DNA from: Propionibacteriales bacterium | GTDB lineage: Bacteria; Actinomycetota; Actinomycetes; Propionibacteriales; Nocardioidaceae | Direction: 5' to 3' | Length of the DNA: 48,435 bases | Assembly (NCBI GenBank): GCA_009377795.1 | Contig: WHTJ01000023.1 | Coordinates: 1 to 48,435, forward strand | Shown: positions 1 through 48,435 of the stretch, piece after piece | Layout: every line of letters starts with the position of its first letter | Numbering within the stretch: the first letter of the stretch is position 1 | Made by a program: the position numbers and the translations under genes | Notes under the pieces: generated by a model | What the model saw: the letters and a program-made list of their open reading frames with translations, nothing else | Databases searched by the model: none | Told to the model about the DNA's origin: nothing

Positions 1-262
1 TGGCGAGCAGCCGCTCCAGCGTGCCGCTGGAGCGCTCCCGCAGGGTGGTGACCGAGGTGACGAGGAACATCACGATGAACGGGAACATCGCCAGCATCGG
101 CGGGCCGAACCTGTTGAAGATCAGCTCGTTGCCGTCGAACACCCACCACAGCAGGCTGAGCAGCAGACACGGTATGAGGAGCAACATCGCGACCGTGCGA
201 TGGTCGTGCCGCAGCTGGCGCAGGACGCGGCTGGCCACGGCCAGGGTGATTCGCGGGTTCAT
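1..262 (-). CDS. ABC transporter permease, N-terminal part (cut by window edge)
   Basis: The first 87 codons of a membrane protein are present; the rest lies left of the window. The start MNPRITLAVASRVLRQLRHD is followed by a hydrophobic segment (about residues 24-40, MLLLIPCLLLSLLWW) and then an extracytoplasmic stretch, as in ABC-2 type drug/lipid exporter permeases. A conserved motif near residue 72 (TSVTTLRERSSGTLERLLA) is typical of the ABC-2 family. The ATG overlaps the TGA stop of the upstream ATPase gene by 4 bp (ATGA), so the two are translationally coupled and almost certainly form one exporter. The substrate cannot be told from sequence. Confidence 0.85.
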   Translation of the reverse strand, partial: MNPRITLAVASRVLRQLRHDHRTVAMLLLIPCLLLSLLWWVFDGNELIFNRFGPPMLAMFPFIVMFLVTSVTTLRERSSGTLERLLA

Positions 263-987
263 CGCGACACCTCCACCTTCTCCACGAGAGTGAGGAATGC
301 TCCTTCGATGTCGGGCGCTGCGGTCCGTTCCCGCAGGGCCTGTGGCGTGTCGTCGGCGAGCAGTACGCCCTCGCGCATCAGCAGGAGCCGATCACACCGG
401 TCGGCCTCGTCCATAACGTGGCTGGACACCAGGACGGTGATTTCGATCTCGGCCAGCCGGTGGAACAGCTCCCAGAGGTCGCGCCGCAGCACCGGGTCGA
501 GGCCGACGGTCGGCTCGTCGAGTACGAGCAGCTCGGGCGTACCCAGGAGGGCCACGGCGAGCGACACACGGGAATGCTGCCCGCCGGACAGCTCCTTCAC
601 CATGACGTCCGCGTGGGACTCCAGGTCGACGTCGCGGATGACCCGGTCGACGTCGCCGTCGCCGGTACCGAGCACCGATGCGAAGAACACCAGGTTCTCG
701 CGCACGGTGAGGTCGGCGTACACGCTCGGATCCTGGGTGACGTAGCCGATCCGGCGGCGCAACGGCGGCGAGCCGGCCGGCAACCCCAGCACCTCGACCC
801 TGCCCGTGATGCGCGCCTGTACGCCGACGATGGCACGCATCAACGTCGTCTTGCCGCAGCCGGATGGACCGAGGAGCCCGGTCACCTGGCCGCGCTGCAC
901 ATCGAATGTCAGCCCGTTGACGACCTCGCGGCCGCCGCGGACGACGCGGAGGTCCACGGCGCGGACGCCGGGAGAGTTATTCATCAT
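259..987 (-). CDS. ABC transporter ATP-binding protein (ABC-2 exporter)
   Basis: 242-aa ATPase that powers the adjacent permease. Visible motifs: Walker A GPSGCGKTT (about 40-48), Q-loop Gln85, signature LSGGQ (133-137), Walker B LLVLDE (153-158) and H-loop His190. The open frame runs upstream to 1143, but that part overlaps the TetR gene and is not ABC-like. I place the start at the paired ATGs at 987/984, with a CATAAT -10-like hexamer 7 nt upstream (995-1000). That suggests its own leaderless promoter in the 49-bp gap after the TetR gene. A palindrome over the start codon (979-996) could be the TetR operator. The substrate is unknown; drug or lipid export is an inference from family and regulator. 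Confidence 0.9.
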   Translation of the reverse strand: MMNNSPGVRAVDLRVVRGGREVVNGLTFDVQRGQVTGLLGPSGCGKTTLMRAIVGVQARITGRVEVLGLPAGSPPLRRRIGYVTQDPSVYADLTVRENLVFFASVLGTGDGDVDRVIRDVDLESHADVMVKELSGGQHSRVSLAVALLGTPELLVLDEPTVGLDPVLRRDLWELFHRLAEIEITVLVSSHVMDEADRCDRLLLMREGVLLADDTPQALRERTAAPDIEGAFLTLVEKVEVSR

Positions 988-996
988 GTGTTGAAT
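979..996. promoter_or_regulatory. Candidate TetR operator over the ABC ATPase start
   Basis: ATTCA-t-CA-tg-TG-t-TGAAT is an 18-bp palindrome with 7 of 9 pairs matching. It is AT-rich in a GC-rich genome, overlaps the ATPase start codons and abuts the -10-like CATAAT. Its size and placement fit a TetR-family operator controlling the exporter; this is inference from position and symmetry only. Confidence 0.4.
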
Positions 997-1036
997 TATG
1001 CTCGCAAGACCCCCCGCGATCAAGCGATTTCGCCGG

Positions 1037-1648
1037 TCAAACTCGGGGCAGGTCGTCCGGGTCGCCGGTGAGATAGCGCTGCAGAGTCGGCGCCAGCCAG
1101 GCGACCAGATCCTCCGGATCGGCGCTGGCGAGCGGCTCCACACCGATGACGTAGCGGCCGAACGCCACCCCGATCATCTGGCTCATGGCGAGCTCGGCGC
1201 GCAGCAGGCCGTCATCATTGCCGAGGAATTCCTGTGCTGCGGTCAGCAGCATGCCCACCAGGCCCTTGTGGATCAGACTCTGGCCGGCCTCGGTCGTCAA
1301 CCCGCCACGCAGCAGCGCGAGCATCGGTGCCCGGCTGTTCGGGTCCTCCCAGATTCCGAGGAAAGTGCGTGCCAATCGCTCCCCCGCGTTCTCCATGCCG
1401 CCGCCGAACAGCTCCGGCCCCAGCTCACGCGGATCCACGGGCAGTTCCATGGCCTCGAGGAACAGATCCTCCTTGGCCCCGAAGTAGTGATACACCAGCG
1501 CCGGGTCCACCTCGGCCTCCGCCGCGACGCCGCGGATCGTCGTCCGGTCGTAGCCCGCGTTGGCGAACCGCTCACGAGCCGCCGCGAGGATGTGCCCACG
1601 CGTGTCCGGGGCGCCGGGACGCCGGCCCCGAGACGTGCCGCTGGTCAC
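1037..1648 (-). CDS. TetR/AcrR family transcriptional regulator
   Basis: 203-aa regulator. The N-terminal HTH is clear: [19 protein letters not shown], then [20 protein letters not shown] (about residues 36-55, recognition helix [16 protein letters not shown]). The C-terminal half is the variable ligand-binding domain, including a TetR_C-like stretch around [16 protein letters not shown]. The frame is open to 1846, but the GTG at 1648 overlaps the TGA of the upstream TIM-barrel gene (GTGA), which fixes the start. It lies immediately upstream of the ABC exporter genes in the same direction, so it probably represses them in the absence of an inducing compound. Confidence 0.9.
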
Positions 1649-2484
1649 GGTGCGGTCCGTTCGATCGTGCCGTCCGGTGCCACGCTGAAGTCGGGCGTCG
1701 CGACCAGGTTGAGCCGAGTGAACGCCAGAGCCTCGGCGAGATCGGTCTCCCGAACGGTCCGGCTGCCCGAGCGCCGAGTGTTGATCTCGAGGACCACGGC
1801 CCCGGAGAACGACGTACTCGCACAAAACTCCAGGAACTCGGCGCACGGCTGGTTGCCGCGACCGGGGACGAGGTGCTCGTCCTTGGCCGACCCGGACCCG
1901 TCGGCCAGGTGCACATGGGCCAGCCGGTCACCGAGCTCCGCGGCCATCTCGACCGGGTTCATACTCGACGTCGCCGTGTGGGAGAGGTCGAGCGTGACGT
2001 TGGCGAAGTCGTGCTCGACCGGGTTCAGGCCGGGCACGTACGCCTGTACGTCGCGGCGTACGGCGCGCCAGGGAAACATGTTCTCGACCGCGAACTGCAC
2101 GCCGGTCTCCGCCTCCATCTTGGCGATGCCCTCGATGAACGTGCGGGCATAGTCTCGCTGCCAGCGAAACGGCGGATGTACGACGACCACCGGAGCACCG
2201 AGCTCGGCGGCCATCTCGGCACTCTGCTCCAGCTTCGCCCACGGCTCGGTACCCCAGACCCGCTGGGTGATGAGCAGGCAGGGCGCGTGCACCGCGCAGA
2301 TCGGCAGCTGGTGATACTCGCTCAGGTGCTTGACCGCCGACGTGTCCTGGCTGACCGGGTCGAGTCCGACCATGAGCTCGACGGCGTCGTAGCCGACCCG
2401 GCCGGCGAGCTCGAACCCGCTGGCGGTCGACTCCGGATATACCGAGGCCGTCGAGAGTGCGACGACGGGTTCAGGGGCGGACAC
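1645..2484 (-). CDS. Sugar phosphate isomerase/epimerase-like TIM-barrel protein
   Basis: 279-aa xylose-isomerase-like (AP_endonuc_2) TIM barrel. Strand motifs in order: [63 protein letters not shown] and VVLEINT. The His, Glu and Asp residues in HAP, VHPP, VEN, DLSH and HLAD are the usual metal ligands of the fold. The GTG start at 2484 has TAGTCT (2491-2496) 6 nt upstream, a likely leaderless promoter. The gene follows ppx at 66 bp, an arrangement I recall from other actinobacteria. The substrate is unknown; the family also includes endonuclease IV and hydroxypyruvate isomerases, and nothing here distinguishes them. Confidence 0.8.
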
Positions 2485-2550
2485 GGTGCCAGACTATTCG
2501 CTCCGGCCCAGCCACCTCCGCCGCATCGGCTACGTCAGGCATCCACCCGG

Positions 2551-3474
2551 TCACAGCTTGTCGAGATGCTGCAGGATGACGCCCTCGCGCAGGGCCCACG
2601 GGCACACCTCGAGTGCGGGCAGGTCGAACAGATCCATGATCGCGTCCGCGACCAGTGCGCCGGCGATCAGCTGCGGCGCCCTGGCGGTCGAGACGCCGGG
2701 CAGCTCGGCGCGCTCCGCGGTGGTCATCTTGGAGAGTTTGGGCAGCCGCTTGGTGAGCGCGTCACGGGGAAGCACCCGGCGTACGAACGGCCCCTCCGAC
2801 GACGGCGGAGCCCCGCACACCCGGGCGAGCGAGCGGAACGTCTTGCTGGTCGCGACCGCGTGGTCGGGAACGCCGAGCCGCAGCACCGCACCGGCGTCGT
2901 GCGCGATCGTCGCTCGCACATGCTTGCGCAACCGCCTCAGGTCCTCCGGATCCGGGCGTTTCCCGGGCAGCCACTCCCGGGTCAGCCGCCCGGCACCGAA
3001 TGGAAGGGAGAGCTCGATCTCCGGTGACTCGTCGGCGCCGGCCGCGATCTCGAGGGAGCCGCCGCCGATGTCGAACACCTGCAGCCAGCCGGAGGACCAG
3101 CCGAACCAGCGGCGTACGGCCAGGAACGTCAGCCGGGCCTCGTCGCCACCGGGCAGCACCAGCAGGTCGATGTCGGTCTTGCCGTTGACGTGGGCGATCA
3201 CCTCATCGCCGTTGGTGGCGCTCCGGATCGCCGAGGTGGCGAACGCGAGTACCGACTCGCAGCCCTTGTCCTCGGCGCTCTGCAGGGCCTCCTGAACGAA
3301 CGACGTGAGCGAGTCGATGCCGTCCTGGCTGATCGCTCCGTCGCCGGTGAGGTGTTCGGCGAGGCGAAGCGGCTCCTTGTGGGAGTACGCCGGCAGCGGT
3401 GCTGCACCACGATGCGCGTCGACCACCAGGAGGTGGACGGTGTTGGAACCGACGTCGAGCACACCGAGCCGCAT
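2551..3474 (-). CDS. ppx: Ppx/GppA family exopolyphosphatase
   Basis: 307-aa member of the ASKHA phosphatase family, the short actinobacterial Ppx1 type that lacks the C-terminal HD-like domains of E. coli Ppx. The first phosphate-binding loop is [15 protein letters not shown] (residues 6-20). The second glycine loop is DIGGGSLEI (135-143). The acidic GGDEARL motif (109-115) holds the likely catalytic Glu. The expected activity is release of phosphate from the end of polyphosphate or from pppGpp, linking phosphate storage and the stringent response. ATG at 3474 has TACCGT 6 nt upstream, suggesting a leaderless mRNA. It is divergent from the cysteine-rich gene at 3555. Confidence 0.92.
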
Positions 3475-3554
3475 AGCAGAACGGTACCGGCCACGGCGAG
3501 TCCACGGCCCGGCGATCCAGGACCGAAGGCGTCGCCGAGTTAGGGTGGGAGGCG

Positions 3555-4307
3555 ATGCCAGAAGTAGAGCTGGACTTTCCCCGTGCGTGGGTGGAGTTCA
3601 AGGATCCGGATGACTCCGGCCAAGTCTTCACGTGCGACCTGACCTGGTTGACCTCGCGGTGGTCGTGCATCTTCGGCGGCGGATGCAAGGGCATCTACGC
3701 CGACCGTCCGAACGACGGCTGCTGCACGCTCGGCGCGCACTTCTCCGACAAGGACGACGAGAAGCGGGTCAAGAAGTTCGTCAAGCAACTCGGCCGTGAC
3801 GAGTGGCAGTTCTACGACGAGGGCAAGAAGCACGGCTGGATCGAGAAGGACGAGGACGGCGAACGCAAGACACGACGGTACGACGGTGCGTGTATTTTCC
3901 ATAACCGCAAGGGATTTTCTGGTGGCGAGGGATGCGCGCTGCACCACTTCGCGTTGCGCAGGGGGATGCACCCGCTGGAGACCAAGCCCGACGTCTGCTG
4001 GCAGCTGCCGATCCGGCGAACGTTCCGTGATGTCGAGCTGCAGGACGGCACGGCGTACACCGAGATCACCATCGCCGAGTACGACCGGCGCGCGTGGGGG
4101 CCCGGTGGCCACGACCTCGACTGGTACTGCACCGGCAACACCGAGGCGCACCACGCGGCCGACCCGGTCTTCGTCTCGAACGAACCCGAGCTGGTCGAGC
4201 TGATGGGCCGGGCGGCGTACGACGTACTTGCCGAGCACTGCCGCAGGCACCTCAAGTCGCGCAGTGACCTGGCCCTGCATCCGGCCGATCCAGGCGTACG
4301 CGACTGA
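3555..4307 (+). CDS. Cysteine-rich conserved protein (Rv0495c-like, YkgJ/DUF3109-like)
   Basis: 250-aa soluble protein of unknown function. Conserved-looking cysteines fall at about 27, 38, 44, 56, 57, 113, 127 and 148 in contexts such as FGGGCKG, GCCTLG, GACIF and DVCWQLP, resembling the zinc/iron-chelating YkgJ/DUF3109 type. From memory it matches M. tuberculosis Rv0495c, which sits beside ppx1 (Rv0496); the same divergent pairing is seen here, 80 bp apart. TAGGGT lies 8 nt upstream of the ATG, consistent with leaderless transcription. A metal-binding or Fe-S role is inferred only from the cysteines; no catalytic domain is recognisable. Confidence 0.8.
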
Positions 4308-4416
4308 GCCGGGTTCACCGGCGCGCGGTGTGGTCTCCGGGCCGTCGTACCAGCTCGGACGCCGAATCGGTACCCCGCTGTCTCGGGCGATTCCGAGGGT
4401 CGCGACAATGCTTGAC

Positions 4417-5055
4417 ATGCGCCTCGACCACATCTCCTTTGCGGCAGGGCCGGATGGGCTCGCGGCAACTACAGATCGGCTCGCTGAGCTGCTAGGGGAG
4501 AAGTTCGTCTACGGCGGCGTCCATCCCCGCTTCGGTACCCGCAACGTCGTGCTGCCCTTGCGCAACGGGCAGTACCTCGAGGTCGTGGAGGTTCTCGACC
4601 ACCCCGCCTCCGACAAGGTGCCGTTCGGCCAGGCCGTGCGCGACCGGTCCGCGTCGGGAGGCGGTTGGATGGGCTGGGTGGTCGCGATCGACGACATCTC
4701 CGTGGCCGAGCACCGGCTCGGGCGCAAGTCGGTGCCGGGCAACCGGCACCGACCGGACGGCATCGAGTTGCGCTGGCGACAGATCGGCGTGAAGGGGCTG
4801 CTCGCCGATCCGCAGCTGCCGTTCTTCGTGCAGTGGCAGTCCGACTTCGAGCATCATCCGTCCTCGGGATCGTCCGGTGCGATCGCGCTGGTCAAGCTGG
4901 AGATCGCGGGGGATCGGCAGCGGGTGACCGAGTGGCTGGGTGAGAGGCCGGAGAGGGTGCTCGACGGCCTCGCGCTCGAATGGGTGGCTCCACACGGGAC
5001 TCCCGGCATTCTGGCCGCGCACTTCACCACACCGGAAGGCATCGTCCGGCTCTGA
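4417..5055 (+). CDS. VOC (glyoxalase-like) family protein
   Basis: 212-aa protein with the Glyoxalase_3-like pattern: an N-terminal strand with a metal-ligand-type His (LDHISFAAGPDGL), a Gly-rich GGVHPRFGTRN segment, then YLEVVEVLD and a second module ending HFTTPEGIVRL. VOC proteins use paired beta-alpha-beta-beta-beta modules for metal-dependent isomerase, lyase or dioxygenase chemistry; the substrate is not predictable. I chose the ATG at 4417 because the family begins MRLDHISFA and a GACAAT -10-like box ends 7 nt before it; an in-frame ATG at 4408 is the alternative. The stop is followed 12 nt later by the repeat cluster at 5068. Confidence 0.8.
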   Translation: MRLDHISFAAGPDGLAATTDRLAELLGEKFVYGGVHPRFGTRNVVLPLRNGQYLEVVEVLDHPASDKVPFGQAVRDRSASGGGWMGWVVAIDDISVAEHRLGRKSVPGNRHRPDGIELRWRQIGVKGLLADPQLPFFVQWQSDFEHHPSSGSSGAIALVKLEIAGDRQRVTEWLGERPERVLDGLALEWVAPHGTPGILAAHFTTPEGIVRL

Positions 5056-5381
5056 GATACGCCCCTCTTCGCGCCGAGATTGCACATCAGGCTGTTTCTT
5101 CGCGTCGAGATTGCACATCTGGTCGACCACAAGTGCAATCTCGGCGCGAAGGGGGGGCGGGTCAGGAGCCGGAACTCGCGTCGTCTTTGCGCGCTGGCGT
5201 GCGGTTTGCTCGTCGAACCGTGCCGCATCAGGCGCATTTCCGGCGCCAATCGGTAGTCAGGCGAGCAGAGAACGGTACGGCGAGCGAACCTGACATCGGA
5301 GCCTGCGATCCACGACCGTCTGGGTCGCGTCCGTACCGGACGGTGCTCTCGCGGCGGCGGCGCGGCCGCTACGGTGGCCGC
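5056..5381. other. Gene-free 326-bp interval holding a repeat cluster
   Basis: This interval lies between the VOC gene and the methyltransferase. Its left third holds the three repeat copies annotated at 5068-5150, followed by a G7 run (5151-5157). The remainder (about 5160-5369) has open frames but no convincing start, domain or RNA structure. A TACGGT box at 5370-5375 belongs to the next gene. I see nothing else. Confidence 0.6.
5068..5150. repeat. Dispersed palindromic repeat, locus 1 (two direct plus one inverted copy)
   Basis: Copies TTCGCGCCGAGATTGCAC (5068) and TTCGCGTCGAGATTGCAC (5099, one mismatch) are in the same orientation 31 bp apart; GTGCAATCTCGGCGCGAA (5133-5150) is the exact inverse of the first. 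Copy 1 and the inverted copy form an 18-bp perfect stem. The cluster begins 12 nt after the VOC stop codon, so a transcript would fold here. The same element occurs at 10553, 13508, 24214 and 36195. Confidence 0.85.
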
Positions 5382-6077
5382 GTGGTCGCGATCGCACATG
5401 GGGCCGTCCGCAGCCCCAACATCTGGGAGAGCCCGCGGGTCTACGAGCTCGAGAACCGCGCCGCGGACCCCGACGGCCACATCTTCGCGGCGATGCGCGA
5501 GATCCGGAGCTGGGCGGGCACCACTGTGGCCGACATCGGGTGCGGCTCAGGCTTCCACCTGCCGACTTTGGCCCAGGAGGCGGCGTACGTCGTGGGCGTC
5601 GAGCCGCACGGCGCCCTGCTGCAGGCGGCCCGGCGGCGCTGCCGAACGCTGACCAACGTGGAGGTCCGGCACGGCGCCGCGCAGCGGCTCCCGATCCCGG
5701 ACGCGAGCGTCGATGTCAGTCACGCCCGATGGGCGTACTTCTTCGGACCCGGATGCGAGCCCGGCCTGCGCGAGCTGGGCCGGGTGATGCGGCACGGCGG
5801 GGTGTCGTTCGTGATCGACAACGACGCCACCCGCAGCACGTTCGGGCGGTGGTTCAGCCGGTGGAAACCGGGGTACGACCCCGCGCAGATCGAGCGGTTC
5901 TGGTCCCGTCACGGGTGGCGTCGACGGCCGCTCGACATCCGCTGGAGCTTCGCGAACCGTGCCGACTTCGAGGCCGTCGTACGCATCGAGTTCTCCGCCG
6001 AGCACGCGGACCGCGTCATCGCCGAGCCCGGCCTGGAGGTCGACTACGCCGTCAACCTGTGGTGGCGGGAGTGGTAG
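5382..6077 (+). CDS. Class I SAM-dependent methyltransferase
   Basis: 231-aa Methyltransf_11-type enzyme. SAM motif I is VADIGCGSGFHL (about 49-60); the post-motif acidic residue is in VVGVEPHGALL; motif II region is LPIPDASVDVSHARWAYFF, with REL-GRVMRHGG as the motif III strand. The C-terminus (PAQIERFWSRHGWRRRPLDI) resembles a small actinobacterial subfamily of unknown substrate. The frame is open from 4980, but the GTG at 5382 has TACGGT exactly 6 nt upstream, and homology begins near here. There is no partner gene to suggest a substrate. Confidence 0.85.
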   Translation: MVAIAHGAVRSPNIWESPRVYELENRAADPDGHIFAAMREIRSWAGTTVADIGCGSGFHLPTLAQEAAYVVGVEPHGALLQAARRRCRTLTNVEVRHGAAQRLPIPDASVDVSHARWAYFFGPGCEPGLRELGRVMRHGGVSFVIDNDATRSTFGRWFSRWKPGYDPAQIERFWSRHGWRRRPLDIRWSFANRADFEAVVRIEFSAEHADRVIAEPGLEVDYAVNLWWREW

Positions 6078-6136
6078 CTACGGTCTCGTGGCCGGGATCG
6101 CGGTGATGTCGGTGGGCTCTCCTACCGTTCGGTGGC

Positions 6137-7510
6137 ATGGCGAAGGCAACGGCTGCGAGGGTCCGTACGACGTACCGCTGCGTCGAGTGCGGCTGGGTCG
6201 CCGCCCGCTGGGTCGGGCGCTGCGGCGAGTGCAATGCGTGGGGCACGGTCGAGGAGGTGGGCGCGCCGAGCGCGCGCGCCACCGCCGGGCCGGTCAGCTC
6301 ACCCGCGAGACCCCTCACCCTGGTCGAGGTCGAGACGTCGGCCGCGTACGGCTGCGGCATCTCCGAGCTGGATCGGGTGCTCGGTGGCGGGCTGGTTCCC
6401 GGAGGCGTGGTGCTGCTCGCCGGCGAACCAGGCGTCGGCAAGTCGACGCTGGTGCTCGAGGTCGCTGCGCGGGCTGCGCGGTCGGGCAAGAAGACGCTCT
6501 ACGTCTCCGGCGAGGAGAGCCCGGCGCAGGTCCGGCTGCGGGCCGAGCGCACGTCCGCCGTCCACGACCGGCTGTGGTTCGCGGCGGAGAGCGACCTCGG
6601 CGCGGTCATCAACCACCTCGAGCAGGTCGAGCCGGACCTTCTCATCGTCGACTCGGTGCAGACCATCGGGGTTCCCGATGCCGACGGCATGCCGGGAGGG
6701 GTGACCCAGGTTCGCGAGGTGTCGGCCGCGCTGACCCGCATCGCCAAGCAACGCGGGGTCGCGACCCTGCTGGTCGGGCATGTCACCAAGGACGGCTCCA
6801 TCGCCGGTCCGCGGGTGCTGGAGCACGTCGTGGACGTCGTCCTCCAGTTCGAGGGCGAGCGCCAGTCCCGGCTCCGGGTGGTCCGGGCGCTCAAGAACCG
6901 CTTCGGCCCGGTCGACGAGATCGGGTGCTTCGAGCTGTCCGACGCGGGGATCGTCGAGGTGCCCGACCCGACCGGCCTGTTCGTGTCGCGCCATGACACC
7001 GAGGTTTCGGGTACGTGCGTCACGGTCACGCTCGAGGGGCGCCGGCCCCTGCTCGCGGAGGTGCAGGCGCTGGTCGCCCCGCTGTCCGGTCAGAGCGTAC
7101 GGCGCTCCACCAGCGGGCTGGACTCATCCCGGCTCGCGATGTTGCTCGCCGTACTGGAGAAACGCGCCGCGATACCCCTCGCCGGTCGCGACGTCTATGC
7201 CGCCACGGTGGGTGGAGCCCGGCTCTCCGAGCCGGCCGCCGATCTGGCGACCGCGATCGCGATCGCGTCCGCGGCCCGCGACCGTACGGTCTCGTCCTCG
7301 GTGGTGGCCGTGGGCGAGGTCGGGCTGGCCGGTGAGCTGCGGCGTACTCCCGACCTGGAGCGCCGACTGGCCGAGGCCGCCCGGCTCGGGTTCACCGATG
7401 CCGTGGTGCCGGCCGACCCGCGCTCCGGCGTGCGCTGTCCGGTGGGGATGGCGGTGCACGCGTGCGCCGATCTCGGTCAGGCACTGCGAGTCCTCGAGCT
7501 GTCGGTGTAG
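6137..7510 (+). CDS. radA: DNA repair protein RadA
   Basis: 457-aa RecA-like/Lon-like fusion acting in branch migration and processing of recombination intermediates. N-terminal C4 zinc finger Cys15/18/29/32 (CVEC ... CGEC). Walker A GEPGVGKST (96-104). RadA signature KNRFG (253-257). The C-terminal third is the Lon-protease-like domain (GQSVRRSTSGLDSSRLAML to AVGEVGLAGELR), without a proteolytic role in this family. TACCGT (6123-6128) sits 8 nt upstream of ATG, suggesting a leaderless mRNA. It precedes disA, the usual pairing: RadA modulates DisA activity in other bacteria. Length is normal. Confidence 0.97.
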   Translation: MAKATAARVRTTYRCVECGWVAARWVGRCGECNAWGTVEEVGAPSARATAGPVSSPARPLTLVEVETSAAYGCGISELDRVLGGGLVPGGVVLLAGEPGVGKSTLVLEVAARAARSGKKTLYVSGEESPAQVRLRAERTSAVHDRLWFAAESDLGAVINHLEQVEPDLLIVDSVQTIGVPDADGMPGGVTQVREVSAALTRIAKQRGVATLLVGHVTKDGSIAGPRVLEHVVDVVLQFEGERQSRLRVVRALKNRFGPVDEIGCFELSDAGIVEVPDPTGLFVSRHDTEVSGTCVTVTLEGRRPLLAEVQALVAPLSGQSVRRSTSGLDSSRLAMLLAVLEKRAAIPLAGRDVYAATVGGARLSEPAADLATAIAIASAARDRTVSSSVVAVGEVGLAGELRRTPDLERRLAEAARLGFTDAVVPADPRSGVRCPVGMAVHACADLGQALRVLELSV

Positions 7511-7630
7511 GGCGGCGCCCGGCGTGCGTCCGCAAGCGTGCGCGAGACCGGTCTAGAATCACCGACGGTCCGCTTTCGAGACCGCACACGTAGACTGGCG
7601 CGCAGTCTTGACACCGCATCCGGGAGCAGA

Positions 7631-8716
7631 GTGGCTAGCACTGACAAGAGCAAAGGCGAGGCGAGGCTGAGGGCGACCCTGGCCACGATCGCCCCCGGTA
7701 CGGCGTTGCGGGACGGGCTGGAACGCGTCCTGCGCGGCAACACGGGCGCGCTCCTTGTGCTGGGCCACGACCGGCTGGTGGACTCCATCAGTACGGGCGG
7801 CTTCCATCTCGACGTACCGTTCACCCCGACCGGCCTGCGCGAGCTCGCCAAGATGGACGGCGCGATCATTCTCGACCGGGACGCCAACCGGATCCTGCGG
7901 GCGGCGGTTCACCTGATGCCCGACGCCTCCATCTACACCGAGGAGGCCGGCACCCGCCACCGCACCGCCGATCGAGTCGCCCGGCAGACCAACCATCCGG
8001 TGATCTCGGTCTCGCAGTCGATGAGCATCATCGCCGTATACGTCGGCGACACCAGGTACGTCCTGGAGGGCGCGGGGCAGATCCTGTCCCGGGCGAACCA
8101 GGCGCTGGCGACGCTCGAACGCTACAAGCTCAGGCTCGACGAGGTCTCCGGAACCCTGTCCGCGTTGGAGATCGAGGACCTCGTGACGGTTCGGGACGTC
8201 GCGGCCGTGGCGCAGCGGCTGGAAATGGTGCTGCGGATCGCCCGCGAGATCGAGGGGTACGTCGTCGAGCTCGGCACCGACGGCCGGCTGCTGTCGTTGC
8301 AGCTCGACGAGCTGGTATCCGGCGTGGATGTCGAGCGCGAGCTGGTGGTTCGGGACTACCTGCCCCTCGGGCGACGGTCCAAGGGGGTGCACGAGATCCG
8401 CGCCGAGGTGGAGGCGCTCTCCTCGGGCGAGCTGGTCGACATCTCCGCCGTCGCGCGCGCGTTGGGGCTCGGCGGGCCCGAGCATCTGGATACCGCGATC
8501 ACGCCGCGGGGGTACCGGCTGCTGGCCAAGGTGCCGCGACTGCCGGGTGCGGTCGTCGATCGCCTGGTCGAGCATTTCGGAAACCTGCAGAAGCTGCTCG
8601 CGGCCAGCATCGACGATCTGCAGATCGTCGACGGCGTCGGCGAACTCCGCGCGCGGAGCGTCCGGGAGGGCCTGTCGCGACTCGCGGAGTCGAGCATCCT
8701 GGAGCGCTACGTCTGA
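7631..8716 (+). CDS. disA: Diadenylate cyclase / DNA integrity scanning protein DisA
   Basis: 361-aa c-di-AMP synthase. The DAC domain carries DGA (76-78, in MDGAIILD) and the RHRTA motif (109-113), both needed for condensing two ATP into c-di-AMP. A helical linker follows, then a C-terminal helix-hairpin-helix DNA-binding domain (LVEHFGNLQKLLAASIDDLQ..VDGVGELRARSVREGL). The start is the GTG at 7631 after GGGAGCAGA; the frame is open to 7538 but upstream residues are not DisA-like. It lies 120 bp after radA. The 3' end overlaps the convergent membrane-protein gene by 10 bp. Confidence 0.96.
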   Translation: MASTDKSKGEARLRATLATIAPGTALRDGLERVLRGNTGALLVLGHDRLVDSISTGGFHLDVPFTPTGLRELAKMDGAIILDRDANRILRAAVHLMPDASIYTEEAGTRHRTADRVARQTNHPVISVSQSMSIIAVYVGDTRYVLEGAGQILSRANQALATLERYKLRLDEVSGTLSALEIEDLVTVRDVAAVAQRLEMVLRIAREIEGYVVELGTDGRLLSLQLDELVSGVDVERELVVRDYLPLGRRSKGVHEIRAEVEALSSGELVDISAVARALGLGGPEHLDTAITPRGYRLLAKVPRLPGAVVDRLVEHFGNLQKLLAASIDDLQIVDGVGELRARSVREGLSRLAESSILERYV

Positions 8717-9585
8717 TCGTCGTCGGTGGGGCCGGCGTCCGGTTGCCCGCCGTCGGCTCCGCCCTCACCGGTCTGCTCGCCGTCGGATTGCCCGGCCTCC
8801 GACTGCTCACCGTCGGTCTGCTCGCTGTCCTCCGACTGCTTGCCGTCGGACTTCTTCCGCTCCTTCTTCTCCGGCGGCGGAGGCGTATCGAGCTCGAACT
8901 GGCCGCGAGCCGCCTCACCACCGATGGCCGCCCCCTCGGCCCAGTAGTAGCCGGGACTGGCGTACTCGTTGCCGTCCGAGCAGTTCTCCGTCCCGCGCCG
9001 GCCGTTCCAGTCGATCTCGACGTATGTCAGCCATCCCGGACGCACGACCACCGACTCGGACGGGATCGACGACGCACACGGCTTCGACTGCCAGATCATG
9101 TCGTCGCCGGACGTGATCTGCAGGACCACGGTCTCCGGGCTGAATTGGAAGGTGCAGGGCGCTCCGATGGTGGACACCCCGATCCGCAACGGGACGGGCG
9201 CGTCCGCGGGAGCGTCGACCACGTCGGGCTTGACCACGACGTCTCCGGGCTCACAGCTGCCGGACGGGGCGTCCAGCGAGGTGGACACCGTCTTGGACGT
9301 CTTCGTCCGGCCGCGGCCCTGCTGCTCGGACCCGCGCTTGCCGGCGCCGGACCTCTTCGACGACCTGGCGTCTTCCGCGTCGTCCCCGCGCGATCCGGCA
9401 TTGTCCGACGCGGCCGGCGTACTCGAACCCGCATCGCTGGAGGCGCTCTCCGCGTCCCCGCCACCGCCGACGACCAGCTGGCCGACGCCGTACAGAACCA
9501 GCGCCACGACCGCGAGGAGCACGACCCGCCGCCGCCAGTAGACCCGCGACGGCAACGGCCCCTTCGGCGCGACGCTGCTGCGCAT
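8707..9585 (-). CDS. Membrane-anchored acidic-tailed protein of unknown function
   Basis: 292 aa. A basic N-terminus and one transmembrane helix (about 16-37, VVLLAVVALVLYGVGQLVV) place the rest outside the cell. A low-complexity linker (Ser, Ala, Asp, Lys) leads to a folded region with four Cys (SGSCEPGD, GAPCTFQF, SKPCASS, ENCSDG) and the phrases VPLRIGVSTIGAPC and PSESVVVRPGWLTYVEIDWNG. The tail is an acidic repeat of SDGEQ/TDGEQ units. I recall a similar gene between disA and mutY in other actinobacteria, but know no function. The ATG at 9585 has TACCGT 6 nt upstream, supporting this start over the open frame to 9648. Confidence 0.75.
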   Translation of the reverse strand: MRSSVAPKGPLPSRVYWRRRVVLLAVVALVLYGVGQLVVGGGGDAESASSDAGSSTPAASDNAGSRGDDAEDARSSKRSGAGKRGSEQQGRGRTKTSKTVSTSLDAPSGSCEPGDVVVKPDVVDAPADAPVPLRIGVSTIGAPCTFQFSPETVVLQITSGDDMIWQSKPCASSIPSESVVVRPGWLTYVEIDWNGRRGTENCSDGNEYASPGYYWAEGAAIGGEAARGQFELDTPPPPEKKERKKSDGKQSEDSEQTDGEQSEAGQSDGEQTGEGGADGGQPDAGPTDDDQT

Positions 9586-9665
9586 ATCCCCACGGTACGC
9601 AGCAAATGCCGCGCTTCGGTGGTGCCACTCCGAGGCGACCGCAGACATGCGAGGATCAGATCTCG

Positions 9666-10547
9666 ATGGTTGAGGAGACCGTGCAGCAGCCGATCATCGA
9701 CTGGTACGCCACCCACGCCCGCGATCTGCCCTGGCGCCGTCCGGACGCCTCGGCATGGGCCGTGATGGTGAGCGAGTTCATGCTGCAGCAGACGCCGGTC
9801 TCGCGCGTGCTGCCGGTATACGAGAACTGGATGCACGATTGGCCGGAACCCGCGAACCTCGCCGCGGCGTCGCCGGCGGACGCCGTACGGGCCTGGGGAC
9901 GGCTCGGCTACCCGCGCCGCGCGCTGCGGTTGCACGCCGCGGCCACGGCCATCGCCGGGCGGCACGGCGGACGCGTGCCGGCCGAGTACGACGACCTGCG
10001 CGCCCTCCCGGGTGTCGGCGCCTACACCGCGGCCGCGATCTCGGTGTTCGCCTACCGCCGGCGCCGGGCGGTGCTGGACACGAACGTACGCCGGGTTCTG
10101 GTGCGCGTGATGCAGGGTCGCGAGTTCCCCGCCAACACCGTGAACTCGGCCGAGCAGCGACTGGCCGAGTCGTTGCTCCCGGACGACCCGGCGCGTGCCG
10201 CCGTCTGGTCGGTCGCCGCGATGGAGCTCGGCGCACTGGTCTGTAGCGCGGCCTCGCCCCGGTGCGATCGATGTCCCGTCCGGGGGCAGTGCGCGTGGCG
10301 CGCGGCCGGGTTCCCGGCGTACGACGGGCCGCGTCGACCTACCCAGACCTACGCGGGCACGGACCGCCAGTGCCGCGGGCGGCTGCTCGGCGTGCTCCGC
10401 GAGGCGGCCGAGCCGGTGCCGCGAGAACGGTTGGACGAGGTGTGGGACGACGCCGAGCAGCGGCAGCGCGCACTCGACAGCCTGCTCGCCGACGGGCTGG
10501 CCGAACGATTCGACGAAAGCCGGTACCGGCTACCGGAGACGCATTAA
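9666..10547 (+). CDS. mutY: A/G-specific adenine DNA glycosylase (MutY type)
   Basis: 293-aa HhH-GPD base-excision repair enzyme that removes adenine mispaired with 8-oxoguanine. Seen: SEFMLQQTPVSRV with catalytic Glu37; HhH LPGVGAYTAAAI (about 114-125); catalytic Asp138 in VLDTNVRRV; and the [4Fe-4S] ligands Cys193, Cys200, Cys203, Cys209 (C-x6-C-x2-C-x5-C). It lacks the C-terminal NUDIX-like domain of E. coli MutY, so it is of the short form; specificity is inferred from family. ATG at 9666 is the first that fits the family; the frame is open to 9606. The stop TAA is followed directly by an A-run and the clpC terminator stem. Confidence 0.92.
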   Translation: MVEETVQQPIIDWYATHARDLPWRRPDASAWAVMVSEFMLQQTPVSRVLPVYENWMHDWPEPANLAAASPADAVRAWGRLGYPRRALRLHAAATAIAGRHGGRVPAEYDDLRALPGVGAYTAAAISVFAYRRRRAVLDTNVRRVLVRVMQGREFPANTVNSAEQRLAESLLPDDPARAAVWSVAAMELGALVCSAASPRCDRCPVRGQCAWRAAGFPAYDGPRRPTQTYAGTDRQCRGRLLGVLREAAEPVPRERLDEVWDDAEQRQRALDSLLADGLAERFDESRYRLPETH

Positions 10548-10592
10548 AAAAACGCAATCTCGGCGCGAGGTAGGTCTCGCGCCGAGATTGCG
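10546..10592 (-). terminator. Intrinsic terminator of clpC, built from the dispersed repeat (locus 2)
   Basis: Arms CGCAATCTCGGCGCGAG (10553-10569) and CTCGCGCCGAGATTGCG (10576-10592) form a 17-bp perfect stem with a 6-nt loop. On the minus strand it is followed immediately by seven T (plus-strand A 10546-10552), the classic Rho-independent layout, 15 nt after the clpC stop. The T-run overlaps the stop region of the convergent mutY. It is the only member of the repeat family with a T-tract. Confidence 0.85.
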
Positions 10593-10607
10593 TCCATGTC
10601 CGCCGGA

Positions 10608-13151
10608 CTACTCCTGGCCCGCCGCCGATTCGCCTGGAGGCGCCTCGCCGGCCGCCTGGCCGGCCGTCGCCACCGGCGGAGCATCCGGGAGCGTGCTCTT
10701 CGGCATACCGGTGAACGTCAGCTCGGGGTCGGCACCACCTTCGCTGCTGACGTCGATCAGCACGATCTCACCGGGCTTGAGCTCGCCGTACAGCATCTTC
10801 TCCGCCATGACGTCCTCGACGTCACGCTGCAGAGTGCGGCGCAACGGACGGGCACCCAGGACCGGGTCGAAGCCGCGCCTCGCGACAACCTTCTTCGCGG
10901 CCTGCGTGAACTCGATGCCCATGTCCTTGTCCCGCAGCCGCACCTCGATCTGCTCGACCATCAGGTCGACGATCTCGACGATCTCGTCCTCGGTGAGCGG
11001 CGGGAAGACGATGATCTCGTCGACCCGGTTGAGGAACTCCGGACGGAAGTGCGTCTTCAGCTCCTCCGACACCTTGGCCTTGATCCGCTCGTACGACATC
11101 TCGGAGCTGCCCTCCTGCTGGAAGCCGAGGTTGATGCCCCTGGCGATGTCGCGAGTGCCGAGGTTGGTGGTCATGATGATGACGGTGTTCTTGAAGTCGA
11201 CCACACGACCCTGGCTGTCGGTCAGCCGGCCGTCCTCCAGGATCTGCAGCAGCGAGTTGAAGATGTCGACGTGCGCCTTCTCCACCTCGTCGAAGAGCAC
11301 GACCGCGAACGGCTTGCGGCGCACCTTCTCGGTGAGCTGGCCGCCCTCTTCATAACCGACGTAACCCGGAGGCGAGCCGAAGAGCCTCGACACGGTGTGC
11401 TTCTCGGAGAACTCGCTCATGTCGAGCTGGATCAGCGCGTCCTCGTCGCCGAACAGGAACTCCGCCAGCGACTTGGACAGCCACGTCTTGCCGACGCCGG
11501 ACGGCCCGGCGAAGATGAACGACCCGCCGGGACGGCGCGGGTCCTTCAGGCCGGCACGAGTACGCCGGATCGCACGGGAGAGCGCCTTGATCGCGTCCTC
11601 CTGGCCGATGACCCGCTTGTGCAGCTCCTCCTCCATGCGGAGCAGGCGGCTGGACTCCTCCTCGGACAGCTTCACGATCGGGATACCGGTCGCGGTGGCG
11701 AGCACCTCCGCGATCAGCTCCTCGTCCACCTCGGCGACGACGTCCATGTCGCCGGCCTTCCACTGCGTCTCGCGCTCGGTCTTGGCCGCGATCAGCTTCT
11801 TCTCCTCGTCGCGGAGGTTCGCCGCGCGCTCGAAGTCCTGCGCGTCGATCGCGCCCTCCTTGTCGCGGCGGACGTTCGCGATCTTCTCGTCGAACTCGCG
11901 AAGGTCGGGCGGTGCGGTCATCCGGCGGATGCGCAACCGGGACCCGGCCTCGTCGATCAGGTCGATCGCCTTGTCCGGCAGGAACCGGTCGGAGACGTAG
12001 CGGTCCGCGAGCGTGGCGGCGGACACCAGGGCCTCGTCGGTGATCGTGACCCGGTGGTGCGCTTCGTAACGGTCGCGCAGCCCCTTCAGGATCTCGATGG
12101 TGTGCGCGATCGACGGCTCCTGCACCTGGATCGGCTGGAACCGCCGCTCGAGGGCGGCGTCCTTCTCCAGGTGCTTGCGGTACTCGTCGAGCGTGGTCGC
12201 GCCGATGGTCTGCAGCTCGCCGCGAGCCAGCATCGGCTTGAGGATGCTCGCGGCGTCGATCGCGCCCTCGGCGGCGCCCGCACCGACCAGCGTGTGCAGC
12301 TCGTCGATGAACAGGATGATGTCGCCGCGGGTGCGGATCTCCTTGAGGACCTTCTTCAGCCGTTCCTCGAAATCACCGCGGTAGCGCGACCCGGCCACCA
12401 AGGCACCCAGGTCGAGCGTGTAGATCTGCTTGTCCTTCAACGTCTCCGGCACGTCGCCACGCGTGATCGCCTGCGACAGGCCCTCGACGACGGCGGTCTT
12501 GCCGACGCCGGGCTCGCCGATCAGGACCGGATTGTTCTTCGTCCGGCGGGACAGCACCTGCATGACCCGCTCGATCTCCTTCTCCCGGCCGATGACCGGG
12601 TCGAGCTTGCCCTCGCGGGCGGCCTGGGTGAGGTTGCGCCCGAACTGGTCCAGGACCAGCGAGCTGCTCGGCGCACCCTCGGCCGGCGCGCCGGAGGTGG
12701 CGGCCTCCTTGCCCTGGTAGCCGGACAGCAGCTGGATGACCTGCTGGCGGACCCGGTTGAGGTCGGCGCCGAGCTTCACCAGCACCTGCGCGGCGACGCC
12801 CTCACCCTCGCGGATCAGGCCCAGCAGGATGTGCTCGGTGCCGATGTAGTTGTGGCCCAGCTGAAGGGCCTCACGGAGCGACAGCTCGAGGACCTTCTTC
12901 GCCCGGGGGGTGAACGGGATGTGGCCACTGGGCGCCTGCTGACCCTGGCCGATGATCTCCTCGACCTGCGCCCGCACGGCCTCCAGCGAGATGCCGAGGC
13001 TCTCCAAGGCCTTCGCCGCTACGCCCTCACCCTCGTGGATCAGGCCCAGCAGGATGTGTTCCGTGCCGATGTAGTTGTGGCTGAGCATGCGGGCTTCTTC
13101 CTGAGCCAGGACCACAACCCGACGTGCTCGGTCGGTAAACCTCTCAAACAT
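10608..13151 (-). CDS. clpC: ATP-dependent Clp protease ATPase subunit ClpC
   Basis: 847-aa class-1 HSP100 unfoldase that feeds substrates to ClpP. Two Clp_N repeats (1-145; [20 protein letters not shown] and [18 protein letters not shown]), AAA1 with Walker [10 protein letters not shown] (212-220), a UVR/middle region ([15 protein letters not shown]) that marks ClpC rather than ClpB, and AAA2 with GPSGVGKTW (about 545-553) and [15 protein letters not shown]. The start ATG 13151 gives the standard [15 protein letters not shown] lies about 8 nt upstream. ClpC is often under ClgR control in actinobacteria; I cannot confirm a ClgR box, but two palindromes lie upstream. Length is normal. Confidence 0.97.
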
Positions 13152-13232
13152 CTGCATCGCTCCTTGCCGGGCCTCCGTTGAGACCATTGTGCTGCGGCCT
13201 TGTCGGTGGGGTCGAGACCGGTGTGCCCGGGG

Positions 13233-13304
13233 GGACAACTTTGTCCGTGCCCTCGCCACCACTCTAGTCCCGGGATGGTGACGCCGCGTCCCACCCGGTG
13301 GGAC
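13233..13304 (-). promoter_or_regulatory. clpC upstream region: two palindromes and a candidate -10
   Basis: GGACAA-CT-TTGTCC (13233-13246) and GTCCCACC-C-GGTGGGAC (13288-13304, eight perfect pairs, 1-nt spacer) flank a minus-strand TAGAGT (13261-13266) that fits the actinobacterial -10 consensus TANNNT. The larger palindrome falls where the -35 would be. This geometry suggests a regulated promoter with one operator over the -35 and a second in the 5' leader. The regulator is unknown. Confidence 0.45.
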
Positions 13305-13507
13305 TGAGACATCGGCGATTCCGCCGTACGCCGTCCCGACGGTAGGTCACAACCACGCGCTGACCTGGGATCTTCCCGAATCGGCCGGATTACGCCGGAA
13401 GCGAACGGCGCCGGCCGGGCCGCTCAGATGTCGACACTCCGGGTACACCTCCGGGCACGCCCGATCATGGGCGAGCGGAATCCGGATACCGAACTCGGGC
13501 CCAAGTC

Positions 13508-13565
13508 CGCGCCGAGACCGCACTGCCGGCCGGCCGAAGTCGGCCAGATGTGCGGTCTCGGCGCG
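13508..13565. repeat. Dispersed palindromic repeat, locus 3 (covarying variant), possible lsr2 terminator
   Basis: Arms CGCGCCGAGACCGCAC (13508-13523) and GTGCGGTCTCGGCGCG (13550-13565) pair perfectly over 16 bp. Relative to the other loci both arms carry the matching change (ATTGC to ACCGC, GCAAT to GCGGT), so pairing is preserved. The loop contains its own small palindrome GGCCGA-AG-TCGGCC. It starts 15 nt after the lsr2 stop codon on the minus strand; there is no T-run. Confidence 0.75.
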
Positions 13566-13580
13566 ATGGAAGAAGCAGGG

Positions 13581-13907
13581 TCAGTGTGCCGCGGCGTACG
13601 CGTCACGAACCTCCTTGGAGAGCCGACCCCGCGGTGAGATGTCCCACCCGTTCTCCATTGCCCATTCGCGAACCTCGGCAGTTGTCGCGGCCTGGCCGCC
13701 GGCACTTCGGGCGGCCCGGCGACGTCGCCGGCCGCCGACCTTGCGTCCGGACTCGACATACGGAGCCAGTGCCTCACGCAACTGCTCAGCATTCTCGGCA
13801 GAGAGGTCGACCTCATACGTCGCGCCGTCCAGTCCGAACGACACGGTCTCCTCTGCTTCACCCCCGTCGATGTCATCGACTAGAAGAACCTGAACTCGCT
13901 GTGCCAC
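13581..13907 (-). CDS. lsr2: Lsr2 nucleoid-associated protein
   Basis: 108-aa H-NS-like xenogeneic silencer that bridges AT-rich DNA. The N-terminal dimerisation domain (MAQRVQVLLVDDIDGGEAEETVSFGLDG) is followed by a basic linker (GRKVGGRRRRRAARSAGG) and the C-terminal DNA-binding domain with the minor-groove RGR motif (SPRGRLSKEV, near residues 92-94). The GTG start has AAGGGA 8 nt upstream. The gene follows lysS in the same direction with a 131-bp AT-rich gap that probably holds its own promoter. This is the usual clpC-lsr2-lysS neighbourhood of actinobacteria as I recall it. Confidence 0.97.
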   Translation of the reverse strand: MAQRVQVLLVDDIDGGEAEETVSFGLDGATYEVDLSAENAEQLREALAPYVESGRKVGGRRRRRAARSAGGQAATTAEVREWAMENGWDISPRGRLSKEVRDAYAAAH

Positions 13908-13984
13908 GAGATGTCCCTTCGCTGTCCTCAGACTGCAATATTGCGGAATTCCTTGCGCATTCCATACTCTCTACACGCGCACAT

Positions 13985-14002
13985 GACCGTCTTGCGACGG
14001 TC
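13985..14002 (-). terminator. Small hairpin with GNRA-like loop after lysS
   Basis: On the minus strand GACCGTC-GCAA-GACGGTC forms a perfect 7-bp stem closed by a GCAA tetraloop, 36 nt after the lysS stop and upstream of lsr2. There is no T-run; it could terminate lysS or lie in the lsr2 leader. Confidence 0.4.
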
Positions 14003-14038
14003 GGTTAAGAGAGTACGACAATAACGGCCCGTGCACTA

Positions 14039-15526
14039 CTACTCAGGACGCACAATCGGGAAGAGGATCGACTCCCGAATTCCCACTCCCAACAACAGCA
14101 TGACCAGGCGGTCGACCCCCATCCCCATACCACCTGCCGGCGGCATCCCGAACTCCAAAGCCCGCAGAAAATCGTCGTCGAGCTCCATCGCCTCGGGATC
14201 ACCGGCAGCAGCCAGCATGGACTGCCGAACCAGCCGTTCACGCTGAATCACTGGGTCGTTCATTTCCGTATAGGCGACGCCCAGCTCCACGCCATTGACG
14301 ATCAGATCCCAGGCCTCTACCAGCCCCGGCTGCGTGCGGTGCGGCTTCGCCAGCGGTTTCACGGACTCCGGGTAATCGCAGACAAAGGTCGGCTCGATCA
14401 ATGTGCGCTCCACCAGCTTCTCGAACAACTCGAGCACGACCTCGCCATTCTCCCAGCCCGGTTCGAGGTCCACGTCGTGTTTGTCGGCCAGCGCGGAAAG
14501 TCTTTCGACGCTGGTCTCCACGGTGATCTCCTCGCCCACGGCGTCCGACACCAGGTCGAGCACGCTGGCCCGCCGCCACTGCCCGGACAGGTCGATTTCA
14601 CCGCCGTCCCGACTCCGAACCACAAGGCCGCCGACCGCTCTCCAGGCGTTCGTCACCAGTGTTTTGGTGAGCTCCATCATCGAGTTGTAATCGCCGTACG
14701 CCTCGTAGGCCTCCAGCATCGCGAACTCCACCGCGTGCGTGGAATCGAGGCCCTCGTTGCGGAATGTCCGGCCTATTTCGTAGACCCGTTCCACGCCGCC
14801 CACCAGCGCGCGTTTGAGATGGAGTTCCAACGCGATCCGGAGCAACATGTCGTGGTCGATCGCCTGCAGATAGGTGCGAAACGGTCGCGCCGCCGCGCCC
14901 CCCTGGGTGAAGTGGAGTACGGGTGTCTCGACCTCGATGTACGTGAGTTCATCCAGCGTGGACCGTAAGGACTTCAGAACGGCGGCCTTCGACCGTACGG
15001 CGTTGCGCGCCTCTGGCCGCAGGATCAGGTCGACATAACGCATGCGCGCACGCGTTTCCTCGTTCAGCGGCTTGTGTTCGACCGGCAATGGACGCAGCGT
15101 CTTGGCGGCCAATTGCCATGCCGTGGCACGCACCGAAAGCTCACCCCGTCGACTGGTCACGATCTCGCCCTGCACCGCCAGGTGATCGCCGATGTCAACC
15201 AGGGACTTGAACCCATTCAAAGGCTCTTCGCCCACGTCGTTCAATGACAGCATCGCCTGCAGCTCCGTGCCGTCGCCCTCGCGAAGCCGCACAAAACACA
15301 GCTTGCCGGTGTTACGCAGGAAGATGACCCGCCCGGTCACCGCGACCTGGTCGCCGGTCCGAGTGTCCGGTGGAAAGTCCGCGTCGTCGTACTTCGCCCG
15401 GATCGACGCCAGCGTGTGGGTGCGTGGTACCTCGATCGGGTACGGCTGGAGCCCGGCCCCGAGCATCTGCTCGCGCTTCGCCCGGCGTACCCGCATCTGC
15501 TCGGGAAGATCCTCAGCGTCGGTCAT
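14039..15526 (-). CDS. lysS: Class II lysyl-tRNA synthetase, divergent form
   Basis: 495 aa. The OB anticodon domain (VAVTGRVIFLRNTGKLCFVRL) precedes the class II core: motif 1 region IEVETPVL, GGAAARPF (209-216), motif 2 FRNEG (255-259) and motif 3 GMGMGVDR (466-473). Lysine-site residues equivalent to E. coli Glu240, Glu278 and Tyr280 appear kept (Glu234, Glu272, Tyr274), but the position of Asn424 (NGFSE) is Val417 in GVAYTE, and RHNPEF is THAVEF. This may be a specialised paralogue. The frame is open to 15562; I chose ATG 15526 because TAGCCT lies 8 nt upstream. No MprF-like membrane domain is fused. Confidence 0.9.
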   Translation of the reverse strand: MTDAEDLPEQMRVRRAKREQMLGAGLQPYPIEVPRTHTLASIRAKYDDADFPPDTRTGDQVAVTGRVIFLRNTGKLCFVRLREGDGTELQAMLSLNDVGEEPLNGFKSLVDIGDHLAVQGEIVTSRRGELSVRATAWQLAAKTLRPLPVEHKPLNEETRARMRYVDLILRPEARNAVRSKAAVLKSLRSTLDELTYIEVETPVLHFTQGGAAARPFRTYLQAIDHDMLLRIALELHLKRALVGGVERVYEIGRTFRNEGLDSTHAVEFAMLEAYEAYGDYNSMMELTKTLVTNAWRAVGGLVVRSRDGGEIDLSGQWRRASVLDLVSDAVGEEITVETSVERLSALADKHDVDLEPGWENGEVVLELFEKLVERTLIEPTFVCDYPESVKPLAKPHRTQPGLVEAWDLIVNGVELGVAYTEMNDPVIQRERLVRQSMLAAAGDPEAMELDDDFLRALEFGMPPAGGMGMGVDRLVMLLLGVGIRESILFPIVRPE

Positions 15527-15633
15527 GTCAGCCAAGGCTAAGCCATGGATCGCGCCGGGCATGGCTCGCTCGGCGCCGCCGAGACCGCGGGTCGGCCCGA
15601 TGGTCGGCTATTGGCCCGACGGCCGGCCATGGG

Positions 15634-16425
15634 TCAGCCGCGCACCTCGGGAAGGTTCTTGGCGAACGCCAGACGCAGGCCGATCAGAGTCAGCCAGGGC
15701 TCGTGCTCGGTGATCGACTTGCACTCGTCGATGACCACCGCCGCCAGTCCCCCAGTCGCCACCACGGTCAGCTGGTCGGGCGAGACGCCCAGCTCGGCGG
15801 CCATCCGGGCGACGATCCCATCCACCTGACCGGCGAAGCCGTAGACGGCGCCCGACTGCAGCGCCTCGACGGTGTTCTTCGCGATCACCGACCGCGGACG
15901 CAGCAGCTCGACCTCCCGCAGCTGCGCACCACGCCGGCCGAGCGCCTCCAGCGAGATCTCCACACCGGGAGCGATCGCGCCGCCGGCGTACTCGCCGCGC
16001 TGGCTGACCACGTCGAACGTCGTCGCGGTCCCGAAGTCGACCACGATGCACGGCCCGCCGAACAGATGCGCCGCCGCCAGCGCGTTCAGGATCCGGTCGG
16101 TGCCCACCTCCCGCGGGTTGTCCATGAGCACGGGTACGCCGGTCCGGACCCCGGGCTCGACCACCACGTGCGGCACGTCGCGGTAGTAACGCCGCAGCAT
16201 GCCCCGCATCTCGTGCAGTACCATCGGCACCGTCGAACACAGGGCGATGCCGTCGACCTCCTGCTTCCGGTCGTGCCGGTCGAGGAGCCCCGAGAACACC
16301 ACCGCCCACTCGTCGGACGTACGCCGCTCGTCGGTCTTCACCCGCCAGTGGTCGACGATCTCGTCGCCCTCGAACAACCCCAGCAGGGTCTGGGTGTTGC
16401 CGACGTCGATACACAGCAGCGTCAT
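15634..16425 (-). CDS. coaX: Type III pantothenate kinase
   Basis: 263-aa ASKHA kinase for the first step of CoA synthesis from pantothenate. Phosphate loop LCIDVGNTQTLLGL (4-17); the GVPVLMDNPREVGTDRI segment with the conserved Gly-x-Asp-Arg; IVVDFGTATTFDVV adenosine/pantothenate motif; and GAIAPGVEISLEAL. Type III enzymes are insensitive to CoA feedback and need a monovalent cation. The ATG overlaps the nadC stop by 4 bp (ATGA). It is the last gene of the pantothenate/NAD run. Confidence 0.96.
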   Translation of the reverse strand: MTLLCIDVGNTQTLLGLFEGDEIVDHWRVKTDERRTSDEWAVVFSGLLDRHDRKQEVDGIALCSTVPMVLHEMRGMLRRYYRDVPHVVVEPGVRTGVPVLMDNPREVGTDRILNALAAAHLFGGPCIVVDFGTATTFDVVSQRGEYAGGAIAPGVEISLEALGRRGAQLREVELLRPRSVIAKNTVEALQSGAVYGFAGQVDGIVARMAAELGVSPDQLTVVATGGLAAVVIDECKSITEHEPWLTLIGLRLAFAKNLPEVRG

Positions 16426-17312
16426 CGCGCCTCCCGGAGGTCAAAGGCGATGTCGAGCGCCGACGACGAATGGGTCAATGCTCCCACCGCGAGGTAGTCC
16501 ACCCCAGTCTCGGCGACTTCGCGCGCCGATTCCAGGGTCAGTCCGCCACTCGCCTCCACCGTGGCACGGCCGCCGACCATCCGGACCGCCTCGCGCATCC
16601 GGTCGGGTGTCATGTTGTCCAGCAGGATGGAGTCGGCTCCGGCGGCGAGCACGTCGTCGATCTGGTCCAGCCGGGTCACCTCGACCTGCACCGGGACGCC
16701 GGGGAACCGCTCGCGGACCAGCGCGAAGGCGTTCGACACACCACCGGCGGCGATCACGTGGTTGTCCTTGACCAGCGCCTCGTCGGACAGCGACATCCGG
16801 TGGTTGACCCCGCCGCCGCATCGCACGGCGTACTTCTCCACCGCCCGCAGGAGCGGCGTGGTCTTCCGGGTGTCCCGGATACGGGCGCCGGTGCCCTCCA
16901 CCGCGGTCGCCCAGGCGCGGGTCGCGGTGGCGATTCCGGAAAGCCGGCACAGGAAGTTCAGCGCGGTCCGCTCGGCGGTGAGCAGGGTCCGGGTCGGTCC
17001 GCTCGCGGTCAGCAGGACGTCGCCACGGCGTACGGCGGCGCCGTCCGCGGCCGGCCGCTCGACCACGAGCTCACCAGCCCGGTCGACGTACGACAGCACG
17101 GCCTCCGCCACCGGCAGCCCGGCGACCACGCCGCCGGCACGGGCGACCACATCGCCCGTGCTTCGGGCGCCGGCCTCGATGGTCGCGACCGAGGTGACGT
17201 CCTGGCCGCCGTCGAGGTCCTCGTCCACGGCGGCGGCCACGAGGGTCTCCAGCCGGGACGGATCCAGGCCGGCCGCCGCGACCCGGCCGCGCAGGTCGCT
17301 CGGCAGGGTCAC
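16422..17312 (-). CDS. nadC: Nicotinate-nucleotide diphosphorylase (quinolinate phosphoribosyltransferase)
   Basis: 296-aa type II PRTase converting quinolinate and PRPP to nicotinate mononucleotide. Visible family motifs: DVTSVATI, ERTALNFLCRLSGIAT, IRDTRKTTPLLRAVEKYAVR, CGGGVNHRMSLSDEALVKDNH and the phosphate loop around VEASGGLTLE. The frame is open to 17996 but that part is nadB antisense-frame; the GTG at 17312 overlaps the nadB stop (GTGA). Quinolinate would come from NadB plus NadA; nadA is not in the window. Confidence 0.96.
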   Translation of the reverse strand: MTLPSDLRGRVAAAGLDPSRLETLVAAAVDEDLDGGQDVTSVATIEAGARSTGDVVARAGGVVAGLPVAEAVLSYVDRAGELVVERPAADGAAVRRGDVLLTASGPTRTLLTAERTALNFLCRLSGIATATRAWATAVEGTGARIRDTRKTTPLLRAVEKYAVRCGGGVNHRMSLSDEALVKDNHVIAAGGVSNAFALVRERFPGVPVQVEVTRLDQIDDVLAAGADSILLDNMTPDRMREAVRMVGGRATVEASGGLTLESAREVAETGVDYLAVGALTHSSSALDIAFDLREAR

Positions 17313-18997
17313 TCTTCCCCCAGGGGCGCGAACGTCGTCTGCGGCCGGCCGGACTCGTCCAGGAACGCGCTCAGATGCCCCGCCCAGCGGGCGTCGTCCG
17401 GATCGGGGAAGTCCTCCCGCCAGTGCGATCCGCGAGTCTCCTCGCGGGCCCGGGCGGTCGCGAGCAGCACCATCGCGACCGTGGCCAGGTTGGTAGCCTC
17501 CCAGGCCTCGGTACGCGGGACCTCGTCGGAGTCGGCGACCAGGTCGGCGATCGTCTTGGCGGCCCGTTCGAGGCCGTCCTGGTTGCGGAGGACGCCCGCG
17601 GAGTCGGTCATCTGCCGCTGTACGGCCGGCATGGTGCTCGCGGCGGAGAGGCCGGGCGTCCGCCGCTCGGCCGCCGGCGGCCGCAGAGCGGGCGGATCGC
17701 TCGCGAGGTCGGCGGCGATCCGGCGGGCGAACACCAGACCCTCCAGCAGGGAGTTCGACGCCAGCCGGTTGGCCCCGTGCACGCCGGAGCAGGCGGCCTC
17801 GCCACACGCGTAGAGTCCGGGAACCGTCGTACGCCCGTCCAGGTCGGTCGCGACCCCACCGGACGCGTAATGGCAGGCGGGCGCGACCGGGATCAGCTCG
17901 TGGACCGGGTCGATTCCGTGCTCTCGGCAGGCCGCGAGGATGGTCGGAAACCGCGCCCGCCATCTCTCCTCCCCGAAACCCCTCGCGTCCAGCCACACGT
18001 GCTCCGAGCCGTGCTCACGCATCCGCCGCATGATCGCCTTCGCCACCACATCACGCGGCGCGAGGTCGGCCATCTCATGCACCCCCTGCATGAAGCGTTC
18101 TCCCTGCTGATCGACGAGAAACGCGCCCTCGCCGCGGATCGCCTCGGACACCAGCGGCTGCTGACCTCTCGACCCGGCGCCAAGCCACAGCACCGTGGGA
18201 TGGAACTGCACGAACTCGACGTCCCGCACCACCGCACCCGCGCGCAACGCCATCGCGATGCCGTCGCCCGTGGACACCGCGGGGTTCGTGGTCGAGGAGT
18301 ACACCTGCCCCATGCCGCCACTGGCCAGCACGACGGCCCGGCAACGGACCGAGCCGACGCCGTCGCGCTCACCCTCCCCCATCACGTGCAGGGTCACCCC
18401 GGTGACCGCGCCGTCGGCGGCGGGCATCAGGTCGAGCACCAGCGCGTGCTCGATGACCTCGATGTCGGGCGCGTTGTGCACGGCCGCGACGAGCGCGCGT
18501 TGAACCTCCGCACCGGTCGCGTCTCCACCGGCGTGCACCACCCGGTCGCGATGATGGCCGCCCTCCCTGGTCAGCTGCAGATCGCCGGTGCTGAAGGTGT
18601 CGAACCGGGTGCCGAGCTCGATCAGCTCGTGCACGGCATGCGGTCCCTCGTTGACCAGGAGGCGTACGGCGTCCTCCTCGCACAGCCCGGCACCGGCCAC
18701 CAGCGTGTCGGTGAGGTGCTGCTCCGGCGTATCGCCCGGTCCCAAAGCGGCGGCGATGCCCCCTTGAGCCCAGCGGGTGGACCCCGCGGACAGGTTGTCC
18801 TTGGTGACCACGAGCACCCGTCCGTGCTCTCGGGCCCGCAACGCGGTGGTCAGACCGGCGATCCCGGAACCCACCACCACGACATCGGCATGCGCGGTCC
18901 AGCCGGGACTCGGCGCCCGGAGCAGCCGGGGCAGCGTCGACGTGCCCGGCAGACCGGACACGTCGATCCCACGCGGCGGTCCCGAGGAATCGGTCAC
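17309..18997 (-). CDS. nadB: L-aspartate oxidase
   Basis: 562-aa FAD enzyme of the fumarate reductase/succinate dehydrogenase family that makes iminoaspartate for NAD synthesis. FAD dinucleotide fold [19 protein letters not shown] (about 42-60); the flavin-contact motif [18 protein letters not shown]; substrate region [20 protein letters not shown]; and C-terminal [19 protein letters not shown]. The last 110 residues are the helical domain ([10 protein letters not shown]). The GTG start overlaps the panD stop (GTGA). Length is typical for actinobacterial NadB. Confidence 0.96.
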
Positions 18998-19419
18998 CTG
19001 TGCAGGCTATCCAGGGCGTCCCCGCGGGTCAGACCCGTACCGGGAAGCGCCTCTGCGGGATCCTTGCCCGTGCCGACGATCCGGTTCCGGGCGTCGACGA
19101 AGACCACGCTCGGTTCGAACCGCCGGGCCTCGGCGGTCTCCATCTGCGCGTACCCGATCAGGATCACGATGTCGCCCGGATGCACGAGGCGTGCGGCGGC
19201 GCCGTTGATCCCCAGCACGCCGGAGCCGCGCTCGCCCGCGATGGTGTAGGTCTCCAGGCGAGCGCCGTTGGTGACGTCCACGATCTGCACCATCTCGCCC
19301 GGCAGCAGGTCGGCGGCGTCGAGGAGGTCCGCGTCGACGGTGACCGAGCCGACGTAGTGCAGGTCGGCCTGGGTGACGGTCGCCCGGTGGATCTTGCTCT
19401 TCATCATGATGCGCAGCAT
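18994..19419 (-). CDS. panD: Aspartate 1-decarboxylase
   Basis: 141-aa pyruvoyl enzyme making beta-alanine for pantothenate. The self-cleavage site Gly-Ser is in HYVGSVTVD; with the ATG at 19419 ([20 protein letters not shown]) it falls at Gly24-Ser25, the standard position, so I prefer this start. An ATG two codons earlier (19425) would make an ATGA overlap with panC and is also possible. Lys9 and Arg54-region (GARLETYTI) residues are present, as is the NGAAARLV motif. It lies between panC and nadB, so aspartate is used by two adjacent gene products. Confidence 0.96.
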
Positions 19420-19421
19420 GG

Positions 19422-20285
19422 TCATTCCTCCGATCCGTCACCCAGCGTCAACGGGAGGTTGTCGATCAGCCGCGCCGCGCCCACCCTGCCGGCGATGAGC
19501 AGTCGGGCCTCCCCGGCCTCGGGGGCGGAGGCGAGGTCGGGCGAGCGCAGCTCGAGGTAGTCGATGGTGAGTCCGGGGTACGACATCAGCGCGGCGCCGG
19601 CGGCCTTGAGCACGGCCACCCGGCCGTCCGCGGCCGCCGAGACACCGGCCCGCAGGGCGTGTGAGAGGCCGAGGGCGTCCCTGCGTCGATCGGGCGACAG
19701 GTAGGCATTGCGCGAGGACAGTGCCAGCCCGTCGAACTCTCGTACGGTCTCGACTCCGACGATCCTGGTACCCAGGGCCAGCTCGCGCACCATCCGGCGT
19801 ACGAGCACCAGCTGCTGATAGTCCTTCTGCCCGAAGACCGCGACGTCGGGGCGCACCAGCCCGAACAGCTTCGCGACGACCGTGAGCACACCGCGGAAAT
19901 GGGTCGGCCGGAAGCGGCCCTCCAGCTCGCCGCCCAGTGGGCCGGGGTCGACGGTCACCAGGGGATCGCCGTCCCGATAGACCTGGTCCGGCTCGGGCGC
20001 GAACACCACATCGGCCCCCTCGCGAGCACACATCGCCAGATCGGCGTCGAACGTGCGGGGGTAACGCGACAGGTCCTCACCCGGCCCGAACTGGGTCGGG
20101 TTCACGAAGATGGACGCGACCAGGGTCTCCCCCTGCTGCCGGCCTTCGCGGAGCAGTGCCTCGTGGCCGGCGTGCATCGCACCCATGGTCGGTACGAACG
20201 CCAGCGGCGCGTCGGGCGAGCGGGCGTCCTTGAGGACCGCGTCGAGCTCGTCGCGCGTGCGGGCGATCACCGGGGTGGAGGTCAT
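19422..20285 (-). CDS. panC: Pantothenate synthetase
   Basis: 287-aa HIGH-superfamily ligase joining pantoate and beta-alanine with ATP. Seen: [16 protein letters not shown] with the HxGH ATP motif, [37 protein letters not shown] and [12 protein letters not shown] (the KMSK-equivalent region). It lies 7 bp downstream of the DUF2520 gene and overlaps or abuts panD, so it is part of the coupled operon. No panB or classical panE is nearby. Confidence 0.97.
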
Positions 20286-20292
20286 GGAGCCG

Positions 20293-21177
20293 TTACCGGA
20301 TCGCCTTGACCCGGGCGTCGTTCAGTGCCTCGACGATCACGGCCGCGCGGGCCGGTTGCAGCCTGCCGTCGAGTACGGCGTGGTTGGCGGTGGCCCGGGC
20401 CATCGCGATGTAGGACTCCAGCGTCTCCAGCGAAGTCTCCTGGAGGGTGCCGAGGTGGGCGCGCACCGTCTTCAGGTCGCCGCGCACGATCGGCCCGGTG
20501 AGGGCGGCGTCGCCGTAGGACAGGGAATTGTCCAAGGCTGCTTGCAATAACGGCTGCAACGTGGCCGCCGGATCGGTGACTCCGGAGCGGCGCAGCAACT
20601 CCATGGACTGCGAGACCAGGGTGACCAGGTGGTTGGCGCCGTGCGCCAGCGCGGCGTGGTACAGCACGCGATGCTGCTCCTCGATCCAGAAGCTCCGGCC
20701 GCCGAGGTCGGCGACCAGGTCGTCGACCAGCGCGCGGGCCGGCGGGTCCTCGGGTGCCGTACATCCGAAGACACAGCCGGAGAGCCGCGCCAGGTCGATG
20801 TCGGTACCGGTGAACGTCATTGCGGGATGCATCGCGGCCACGTGGGCGCCCCGTTCCGCGGCCGGTCGGAGCACGGCGGACCCGTGCGCGCCGCTGGTGT
20901 GCACGACGGACATCCCCTCCCGGATCGCCCCGGAGGCGGAGAGCATTGTGACCACGTTGCTCAGGGCGTCGTCCGGAACGGTGAGCAGAAGTACGTCGGA
21001 TGCGCGTGCCACGGCGGATGGCTTGAGCCGCGGTACGCCGGGCAGCAGGGTCTCGATGCGGAAACGTGAGGCGTCGGTCTCGCCCGCGGCGGCGACGATG
21101 TCATGACCTGCGCGACGCAGTGTTGCGGAAAGGACGGCGCCCACGCGCCCTGCGCCGATTACCCCGATACGGGCCAT
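20293..21177 (-). CDS. Rossmann-like and DUF2520 domain protein (candidate NADP-dependent reductase)
   Basis: 294 aa. N-terminal dinucleotide fold GVIGAGRVGAVLSATL (4-19) with LLLTVPDDAL as a later strand, then the helical DUF2520 domain (LYHAALAHGANHLVTLVSQSMELL .. ALTGPIVRGD). The layout resembles ketopantoate reductase and F420:NADP oxidoreductase-like proteins. As the first gene of the pan/nad operon, 7 bp before panC, it could supply pantoate or act in a related step; this is inference, the family has no agreed function that I know of. The start is preceded by AGGCGAAG. A 143-bp gap separates it from the damaged hydrolase gene, so the operon promoter is probably there. Confidence 0.85.
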   Translation of the reverse strand: MARIGVIGAGRVGAVLSATLRRAGHDIVAAAGETDASRFRIETLLPGVPRLKPSAVARASDVLLLTVPDDALSNVVTMLSASGAIREGMSVVHTSGAHGSAVLRPAAERGAHVAAMHPAMTFTGTDIDLARLSGCVFGCTAPEDPPARALVDDLVADLGGRSFWIEEQHRVLYHAALAHGANHLVTLVSQSMELLRRSGVTDPAATLQPLLQAALDNSLSYGDAALTGPIVRGDLKTVRAHLGTLQETSLETLESYIAMARATANHAVLDGRLQPARAAVIVEALNDARVKAIR

Positions 21178-21320
21178 CTGCTTCGCCTTTCGTTCCAGTC
21201 CCTCCCAGGGGTACCGGACGGTGTTCGGCTGTGCTCCGGTGCGGAGCCAGCCTAGCTAGAGGAACACCGCGCCGATACCGGCGCTTCCCGTGGCCTCCCT
21301 CACACCGGCGCGAAGGTGGG

Positions 21321-23744
21321 TCAGTCGCGGATCAGCTGGCTCGCCCGGCGTACCTCGGGCTCCCCGCGAACAGCCACGGGCGAGATCCGCCAGCGCATCC
21401 CGACGTACTCCAGGCCCTCCGCACGGCCGTCCCGCCGCACCGGCACCCGGAGCTCGAGGGACGTGCGCCCGGCGTCCAGCCAGCCGAACCGGCTCCATCT
21501 GGACCGGCTGAGCCGCGTCGACAAGGGTTCGCGGGTGAAGGAGCGCACCCACCGGCGATTCAGGTCTCCGAGGGTCGCCTGCGGCACGCCTCGGTCGGCC
21601 GCGGCGAACCGCATGAAGATCGCGAACGGAACGTCGGCCGGCCGGGAAAGCTCCAGCCGGAACCTGGCCGGGTCGCCCTCGGCGGTACGCGCTCGCACGG
21701 TGCTGAGAGTCATCCGCGGTTTGGGGTCGTCGTCGACCACGAACGCATTGCCCAGGTAGCGCGAGGTCATCACGTTGCGCAGCGGGAACGCGGCCAGGAA
21801 GTACCTCGTGTGCTTGCCGTCATACCGCCGGTCCGCGTCGTAGGCAACCGGGATCACTCCAGATCGCGTGCCCCGTGGGATGTCCACCCGGACCGACTGA
21901 GTCTCCCGCCAGTTCTGGATGTTCTGTACGTACACCCGGAGGCTCGCCGGCTTGGTCACGTCGCCGGTGACCGTGTACGGGACGTCCAACGTGGCCGTGC
22001 CTCCGTCGCCCTCGACCTGCCTCGCGGTGCCGATACTCACCACCGGCAGCGGCGTCGGCTCGTCCGGCACGATCACCCGGTTGCGGCCCGCGAACTCCAG
22101 CAGCCACACATGACCGCTCTCCGACACACCCTCCAGCTCGACCTTGGTCACCCGGGTGAGGTCGATCCCCGACACTCCGGCGAGCGGTGCACGGAGGTTC
22201 TGTCCCCACAGCTTGGCCAGGTCGAACCGGTTACCCGGGAACGGCACGAGGCGCCCGCCACCGACCGCCGGTACGGTCGCCGTCGTGGCGTCCGCGTCGG
22301 TCAGCCGGAAGCGGAGCCGTACCGGCCGTTCCTTGGCCACCACGACCCTCGCCTCCAGGTCGGCGTAGCCCGACAGGTCGCGCGGCGCGGCCAGCTGCAC
22401 GCCGCCGGTGGCGCCCGCAGTACTCCACGTCATTTCCATCGCACCCGCGCTCGGCGCGCTCCGCGGAGGTACGGGTGGCCAGTGCGGCGTGCGGACGGGG
22501 GAGGCGCCGTCGCCGCACGCGCGGTCCTCGGGAGCACTGGAACGACCGACACACTGGGAGACCTCGGCGCCGCCGGAGCCGGTGAGCGAACGTGCGAGCG
22601 GGCGGATCAGCGTCTCGTCCAGCCCCAGCTGCGCGCTGCGTACGTCGGCGTCGCCCGCGGACGGGACCGAGACGTTGCTGCCGTCGAACATCGGCAACAA
22701 CGAATCGTCACCCCGAGCGAACAACGAGACCGCCCCCGCGATGTACGTCTTGCCCACCCGGCGTTGCTCGACCTTGGTGAGCCGCCGTTCCGAGTTCCTG
22801 CCGCACACCGGGTCGTTGGGGTTCCACCAGTCGTCCCAGGCGCCTCCGATCGAGAGCCCAGGAGTCCATTCGGTGTTGAAGAAATTGTGGTTGGCGCCCA
22901 TGACCATCAGCGCGCTGTGCAGCGCCGGATCGTGGGTGACGTCGCGCTGGGTGTCGACGTACCCCTGCCCCTGAAGGTCGGAGACGTCGCCGTCGCAGAA
23001 GGGCAGCATCGACACCGTGGGGATGCCGGTGGCGACCTGCCGCCCGAAGTCGGTGGGGCCGATCAGGACCAGGCCGGACAGCTTGTACGCAGCGGGGGTA
23101 GCGGTGTCGATCGCGGCACGCTCGACGCCCTCGCCGCCACGGGAATGGCCGACCAGTACGACGTTCCTCATCTGGAGCCGGTGGAACCATCGTGACTCCG
23201 GGTCGCGGTTGCGCTGCGCCCAGACTCCGAGATGGCGGCGTACGAGCAGGGACCGAGCGGCGGCCCCGCCGTCGGCCCGGTTCCAGTCCTGCTCGTTGAT
23301 GCTGTTGGCGGAGATGGACACAGTGACGTAGCCCTGCGAGGCCAGCAGCCGCTGGACGTAGTCGTACCCCAGATAGCTCGGAACCGGGAGCCCCCGGGGC
23401 CCGCACAGCCACTGCAGGGGGCTGGGCCCGTCGGCCGAGCCGTCGCGCGGCGTGTAGCAGGCCTGATGCCGCCCGTGCAGGAAGAGCACGAGCGGGCGTC
23501 GGCCGGGCGCGTCCACCGGCCTGACCACATGACCCCACATCTCGACCGGCAGCGGGAAGCCGGACGACGGCCGCGGCCGCAGCTTGTAGTCACTCGTCCG
23601 GGTCTCGTAGGGGCCGGACACGCCCGGGTCGGCCGCGACCCCGAGCGCCCGTCCGTCCGGCGGTGGGGTGTACGGCGTCCCCGGTTCGATGGCCCGTCTC
23701 TCGGTCGAGTCCAGCTGCCGGGCACCCAGCCGCAGGTCGAGCCT
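21321..23744 (-). pseudogene. Secreted alpha/beta-hydrolase with Calx-beta-like C-terminus, downstream part of interrupted gene
   Basis: After a TAA at 23745-23747 the same frame stays open to 21321. The part includes the hydrolase core LVLFLHGRHQACY and nucleophile elbow VLVGHSRGGEG, an MGANHNFFNTEW segment that supplies the likely catalytic His, and a C-terminal region with strand-rich Calx-beta-like modules (VSIGTARQVEGDGGTATLDV; SRYLGNAFVVDDD). The first possible internal start is GTG 23621, but it would lack a signal peptide and drop the residues RLDLRLGARQLDSTE just after the stop, which read as normal coding sequence. I infer a 920-codon secreted hydrolase broken by one nonsense codon. 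Alternatives: a sequencing error, or read-through. Confidence 0.75.
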
Positions 23745-24083
23745 TTACGGGTTGATGCCGTCGGGCAACGGGATGGTCAGCGTGCGGCCGTCCGGAGCGA
23801 GTTGCGGATAACCCACGAAGGTCTCGTCGCCGAGCCATACCTCGGGCCGGGCATCGGTCACCGGCAGCGGGTCCGGGCTGCGCCATTGCGCGACCCGCGA
23901 GCCGTCCGCGTCGATGGCGACCCGCCATTGCCCACGGGTGCCGTTCTCCACCCGCTCGCCTTGCTCCGGATCGCCGGGCGGTGCGGCAGGCTCGGCGGTG
24001 GCGCTCCCCTGCATGGTCGCGAGCGCCAGCACCAGCGTGGTCACCACCCCGAGCAAGGATGAGTACGCGCGTCTTCCGGTCAT
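23745..24083 (-). pseudogene. Signal peptide and N-terminal domain of the interrupted secreted hydrolase
   Basis: 112 aa ending at TAA. It has a clear signal peptide (MTGRRAYSSLLGVVTTLVLALA, cleavage near SATA-EPAAPP) and a beta-strand segment with SPDPLPVTDARPEVWLGDE and GYPQLAPDGRTLTIPLPDGI, which I recall at the N-terminus of secreted actinobacterial alpha/beta-hydrolases just before the catalytic domain. A strong GGAGGGGG lies upstream of the ATG. The stop is in exactly the same frame as the hydrolase (24083 minus 23621 is divisible by 3), so a single codon change would restore one protein. Confidence 0.75.
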
Positions 24084-24213
24084 CGGGCCCCCTCCTCATG
24101 GCACACCCGCACGACCGCCCATCGCGTTCGCCGGCCCCGCCGAATCGACGACCCGTCACCGTCCGGGTCCGTCGTCGAGCCGAGCTTACCCGGCGACATC
24201 GTGAGTCGGGCCA

Positions 24214-24264
24214 GATCTGCAATCTCGGTGCGAGAAGCGGCCTGATGTGCAATCTCGGCGCGAA
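24214..24264. repeat. Dispersed repeat, locus 4 (two direct copies, no hairpin)
   Basis: TGCAATCTCGGTGCGAG (24218-24234, one mismatch) and TGCAATCTCGGCGCGAA (24248-24264) lie in the same orientation 30 bp apart, each preceded by GATCT/GATGT. No inverted arm is present, so no long stem forms. Unlike the other loci it sits between two divergent genes, ending 12 bp before the -10 of the MidA-like gene. Confidence 0.8.
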
Positions 24265-24288
24265 GGGCGACCGGTCTAGGGTCGACGC

Positions 24289-25218
24289 GTGGCCGAACTC
24301 CCGACCTGGCGCGAGGCGTGGACCGCCGCGCTCTACGGCCCGGACGGGTTTTATCGGCGAGAACGGCCGGGCGCGCATTTCCGCACCTCGGTGCACGCCT
24401 CACCGCTGTTCGCTACCGCGATGCTCGCACTGGCCCGCCGCCACGACCTCACCACGGTCGTCGACGTCGGCACGGGCCGCGGTGAGCTGCTCGGCCAGTT
24501 GGACGAGCTGGCCCCGGGCGAGCTGCGCCTGGTGGGGCATGACGTCGTACCCCGCCCGTCCGACCTGCCACCCCGAATCGAGTGGGTCGACCGGCTGCCG
24601 GACCGGATCGACGGACTGGTCGTGGCCAACGAGTGGCTGGACGACATCCCCTGCGACGTGGTCGAGGTCGACGACGCCGGTACGGTGCGGCTCGTACACG
24701 TCGACCCCGCCACCGGCGAGGAGGCGTTGGGCGAGCCGTTCGACGAACCCTGGCTGAACAGCTGGTGGCCGCTGGCCGAGCCGGGCACCCGCGCCGAGAT
24801 CGGTGCGGCGCGGGACGACGACTGGGCGGACGTCGTACGCCGTGTCGGCGACGGCCTCGCGGTCGCGATCGACTACGGACACACCCTGGATCGGCGTCCG
24901 GCGCTCGGCAGCCTGACGGCGTACCAGCACGGCCGCGAGGTGGACGTCATACCTGACGGGAGCCGCGACATCACCGCGCACGTGGCCGTCGACTCACTCA
25001 TCGGTACGCGTACGACGCAACGAGAAGCGCTTCACAGCTTGGGAATTCTCAGCACACGACCGCCGCTGGACCGGGCGCATGCAGACCCCGCGGGGTACGT
25101 CCGCGAGCTGAACGACGCCTCGGCCGCGGCCGAGCTCACCGCGCGCGGCGGCCTCGGCGACTTCATCTGGATCATGTCCCCGCACGGGCTCGACGGGCGC
25201 GCTCCAGCTGCTCGGTGA
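24289..25218 (+). CDS. MidA/NDUFAF7-type SAM-dependent methyltransferase (DUF185)
   Basis: 309 aa. SAM motif VVDVGTGRGELLGQL (about 57-71), the family Asn-Glu motif VVANEWLDDIPCDVVEV (in place of NELLDALP), VAIDYGH, and the family hallmark DITAHVAVDSL near residue 228. In humans NDUFAF7 dimethylates an Arg of NDUFS2, the NuoD homologue, during complex I assembly; an orphan NuoD lies 2 kb away here. The GTG start has TAGGGT 6 nt upstream. The 3' end overlaps the convergent PH-domain gene by 47 bp. Enzyme family is confident; the NuoD target is inference. Confidence 0.88.
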   Translation: MAELPTWREAWTAALYGPDGFYRRERPGAHFRTSVHASPLFATAMLALARRHDLTTVVDVGTGRGELLGQLDELAPGELRLVGHDVVPRPSDLPPRIEWVDRLPDRIDGLVVANEWLDDIPCDVVEVDDAGTVRLVHVDPATGEEALGEPFDEPWLNSWWPLAEPGTRAEIGAARDDDWADVVRRVGDGLAVAIDYGHTLDRRPALGSLTAYQHGREVDVIPDGSRDITAHVAVDSLIGTRTTQREALHSLGILSTRPPLDRAHADPAGYVRELNDASAAAELTARGGLGDFIWIMSPHGLDGRAPAAR

Positions 25219-26632
25219 CGAGCGCCCTCGCCTCGTCCACCGAGCGATGCTTGGCCACGGCGTTGCAGGGGCCCGGCGTGGTGTGGATGTGCACGTCCGC
25301 CAGACCGAGACGGCGCTGGGTCGGGCCCTGGTGGAGATGCACCGACTGCGTCTTGTGGTGCGGCACGATGTCGGTACGCCGCAGCATCCAACCTCGTACG
25401 GTGACCGCGACCCGATCGGTCGCGCCGGCCGCGAAATACCGCCACCCGACCGGCCGGAAGAGTCGCGCCCGCCGGGGCGCGCCCCGTACCGGGATTTCGC
25501 CGAGCCGGGACCCGTGTCCGAGACGCGCGAGCACGTCGTACGCCACCGCCTTCGGCACCGCCGGAAGCAGGGTCGGCGTCGAGGTCGAGTTGTCGCCGGA
25601 CGACCCCGTGTACCCCGCGATGTCGACCTCGACCCGGACCAGCTCCGCTCGCCGCCACAGCAGCGGCTCCTGGACGACGAAGCCCTGGATCCGGTCGAGC
25701 AGCACGGTCTGCGTGCGAAGGTCGAACAGCCCCCGGCGGAGCCGCCACCCGCCGGCGGTCTCACTGAGCACGAAGCCCCACTGGTTCACCAGATGCCTGG
25801 CGAGCGCCGTGCCGGCACCCAGAATCGTCGTGAACCCGATCGCCAGACCGCCCGGAAGGAAGACCGCGATCTCCGCATCCTCGATGAGATAGGCGAGCAC
25901 TCCCACCGCCGCGAGGAACACCACCATCAGGAGCGCGGAGACGATCAGCTCGGTCGAGAGCAGGGTCCCGACGACCAGCCATTGCGGACGCACGGCGAGG
26001 ATCTCCCGCTCCACCGGCGCCACGCGGCCCTCGGCCTCCGCCGTGTCGAAGCGTGGAGGGGCGGGGGCCTCCCCACCAGGCTCGGCCGAGACCGGCGGCC
26101 GTGGGTACGGCACCGCTGCGTGCGGCAGCTCCTCACCCAGTTCGAGAATGACCGCGCGCAACCGATGCGCGTCATCGAGCCGCAAGAACGCCAACGGAGC
26201 TTCGGATTCCGACCCACCGGCGACCTCGAAGCGAAGCTCCGCCATGCCGAATATCCGAGCGAGAAAGGGCTGGACGACGTCCACCGCCTGGAGTCGCTCG
26301 AGGCTGATCCGGCGAGATCGGCGCACGAAGACACCGGAGTCGATCCGCACCTCCTCCGGCTCGATCCGGAAGCGGGTGAACCACCAGGCGCAGAACCCGT
26401 ACACCAGCCCACCGACGACGACGGTCCCGCCGATGACCACGACGCCGAGCAGCTGCACGCCCTCGGCCAGCTCCCGGACCAGCGCCACCACGCCGGCCAG
26501 GATGAGGATTCCCACCCGCAGGAAGGGCGACACCGGATGCACCCGCTGGAACCCTTCTCCCGCGACCCCCGGTTGTGCCCACCCCTTCGCGGTGTCGTCC
26601 GGTGCGTTCGCGGGTCGGTCGGGTTCGGTCAC
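25172..26632 (-). CDS. Multi-pass membrane protein with bacterial PH (DUF304/bPH2) domains
   Basis: 486 aa, YdbT-like. The first pair of helices is at about 22-70 (FLRVGILILAGVVALV; VVVIGGTVVVGGLVYGF), followed by a bPH2 domain beginning RFRIEPEEVRIDSGVFVRR and ISLERLQAVDVVQPFLAR. A second helix pair (about 225-290) precedes another PH domain (LLDRIQGFVVQEPLLWRR), and a third PH-like segment ends the protein (RTDIVPHHKTQSVHLHQGP). In Bacillus such proteins resist or modulate membrane stress, but the role here is unknown. The GTG overlaps the stop of the smaller PH gene (GTGA), so the two form an operon. Confidence 0.88.
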   Translation of the reverse strand: MTEPDRPANAPDDTAKGWAQPGVAGEGFQRVHPVSPFLRVGILILAGVVALVRELAEGVQLLGVVVIGGTVVVGGLVYGFCAWWFTRFRIEPEEVRIDSGVFVRRSRRISLERLQAVDVVQPFLARIFGMAELRFEVAGGSESEAPLAFLRLDDAHRLRAVILELGEELPHAAVPYPRPPVSAEPGGEAPAPPRFDTAEAEGRVAPVEREILAVRPQWLVVGTLLSTELIVSALLMVVFLAAVGVLAYLIEDAEIAVFLPGGLAIGFTTILGAGTALARHLVNQWGFVLSETAGGWRLRRGLFDLRTQTVLLDRIQGFVVQEPLLWRRAELVRVEVDIAGYTGSSGDNSTSTPTLLPAVPKAVAYDVLARLGHGSRLGEIPVRGAPRRARLFRPVGWRYFAAGATDRVAVTVRGWMLRRTDIVPHHKTQSVHLHQGPTQRRLGLADVHIHTTPGPCNAVAKHRSVDEARALVTEQLERARRARAGT

Positions 26633-27129
26633 AGGCCCGCCGCCCGAGCCTCGCCGCGCTCGGTGAGCCGGTCACGCATCCGCGCCGCCTGATCGGCCGG
26701 GAGGCCGAGGATCCTCGCCCTGGTCTGCATCGACGCGGTGTGCAGCTCCACCCGAGCCATGCCGTACGCGCGGTCGAGCGGTCCGGCGAGGACGTCGACG
26801 AACTGCATCCGGCCGTACGGCACCGCGACGATGGTGCGGAACATCAGGCCGTGCTTGATGTAGAGGTCGTCGTCCCGCTCGGCGTACCCCCAGGCGCGAC
26901 GCCATCGCCCGGCCCACCACCAGCACCACACGGCGGCGGCCACCCCCGCGATCGTGACCAGCCAGGGCAGCCAGCCGAGCGAGTCCGGCAGCGGAAGGAA
27001 TGCCAGGACGGCGACGAGCACGGCGGCACCGACCACGGCGGAGACACAGCCGACCAGCCGGATCTTGGTCGCCAGCCGGTCGGACACCGGCTGCCAGTCG
27101 ACACCGGGCGGCGCGAACAGCTCATCCAT
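26629..27129 (-). CDS. Small membrane protein with bPH2 (DUF304) domain
   Basis: 166 aa, YdbS-like. Two transmembrane helices (about 28-50 and 52-76) precede a single PH domain ([60 protein letters not shown]). The tail overlaps the start of the larger PH protein, the typical YdbS-YdbT arrangement. TAGCCT lies 6 nt upstream of the ATG, suggesting a leaderless mRNA. The start is 59 bp from the divergent nuoD-like gene, so the two promoters are nearly back to back. Confidence 0.88.
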
Positions 27130-27188
27130 GCACCGAGGCTACTGCGGCACACCGCCGTCCCGTGCCCTTCGCATGCCAGGATGGGTAC

Positions 27189-28388
27189 ATGGCCGAGGAA
27201 CGCGTCGTCGGTGTGGGTGCCGGAGCCGCCGGTTTCGGTGGCTACGACCGTGGCGGCGGGGAGCCGGGAGGGCTCGCGACGCAGGACATGGTGCTCAACA
27301 TCGGCCCGCAGCATCCGGCCACCCACGGCGTGCTCCGGCTGCGGATCACCCTCGACGGCGAGCGCATCGTCGGCTGCGAGCCGATCGTCGGATACATGCA
27401 CCGCGGCGTGGAGAAGTTGTTCGAGGTGCGCGACTACCGGCAGATCATCGTGCTGGCCAATCGGCACGACTGGCTGTCGGCGTTCTCCTCCGAGCTGGGT
27501 GTGGTCATGGCCGTCGAGCGAATGCTCGGCATGGAGGTACCCGAGCGCGCGGTGTGGGCCCGCACCCTGCTGGCGGAGATGAACCGTGCGCTCAACCACC
27601 TGATGTTCCTCGGCTCCTACCCGATCGAGCTGGGCGCGATCACGCCGATCTTCTACGCGTTCCGCGAGCGGGAGACGTTGCAGCAGGTGATGGAGGAGAT
27701 CTCCGGCGGCCGGATGCACTACATGTTCAACCGGGTCGGCGGGCTGAAGGAGGACCTGCCGGCCGGGTGGCTCGATCGCGCATCCGCCGCGGTGGCCGCC
27801 GTACGCCGCCGGGTCCCGCAGATCGAGGACCTCATCTTCGGCAACGAGATCTTCCTGGCCCGCACCCGCGGGGTCGGCACGATCTCGCCGGAGCTGATCT
27901 CGGCGTACGGCGTGTCCGGGCCGATCGCCCGCGCGTCCGGGGTCGACTTCGACCTCAGGCGGGACGAGCCGTACCTCGCCTATCCGGAGCTGGCCGAGGA
28001 GGGCGTGCTGCGCGTGACGACCGGCGAGGACGGCGACTGCCATTCGCGGTTCGGCATGCTGCTCGAGCAGGTGTCGGTGTCCCTCGACCTGGCCGACGCG
28101 TGCATAGCCCGACTGCGGTCCCTGCCGCAGGGGCCGATCAACCAGCGGCTGCCGAAGATCCTGAAGGCACCGGAGGGCGCGACGTACTGTTGGACGGAGA
28201 ACCCGCTCGGCATCAACGGCTACTACCTGGTGTCCCGTGGGGAGAAGACGCCATGGCGGCTCAAGCTGCGGTCGGCGTCGTTCAACAACATCGCGGTGCT
28301 GCCCGAGGTGCTGCGCGGGTGCGTGGTGGCGGACATGATCGCGATCCTGGGCTCGATGTTCTTCGTGGTCGGCGACATCGACAAGTAA
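27189..28388 (+). CDS. Orphan NADH-quinone oxidoreductase subunit D-like protein (NuoD paralogue)
   Basis: 399-aa member of the complex I 49-kDa / NiFe-hydrogenase large-subunit family. [15 protein letters not shown] (37-51), [12 protein letters not shown] (68-79), [19 protein letters not shown] and [14 protein letters not shown] are all present. His46 matches the quinone-site His, and Arg72 matches human NDUFS2 Arg85, the NDUFAF7 methylation site. At the quinone-binding Tyr108 position it has Trp95 (RHDWLS). No other nuo subunit gene is in the window. Start ATG 27189 fits the family; a CAGGAT box is 6 nt upstream. Function is probably not standard complex I catalysis. Confidence 0.9.
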
Positions 28389-28466
28389 GACCCACTAGGA
28401 GCCGGATATCGCGCTACATTGTGGCTCGCGAACGGACCAAGCATGGAGCCATGAGGTGGCAGTGAC

Positions 28467-29978
28467 ATGGGACGGGCCGCGGAGTGGCGCGAGCGGTGGA
28501 GACATATCGACCCGCTCGCGCCTTTGGTCGGCGTCACAGCTCTGACGGTTTACGCGCTGCACGGGCTCGATGGCCATCTCCCGCGGGATCTGGGCATCTA
28601 CGCGTACGGCGGACAGCAGGTCGCGAACGGGGTTCCGCCCTACGTCGGAATCTTGAATCGCGTCGGCCCGCTCGGACATCTCCTTCCGGGGCTCGGGGTG
28701 GTCGGCGCGCGGGTCGGGGGATTCGACGACATGCGCGGCATCCAGTTGCTCTACCTGATCATCTCGGTCGCGTGTGTATGCCTGGTGTACGTCGTCGGAC
28801 GGGAGCTGTTCGCCTCACGGCTCGCCGGGCTCGCTGCCACCGCCGCGTTCCTGAGCTTCTTCGGCTTCATTCACGTCGCCTCGACCGGCCCGCGCGACAA
28901 GACGCCGATGGTGCTCTTCGTGCTCTGCGTCCTCCTTGCCGTCGTCAGGCAGCGGTGGTTCGTCGCCGGGCTCTTCGTCGGCCTCGCCACGCTCACCTGG
29001 CAGCCGGCTTTCTTCGTCGCCGTGACCGCGGCCGTGGTCGCACCGCTCGCTCTGCGACCGGCCGCTGCACTCATCCGCGCGCTGGTCGCCGTCGTCGCAG
29101 GTGGCCTGGTCACGGTGCTGGTGTGTGTCGCGTACTTCGCCGCGGCCGGTGCCCTGCGTGAGTTTATCGATGCGTTCCTGCTGATCAGTGCCCGATACGC
29201 ACATGCGACTCGCCCAACGTCGGACCCCGAGATCTGGACCCACCTGCACAAGGCATACGGCGACTTCGTGTGGGTGATCGCCGTCGGGCTGGCAGCGATG
29301 CTGATCGTGGCCGGCATGGCGCTGGTTCTGAAGGGCCGCCGACAAGACCCGATGCGAATGTTCATAATTGCGGTGGGTACAGCGTCCGTCGTGGGACTGG
29401 TGTGGAGCTCGCAGGTCCTCAACAACTGGCCCGACGTGTTCGTACTCCTGCCGCTGGCGGCGTTGGGCATCGGCGGGATCGCCAAGGAACTATCGACGCG
29501 AGTCTCCGCCAGGGTGGCGCTGCCGCTCACGCTTGCGTGGGTTGTCGTCGGCGTGGCGGCCGCAGGCCACTACTCGGTGTCCACGCGCGAGGATGGGCTG
29601 GACGATCAGCGTGAGTCGGTGCAGGCCGTGATCGCTGCGCTTCCGCCCGGGGCGTCGATCCTCTCGATAGAGGCACCGCAACCACTCGTGCTCTCGGGCC
29701 GGACGAACCCATCGCGGCACCAGATCTTCGTCGGGCCGTTGGGTCGCTATATCGAAGACACCTGGCCGGGTGGCCTGCGGGGCTACGCCGCCTGGATAGG
29801 ACGCGAGCAGACAACCGTTGTTGCGCTGCAGAGGGGACCCGTTCCCGAATGGCTTACCGAGACACTCCGCACGCAGTATGCCCGGGTAGGAGCGGCGCCG
29901 GGTTGGCAATGGTACCTGCACCGCTCCGTCGCAGAGTCCATCCGGTCGCAACTGCGGAGAGACCTGGCTCCGTACTGA
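28467..29978 (+). CDS. GT-C type membrane glycosyltransferase-like protein (ArnT/PMT superfamily)
   Basis: 503 aa with about ten to eleven hydrophobic segments from residue 20 to 375 and a soluble C-terminal part. An early periplasmic loop reads LPRDLGIYAYGGQQVANGVPPY, matching the acidic-residue and GxPPY motif of polyprenol-phosphate-sugar dependent GT-C enzymes. These move a sugar or mannose from a lipid carrier to a protein or glycan outside the membrane. AGGTGGCAGTGAC precedes the ATG. No neighbouring gene suggests a target; identification rests on topology and the loop motif. It is convergent with the next gene (26-bp gap). Confidence 0.65.
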   Translation: MGRAAEWRERWRHIDPLAPLVGVTALTVYALHGLDGHLPRDLGIYAYGGQQVANGVPPYVGILNRVGPLGHLLPGLGVVGARVGGFDDMRGIQLLYLIISVACVCLVYVVGRELFASRLAGLAATAAFLSFFGFIHVASTGPRDKTPMVLFVLCVLLAVVRQRWFVAGLFVGLATLTWQPAFFVAVTAAVVAPLALRPAAALIRALVAVVAGGLVTVLVCVAYFAAAGALREFIDAFLLISARYAHATRPTSDPEIWTHLHKAYGDFVWVIAVGLAAMLIVAGMALVLKGRRQDPMRMFIIAVGTASVVGLVWSSQVLNNWPDVFVLLPLAALGIGGIAKELSTRVSARVALPLTLAWVVVGVAAAGHYSVSTREDGLDDQRESVQAVIAALPPGASILSIEAPQPLVLSGRTNPSRHQIFVGPLGRYIEDTWPGGLRGYAAWIGREQTTVVALQRGPVPEWLTETLRTQYARVGAAPGWQWYLHRSVAESIRSQLRRDLAPY

Positions 29979-30004
29979 GTGCCGCATTCGGGCGGGATGA
30001 GTCG

Positions 30005-30901
30005 TCAGGCGTGCTTGCGCTGTTCCTTGGGTTCGGACGCGCGCTCGTCCCAGCGCAGCAGGTCCACGACGGTGGGTACGTCGTCCAGGTCGTCGAGTAC
30101 CCCGACCGGCTGGGCGGGCTTCTCGGTCTCGGGCCGGGTCTCGGGCTCGGGCTCGGAACGCTCCGCCGGTTCAGCACGCGCGGCCGGTTCAGTACGCACG
30201 GCCGGCTCAGCACGCGCGGCCGGCTCGGCGGACTCCGTGGTCGCGGTCGCCGGAGGAGCCGGTTCGACCTTGATGCCTCCTGGGCCGGGGGCCCGCAGCT
30301 CGGTCTGGATATCCAGGCCGGCGGCCTCCAGCTCGGCCTGCGCCTCCAGCTCGGCCAGCTGCTCGAAGTCGGGACGCTTCGACGGGTCGCGCCCCCGCTT
30401 CAGCCTGGCCCGAATCGCGCGCAGCTCGGCGTTCGCGGTCTCCAGCTCGGCGATGCGTGCCCTCAGGGCGGACATCTCGTTGGACGCCTTGCCCAGCGCG
30501 ACCTTGTCCTGCTGGTTCTGCTTCTCCGAGACCTTCGCACGCTGTTCGGCGAGCCGGAGGCTCACCGTGAGCCGCCCGATGGTGGAGATATGGCCGTCCA
30601 CCTGCCGCTTCATCGCCTTGGTGAACGAGCGCTGCTCCACGAGGCGCTGCTTCTCGAGCTCGTTGTACGCCTGTGCCTGTGCGGCCCGGTCACGCGCATG
30701 GGCGCGACGGGTCGAGACCAGCTCGTTGTGCACGATGCGCGTGGCGGCCACACCGAGTAACCATGCGCTCACCGCCCCGCCTGCTAACCACGGCACACTC
30801 CGGACGGCCAGAGCCGCGACGACCCCCGCGGCGGCGAGAGCCAGAAGGGAGACCGCGACGGCAACACGGACACTGCGCTGGCGACGACGATTGACGGGCA
30901 C
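30005..30901 (-). CDS. Membrane protein with coiled coil and proline/glutamate-rich tail
   Basis: 298 aa. A basic N-terminus leads into two helices (about 10-30 and 34-55, RSVRVAVAVSLLALAAAGVVAALAV and PWLAGGAVSAWLLGVAATRI), then a long charged helix rich in Ala, Glu, Gln and Arg (RRAHARDRAAQAQAYNELEKQR to IAELETANAELRAIRARL) that looks like a coiled coil. A repetitive AEPA/TEPA linker follows and then VDLLRWDERA. It resembles the actinobacterial DUF6779 family as I recall. TATCGT lies 6 nt upstream of the GTG at 30901, supporting this start over the GTG at 30934. Function unknown. Confidence 0.72.
   Translation of the reverse strand: MPVNRRRQRSVRVAVAVSLLALAAAGVVAALAVRSVPWLAGGAVSAWLLGVAATRIVHNELVSTRRAHARDRAAQAQAYNELEKQRLVEQRSFTKAMKRQVDGHISTIGRLTVSLRLAEQRAKVSEKQNQQDKVALGKASNEMSALRARIAELETANAELRAIRARLKRGRDPSKRPDFEQLAELEAQAELEAAGLDIQTELRAPGPGGIKVEPAPPATATTESAEPAARAEPAVRTEPAARAEPAERSEPEPETRPETEKPAQPVGVLDDLDDVPTVVDLLRWDERASEPKEQRKHA
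30166..30219. repeat. 18-bp tandem repeat inside a coding region
   Basis: Three units of 18 bp (CCGGTTCAGCACGCGCGG and close variants) at 30166, 30184 and 30202, followed by a decaying fourth at 30220. Six codons per unit encode the repeating Ala/Thr-Glu-Pro-Ala-Ala/Val-Arg linker. Copy number may vary between strains. Confidence 0.75.
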
Positions 30902-30958
30902 GGACCCACGATAGGGCAGCCAGGGTGCACTCACCGGCGGACACGCCAGCCGGTCACG

Positions 30959-31789
30959 TCACACCCCCGATCGCACCCGATGCGACCCGGTGTACACGTT
31001 CATCGACGTACCCCGCAGGAAGCCCACCAGCGTCACACCCTCCTCCTCGGCGAGGTCGGCGGCGAGCGACGAGGGCGCCGAAACTGCTGCCATAGCAGGA
31101 ATTCCCGCCATCACGACCTTCTGCACGAGTTCGAATGAAGCCCGCCCTGACACCAACAGAATGTGGTTACGCAGTGGCAATGCGTCATCAAGAATCGCGC
31201 GACCCACCAGCTTGTCGACCGCGTTGTGCCGACCGACGTCTTCGCGAACCCAGCGCAGGTCTCCATCGGCCGAGAACAACCCGGCCCCATGCAGACCTCC
31301 GGTGCGTTCGAACAACCCCTGGGCCGCGCGCAACCGGTCGGGCAACTCGGCGAGCGAACCCGGTTCGAGCACCAGATCCTCGTCCTCCACCCGCCAGGCC
31401 GCCTTGGTGCGCACGGCGTCGAGACTCGTCTTGCCGCACACGCCACATGACGACGTGGTGTAGAAGTTGCGCTCCAGCGACATCTCCGGCACCGGTACGC
31501 CCGGCGCAAGGGTCACATCGAGCACGTTGTACGTGTTCAGGCCCTCCTCGGTCGCACCGGCGCAGTACCTGATCGTGGCGATGTCGTCTCTTCGGGTCAC
31601 CACACCCTCGCTGACCAGGAACCCGGCGGCGAGCTCGAAGTCGTCACCGGGCGTACGCATCGTCACCGCGAGCGCCCGGCCGTCGAGCCGGATCTCGAGG
31701 GGTTCCTCCGTGATCAGATGGTCGATCCACGAGCGGGTACCGCCTTCGGCGACCGTACTGATCCGCCGTCGCGCCGTCAGATGTGCCAT
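30959..31789 (-). CDS. fdhD: Formate dehydrogenase accessory sulfurtransferase FdhD
   Basis: 276-aa protein that passes sulfur from the IscS cysteine desulfurase to the molybdenum cofactor of formate dehydrogenase. The redox CxxC is Cys115-Gly-Val-Cys118 (SSCGVCGKTS), matching the CxxC loop of E. coli FdhD. EEPLEIRLDG, TPGDDFELAAGFL and GLHGAGLFS are also present. GGAGGTCGC precedes the ATG at a normal distance. No formate dehydrogenase gene is in the window, so its client lies elsewhere. Confidence 0.95.
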   Translation of the reverse strand: MAHLTARRRISTVAEGGTRSWIDHLITEEPLEIRLDGRALAVTMRTPGDDFELAAGFLVSEGVVTRRDDIATIRYCAGATEEGLNTYNVLDVTLAPGVPVPEMSLERNFYTTSSCGVCGKTSLDAVRTKAAWRVEDEDLVLEPGSLAELPDRLRAAQGLFERTGGLHGAGLFSADGDLRWVREDVGRHNAVDKLVGRAILDDALPLRNHILLVSGRASFELVQKVVMAGIPAMAAVSAPSSLAADLAEEEGVTLVGFLRGTSMNVYTGSHRVRSGV

Positions 31790-31825
31790 GAGCCCGCGAC
31801 CTCCTCCACGTCGTACCGCGGCTCC

Positions 31826-32320
31826 CTAGGCCGGAGCCCCGTCGGACTGCCCCTCCCTATCCTCGTCCTTCGGAACCCGACACGCACGCTCCAGCAGCAA
31901 CGCCGCCACCACGATCAGCACCGCGGCCAGTGCGGCGAGCGCCGAACGGATCACCCGCTCCTCGGGCAACGGGGCCGGAAGGTCGTCGAGGAACCGCGCG
32001 CCGAACCCCAGATAGGCACCGGCCACGAACGCACCCACCAGGGCCGATGCCTTGCCGAGGACGAGCCGGTTCACGGCCTGATATGGGCGCAGGCGTCCAC
32101 GCTCGCGATGGATCGTCCGCCACGTGCTCCACGCCGTGGCGCCCAGTGCGGCGGCCGTGAAGGCCAGCAGGTAGACCGACGTCCAAGGTACGGACGGCAC
32201 CACGTCGTACACCCTCTCCAGGAGGGAGACGCCGAACCATCCCAGCAGCAGCCCTCCGCCCGCCACGCCGGCGAGTACCGCCAGTGACGTGGGCCGCAGA
32301 CGCTCGCTGTCGTCGGCCAC
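31826..32320 (-). CDS. DUF3180 membrane protein
   Basis: 164 aa with four predicted helices (about 9-30, 43-62, 90-112, 122-146). It lacks a signal for function, but DUF3180 genes regularly follow folK in actinobacteria, as here. The frame is open to 32452, but the upstream part overlaps folK and is not membrane-like; the GTG at 32320 lies 8 bp after the folK stop. Probably co-transcribed with the folate genes, though its role is unknown. Confidence 0.85.
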   Translation of the reverse strand: MADDSERLRPTSLAVLAGVAGGGLLLGWFGVSLLERVYDVVPSVPWTSVYLLAFTAAALGATAWSTWRTIHRERGRLRPYQAVNRLVLGKASALVGAFVAGAYLGFGARFLDDLPAPLPEERVIRSALAALAAVLIVVAALLLERACRVPKDEDREGQSDGAPA

Positions 32321-32328
32321 CGCGTGTC

Positions 32329-32898
32329 CTAGTCGGGGAGCTCGAGCTGGAGATCCTCGCGCAGCCGGATGCCGTCGCGGTCGACCTTGGCCAGCAGGTC
32401 GGCGATCGGGCCGTGCCCCGGGATCTCCCCGTCGGCCTCGATGTCGTACCACGGCTGCAGGACGAAGGCCCGCTCATGAGCGCGCGGATGCGGGAGCTGG
32501 AGGTCCGGGTCGTCGGCGAGCCGGTCGCCGAGCACGATCAGGTCGATGTCGAGCGTACGGGGGGCGCCGGGCTCGCCGCGCTCCCGGTCGAAGGCGTCCT
32601 CGACCGCCAGGCAGCGATCCATCAGGTCGTGCGCCGACAACGTGGTGTCGACGGTGAGTACGGCGTTCAGGAAGTCGTCCGAACCCTCGGGCACGTCGAC
32701 CGGCGTACTCTCGTACACCGGGGAGACCGCGAGCACATCCACGCCGGGCGTGTCGGCGAGGGTGGCCACGGCACCGAGCAGGTTGCTGAATCTCTCCCCC
32801 AGATTGCTGCCCAGGGCCAGTACGCCTCGCCGGATGGGATGCAGCTGACCGGTCAGGGTGTCGGTGTCCACGATGTTCGGGTTGGGCGTCTCGGTCAC
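32329..32898 (-). CDS. folK: 2-amino-4-hydroxy-6-hydroxymethyldihydropteridine pyrophosphokinase
   Basis: 189-aa HPPK of folate synthesis. LALGSNLGERFSNLLGAV is the pterin/ATP motif, VSPVYESTPVDVPEGSDDFLNAV carries the family YETxP pattern, and RTLDIDLIVLGD holds the two metal-binding Asp. LPHPRAHERAFVLQPW completes the site. The GTG at 32898 overlaps the folB stop (GTGA). It pyrophosphorylates the product of FolB for FolP. Confidence 0.96.
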   Translation of the reverse strand: MTETPNPNIVDTDTLTGQLHPIRRGVLALGSNLGERFSNLLGAVATLADTPGVDVLAVSPVYESTPVDVPEGSDDFLNAVLTVDTTLSAHDLMDRCLAVEDAFDRERGEPGAPRTLDIDLIVLGDRLADDPDLQLPHPRAHERAFVLQPWYDIEADGEIPGHGPIADLLAKVDRDGIRLREDLQLELPD

Positions 32899-33281
32899 TG
32901 ACGTCTCCGGTAAATGGTCAGGGTGACGTCCTCGAACGGCACCGCGATCGGGGCTTGCGGCTTGTGCACCGTCAGCTCCACCCACTGCACCAGTGGATGT
33001 GTCAGGCACACATCGGCAAGGCGCTGGGCCAGGGTCTCTATCAAGTCAACCGGTTCGGCCGATAGCGCTTTCTCCAGCTGCTTGGACAACCGACCATAGT
33101 CGACGGTCAGGTCGAGGTCATCAGCACCTGCGGCCGGGCGGGTGTCGATGCCGAGTACGGCGTCCACCACGAACTCCTGGCCGTCACGGCGTTCCGAGGC
33201 CAGGACGCCGTGGTGGGCCTTGGCGCGGATGCCCCGCAGCGCGAGTCGGTCCGATGGCGCATCGCGAATCGAATCAGCCAT
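32895..33281 (-). CDS. folB: Dihydroneopterin aldolase
   Basis: 128-aa T-fold enzyme. Residues LRGIRAKAHHGVLASERRDGQEFVVDA include the His/Glu-rich start of the family (HHGVL..E). DLTVDYGRLSKQLEKAL, DLIETLAQRLAD with the catalytic Glu/substrate region, and VELTVHKPQAPIAVPFEDV with the catalytic Lys follow. A GAGGGAG Shine-Dalgarno precedes the ATG, whose first base overlaps the last of the NTF2 gene's stop (TGATG). Confidence 0.96.
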   Translation of the reverse strand: MADSIRDAPSDRLALRGIRAKAHHGVLASERRDGQEFVVDAVLGIDTRPAAGADDLDLTVDYGRLSKQLEKALSAEPVDLIETLAQRLADVCLTHPLVQWVELTVHKPQAPIAVPFEDVTLTIYRRRQ

Positions 33282-33715
33282 CAAACTCCCTCGTCGGAAC
33301 CCGCCTGCGACATTACCGGTGAGGCGTGGTGGATCCACAACCGCCAGTCGCCCGTTGTGCGGCGAAAGACGTTGGTTGTCACGGCTTTGCCGCCGGAGAA
33401 TCCCTCGATCGGCGTCTGGTCGTCGGCCGCGAGCACGTTCTCGGTGCACCCCACCGCGGCGACCCCCTCGATCACGCCGACGGTGACGTCGGTGAGGAAG
33501 AACTGGATGTAGGCGGTGTTGGCCATGATCACCGCCCAGGAACGTCGTACGGCGGAGACCCCCTCCACCGGCGCCCACCCCGGATGCACGCAGATGGCAT
33601 GGCCGTCCGGAACCCAGAGCCCCATCATCGCCTCGAGGTCACCGGCCTCCCAGGCGGCGTAGAACCCGCGATTCGCCGCCAGGACCTCCTGCTCGACGTC
33701 GGTGTGCTCAGCCAT
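33281..33715 (-). CDS. NTF2-like (SnoaL/DUF4440) protein in the folate operon
   Basis: 144 aa. A helix with AANRGFYAAWEAGDLEAMMGLW, then HAICVHPGWAPVEGVSAVRRSWAVI and a beta-rich C-half form the nuclear transport factor 2 cone fold seen in ketosteroid-isomerase-like and SnoaL-like proteins. It is coupled to folP (8-bp overlap) and folB (1-bp overlap). Such a protein in this operon is common in actinobacteria but I know no function; it may replace a missing folate step, which is only inference. Confidence 0.85.
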   Translation of the reverse strand: MAEHTDVEQEVLAANRGFYAAWEAGDLEAMMGLWVPDGHAICVHPGWAPVEGVSAVRRSWAVIMANTAYIQFFLTDVTVGVIEGVAAVGCTENVLAADDQTPIEGFSGGKAVTTNVFRRTTGDWRLWIHHASPVMSQAGSDEGV

Positions 33716-34583
33716 GGGGCTCGCGGCCCCAACGCGAGACCACCCGCACGGCATCCGCACTGGGTGCCACCTCGTGCACGCGTAAGCACCAGGCGCCGGC
33801 CGCCGCCGCGAGTGCGGAGACGGCGACGCCGCCGGAGTCACGCTCGAGAGCCGGACGCGGCTCGCCGGTCTCGGGGTCGGCGAGCAGCGTTCCCAGGAAG
33901 CGCTTGCGGGACGCCGCGACCAGTACCGGATATCCCCAGTCGACGAAGCGGTCCAGGTGGGCCAGCAGGGCCCAGTTGTGCTCGCCGGTCTTGGCGAACC
34001 CGAGGCCGGGGTCGACGATCAGGCGGTCCGGCTTCACCCCGGCCGCGAGCGCCGCGTCGATCCGTTGTCCCAGCTCGGTGAGTACGTCGGCGACGACGTC
34101 GTCGTACACCGCTCGGTCCTCCATCTGAGTGGAGTGGCCGCGCCAGTGCATGGACACGAACGGGACCTCGGCGCGGGCCGCCACCTCCAGCATCCGCGGG
34201 TCGGCGAGCCCTCCGGAGACGTCGTTGATCAGCCGGGCGCCGGCGTCGAGGGCACGCTCGACCACCTCGGCGCGCATGGTGTCGATCGAGACCGTGGCGC
34301 CGGCCTCGGACAGCCCGCGCACCACGGGCAGCACCCGGCGCAGCTCCTCCTCGACCGGCGGCCTGTCCGCTCCCGGCCGGGTGGACTCGCCGCCGACGTC
34401 GACCAGGTCGGCGCCCTGCTCGAGCAGCAGCGAGCCGTGCTCGAGGGCCGCGGCGGGCTCCAGCCACAGCCCGCCGTCGGAGAACGAGTCGGGCGTGACG
34501 TTGAGGACGCCCATGACGAGCGTGCGCCCCGGAGTGGGCAGTCCGGCGACGTACCGCGGCGGTTCGGCGTACACGGCTCTCAC
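33708..34583 (-). CDS. folP: Dihydropteroate synthase
   Basis: 291-aa TIM barrel joining p-aminobenzoate to hydroxymethyl-dihydropterin pyrophosphate; the target of sulfonamides. MGVLNVTPDSFSDGG is signature 1, VDVGGESTRPGAD signature 2, and SIDTMRAEVV, LINDVSGG, VSMHWRG and LIVDPGLGFAKTGEHN follow the fold. The last Arg-rich strand is VAASRKRFLG. The frame is open to 34928, but the GTG at 34583 starts the family region. It follows a 184-bp gap after the PLP decarboxylase, in which I see only a weak GTTAC-N7-GTAAC palindrome. Confidence 0.96.
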   Translation of the reverse strand: MRAVYAEPPRYVAGLPTPGRTLVMGVLNVTPDSFSDGGLWLEPAAALEHGSLLLEQGADLVDVGGESTRPGADRPPVEEELRRVLPVVRGLSEAGATVSIDTMRAEVVERALDAGARLINDVSGGLADPRMLEVAARAEVPFVSMHWRGHSTQMEDRAVYDDVVADVLTELGQRIDAALAAGVKPDRLIVDPGLGFAKTGEHNWALLAHLDRFVDWGYPVLVAASRKRFLGTLLADPETGEPRPALERDSGGVAVSALAAAAGAWCLRVHEVAPSADAVRVVSRWGREPHG

Positions 34584-34767
34584 GTTATCCGCCCACCCCC
34601 GCCGCCGGACACTCGTCTCGCTTCGATCGGGACCCGTCGGTGTTGGCTGGCGCAACTCTGTACGCGCTACGTCGGCTGTTCCGTTGTTACACGCGACGTA
34701 ACGGCTACAGAGCATCTGCAGAGCCAAACCCGCACCCAAAGCCCGGCCCCGAGAACAGACAGGGGCA

Positions 34768-36171
34768 CTAGCCGCGGGCCGCGGCCCGGACGATCTCCAC
34801 GGCCTCGCGGACCCGGTCGGCGTGCGTACGGTGCCCGAGCACGCACAGCCGGAGCAGGTACCGGCCGTCGATCCGCGTACTGGAGAGGAAGACCCTCCGG
34901 GTCGCGTTGATCCGGTCCAGCAGGGCACGCTGGTCGTCGTCGGTCCCGTCGCGCCGCCGGAAGGTCACGACGCTCAGATCGGGAGGCCACGGGCACTCGA
35001 TCAACGGGTCCGCGGCGAGCGCGTCGTACGCCTCGGCGGCGAGGTCGAGCTTCTCGTCGAGCGCGTCCCGGAACGCGGCGACCCCATGCAGATGGAGCGG
35101 CAGCCACAGCCGCAGCCCGCGGAAGTCGCGCGTGAGCTCGGGTCCGAGGGTGTTGTAGTCCGGGAGCTGCTCCCCGGCGTCCAGGTCCTGCAGGTAGTCG
35201 CCTTCGCCGGTGAACGCCGTGCGGAGGGTGACCTGGTCGCGGACCAGGAGTATGCCGGTGCCGTACGGCAGGAACATGCCCTTGTGCGGATCGAGTACGA
35301 CGGAGTCCGCGACGTCGATGCCGGTGAGCCGCTCACGACCACGGTCGGTGAGCCGGAAGAACCCGCCGTACGCCGCGTCGACGTGGAACCACAGGCCCTC
35401 CCGCTGGGCGAGCGCACCCAGCCCGGGCAGCGGATCGACGGTGCCGGTGTTGGTCGTGCCCGCCGTACCGACCAGGACGAACGGACGGAGCCCGGAGGCC
35501 CGATCCGCCGCCACCATCTTCTCCGCCGCGCCGACGTCCATGCGCAGGTCGCTCGTCGTCGGCACCACGCGAACCGCGGCGGCCGGAAACCCCGCGATCC
35601 GCGCCGCCTTCGCCAGGCACAGGTGGGTATGCGGCGTGGTGTAGATCGTGCCGCCGGCGATGTCCTCGCCGAGCCGGTCATGCCTGGCCGCGACCATCGC
35701 CGAGAGGGTCGCGATCGAACCGCCGGTGGTCGCGACCCCGACGGCGCCGGCGGGCAGTCCGAACTCGCCGCACAGCCAGCGCATCACGCCGTGCTCCAGC
35801 GCCACGGGACCCGGCGCCAGTCCGGAGATGCCGGTGTAGCGGTTGAGGGCGTTGGCCAGCAGCTCGGCCAGGGCGGACGTGATCAGCCCGCCACCGGGGA
35901 TGTACGCGAGATAGCTCGGCCCCGCGGTCTCCACGGACTTCTCCGCGGCCCGCCGGAACCGGTCCAGGAGCACGCCGAAATCGCCGGGCTCCTCCGGTGG
36001 CGGCCGAAGCAGCTCGGCCACCAGCGAGTCGCGGTCGCCGGTGTCGAACGAGGGCGCCTTGGGCAGGCCGTCGACGAAGTCGGTGATGGCCTCTAGGGAC
36101 TGTCGCCCCATCTCGAGGGTGTCGGCTCGGCTGGGTTCCAAGGGGCGGGGTTCCAGTGGGTAGAGCGTCAC
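34768..36171 (-). CDS. PLP-dependent decarboxylase (aromatic amino acid/group II family)
   Basis: 467-aa fold-type I enzyme. Substrate-side AYIPGGGLITSALAELLANALNRYTGI, GVATTGGSIATLSAMVAARH, the PLP-contact HVDAAYGGFF (Asp-x-Ala) and the Schiff-base Lys in LDPHKGMFLPYGTG mark aromatic-L-amino-acid/tyrosine decarboxylase relatives. The amine product cannot be told. It sits between folE and folP, with its own TAGCCT 6 nt before the GTG and a repeat element just upstream, so it looks like an insertion rather than a folate gene. Confidence 0.9.
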   Translation of the reverse strand: MTLYPLEPRPLEPSRADTLEMGRQSLEAITDFVDGLPKAPSFDTGDRDSLVAELLRPPPEEPGDFGVLLDRFRRAAEKSVETAGPSYLAYIPGGGLITSALAELLANALNRYTGISGLAPGPVALEHGVMRWLCGEFGLPAGAVGVATTGGSIATLSAMVAARHDRLGEDIAGGTIYTTPHTHLCLAKAARIAGFPAAAVRVVPTTSDLRMDVGAAEKMVAADRASGLRPFVLVGTAGTTNTGTVDPLPGLGALAQREGLWFHVDAAYGGFFRLTDRGRERLTGIDVADSVVLDPHKGMFLPYGTGILLVRDQVTLRTAFTGEGDYLQDLDAGEQLPDYNTLGPELTRDFRGLRLWLPLHLHGVAAFRDALDEKLDLAAEAYDALAADPLIECPWPPDLSVVTFRRRDGTDDDQRALLDRINATRRVFLSSTRIDGRYLLRLCVLGHRTHADRVREAVEIVRAAARG

Positions 36172-36194
36172 ACCGCAAGGCTAGGCGACCCCAA

Positions 36195-36238
36195 CTCGCG
36201 CCGAGATTGCAGAACCAGATGTGCAATCTCGGCGCGAA
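36195..36238. repeat. Dispersed palindromic repeat, locus 5; probable folE terminator
   Basis: Arms TCGCGCCGAGATTGCA (36196-36211) and TGCAATCTCGGCGCGA (36222-36237) form a 16-bp perfect stem with a 10-nt loop. It lies 9 nt after the folE stop codon and 12 nt before the -10 of the downstream decarboxylase. There is no T-run. Confidence 0.8.
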
Positions 36239-36246
36239 AGAAGGGG

Positions 36247-36942
36247 TCAGCCGATGATCAGGCTCATCGCCTCGGCCCGGGTGGCGGGGTCGCGGAGCTG
36301 ACCGCGTACGGCGCTGGTGACGGTCTTCGAACCGGGCTTGCGGACGCCGCGCATGGTCATGCACAGATGCTCCGCCTCGATCACGATGATGACGCCGCGC
36401 GGATGCAGGATGCGCACCAGCGCGTCCGCGATCTGCGTGGTGAGTCGCTCCTGCACCTGCGGCCGCCTGGCGAACACGTCGACCAGCCGGGCCAGCTTGG
36501 ACAGCCCACAGATCTCGCCCTTCCGGCTCGGGATGTAGCCGATGTCGCACACCCCGGTGATCGGAACCAGATGATGCTCACACATGCTCCAGACCTCGAT
36601 GCCCTTGACCAGCACCATCTCGTCGTGCCCGACGTCGAAGGTCGTGGTGAGCACGTCCTCCGGCTGCATGTGCAGTCCGGAGAACATCTCGGCGTACAAC
36701 CTGGACACCCGTCCGGGAGTGTCCTTGAGCCCGTCCCGGTCCGGGTCCTCGCCGACGGCGATCAGCAGCTCGCGTACCGCCCGCTCCGCGCGGTCGTGAT
36801 CGAACGGCGGCACCTCGCGGTCGGGCAGCTCACACCCGTCGCGCAGCGGACCGACCTCGTCGAGTTGCTCGTCGGGCTCGTCGGCCACCGCGTGGAGGGG
36901 CCAGTCGGGGTGCTCACCAGGCCCGGAAGGGTTATCGCTCAC
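36247..36942 (-). CDS. folE: GTP cyclohydrolase I
   Basis: 231-aa first enzyme of pterin/folate synthesis. [23 protein letters not shown] contains the zinc Cys-His-His set; [16 protein letters not shown] and [23 protein letters not shown] with the second zinc Cys complete the site. The first 45 residues are an extra acidic N-terminal extension. The GTG begins 2 bp after the ftsH stop, so the two are coupled. It is separated from the rest of the folate genes by the PLP decarboxylase. Confidence 0.96.
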
Positions 36943-36944
36943 GA

Positions 36945-38948
36945 TCAGGGTCCAGGCGAGGGGGGATTGGGTGCCGGACCGGTCTGCACGTCGGCACCGC
37001 CCTCGACCGGCCCGATCACGATCCCCGGTCCGTCACCGTTGGGGCTGGACGGCGTCAGCGCGACCGGCGGCTTGTCCGAGGGCACCCGGTTGGGGGAGCC
37101 GGTCCAGGCCGGGCGTTCCGGGCGTATGACGAGGTCGGCGAACAGCTCCGCGAGCTCCCTGCGATCGAGCGACTCCCGCTCCAGCAGAGCCAGGACCAGG
37201 TTGTCCAGCACCTCGCGGTTGTCGTTCAGGATGTCGAACGCCTCCTGATGCGCGTTGACGATCAGGGTGTTGACCTCCTCGTCGACGATCGCGGCGATCT
37301 CCTCGGAGTAGTTGCGGCTATGCCCGATGTCACGCCCGACGAACGGCTCGGCGTCCTCGTCGCCGAGCTTCACCGCACCCAGCCGCTCGCTCATCCCGTA
37401 GCTCGTCACCATCGAGCGGGCCAGCTTGGTGGCCTTCTCGATGTCGTTCGAGGCGCCCGTGGTGGGGTCGTGGAAGATCAGCTGCTCGGCCGCGAGACCG
37501 CCCATGGCGTATGCGAGCTGGTTCAACAGCTCGTTGCGCGACTGGGAGTGCCGGTCTTGCTCCGGCAGCACCTGCGTGTAGCCGAGTGCCCGGCCCCTGG
37601 GCAGGATGGTCACCTTGGTGACCGGGTCGGTCCCCGGCAGGGCCGCGGCCACCAGCGCGTGGCCACCCTCGTGGTACGCCGTGAGCTGCTTCTCCTTCTC
37701 GGTCATCAGGTGCGAGCGCTTCTGCGGGCCCATGCTCACCCGGTCGATGGCCTCGTCGAACGTCACCGCGTCGATCAGCTTCGCGTTGTTGCGCGCCGTG
37801 AGCAGGGCGGCTTCGTTCAGCACGTTGGCCAGGTCGGCGCCGGTGAAGCCCGGCGTACGGCGCGCCACCGCCCGCAGGTCGACGTCCTCGGCCATCGGCT
37901 TGCCACTCGCGTGTACCTCGAGGATCTGCTGCCGGCCATCGATGTTGGGCGCGCTGATGCCGATCATCCGGTCGAACCGGCCAGGGCGCAACAGCGCCGG
38001 GTCGAGTACGTCGGGACGGTTCGTGGCCGCGATCAGGATCACCCCACCGCGGACGTCGAAGCCGTCCATCTCGACCAGCAGCTGGTTCAGGGTCTGCTCG
38101 CGCTCGTCGTGACCGCCCCCCATGCCAGTGCCCCGGTGGCGACCGACCGCGTCGATCTCGTCGATGAACACGATGGCCGGGGCGTTCTCCTTGGCCTGCT
38201 CGAAAAGGTCGCGCACCCGAGACGCACCGACACCGACGAACATCTCCACGAAGTCGGAGCCGGAGATGCTGAAGAACGGTACGCCGGCCTCACCGGCGAC
38301 CGCGCGGGCGAGCAGCGTCTTGCCGGTGCCCGGCGGGCCGAACAGCAGCACGCCCTTGGGGATCTTGGCGCCCACGGCCTGGAACTTCGCCGGCTCCTCC
38401 AGGAACTCCTTGATCTCCTCGATCTCCTCGACCGCCTCGTCGGCGCCGGCGACGTCGGAGAAGGTGGTCTTCGGCATGTCCTTGGTGACCACTTTGGCCT
38501 TGGACTTGGCGAACTGCATGATGCGGCCGCCGCCGCCCTGCATCTGGTTGAGCAGGAACAGGAAGATCACCACGATGAGCACGAACGGCACCAGGCCGAG
38601 GAGCAGAGACACGAGCGTGCTCTGCTTGGGCACCTCGACGTCGTACCCCTCCTCCAGGTTGCCCCGCTCCTGCTGGTTCTCGATCTCGTCCAGGATCCGT
38701 ACGCCCTGGCCGGCGAGCCACTGCGCCTCGATCTTGTCCCCGTTGTCGAGCGTGGCCTGAACCATCTGGTCGCCGTCGGTGAGCACGATGCTCTCGACCG
38801 ACCCGTCCTGGAGCTTCGCGATCAGCTCGTTGGTCTCGACCTCTTCGTACTCGCCGCCAGAAGAGAAGTACTGCAGCATGAGCACAACCGAGACGACGCC
38901 GAGGATGATCCACATCAACGGCCCGCGGAATAAGCGCCTCATGTCCAT
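36945..38948 (-). CDS. ftsH: ATP-dependent zinc metalloprotease FtsH
   Basis: 667-aa membrane AAA protease for quality control of membrane proteins. Two transmembrane helices (about 9-27 and 112-133), Walker A GPPGTGKT (204-211), SRH region [18 protein letters not shown], and zinc motif HEGGH (426-430; HEAGH in many bacteria). The tail from about 605 is Pro/Ser/Gly rich. Start ATG 38948 ([10 protein letters not shown]) matches the family; the frame is open via TTG to 38996. A TAGGTT -10-like box lies at 39024-39029. It follows hpt by 186 bp. Confidence 0.97.
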
Positions 38949-39055
38949 TCGCCCGGAGCGACGCTCCAGTTCCTCCTTCTGGGTGATACCCGGCAAATCC
39001 GGAGTACTCGACGGTACACCGGTAACCTAAGTATCGCTCGCCCCGAACCCCGGGG

Positions 39056-39102
39056 AAAATCCCCATCTGGGTTTGCGTGCCAGGGCGGCGCGCAAATGGG
39101 GA
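39056..39102 (-). terminator. Candidate intrinsic terminator after hpt
   Basis: On the minus strand TCCCCATTTGCG (from 39102) pairs with CGCAAA and ATGGGGA, with a 13-nt loop and a 5-nt bulge, and is followed by TTTT. It lies about 30 nt after the hpt stop, upstream of the ftsH promoter region, and would separate hpt from ftsH. Confidence 0.5.
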
Positions 39103-39134
39103 GATTCCCGCAGCGAGGGGACGCCGTGCGGCCC

Positions 39135-39686
39135 TTACGAGTACACGTGCGGAGCAAGGGTTCCCACGCAGCGCAGGTTCCGGTACCGCTCAGCGTAGTC
39201 CAGGCCGTACCCGACCACGAAGTCGTTGGGGATGTCGAAGCCGACGTACTTCACCTTCACCGCCATCCGCTGCGCCTCCGGCTTGCGCAGCAGGGTGAAC
39301 ACCTCGGTGGACGCCGGACCGCGGGAGGCGAGGTTGGAGAGGAGGTACGAGAGCGTCAATCCGGTGTCGATGATGTCCTCGACCACGAGCACGTGCTTGC
39401 CGTTGATGTCGGTGTCGAGGTCCTTGAGGATGCGGACCACGCCGGACGAGGAGGTTCCGGTGCCGTACGACGAGATGGCCATCCAGTCCATCTCCACATG
39501 CCGCTTCAATGACCGCGCCATATCGGCCATCACCATCACGGCGCCGCGGAGCACACCCACGAGCAGGAGCTCCTTGCCGGCGTAGTCCCGCTCAATCTCC
39601 TGAGCGAGCTCCGTAGTTCGGCGCTGGATCTGCTCCTCGGTCAGCACCACCTCGGTGAGGTCATCGTCGACGTGCTCAGCTTCCAC
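39135..39686 (-). CDS. hpt: Hypoxanthine phosphoribosyltransferase
   Basis: 183-aa type I PRTase for purine salvage. ELLLVGVLRGAVMVMADMAR, MDWMAISSYGTGTSSSG (flexible loop), the PRPP motif VLVVEDIIDTGLTLSYLL and YVGFDIPNDFVVGYGLDY are all canonical. The frame is open to 40220, antisense to tilS; the GTG at 39686 begins the family region. It lies 50 bp after tilS, a usual tilS-hpt-ftsH order. Confidence 0.96.
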   Translation of the reverse strand: MEAEHVDDDLTEVVLTEEQIQRRTTELAQEIERDYAGKELLLVGVLRGAVMVMADMARSLKRHVEMDWMAISSYGTGTSSSGVVRILKDLDTDINGKHVLVVEDIIDTGLTLSYLLSNLASRGPASTEVFTLLRKPEAQRMAVKVKYVGFDIPNDFVVGYGLDYAERYRNLRCVGTLAPHVYS

Positions 39687-39736
39687 GGGCGTCAGCCTTG
39701 CACAAGCCCGGCAAATCGGCACACCCGGTGCCCGGT

Positions 39737-40789
39737 TCAGGCGCCGAACCGGAGCACGCCGCGCGCCCTCGACACCCGCACCCCGCCGGGCAGATCCACG
39801 CCTCGTTGACCGCGCCAATCCATGACCAGGCCGTCCATCGCGTCGACGTGCCGCGCGAAGAGCTCGGTCGCCGGGGCCCCGGCCTCGAGCGCGGCGAGGC
39901 GCAGGACGCGGGTGCGTACGGCGGGCGGCAGCGCGGTGAGCGTGGCGACGTCGAGTCCGACCCGCGGGCGGTCGTCGTCCGTGCGGTCGTCGTCGGGACG
40001 GCCGTCCGTGCGGCTGTCCGCGAGCGCGGCGCCGGCCAGCGCGTCCAGGGCATCCGCGTCGTCGCGGAGCAGGTCGGCGGTACGGGCCAGCGCGTCGACG
40101 ATCCCGGGGCCGAGCTCGCGCTCGAGGAGCGGCAACACCCGGTCGCGTACCCGGGCCCGGGTGTAGGCCGGGTCGGCGTTCTGCGGGTCCCGCCAGACTT
40201 CGAGCGACTCGGCCGCGCACGCCTTCTCGGTCGCCGCCCGCGGTACGTCGAGCAGCGGACGGCGGTAGCGCCCCGACCGCGGCGCCATGCCGCCGAGCGA
40301 GCGGGCGCCGGACCCGCGAGCCAGACCGAGCAGCACGGTCTCGGCCTGGTCGTCGCGGGTGTGTCCCAGGAGCACGCAGGCGGCCTCATGGCGTTCCGCG
40401 GCGGCTTCGAGAGCGTCGTACCGGGCCCGGCGGGCCGCCGCCTCGGGCCCACCGGCGTTCGCGGGTACGTCGACCCGGATCACGTCGACCGGATCGAGGC
40501 CCAGCGACCGGAGCTGTTCGGCGGCCCGCGCGGCAACCCGGTCGGATCCGTCCTGCAGGCCGTGGTCGACCACGGCTGCACCGACCCGCCAGCCGGCCCG
40601 GCGCGACTCGAATCGGGTGGCCATCGCCAGTGCGGTCGAGTCCGGTCCTCCGGAGCAGGCGACGAGTACGAGCCGGCCGGGGCCGACGTCCGACATTGCG
40701 CCGCGGACCGCCCGCCGTACGTCCGCGACCGCGGGATCGAGCCGTCCCCGGCGTACGGGCGACCGCGGGTCTCGGACCTCCGGGCTCAC
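39737..40789 (-). CDS. tilS: tRNA(Ile)-lysidine synthetase
   Basis: 350-aa N-type ATP-pyrophosphatase that converts C34 of the AUA-reading tRNA-Ile to lysidine, essential for decoding. The P-loop SGGPDS is at residues 46-51, and [14 protein letters not shown] and [22 protein letters not shown] follow, with [16 protein letters not shown]. The C-terminal domain is short, common in actinobacteria. The GTG start lies 15 bp after the metalloprotease stop. Confidence 0.95.
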
Positions 40790-40804
40790 GATCGCAACCC
40801 GACC

Positions 40805-41881
40805 TCAGCCGTGTACGCGGCGCACCCAGGCGGCCGGATCGCCGATCTCCGGCTTGCTCGGCAACGCCTCCGGCGAGCTCCAGACCCGGTTGAAGCCGTC
40901 CATCCCGACCTCGTCGACGACACCGCGCACGAACTTGGCGCCGTCGCGGTACTGCCGCATCTTGGCGTCGAACCCGAGCAGCCGGCGGAGCAGCTGGTCG
41001 AGTGTGCCGCCGCCCTGCCGGCGCTGGTTGAACTTCGTCCGGATGGTGTCGACAGTCGGGATCACGTCCGGGCCGACGCCGTCCATCACCACGTCGGCAT
41101 GACCCTCCAGCAGCGACATCGCGGCGGTGATCCGGTCGACGACGGCGCGCTGCTCCGGGGTCTGGAAGAGGTCGATCACGGACACGTCCTGGTCACCGCG
41201 GGCCAGCCGGATCGCCCGCTCGAGCCCGTCCTTGGCCATCGCAGTCAGGTCGGCCGGATCGAGGCTGGTCGCGTCGACCAGCTCCTGGATCTCGCCCCGG
41301 AGGTGTTCGCGCAACCACGGTACGGCGGTGAACTGCACCCGGTGGGTCTCCTCGTGCAGGCATACCCAGAGCCGGAAGTCGTGCGGATCCACGGCCAGTT
41401 GGCGTTCGACGTGCACGATGTTGGGCGCGACGAGCAGCAGGCGGCCCGCCGTACCGGGCTGGTCGCCGTCCCAGAACGGGTCGAACTGACCGAGCACCTT
41501 GCCGGCCAGATATCCCAGCAAGGCGCCGGCCTCGAAACCCGTGATGCGGGAGCCGACGGCGGTCGACGCGGCCGACGGGGTTCGCTTCGCGGTCACTTTC
41601 TCGACAAGCGGACGCATCAGGACGCGGAACCCGTCGGCGTTCGCCTGCACCCAGCCCTCGCGGTCGATCACGGCGATCGGAGCCGACGCGGTGTCGGCGT
41701 GGAGTCCGGTGTACTCCCGGACGTGACCCTCGGACTCCTTGGCCCCGGCGCGGAGCTCGTCCACGATCTCCCGGGCCTCCTCGCGGCCGACCACGGGTCC
41801 GGGCCGTACGAGGCGCTGGCCGGTGGCCACCGCGAGATCCCAGTCCACCATCTCCGGGCCGTCATACCGCGCATCCGTCAT
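40805..41881 (-). CDS. Zinc-dependent metalloprotease (DUF2342, F420-biosynthesis-associated type)
   Basis: 358 aa, soluble. HEETH (176-180, in LWVCLHEETHRVQF) is the zinc motif, and a later LLEGHADVVMDGVG supplies a likely third ligand Glu. The family is annotated as coenzyme F420 biosynthesis associated or zinc-dependent metalloprotease; it lies next to tilS and dacB in many actinobacteria. TACGGT lies 7 nt upstream of the ATG. The substrate is unknown and the F420 link is only by annotation. Confidence 0.88.
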   Translation of the reverse strand: MTDARYDGPEMVDWDLAVATGQRLVRPGPVVGREEAREIVDELRAGAKESEGHVREYTGLHADTASAPIAVIDREGWVQANADGFRVLMRPLVEKVTAKRTPSAASTAVGSRITGFEAGALLGYLAGKVLGQFDPFWDGDQPGTAGRLLLVAPNIVHVERQLAVDPHDFRLWVCLHEETHRVQFTAVPWLREHLRGEIQELVDATSLDPADLTAMAKDGLERAIRLARGDQDVSVIDLFQTPEQRAVVDRITAAMSLLEGHADVVMDGVGPDVIPTVDTIRTKFNQRRQGGGTLDQLLRRLLGFDAKMRQYRDGAKFVRGVVDEVGMDGFNRVWSSPEALPSKPEIGDPAAWVRRVHG

Positions 41882-41903
41882 GCCGACAACCGTACGTCGT
41901 CCC

Positions 41904-43376
41904 CTATCGGGCGCAGCCGCAGGACGCGACGCCGGCGGCCAGGGTGTCCAGGGCGGCCCGCGCGCCGAGCGTCCTCGGCCGTTGCACGCGATCCGCGACC
42001 GCGACGAAGGTCAGCGCCGCACCGTCGCGATCGAGCACCACCCCGGCGTACGCGGTCACGCCCGACAGCGTGCCGGTCTTCAGCCGGGCGACGCCCAGTC
42101 CGGCGTCGGCGCGGACCTCGAACCGGTCCGCCCCGGTCCCGATGAAGCCGGCCACCGGGAGGCCGGCCACGACCGGGCGCAGGTCCGGCTGATCCGGCGA
42201 CGACGCCAGCCGCAGGGTGTCGGCCAGGGCATCGAGGGTCAGCCGGTTCTTCCGCGACAACCCACTGCCGTCGAAGAACCGCGTGCCCGAGAGGTCGACT
42301 CCGAGGCGCTTCAGCGTGCGGCGTGCGACGTCCACCCCCGCGGCGAAGCTGCCCGGACGACCGGTCGCCAGCGCCACGTGCCGCAACAGCACCTCGGTCG
42401 TCTCGTTGTCGCTGACCTCGAGCAGGTGCTGCACGATCTGCGCGAGCGGAGGCGACTCGACGCTCGCGAGCGTGCGCGACCTCGCGGGGGCCCGCCGGTG
42501 GTCCGGTGAGTCGCGTACGTCGATCCCCGCCCGTCCGAGCGCCGCGGCGAATTCCTGCGCCGCGGCCAGGGACGGATCGGCCACCCGGGCGCCGAAACCG
42601 GCGGCGTCCTCCCCACGGTCCACCCAGAGCGCGGAGATCGGGCTCACCACGTGGCCGGATACGTAGCCGGGCTCCCAATGCGGGCTCTCGGCCGGCCCGG
42701 CGAACAGCGAGTCGTCGTACGCCAGCCGCACGCTCCGCACACCGCGCTCGCGCAGCTCTCGCGCCGTGCCGCGGGCGAGCCGCCGGATCGTGGCCGGCTC
42801 TGGATACGTCGGCTCTCCGTCGGTCGACGCCGTACGGGCCAGCAGCGGGTCGCCGCCCCCGACCAGCACGATCTCGCGCGGCCGTCGGCCCTGCACCACC
42901 TGGGTGGTGAACCGGTGATCTGGGCCGAGCAGCTCCAGCGCGGCCGTGGAGGGCAGCAACTTGAGGGTCGAGGCCGGAACGAACGAGTCGCCGCCGCCGA
43001 CGCGCAGCAGCTCGCGGTCCGTCGACAGGTCCTCCACCAGCACGCCCAGATGCCGGCCGAGGTCCCGGTACGCGAGACTGTCGGCGACGTGCCTGCGGAG
43101 CGCTCGTGGCGCGGGCCCGCGGCCGTGCGCCGGTTGGAGCACCGGACCGGCCACCTCGGCATTCGGCAGGTTCAGGTCCGCGGGCGGCGGTACGGCGGCC
43201 GGTGCCAGGGGCTCGCCGGGTCCCAGATAGCTGTCGGCCCATCCCATGACGTACGCCGCGTATCCCCCCGCGCCCACGAGCAACACAATTGTCAGGAGCA
43301 GGACGAGGGCGGTGCGTCCTGACTCACGGAGCGGCGGCCGGCGCCTGAGGTCTCCAGCGCCTGTCGACACGGGCAC
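41904..43376 (-). CDS. dacB: D-alanyl-D-alanine carboxypeptidase/endopeptidase (PBP4, S13 family)
   Basis: 490-aa secreted peptidoglycan hydrolase trimming cross-links. One anchoring helix (about 22-44), then the penicillin-binding motifs: STLK (136-139, nucleophile Ser in PASTLKLL), SDN in LLEVSDNETTE, and KTGT in ARLKTGTLSG. The Pro/Ala-rich segment after the anchor and the VSPISALWVDRG insert are typical. GGAGG precedes the GTG start. It is divergent from ppa, 82 bp apart. Confidence 0.95.
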   Translation of the reverse strand: MPVSTGAGDLRRRPPLRESGRTALVLLLTIVLLVGAGGYAAYVMGWADSYLGPGEPLAPAAVPPPADLNLPNAEVAGPVLQPAHGRGPAPRALRRHVADSLAYRDLGRHLGVLVEDLSTDRELLRVGGGDSFVPASTLKLLPSTAALELLGPDHRFTTQVVQGRRPREIVLVGGGDPLLARTASTDGEPTYPEPATIRRLARGTARELRERGVRSVRLAYDDSLFAGPAESPHWEPGYVSGHVVSPISALWVDRGEDAAGFGARVADPSLAAAQEFAAALGRAGIDVRDSPDHRRAPARSRTLASVESPPLAQIVQHLLEVSDNETTEVLLRHVALATGRPGSFAAGVDVARRTLKRLGVDLSGTRFFDGSGLSRKNRLTLDALADTLRLASSPDQPDLRPVVAGLPVAGFIGTGADRFEVRADAGLGVARLKTGTLSGVTAYAGVVLDRDGAALTFVAVADRVQRPRTLGARAALDTLAAGVASCGCAR

Positions 43377-43458
43377 CCTCCACTTGAGAAATCCATACCC
43401 CGGTAAGGGAGACTAGCTGACATCAGGCATCCGTCCATCGTGAGGAGAGGTCTGGGCC

Positions 43459-43947
43459 GTGGACTTCGACGTCACCATCGAGATCCCGAAGGGGCAGCGG
43501 AACAAGTACGAGTACGACCACGAGCTCGGCCGCCTGCGCCTCGACCGCACCCTCTTCACGTCCACGCAGTATCCGGCCGACTACGGCTTCGTCGAGAACA
43601 CCCTCGGCCAGGACGGCGATCCGCTCGACGCCCTCGTGGTGCTCCAGGAGCCGACGTTTCCCGGATGCCTGATCCGTTGCCGGGCGATCGGCATGTTCCG
43701 GATGAAGGACGAGGCCGGCGGCGACGACAAGGTCCTCTGCGTGCCGTCGACCGATCCGCGCATGGAGCATCTGCGCGACATCCACCATCTGGCGGAGTTC
43801 GACCGGCTGGAGATCCAGCACTTCTTCGAGGTCTACAAGGACCTAGAGCCCGGCAAGTCCGTCGAGGGCGCGACCTGGGTCGGCCGCAGGGAGGCCGAGG
43901 ACGAGATCCGGGCCTCGATGAACCGGCACGAGCCCGGCAGCGCCTGA
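43459..43947 (+). CDS. ppa: Inorganic pyrophosphatase (family I)
   Basis: 162-aa family I enzyme hydrolysing PPi and pulling biosynthesis forward. [49 protein letters not shown] holds the metal-binding Asp cluster, followed by [33 protein letters not shown] Shine-Dalgarno precedes the GTG at 43459. It is convergent with the damaged NlpC/P60 gene, 10 bp apart. Confidence 0.97.
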
Positions 43948-43957
43948 CTCGACGTAC

Positions 43958-45132
43958 TCAGACCCGGCCGAAGAAGTCGGGCGACTCCCAATACCAGATG
44001 TTCTCCACCTTCACGGGTTCGCCGGTACGTGGCGCATGGATCATCTGGTCGTTGCCGATGTACAACCCCACGTGGAAGATCGTGTCCGGATTGCCGGAAT
44101 CGGAAGCCCAGAAGATCAGGTCACCGCGCTGGAGCTCGGAGTAGCTGACCCGGGAGGTCTCGTAGTACTGCGCGACGCTGTAGTGCGGCAGATACTCGCC
44201 GGCCGCTCCCCAGGCGCGCATCGTCAGACCCGAGCAGTCCCACTCGTCCGGTCCGTCGCCGGCCCACACGTACGGCTCGCCGAGCTGCGCGTAGGCGAAG
44301 TCGATCGCCACCTCGGCGCCGCTGGACGGGGCAGGTGTGGGCGCCGGAGCGGGTTCCGGTTCCGGCTCGGGTTCGGGCTCCGGTGCCGGCTCCTCCGCCT
44401 GCTGCTCCTGTTGGGCGTGCGCCTGTTCGCGCTCGCGCGCTCGCTCCGCGGCCGCCTCGGCGGCGCGTTGCCTGCGCAGCTCGGCGCGACGCTCCAACGC
44501 CGCCTGCCGCTGCTCGGCCAACTCCACCGAAACGTCCTGCGCCTCAGCGAGCTCGGCCACCAACCGATCCCGCCGCTCGGCCAACCGGTCCACCGCCCAC
44601 TGCTGCGCCGCCACCGCGTCCTCCGCACCGCGGAAAGCCGATCAAACCGCGCCCGCAACGCACTCGACGCCCCCTCGAAGGCCGCATACTGCTGACCCAA
44701 CGTCTCCGGATCATCCGACAACAAGAACGTCCGCAGCTGATCCGCCCCGCCACCCCCCTGATACGTATCCGCCACCAACGCCCCGATCTTGTCCCTCTGC
44801 CGACCCAACCGCACCGACACCCGCTCCGCACGCCGCACCGCAACCCGCGCAGCCCCACGCGCCTGCTCCAACCGCCACCGCGCACCGTTGTACGCCTCCG
44901 CCGCCTTGGCGGCAGCCATGGCGCGGGTCTCGAGCTTTCGCTTGGCCGCGGCGATATCCGCACGGATCGCGCTCACGGCACGCTCAGCGCCTTGCGCACG
45001 TTCCCGCGCAGCGTCGACCTCCTCCTGGGACGGCGCACCGCCGTCGTCGGGGTCGGCGACCGCCGAGGGAACGCCCCCGAGCAACACGATTCCCGCGGAG
45101 GCAAGAGCCAATCCGGAACGCCTGGTGAACAT
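43958..45132 (-). pseudogene. NlpC/P60 (C40) cell-wall hydrolase with a frameshift
   Basis: Two frames make one protein. The first part (start 45132) has a signal peptide (FTRRSGLALASAGIVLLGG, cleavage near SAVA) and coiled coil to RFDRLSAV; the second, from about 44630, continues with EDAVAAQQWAVDRLAERRD, an EPEPEPEP/APAPTP linker, and the C40 domain with WDCSGLTMRAWG (catalytic Cys) and IFHVGLYIGNDQMIHA (His). A frame change of one base near 44621-44632 splits it: GTGCGGAGGACG would need one more base for VR-EDAV. The domain is intact, so this is a recent lesion or a sequencing error. No slippery heptamer is seen. GTG 45150 is another possible start. Confidence 0.8.
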
Positions 45133-45188
45133 GTGGCGCGAACGGCGCACGGACCAGGGCGTCTTCCCCGCGCCCTGACCACACCGTC

Positions 45189-45325
45189 CGAGCCGGCTAG
45201 CCGACTCGTCGTGCACTCGATACCATTCCCTCCAGCGCATCGCTCCCACGGCGGATGTGGGCTCGATGAGCGGCTCGGAGTAGCGAGTGACCCGCTCCCG
45301 AAAGTCACTCACACATCTTGCTACT
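45189..45325 (-). promoter_or_regulatory. Structured leader upstream of the NlpC/P60 gene
   Basis: The 353-bp gap between the FMN oxidase stop and the NlpC/P60 gene holds three stems in the minus-strand leader: AGTAGC + GAGTGAC pairing with GTCACTC + GCTACT (45279-45325, 9-nt bulge on one side); CCCAC-N7-GTGGG (45245-45261); and near-palindromic CGAGCCGGCTAGCCGACTCG (45189-45208, 9 of 10 pairs). It does not match the c-di-AMP ydaO riboswitch I remember, which often precedes such genes. The rest of 45133-45485 holds nothing I can name. Confidence 0.45.
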
Positions 45326-45485
45326 CACGGATTCCTTTGAGACCGTAGCCATCTTCCGCCCCAAAGGGAACACCTCTCACCAAGAAACGTGCATCCCACG
45401 GCGGTGTCGGTTTCACGAACCACAACATTGAAATTCCCGCCTCCCCCGAGGACGTCGACTCGTCGACCATTGCGGGCTGCGCAGG

Positions 45486-46706
45486 TCAGCGCGAGCGCAG
45501 GCGTACCGACTCGGCGGACAGCTGGTCGACGGAGTCCACTCCGAGCAGCGCCATGGTCCGGCGCACATCGGCCGCCAGCAGGTCGCACAGCCGGTCCACG
45601 CCGGCCTCCCCGCCGGCCATCAGCGCGTACAGGTACGGCCGGCCCACCAGGACCGCCCGCGCACCCAGGGCGACCGCCGCCACCGCGTCGGCGCCGTTCC
45701 GTACGCCGCCGTCGAGCATGACCTCGGCCCCGCCGTCCACCGCCTCGACCACGTCCGGCAACGCGTCCAGCGGGGCGACGGCCCGATCGAGCTGGCGCCC
45801 ACCGTGGCTGGAGACCACCAGCCCGTCGACGCCGAGCCTCACGAGCTCCCGGGCGTCGTCCGGACGCAGCACGCCCTTGACGACGAGCGATCCCGGCCAC
45901 TCCGCACGCAACCAGTCCAGGTCGTCGAATGTCACGGACGGGTCGAACAGCGAGTGGATCACCTCATGCAACGGGCGCGAGTCGCCGCGTGGCATGCTCG
46001 CGAATCCCAGCGGCTCGGTGGTGAGCTTGTTGAACCACCACGCGGGGAACCGCGCCATGCCGGCCAGCGTGCGCGGCGTGAGGCTCGGCGGGATGGTCAG
46101 GCCGTTCCGTACGTCGCGCAGCCGGTTGCCCTGTGCGGTCACGTCAATGGTGACCACGAGTGTGGAGTAGCCGGATTCCCTTGCTCTGCTGATGAATTCC
46201 CGACTCTGAGCACGATCCTTCCAGACGTAGAGCTGGAACCATCTGTCCAACCCCGGCGCGATGTCGGCGATGGCCTCGATGGACGTCGAACCCATCGTCG
46301 ACAGCGCGTACGGAATGCCCGCGCGCTCGGCGGCCGTCGCCACGGCCGCCTCGCCCTCGTGGTGCATCATGCGGGTGAAACCGGTCGGCCCGAACGCGAT
46401 CGGCAGCGCGGACGGACGGCCGAGCACCGTGGTCGCGGTGTCGATCTTGGAGACGTCGCGCAGCACGTGGGGTACGAACTCGACCCGGGCGAACGCGGCC
46501 TCGGCCCGCCGCGACGCGATCTCGTCCCCGGCCGCACCCTCGGTGTAGTCGAAGACGGCCGGAGGGGTACGGCGCCTCGCCATCCGGCGGAGGTCGGCCA
46601 CGTCGTGAGCGCGGGCCAGCCGCGCCCTCGGGGTTACGGCTGGGGGCTCCAAGCGCAGCAGCGGGCGCAGCTCACTCCAGCGGGGACGACGACGCGGCAC
46701 CTTCAC
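45486..46706 (-). CDS. FMN-dependent alpha-hydroxy-acid oxidase/dehydrogenase
   Basis: 406-aa TIM barrel of the lactate oxidase/lactate dehydrogenase family. PIAFGPTGFTRMMHHEGE, STMGSTSIEAIA, WFQLYVWKDR, the FMN/catalytic LVVSSHGGRQLDRA with the active-site His, and VMLDGGVRNGADAVAAVALGARAVLVGRPYLY are canonical. It could be L-lactate dehydrogenase (LldD-like) or an oxidase; the membrane-anchor type is not evident. TACCCT lies 8 nt upstream of the GTG, a likely leaderless start. Confidence 0.93.
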   Translation of the reverse strand: MKVPRRRPRWSELRPLLRLEPPAVTPRARLARAHDVADLRRMARRRTPPAVFDYTEGAAGDEIASRRAEAAFARVEFVPHVLRDVSKIDTATTVLGRPSALPIAFGPTGFTRMMHHEGEAAVATAAERAGIPYALSTMGSTSIEAIADIAPGLDRWFQLYVWKDRAQSREFISRARESGYSTLVVTIDVTAQGNRLRDVRNGLTIPPSLTPRTLAGMARFPAWWFNKLTTEPLGFASMPRGDSRPLHEVIHSLFDPSVTFDDLDWLRAEWPGSLVVKGVLRPDDARELVRLGVDGLVVSSHGGRQLDRAVAPLDALPDVVEAVDGGAEVMLDGGVRNGADAVAAVALGARAVLVGRPYLYALMAGGEAGVDRLCDLLAADVRRTMALLGVDSVDQLSAESVRLRSR

Positions 46707-46776
46707 GAGGCATCAGGGTACGCGGCGGCCCACGACTCCCCGCGCGGTGCTCGCACCACGACCGGCATCCGGCGGC

Positions 46777-47850
46777 TCAGCGGGCCCCGGCCGGCCGCTT
46801 CACAGGGATGGTGGCCTCCGGGGGCTCGCCCGCTTCCGCCGCGCCGAAGATCGACCCACGGCGGTTGCCGTGCAGGTGATGGCCCGTGGCGACCGCGCTC
46901 ACCCAGACCGAGAAACAGCCGATGCCGACGCCGGCGATGTCGTCGGCGATGTAGTGCCAGCCGAAGTAGATGGTGGCCAGCACGGTGAGCCCGAAGTACG
47001 CCCACAGCGACCAGCGGATGGTGGCGTTCCGCACCGTCAGGTGAGTGATCAGGGCAGCGGCGAACACCACCGACACATGCAGGGACGCGAACCCGGCGAT
47101 GCTGCGGACCGACTCGGTCAGGTTGGGGTCGGTGATCACGTTGTACTGCGAGTCCCACAACGCGGTCTGGAGCTCTGTAACGCCGGTGTGCGGAAGATCG
47201 CGGAACTGCGCCGGTTCGACGAACACCGGGCCCCAGGACGGGATGATGTAGTAGCTCGCGACTCCGAGCGCCCAGTTCACGCAGAGCGCCGTGCAGTACC
47301 ACAGGCCGGCCGCGACGTTGCGCGACCACACCAGCCAGGCGGCCAGCGTGATCGGCACGAAGACGAGGTAGCCGACGTAGAAGAACGACAGGACGTGAGC
47401 GGAGACCCCTGTACCCAGCACGGAGTGCAGCAGGCCCGCCGGGTCGTAACCGAAGGTGAGCAACCGGTCGAACTCCGCGAGGGCGTCGTCGTAGGTGTGC
47501 TCACGGATCCAGGGAAGGAAGCTCTTGAGGTTTCGGTAGCTGACGTAGGTCAGGTAGAAGCTGGTGACCCCGGCGACCACCATGGAGATCCGGTGAAACG
47601 TCCACCGCTCGGATACGACATCCAGGACATGCCGGACGACCCCCCGGAACCCGCGCGCCCGGTAGAACCCACGCGGAAGCACGTCGAGGAGGAAGCCGAC
47701 GGCGAGGATGGCCGGAAGCCGGATCCACGAAGGACCGAGGAAGCCTTCCGGGTCACGCAGCGGAAGATCGAGCACCACCGACGCGGCGACCGATAGAATC
47801 GCCATCGCGACGGCGAGCGCAACCGCCAGCCCATAGATCTGCCTCGCCAT
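46777..47850 (-). CDS. PAP2 superfamily membrane phosphatase (inositol phosphorylceramide synthase-like)
   Basis: 357 aa with about eight to nine helices. The phosphatase motifs are IAGFASLHVSVVFAA (motif 2, catalytic His) and YFGWHYIADDIAGVGIG (motif 3, His/Asp). SWGPVFVEPAQFRDLP and YYIIPSWGP resemble the inositol phosphotransferase branch of the family. A role in recycling or remodelling a lipid phosphate in the membrane is plausible but unproven. TAGTCT lies 8 nt upstream of ATG. It is separated from the acetoacetyl-CoA ligase by 127 bp. Confidence 0.88.
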   Translation of the reverse strand: MARQIYGLAVALAVAMAILSVAASVVLDLPLRDPEGFLGPSWIRLPAILAVGFLLDVLPRGFYRARGFRGVVRHVLDVVSERWTFHRISMVVAGVTSFYLTYVSYRNLKSFLPWIREHTYDDALAEFDRLLTFGYDPAGLLHSVLGTGVSAHVLSFFYVGYLVFVPITLAAWLVWSRNVAAGLWYCTALCVNWALGVASYYIIPSWGPVFVEPAQFRDLPHTGVTELQTALWDSQYNVITDPNLTESVRSIAGFASLHVSVVFAAALITHLTVRNATIRWSLWAYFGLTVLATIYFGWHYIADDIAGVGIGCFSVWVSAVATGHHLHGNRRGSIFGAAEAGEPPEATIPVKRPAGAR

Positions 47851-47977
47851 GATCGCAAAGACTACCTAAACAGCAGGTGAACATCAGCCGATATCCACGG
47901 TTGCCGACGCCATGTGACCGACGTAACCACCCGGTGACCACGCGGGGCGCGGTCAGGAACCGCAAGGTCGCTAAATT

Positions 47978-48435
47978 TTACGCTCGGCGAGCGAATACCT
48001 GCATGGCGGCGGGGTTGCGCAACGCACCCTCGCTGACCGCCTTCTCCAACGGTACGCCGGCCAGCAGGCGCTTGACCGGGACCTCGCACTTCTTGCCGTT
48101 CTGAGTGCGCGGCACCTCCGGAATCGCCGTGATCTCGTTCGGCACATGCCGCGGAGAGAGCTGGGAACGGATCCGCTGCCGAAGCGCCGCAGCCACGTCG
48201 TCGAGGTCGGCGCCCGCCCGCAGCTGGACGAAAAGCAGGAGCTTGCCCTCGACTCCAGCCGCCGAGGTGTCGACGACGAGCGAGTCCTCGACGTCGGGCG
48301 TCTCCTCCACCACGCGGTAGAACTCGCTCGTTCCCATCCGCACGCCCCCGAGGTTGAGGGTCGCATCGGACCGGCCGTAGATCACGCACGACCCGCGCTC
48401 GGTGACCTTGATCCAGTCGCCGTGCCGCCACACAC
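47978..48435 (-). CDS. Acetoacetate-CoA ligase, C-terminal part (cut by window edge)
   Basis: The last 151 or more residues of an ANL-superfamily acyl-CoA synthetase. The window edge cuts it. WRHGDWIKVTERGSCVIYGRSDATLNLGGVRMGTSEFYRVVEE spans the core-to-C-domain hinge, the RSDATLN motif being the ATP-binding Arg/Asp. LSPRHVPNEITAIPEVPRTQNGKKCEVPVKRLLAG holds the catalytic Lys (NGKK). This is typical of acetoacetyl-CoA synthetase rather than acetyl-CoA synthetase (which has RVSGHR). It activates acetoacetate with ATP and CoA. Confidence 0.88.
   Translation of the reverse strand, partial: VWRHGDWIKVTERGSCVIYGRSDATLNLGGVRMGTSEFYRVVEETPDVEDSLVVDTSAAGVEGKLLLFVQLRAGADLDDVAAALRQRIRSQLSPRHVPNEITAIPEVPRTQNGKKCEVPVKRLLAGVPLEKAVSEGALRNPAAMQVFARRA

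Follow-up and report, generated by a model that had tools for sequence, protein, structure and literature searches.

Genes at the nuoD2 locus

Analysis of the window, the whole stretch of 48,435 nt that was studied (WHTJ01000023.1, positions 1 to 48,435; Propionibacteriales bacterium of the Nocardioidaceae, assembly GCA_009377795.1), revealed a gene encoding a SAM-dependent methyltransferase of the MidA/NDUFAF7 family (24289 to 25218, plus strand). The protein has the short actinobacterial form (309 aa) and is the only PF02636 match in its genome (57.7 bits against a curated cut-off of 23.3, spanning only positions 75 to 237 of the 249 in the profile). Two genes on the minus strand follow, encoding bPH_2 membrane proteins: a long one (25172 to 26632; 486 aa, three bPH_2 stretches; PF03703, 139.7 bits), which converges on midA and overlaps its 3' end by 47 bases, and a short one (26629 to 27129; 166 aa, one bPH_2 stretch; PF03703, 51.8 bits). 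The fourth gene, nuoD2 (27189 to 28388, plus strand, start codon inferred), encodes a D (49-kDa) subunit of 399 aa. NuoD2 matched PF00346 (Complex1_49kDa) with 232.3 bits (cut-off, 24), and its alignment with solved NuoD relatives extends to the C terminus of the solved 49-kDa chains. The curated NuoD equivalogs gave 362.8 bits for NF004739 (cut-off, 360), 373.3 for TIGR01962 (459.35), and 392.4 for NF008974 (522). These profile matches bear out the original prediction, which had named a MidA, two PH-domain proteins, and a NuoD paralogue. Its statement that no other nuo genes are present holds for the 29 frames of the window that were scanned but not for the genome, in which contig C178 carries two nuo clusters.

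The AF2 model of MidA (pLDDT, 93.5) gave 4g67, 4f3n, 5ztz/5zu0, and 1zkd as top structural matches, with Z scores of 24.6 to 28.9; the next match scored 12.4. With 1zkd taken to be a structure of the MidA/COG1565 family, the window MidA is predicted to have the fold of this family. Comparison of 36 sequences of the actinobacterial form revealed A113, E115, L117, and D118 as invariant and N114 as nearly so (A-N-E-x-L-D); T229 and V232 are likewise invariant, and A230 and H231 nearly so (T-A-H-V). Both are presumably functional motifs of the MidA/NDUFAF7 family.

The original prediction suggested that MidA and NuoD2 are a methyltransferase and its substrate acting away from complex I, possibly in a membrane-associated assembly with the PH proteins. 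Such an assembly is favored by the contiguity of the four genes in the window, in Kribbella and Jiangellaceae loci, and, differently ordered, in several family f3 genomes. However, PH genes were found in only 31 of 80 named nuoD2 loci, compared with 70 of 80 for MidA, and none lies between the adjoining MidA and nuoD genes of L009, L016, L081, L103, and L105. bPH_2 proteins occur in all 31 searched genomes of the window's family, including three (G214, G433, and G448) in which MidA and NuoD2 are both absent. On this distribution, the PH proteins were rejected as part of the system; they are optional neighbors, or bystanders.

A second nuo cluster without a D gene

The two nuo clusters on contig C178 differ in content. 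In nuo1, which is canonical, B, C, D, E, F, G, and H were recognized. In nuo2, A, B, C, H, I, K, L, and M were recognized, with NuoC2 at 101.8 bits and N as a NuoL-like match only. Searching the nuo2 stretch with the genome's own NuoE1 and NuoF1 as queries revealed no second NuoE or NuoF, and the sole second NuoF match in the genome lies on contig C16. A PF00346 search of the genome found NuoD in nuo1 and in the window only, and none in nuo2. There, the C2 frame (end at 12426 of L088) overlaps the inferred start of H2 (12419). Because C2 thus abuts H2 at the place where relatives have D, NuoD2 appears to be the missing D of nuo2. In deeper actinobacterial lineages, NuoD proteins of the NuoD2 type (56 to 62% identical) are encoded inside B-C-D-H-I clusters, the NuoB proteins of which are 74 to 82% identical to the genome's own NuoB2. 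With cut-offs of at least 294 bits for NuoB2 and at least 590 bits for NuoD2, each protein was found in 73 of 296 genomes, and both were found together in 70.

Judged by gene content and gene order, NuoD2 is the D subunit absent from the nuo2 cluster of its own genome. The claim that the pair acts away from complex I is contradicted by these results, since NuoD2 fills the gap in nuo2 and co-occurs with NuoB2. Together with the distribution of the PH genes, they make a separate assembly of MidA, NuoD2, and the PH proteins highly improbable.

Arginine and quinone sites of the two NuoD proteins

In humans, NDUFAF7 dimethylates Arg85 of NDUFS2, and complex I assembly needs this methylation. The NDUFAF7/MidA-NDUFS2 system is known from human and Dictyostelium, and the mark is present on Paracoccus complex I. 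The proposed methylation site of NuoD2 is Arg72 (codon 27402 to 27404, plus strand, computed from the ORF start). The original assignment of this residue as the equivalent of NDUFS2 Arg85, made by eye, was upheld by alignment with solved 49-kDa subunits of mitochondria, in which Arg72 falls on their HRG arginine without gaps; in Thermus Nqo4, a threonine aligns with Arg72, also without gaps. All 171 rows of the NuoD2 type (duplicates included) have arginine at this position. Threonine was found in 21 of 21 NuoD1 proteins, a nonrandom set made up of the genome's own NuoD1 and 20 from the best-scoring NuoD1 rows. Because NuoD1 has threonine there, the known target of MidA is offered by NuoD2 only, and NuoD1 was rejected as a MidA substrate at this site.

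The facing NuoB proteins show the reverse pattern: NuoB1 has arginine and NuoB2 has threonine in all of the same 11 genomes (11/11 each). Thus, one genome combines a Thermus-like pair (NuoD1 threonine, NuoB1 arginine) with a mitochondria-like pair (NuoD2 Arg72, NuoB2 threonine). The same Arg/Thr switch between NuoD and NuoB distinguishes Yarrowia from Thermus, according to the available part of PMC8042128. This reciprocity bears on the idea of a regulatory subunit swap, in which NuoD2 would under certain conditions take the place of NuoD1 in the nuo1 complex. Both D genes are open frames and both clusters lie on one contig, as such a swap would allow, but NuoD2 with NuoB1 would place two arginines in one place and NuoD1 with NuoB2 none. 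The quinone pockets also differ, with Tyr/Met in nuo1 and Trp/Phe in nuo2, and we consider a swap extremely improbable.

Comparison of the quinone-binding residues revealed that the histidine is kept in NuoD2 (His46) and that the tyrosine (Tyr87 of Thermus Nqo4) is replaced by Trp95 (codon 27471 to 27473, plus strand, computed from the ORF start). This replacement of a "strictly conserved" residue was unexpected and was found in 168 of 169 rows of the NuoD2 type. In a spot check of six non-actinobacterial plasmid NuoD proteins, all five readable ones, three of which are near-identical rhizobial types, had tyrosine; the pattern gave no match in the sixth (L243). A literature search returned no title or abstract reporting a Tyr-to-Trp change in nuoD2. 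By descent, NuoD2 is a member of the NuoD/49-kDa family, and its quinone chemistry is in doubt because the quinone-binding tyrosine is Trp95. It is conceivable, and we put it forward tentatively as somewhat short of an even chance, that the actinobacterial nuo2 enzyme represents a branch of complex I with a chemistry of its own, with tryptophan for the NuoD tyrosine and Phe-Ile for the facing Met-Met of NuoB. Such an enzyme would act on (mena)quinone, or on another acceptor, despite lacking the tyrosine thought to be essential for protonation, and a MidA-made dimethylarginine by cluster N2 would tune or hold the pocket. The cell would then have two pumps with opposite states of the arginine switch and different acceptor sites, with only one pump under methyltransferase control.

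MidA as a candidate methyltransferase of NuoD2

The distribution of MidA and NuoD2-type proteins was determined in 296 genomes of the class. Both were present in 100 genomes, MidA only in 5, NuoD2 only in 16, and neither in 175 (Fisher P = 1e-54, which is only indicative, as the genomes are related). Among the 100 genomes, the two genes lie on the same contig in 93, within 10 kb in 92, and within 1 kb in 44. The predicted pair is therefore conserved together with its target arginine, and of the four genes, co-occurrence extends to MidA and NuoD2 but not to the PH genes. The five MidA-only loci are all cut off by contig ends, which in two cases fall within a nuoD2 fragment, and in 4 of the 16 NuoD2-only genomes a more sensitive profile found MidA or a fragment of it alongside. 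Among the loci that retain D within the cluster, L192, L195, L196, and L199 have MidA immediately after the final antiporter-type gene (nuoN by order); MidA lies about 4 kb beyond that gene in L198 and is some 12 kb away in L193 and L194. Where nuoD lies outside the cluster, MidA goes with nuoD and not with the remaining nuo genes. In L181 to L188 and L119, D and MidA are at most 7 kb apart, and no nuo cluster was recognized in the stretch examined. In L180, NuoC is still found beside its D. The NuoD tree has open forks and long branches, and the group with in-cluster D and MidA has a support of only 52. Tree rows scored as lacking MidA have none in the stretch around the locus, and L189 to L191 carry it elsewhere in the genome. 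A literature search returned no title or abstract linking actinobacterial nuoD2 to MidA.

The arginine also occurs where no MidA was found, and it was rejected as a marker of MidA. It is present in 13 of 13 in-cluster relatives (L106 to L118) whose genomes have no PF02636 match, which speaks against a strict need for MidA. Nine orphan NuoD2 proteins of the class, mostly on long branches, also keep it with no MidA found in the genome, and the available part of PMC3750175 describes the corresponding arginine of Escherichia coli as present and unmethylated. Among the matches listed, PF02636 is absent from 59 of 148 genomes of the phylum with a NuoD2-like match, and 12 genomes have PF02636 with no NuoD2-like match; MidA may have another substrate. 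For the letter after the arginine and glycine (X in HRGXE), in-cluster rows have mostly Phe when no MidA is nearby (14 of 18) and always Tyr when MidA is present (6 of 6). In orphan rows it is Ala both with MidA (56 of 65) and without it (9 of 12), and the letter was set aside as a matter of lineage.

The persistence of the arginine without MidA, and the position of MidA after nuoN in some clusters, would also suit a reading in which NuoD2 is the D of nuo2 and MidA modifies another NuoD2 residue, NuoB2, or an unrelated protein, the genes being linked by serving the same complex. Against this stand the arginine's role as the established target of the family, the HRG arginine of NuoD/NDUFS2 (available parts of PMC3829151, PMC9006661, and PMC3750175), the position of MidA beside nuoD rather than the remaining cluster when nuoD lies outside it, and the joint absence of both genes from most genomes, with MidA-only cases confined to contig ends. 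We regard this reading as unlikely.

The preferred reading, which we consider likely, is that MidA dimethylates Arg72 of NuoD2 for the assembly of a second complex I without an NADH module of its own. NuoD2 would join the products of nuo2 (A2, B2, C2, H2, and I2 to N2), encoded elsewhere on the chromosome, and the adjacent MidA would be its dedicated protein-arginine methyltransferase. At the NuoD2/NuoB2 interface, Arg72 would reach across to lean on iron-sulfur cluster N2, and its symmetric dimethylation would license Q-module assembly. MidA would not be needed by the housekeeping complex I, which carries its arginine in NuoB1 and has threonine in NuoD1. Deletion of midA should hence hit one of two complex-I-type enzymes and spare the other. 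What the methyl mark does is difficult to tell apart from what the arginine itself does, a question left to future work in the available part of PMC8042128; here, a single bacterium offers an internal control, an Arg-in-NuoD enzyme with MidA beside an Arg-in-NuoB, Thr-in-NuoD enzyme. A function is thereby proposed for the orphan nuoD2 of actinomycetes, and the locus points to a branch of complex I that lacks the quinone tyrosine. The pairing occurs in many actinobacteria, ties MidA to complex-I genes outside the Proteobacteria, and could allow a human mitochondrial assembly step to be studied in a bacterium.

The proposed system resembles NDUFAF7/NDUFS2 in the methyltransferase family, the predicted fold, and the arginine in the HRGXE motif. 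It differs in that the window MidA is short and divergent and that MidA is proposed to act on the D subunit of a second enzyme, one that has no NADH module, in a bacterium whose main complex I has threonine at that place. As in the Yarrowia/Thermus switch (PMC8042128, available part), arginine in NuoD goes with threonine in NuoB, or the reverse, but here both versions occur in one genome and MidA tracks the Arg-in-NuoD version within the class. Streptomyces nuo2 (PMC3765725 and PMC8388888) is likewise a second cluster without the N module and with nuoD2 elsewhere; the available parts of its descriptions list neither nuoC2 nor a methyltransferase, whereas here C2 is present and MidA is linked. 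The 11-subunit complex-I-like enzymes of Desulfitobacterium (PMC11238625, available part) share the lack of a detected NuoE or NuoF in the cluster. Unlike them, the present system coexists with a canonical nuo cluster, has a relocated D with tryptophan at the place of the quinone tyrosine, and is linked to MidA.

The MidA-NuoD2 pair and its distribution

Analysis of the window by ORF and Pfam matches located a gene for a MidA-family (NDUFAF7-type) arginine methyltransferase (24289-25218, forward strand), genes for a long (25172-26632) and a short (26629-27129) bPH_2 membrane protein on the reverse strand, and a NuoD paralogue, nuoD2 (27189-28388, forward strand). The draft genome comprises 4.58 Mb (96.8% complete). 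The closest named relatives of the window NuoD belong to Nocardioidaceae/Propionibacteriales MAGs and Kribbella, so that the window's family is probably Nocardioidaceae. The locus is set among ordinary biosynthetic genes (names based on Pfam), with coaX-, nadC-, nadB-, and panC-type genes and a DUF2520 protein on one flank and fdhD-, folB-, folP-, and ftsH-type genes on the other. Two large ORFs adjoining the pair gave no Pfam match at E 0.001; by eye, that at 28467-29978 (forward) resembles a polytopic membrane protein and that at 21321-23621 (reverse) a secreted hydrolase.

The MidA protein is short and divergent. Its AlphaFold2 model (pLDDT, 93.5; pTM, 0.90) was generated from an alignment of 36 window and locus sequences. 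The first six chains in a Foldseek search were 4g67 and 4f3n (both COG1565), 5ztz, 5zu0, and 1zkd (twice); 5ztz and 5zu0 bear the title of the 2018 MidA paper. VIA-align Z values were 24.6 to 28.9 for these structures and 12.4 for the next methyltransferases. PF02636 also matched the control genomes of Synechococcus elongatus, Haloferax volcanii, and Caulobacter; because these include a cyanobacterium and a haloarchaeon, the family is not limited to Proteobacteria and eukaryotes.

Among 296 genomes of the class, PF02636 matches were found in 105 and NuoD2-type proteins in 116, the latter count admitting weaker C-terminus-covering types with scores as low as 222 bits. Both were present in 100 genomes, MidA only in 5, NuoD2 only in 16, and neither in 175 (p = 1e-54, only indicative since the genomes are related). 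In genomes with both, the two genes shared a contig in 93, lay within 10 kb in 92 and within 1 kb in 44, and were on separate contigs in 7. The predicted MidA-NuoD pair proved real and widespread in the class; it was its setting that had been misread.

All five MidA-only loci are cut by the end of a contig. At that end, two retain a fragment of nuoD2; another stops inside the long PH gene, another at MidA itself, and the last 0.85 kb past the short PH gene, where nuoD2 was not recognized. Among the 16 NuoD2-only genomes, four carry MidA or a fragment of it beside NuoD2, one contig is cut inside a PH gene, one genome is 70% complete, and one (L144) has a broken nuoD2 with no MidA in the remaining 1.5 kb. 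Nine cases, most on long branches, seem truly to lack MidA. MidA was present in 70 of 80 named nuoD2 loci; each of the remaining 10 sits on a contig that breaks off no more than about 4.5 kb upstream of nuoD2. Within the window's family (25 genomes in the class sample), MidA occurs only in the window's genome and G604, the same two that alone have NuoD2.

In Kribbella-, Nonomuraea-, and Actinomadura-type loci, MidA is found upstream of nuoD2, and in many loci of a second family, f3 (probably Streptomycetaceae), it is found on the other side. In L009, L016, L081, L103, and L105, it is immediately upstream and codirectional. In deeper lineages, MidA comes right after the final antiporter-type gene (nuoN by order) in L192, L195, L196, and L199, follows that gene by about 4 kb in L198, and lies some 12 kb off in L193/L194. 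In L181-L188 and L119, nuoD and MidA are <7 kb apart, with no nuo cluster recognized in the stretch available. In a quick NuoD tree with many open forks, in-cluster MidA-bearing sequences grouped (support only 52), and orphan pairs fell in more than one place. When nuoD sits outside its cluster, MidA accompanies it, as would be expected if NuoD is its substrate.

The PH proteins had been proposed as possible members of a joint assembly. Their genes are present in 31 of 80 named nuoD2 loci, and each of the 31 genomes searched from the window's family has bPH_2 proteins, including members without MidA and NuoD2. These results indicate that they are neighbors of the pair.

A second nuo cluster without nuoD

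The original prediction placed this NuoD away from complex I. In the window's genome, PF00346 matched the window and contig C178, which carries two NuoH about 16 kb apart (PF00146). Pfam scans recognized B, C, D, E, F, and G adjoining one NuoH (nuo1, the canonical cluster) and A, B, H, K, L, M, and I in a second cluster, nuo2; NuoN2 was seen only as a NuoL-like match. Queries with NuoE1 and NuoF1 found no second NuoE or NuoF in the nuo2 stretch, and a further NuoF match lies on a separate contig. NuoC2 is located inside nuo2 (PF00329, C178:31833-32192, 101.8 bits; frame L088:11749-12426 in the stretch covering nuo2). Its end at 12426 passes the inferred start of H2 at 12419, leaving no room for D. 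More than 1 kb separates the NuoH2 frame from the ferredoxin part of NuoI2 (L088:13378 to about 14700), and the frames scanned there gave no Pfam family above the cutoff.

As nuo2 lacks D, the window gene fills this slot, and NuoD2 is, as judged from sequence, the D subunit of nuo2 rather than a protein apart from complex I. The closest NuoD proteins of deeper actinobacterial lineages (56 to 62% identical) are sited inside B-C-D-H-I clusters, whose NuoB is 74 to 82% identical to NuoB2. At cutoffs of at least 294 bits (NuoB2) and at least 590 bits (NuoD2), each protein occurred in 73 of the 296 class genomes, and both occurred in 70. In 18 picked genomes with both on one contig, the distance between them ranges from 86 to 921 kb; their separation is thus not peculiar to the window's genome. 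In deep lineages with in-cluster NuoD and no MidA found (L231-L239), eight of nine stretches have extra antiporter genes of the NuoL/M-like kind upstream of nuoA; the remaining one, L235, breaks off shortly after nuoA.

Arginine switch and quinone pocket

Complex I has an arginine that leans on cluster N2 (PMC8042128). Mitochondria carry this residue in NuoD (Arg85 bovine, Arg121 Yarrowia) and have Thr at the NuoB place; Thermus carries it in NuoB (Nqo6 Arg83) and has Thr at the NuoD place (PMC8042128). The window's genome holds both states: NuoD1 has Thr (GYLHTGIEKN) and NuoB1 Arg (MIVAGRVSQKM), and NuoD2 keeps the predicted Arg72, with Thr in NuoB2 (MVVSGTVTDKM). Thr was found in 21 of 21 NuoD1 read, including this one, and Arg in all 171 aligned NuoD2-type rows (a total in which the window and one genome each appear twice and a broken copy contributes two pieces). 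All 11 genomes read for NuoB, namely this one and 10 selected because both places were listed, had Arg in NuoB1 and Thr in NuoB2; Thr also occurred in each of the 19 deep in-cluster NuoB that were read. Mixing the D and B types would give a pair with either two arginines or no arginine, and the switch is the strongest evidence that NuoD2 would pair with NuoB2. It also makes NuoD2 the sole NuoD in the cell carrying the known target of MidA.

MidA is proposed to methylate Arg72. Among the matches listed for 396 genomes of the phylum, 89 had PF02636 and a NuoD2-like protein, 59 NuoD2-like without PF02636, and 12 PF02636 without NuoD2-like (the two samples taken as identical). Arg was present in 13 of 13 MidA-less relatives read, and in Escherichia coli this Arg is described as present yet unmethylated (PMC3750175). 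Arg without MidA is thus common in the phylum, which counts against the methylation reading. The statement that MidA accompanies Arg-type NuoD applies to the class, the scope of the test.

The quinone head is bound by Tyr87 of Thermus Nqo4, a residue described as strictly conserved (PMC8119997). NuoD2 Trp95 (codon 27471-27473) aligns with it without gaps (RHDW versus RMDY). Of 169 NuoD2-type rows, which include the window twice and exclude the broken L144, 168 have Trp; the sole Tyr is in L197, whose cluster also carries nuoF. All 22 NuoD1 rows (the genome's own counted twice) have Tyr. The partner histidine (His46 in the window) is kept in most NuoD2-type rows. NuoB2 reads CCAIEFI versus CCAIEMM in NuoB1, with CCAIEMG in five deep in-cluster NuoB. 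Five of six non-actinobacterial plasmid NuoD were readable, all with Tyr and Arg. Since Trp replaces Tyr and the NuoB2 motif is changed, the nuo2 quinone pocket looks rebuilt; a menaquinone reaction with altered chemistry seems more likely than a wholly different acceptor.

Comparison with known systems

Streptomyces nuo2 is described as A2, B2, D2, and H2-N2, with nuoD2 located apart (PMC3765725, PMC8388888). The available portions of these accounts list no C2 and give no function for nuoD2; in contrast, the cluster described here has NuoC2. MidA function in mitochondria, the separate Streptomyces nuoD2, and the arginine switch between organisms were already known. As far as the literature searched shows, the following are new: the link between MidA and nuoD2 across actinobacteria, a single genome that holds the two states of the switch, one of which MidA follows, the presence of NuoC2, and the replacement of Tyr by Trp.
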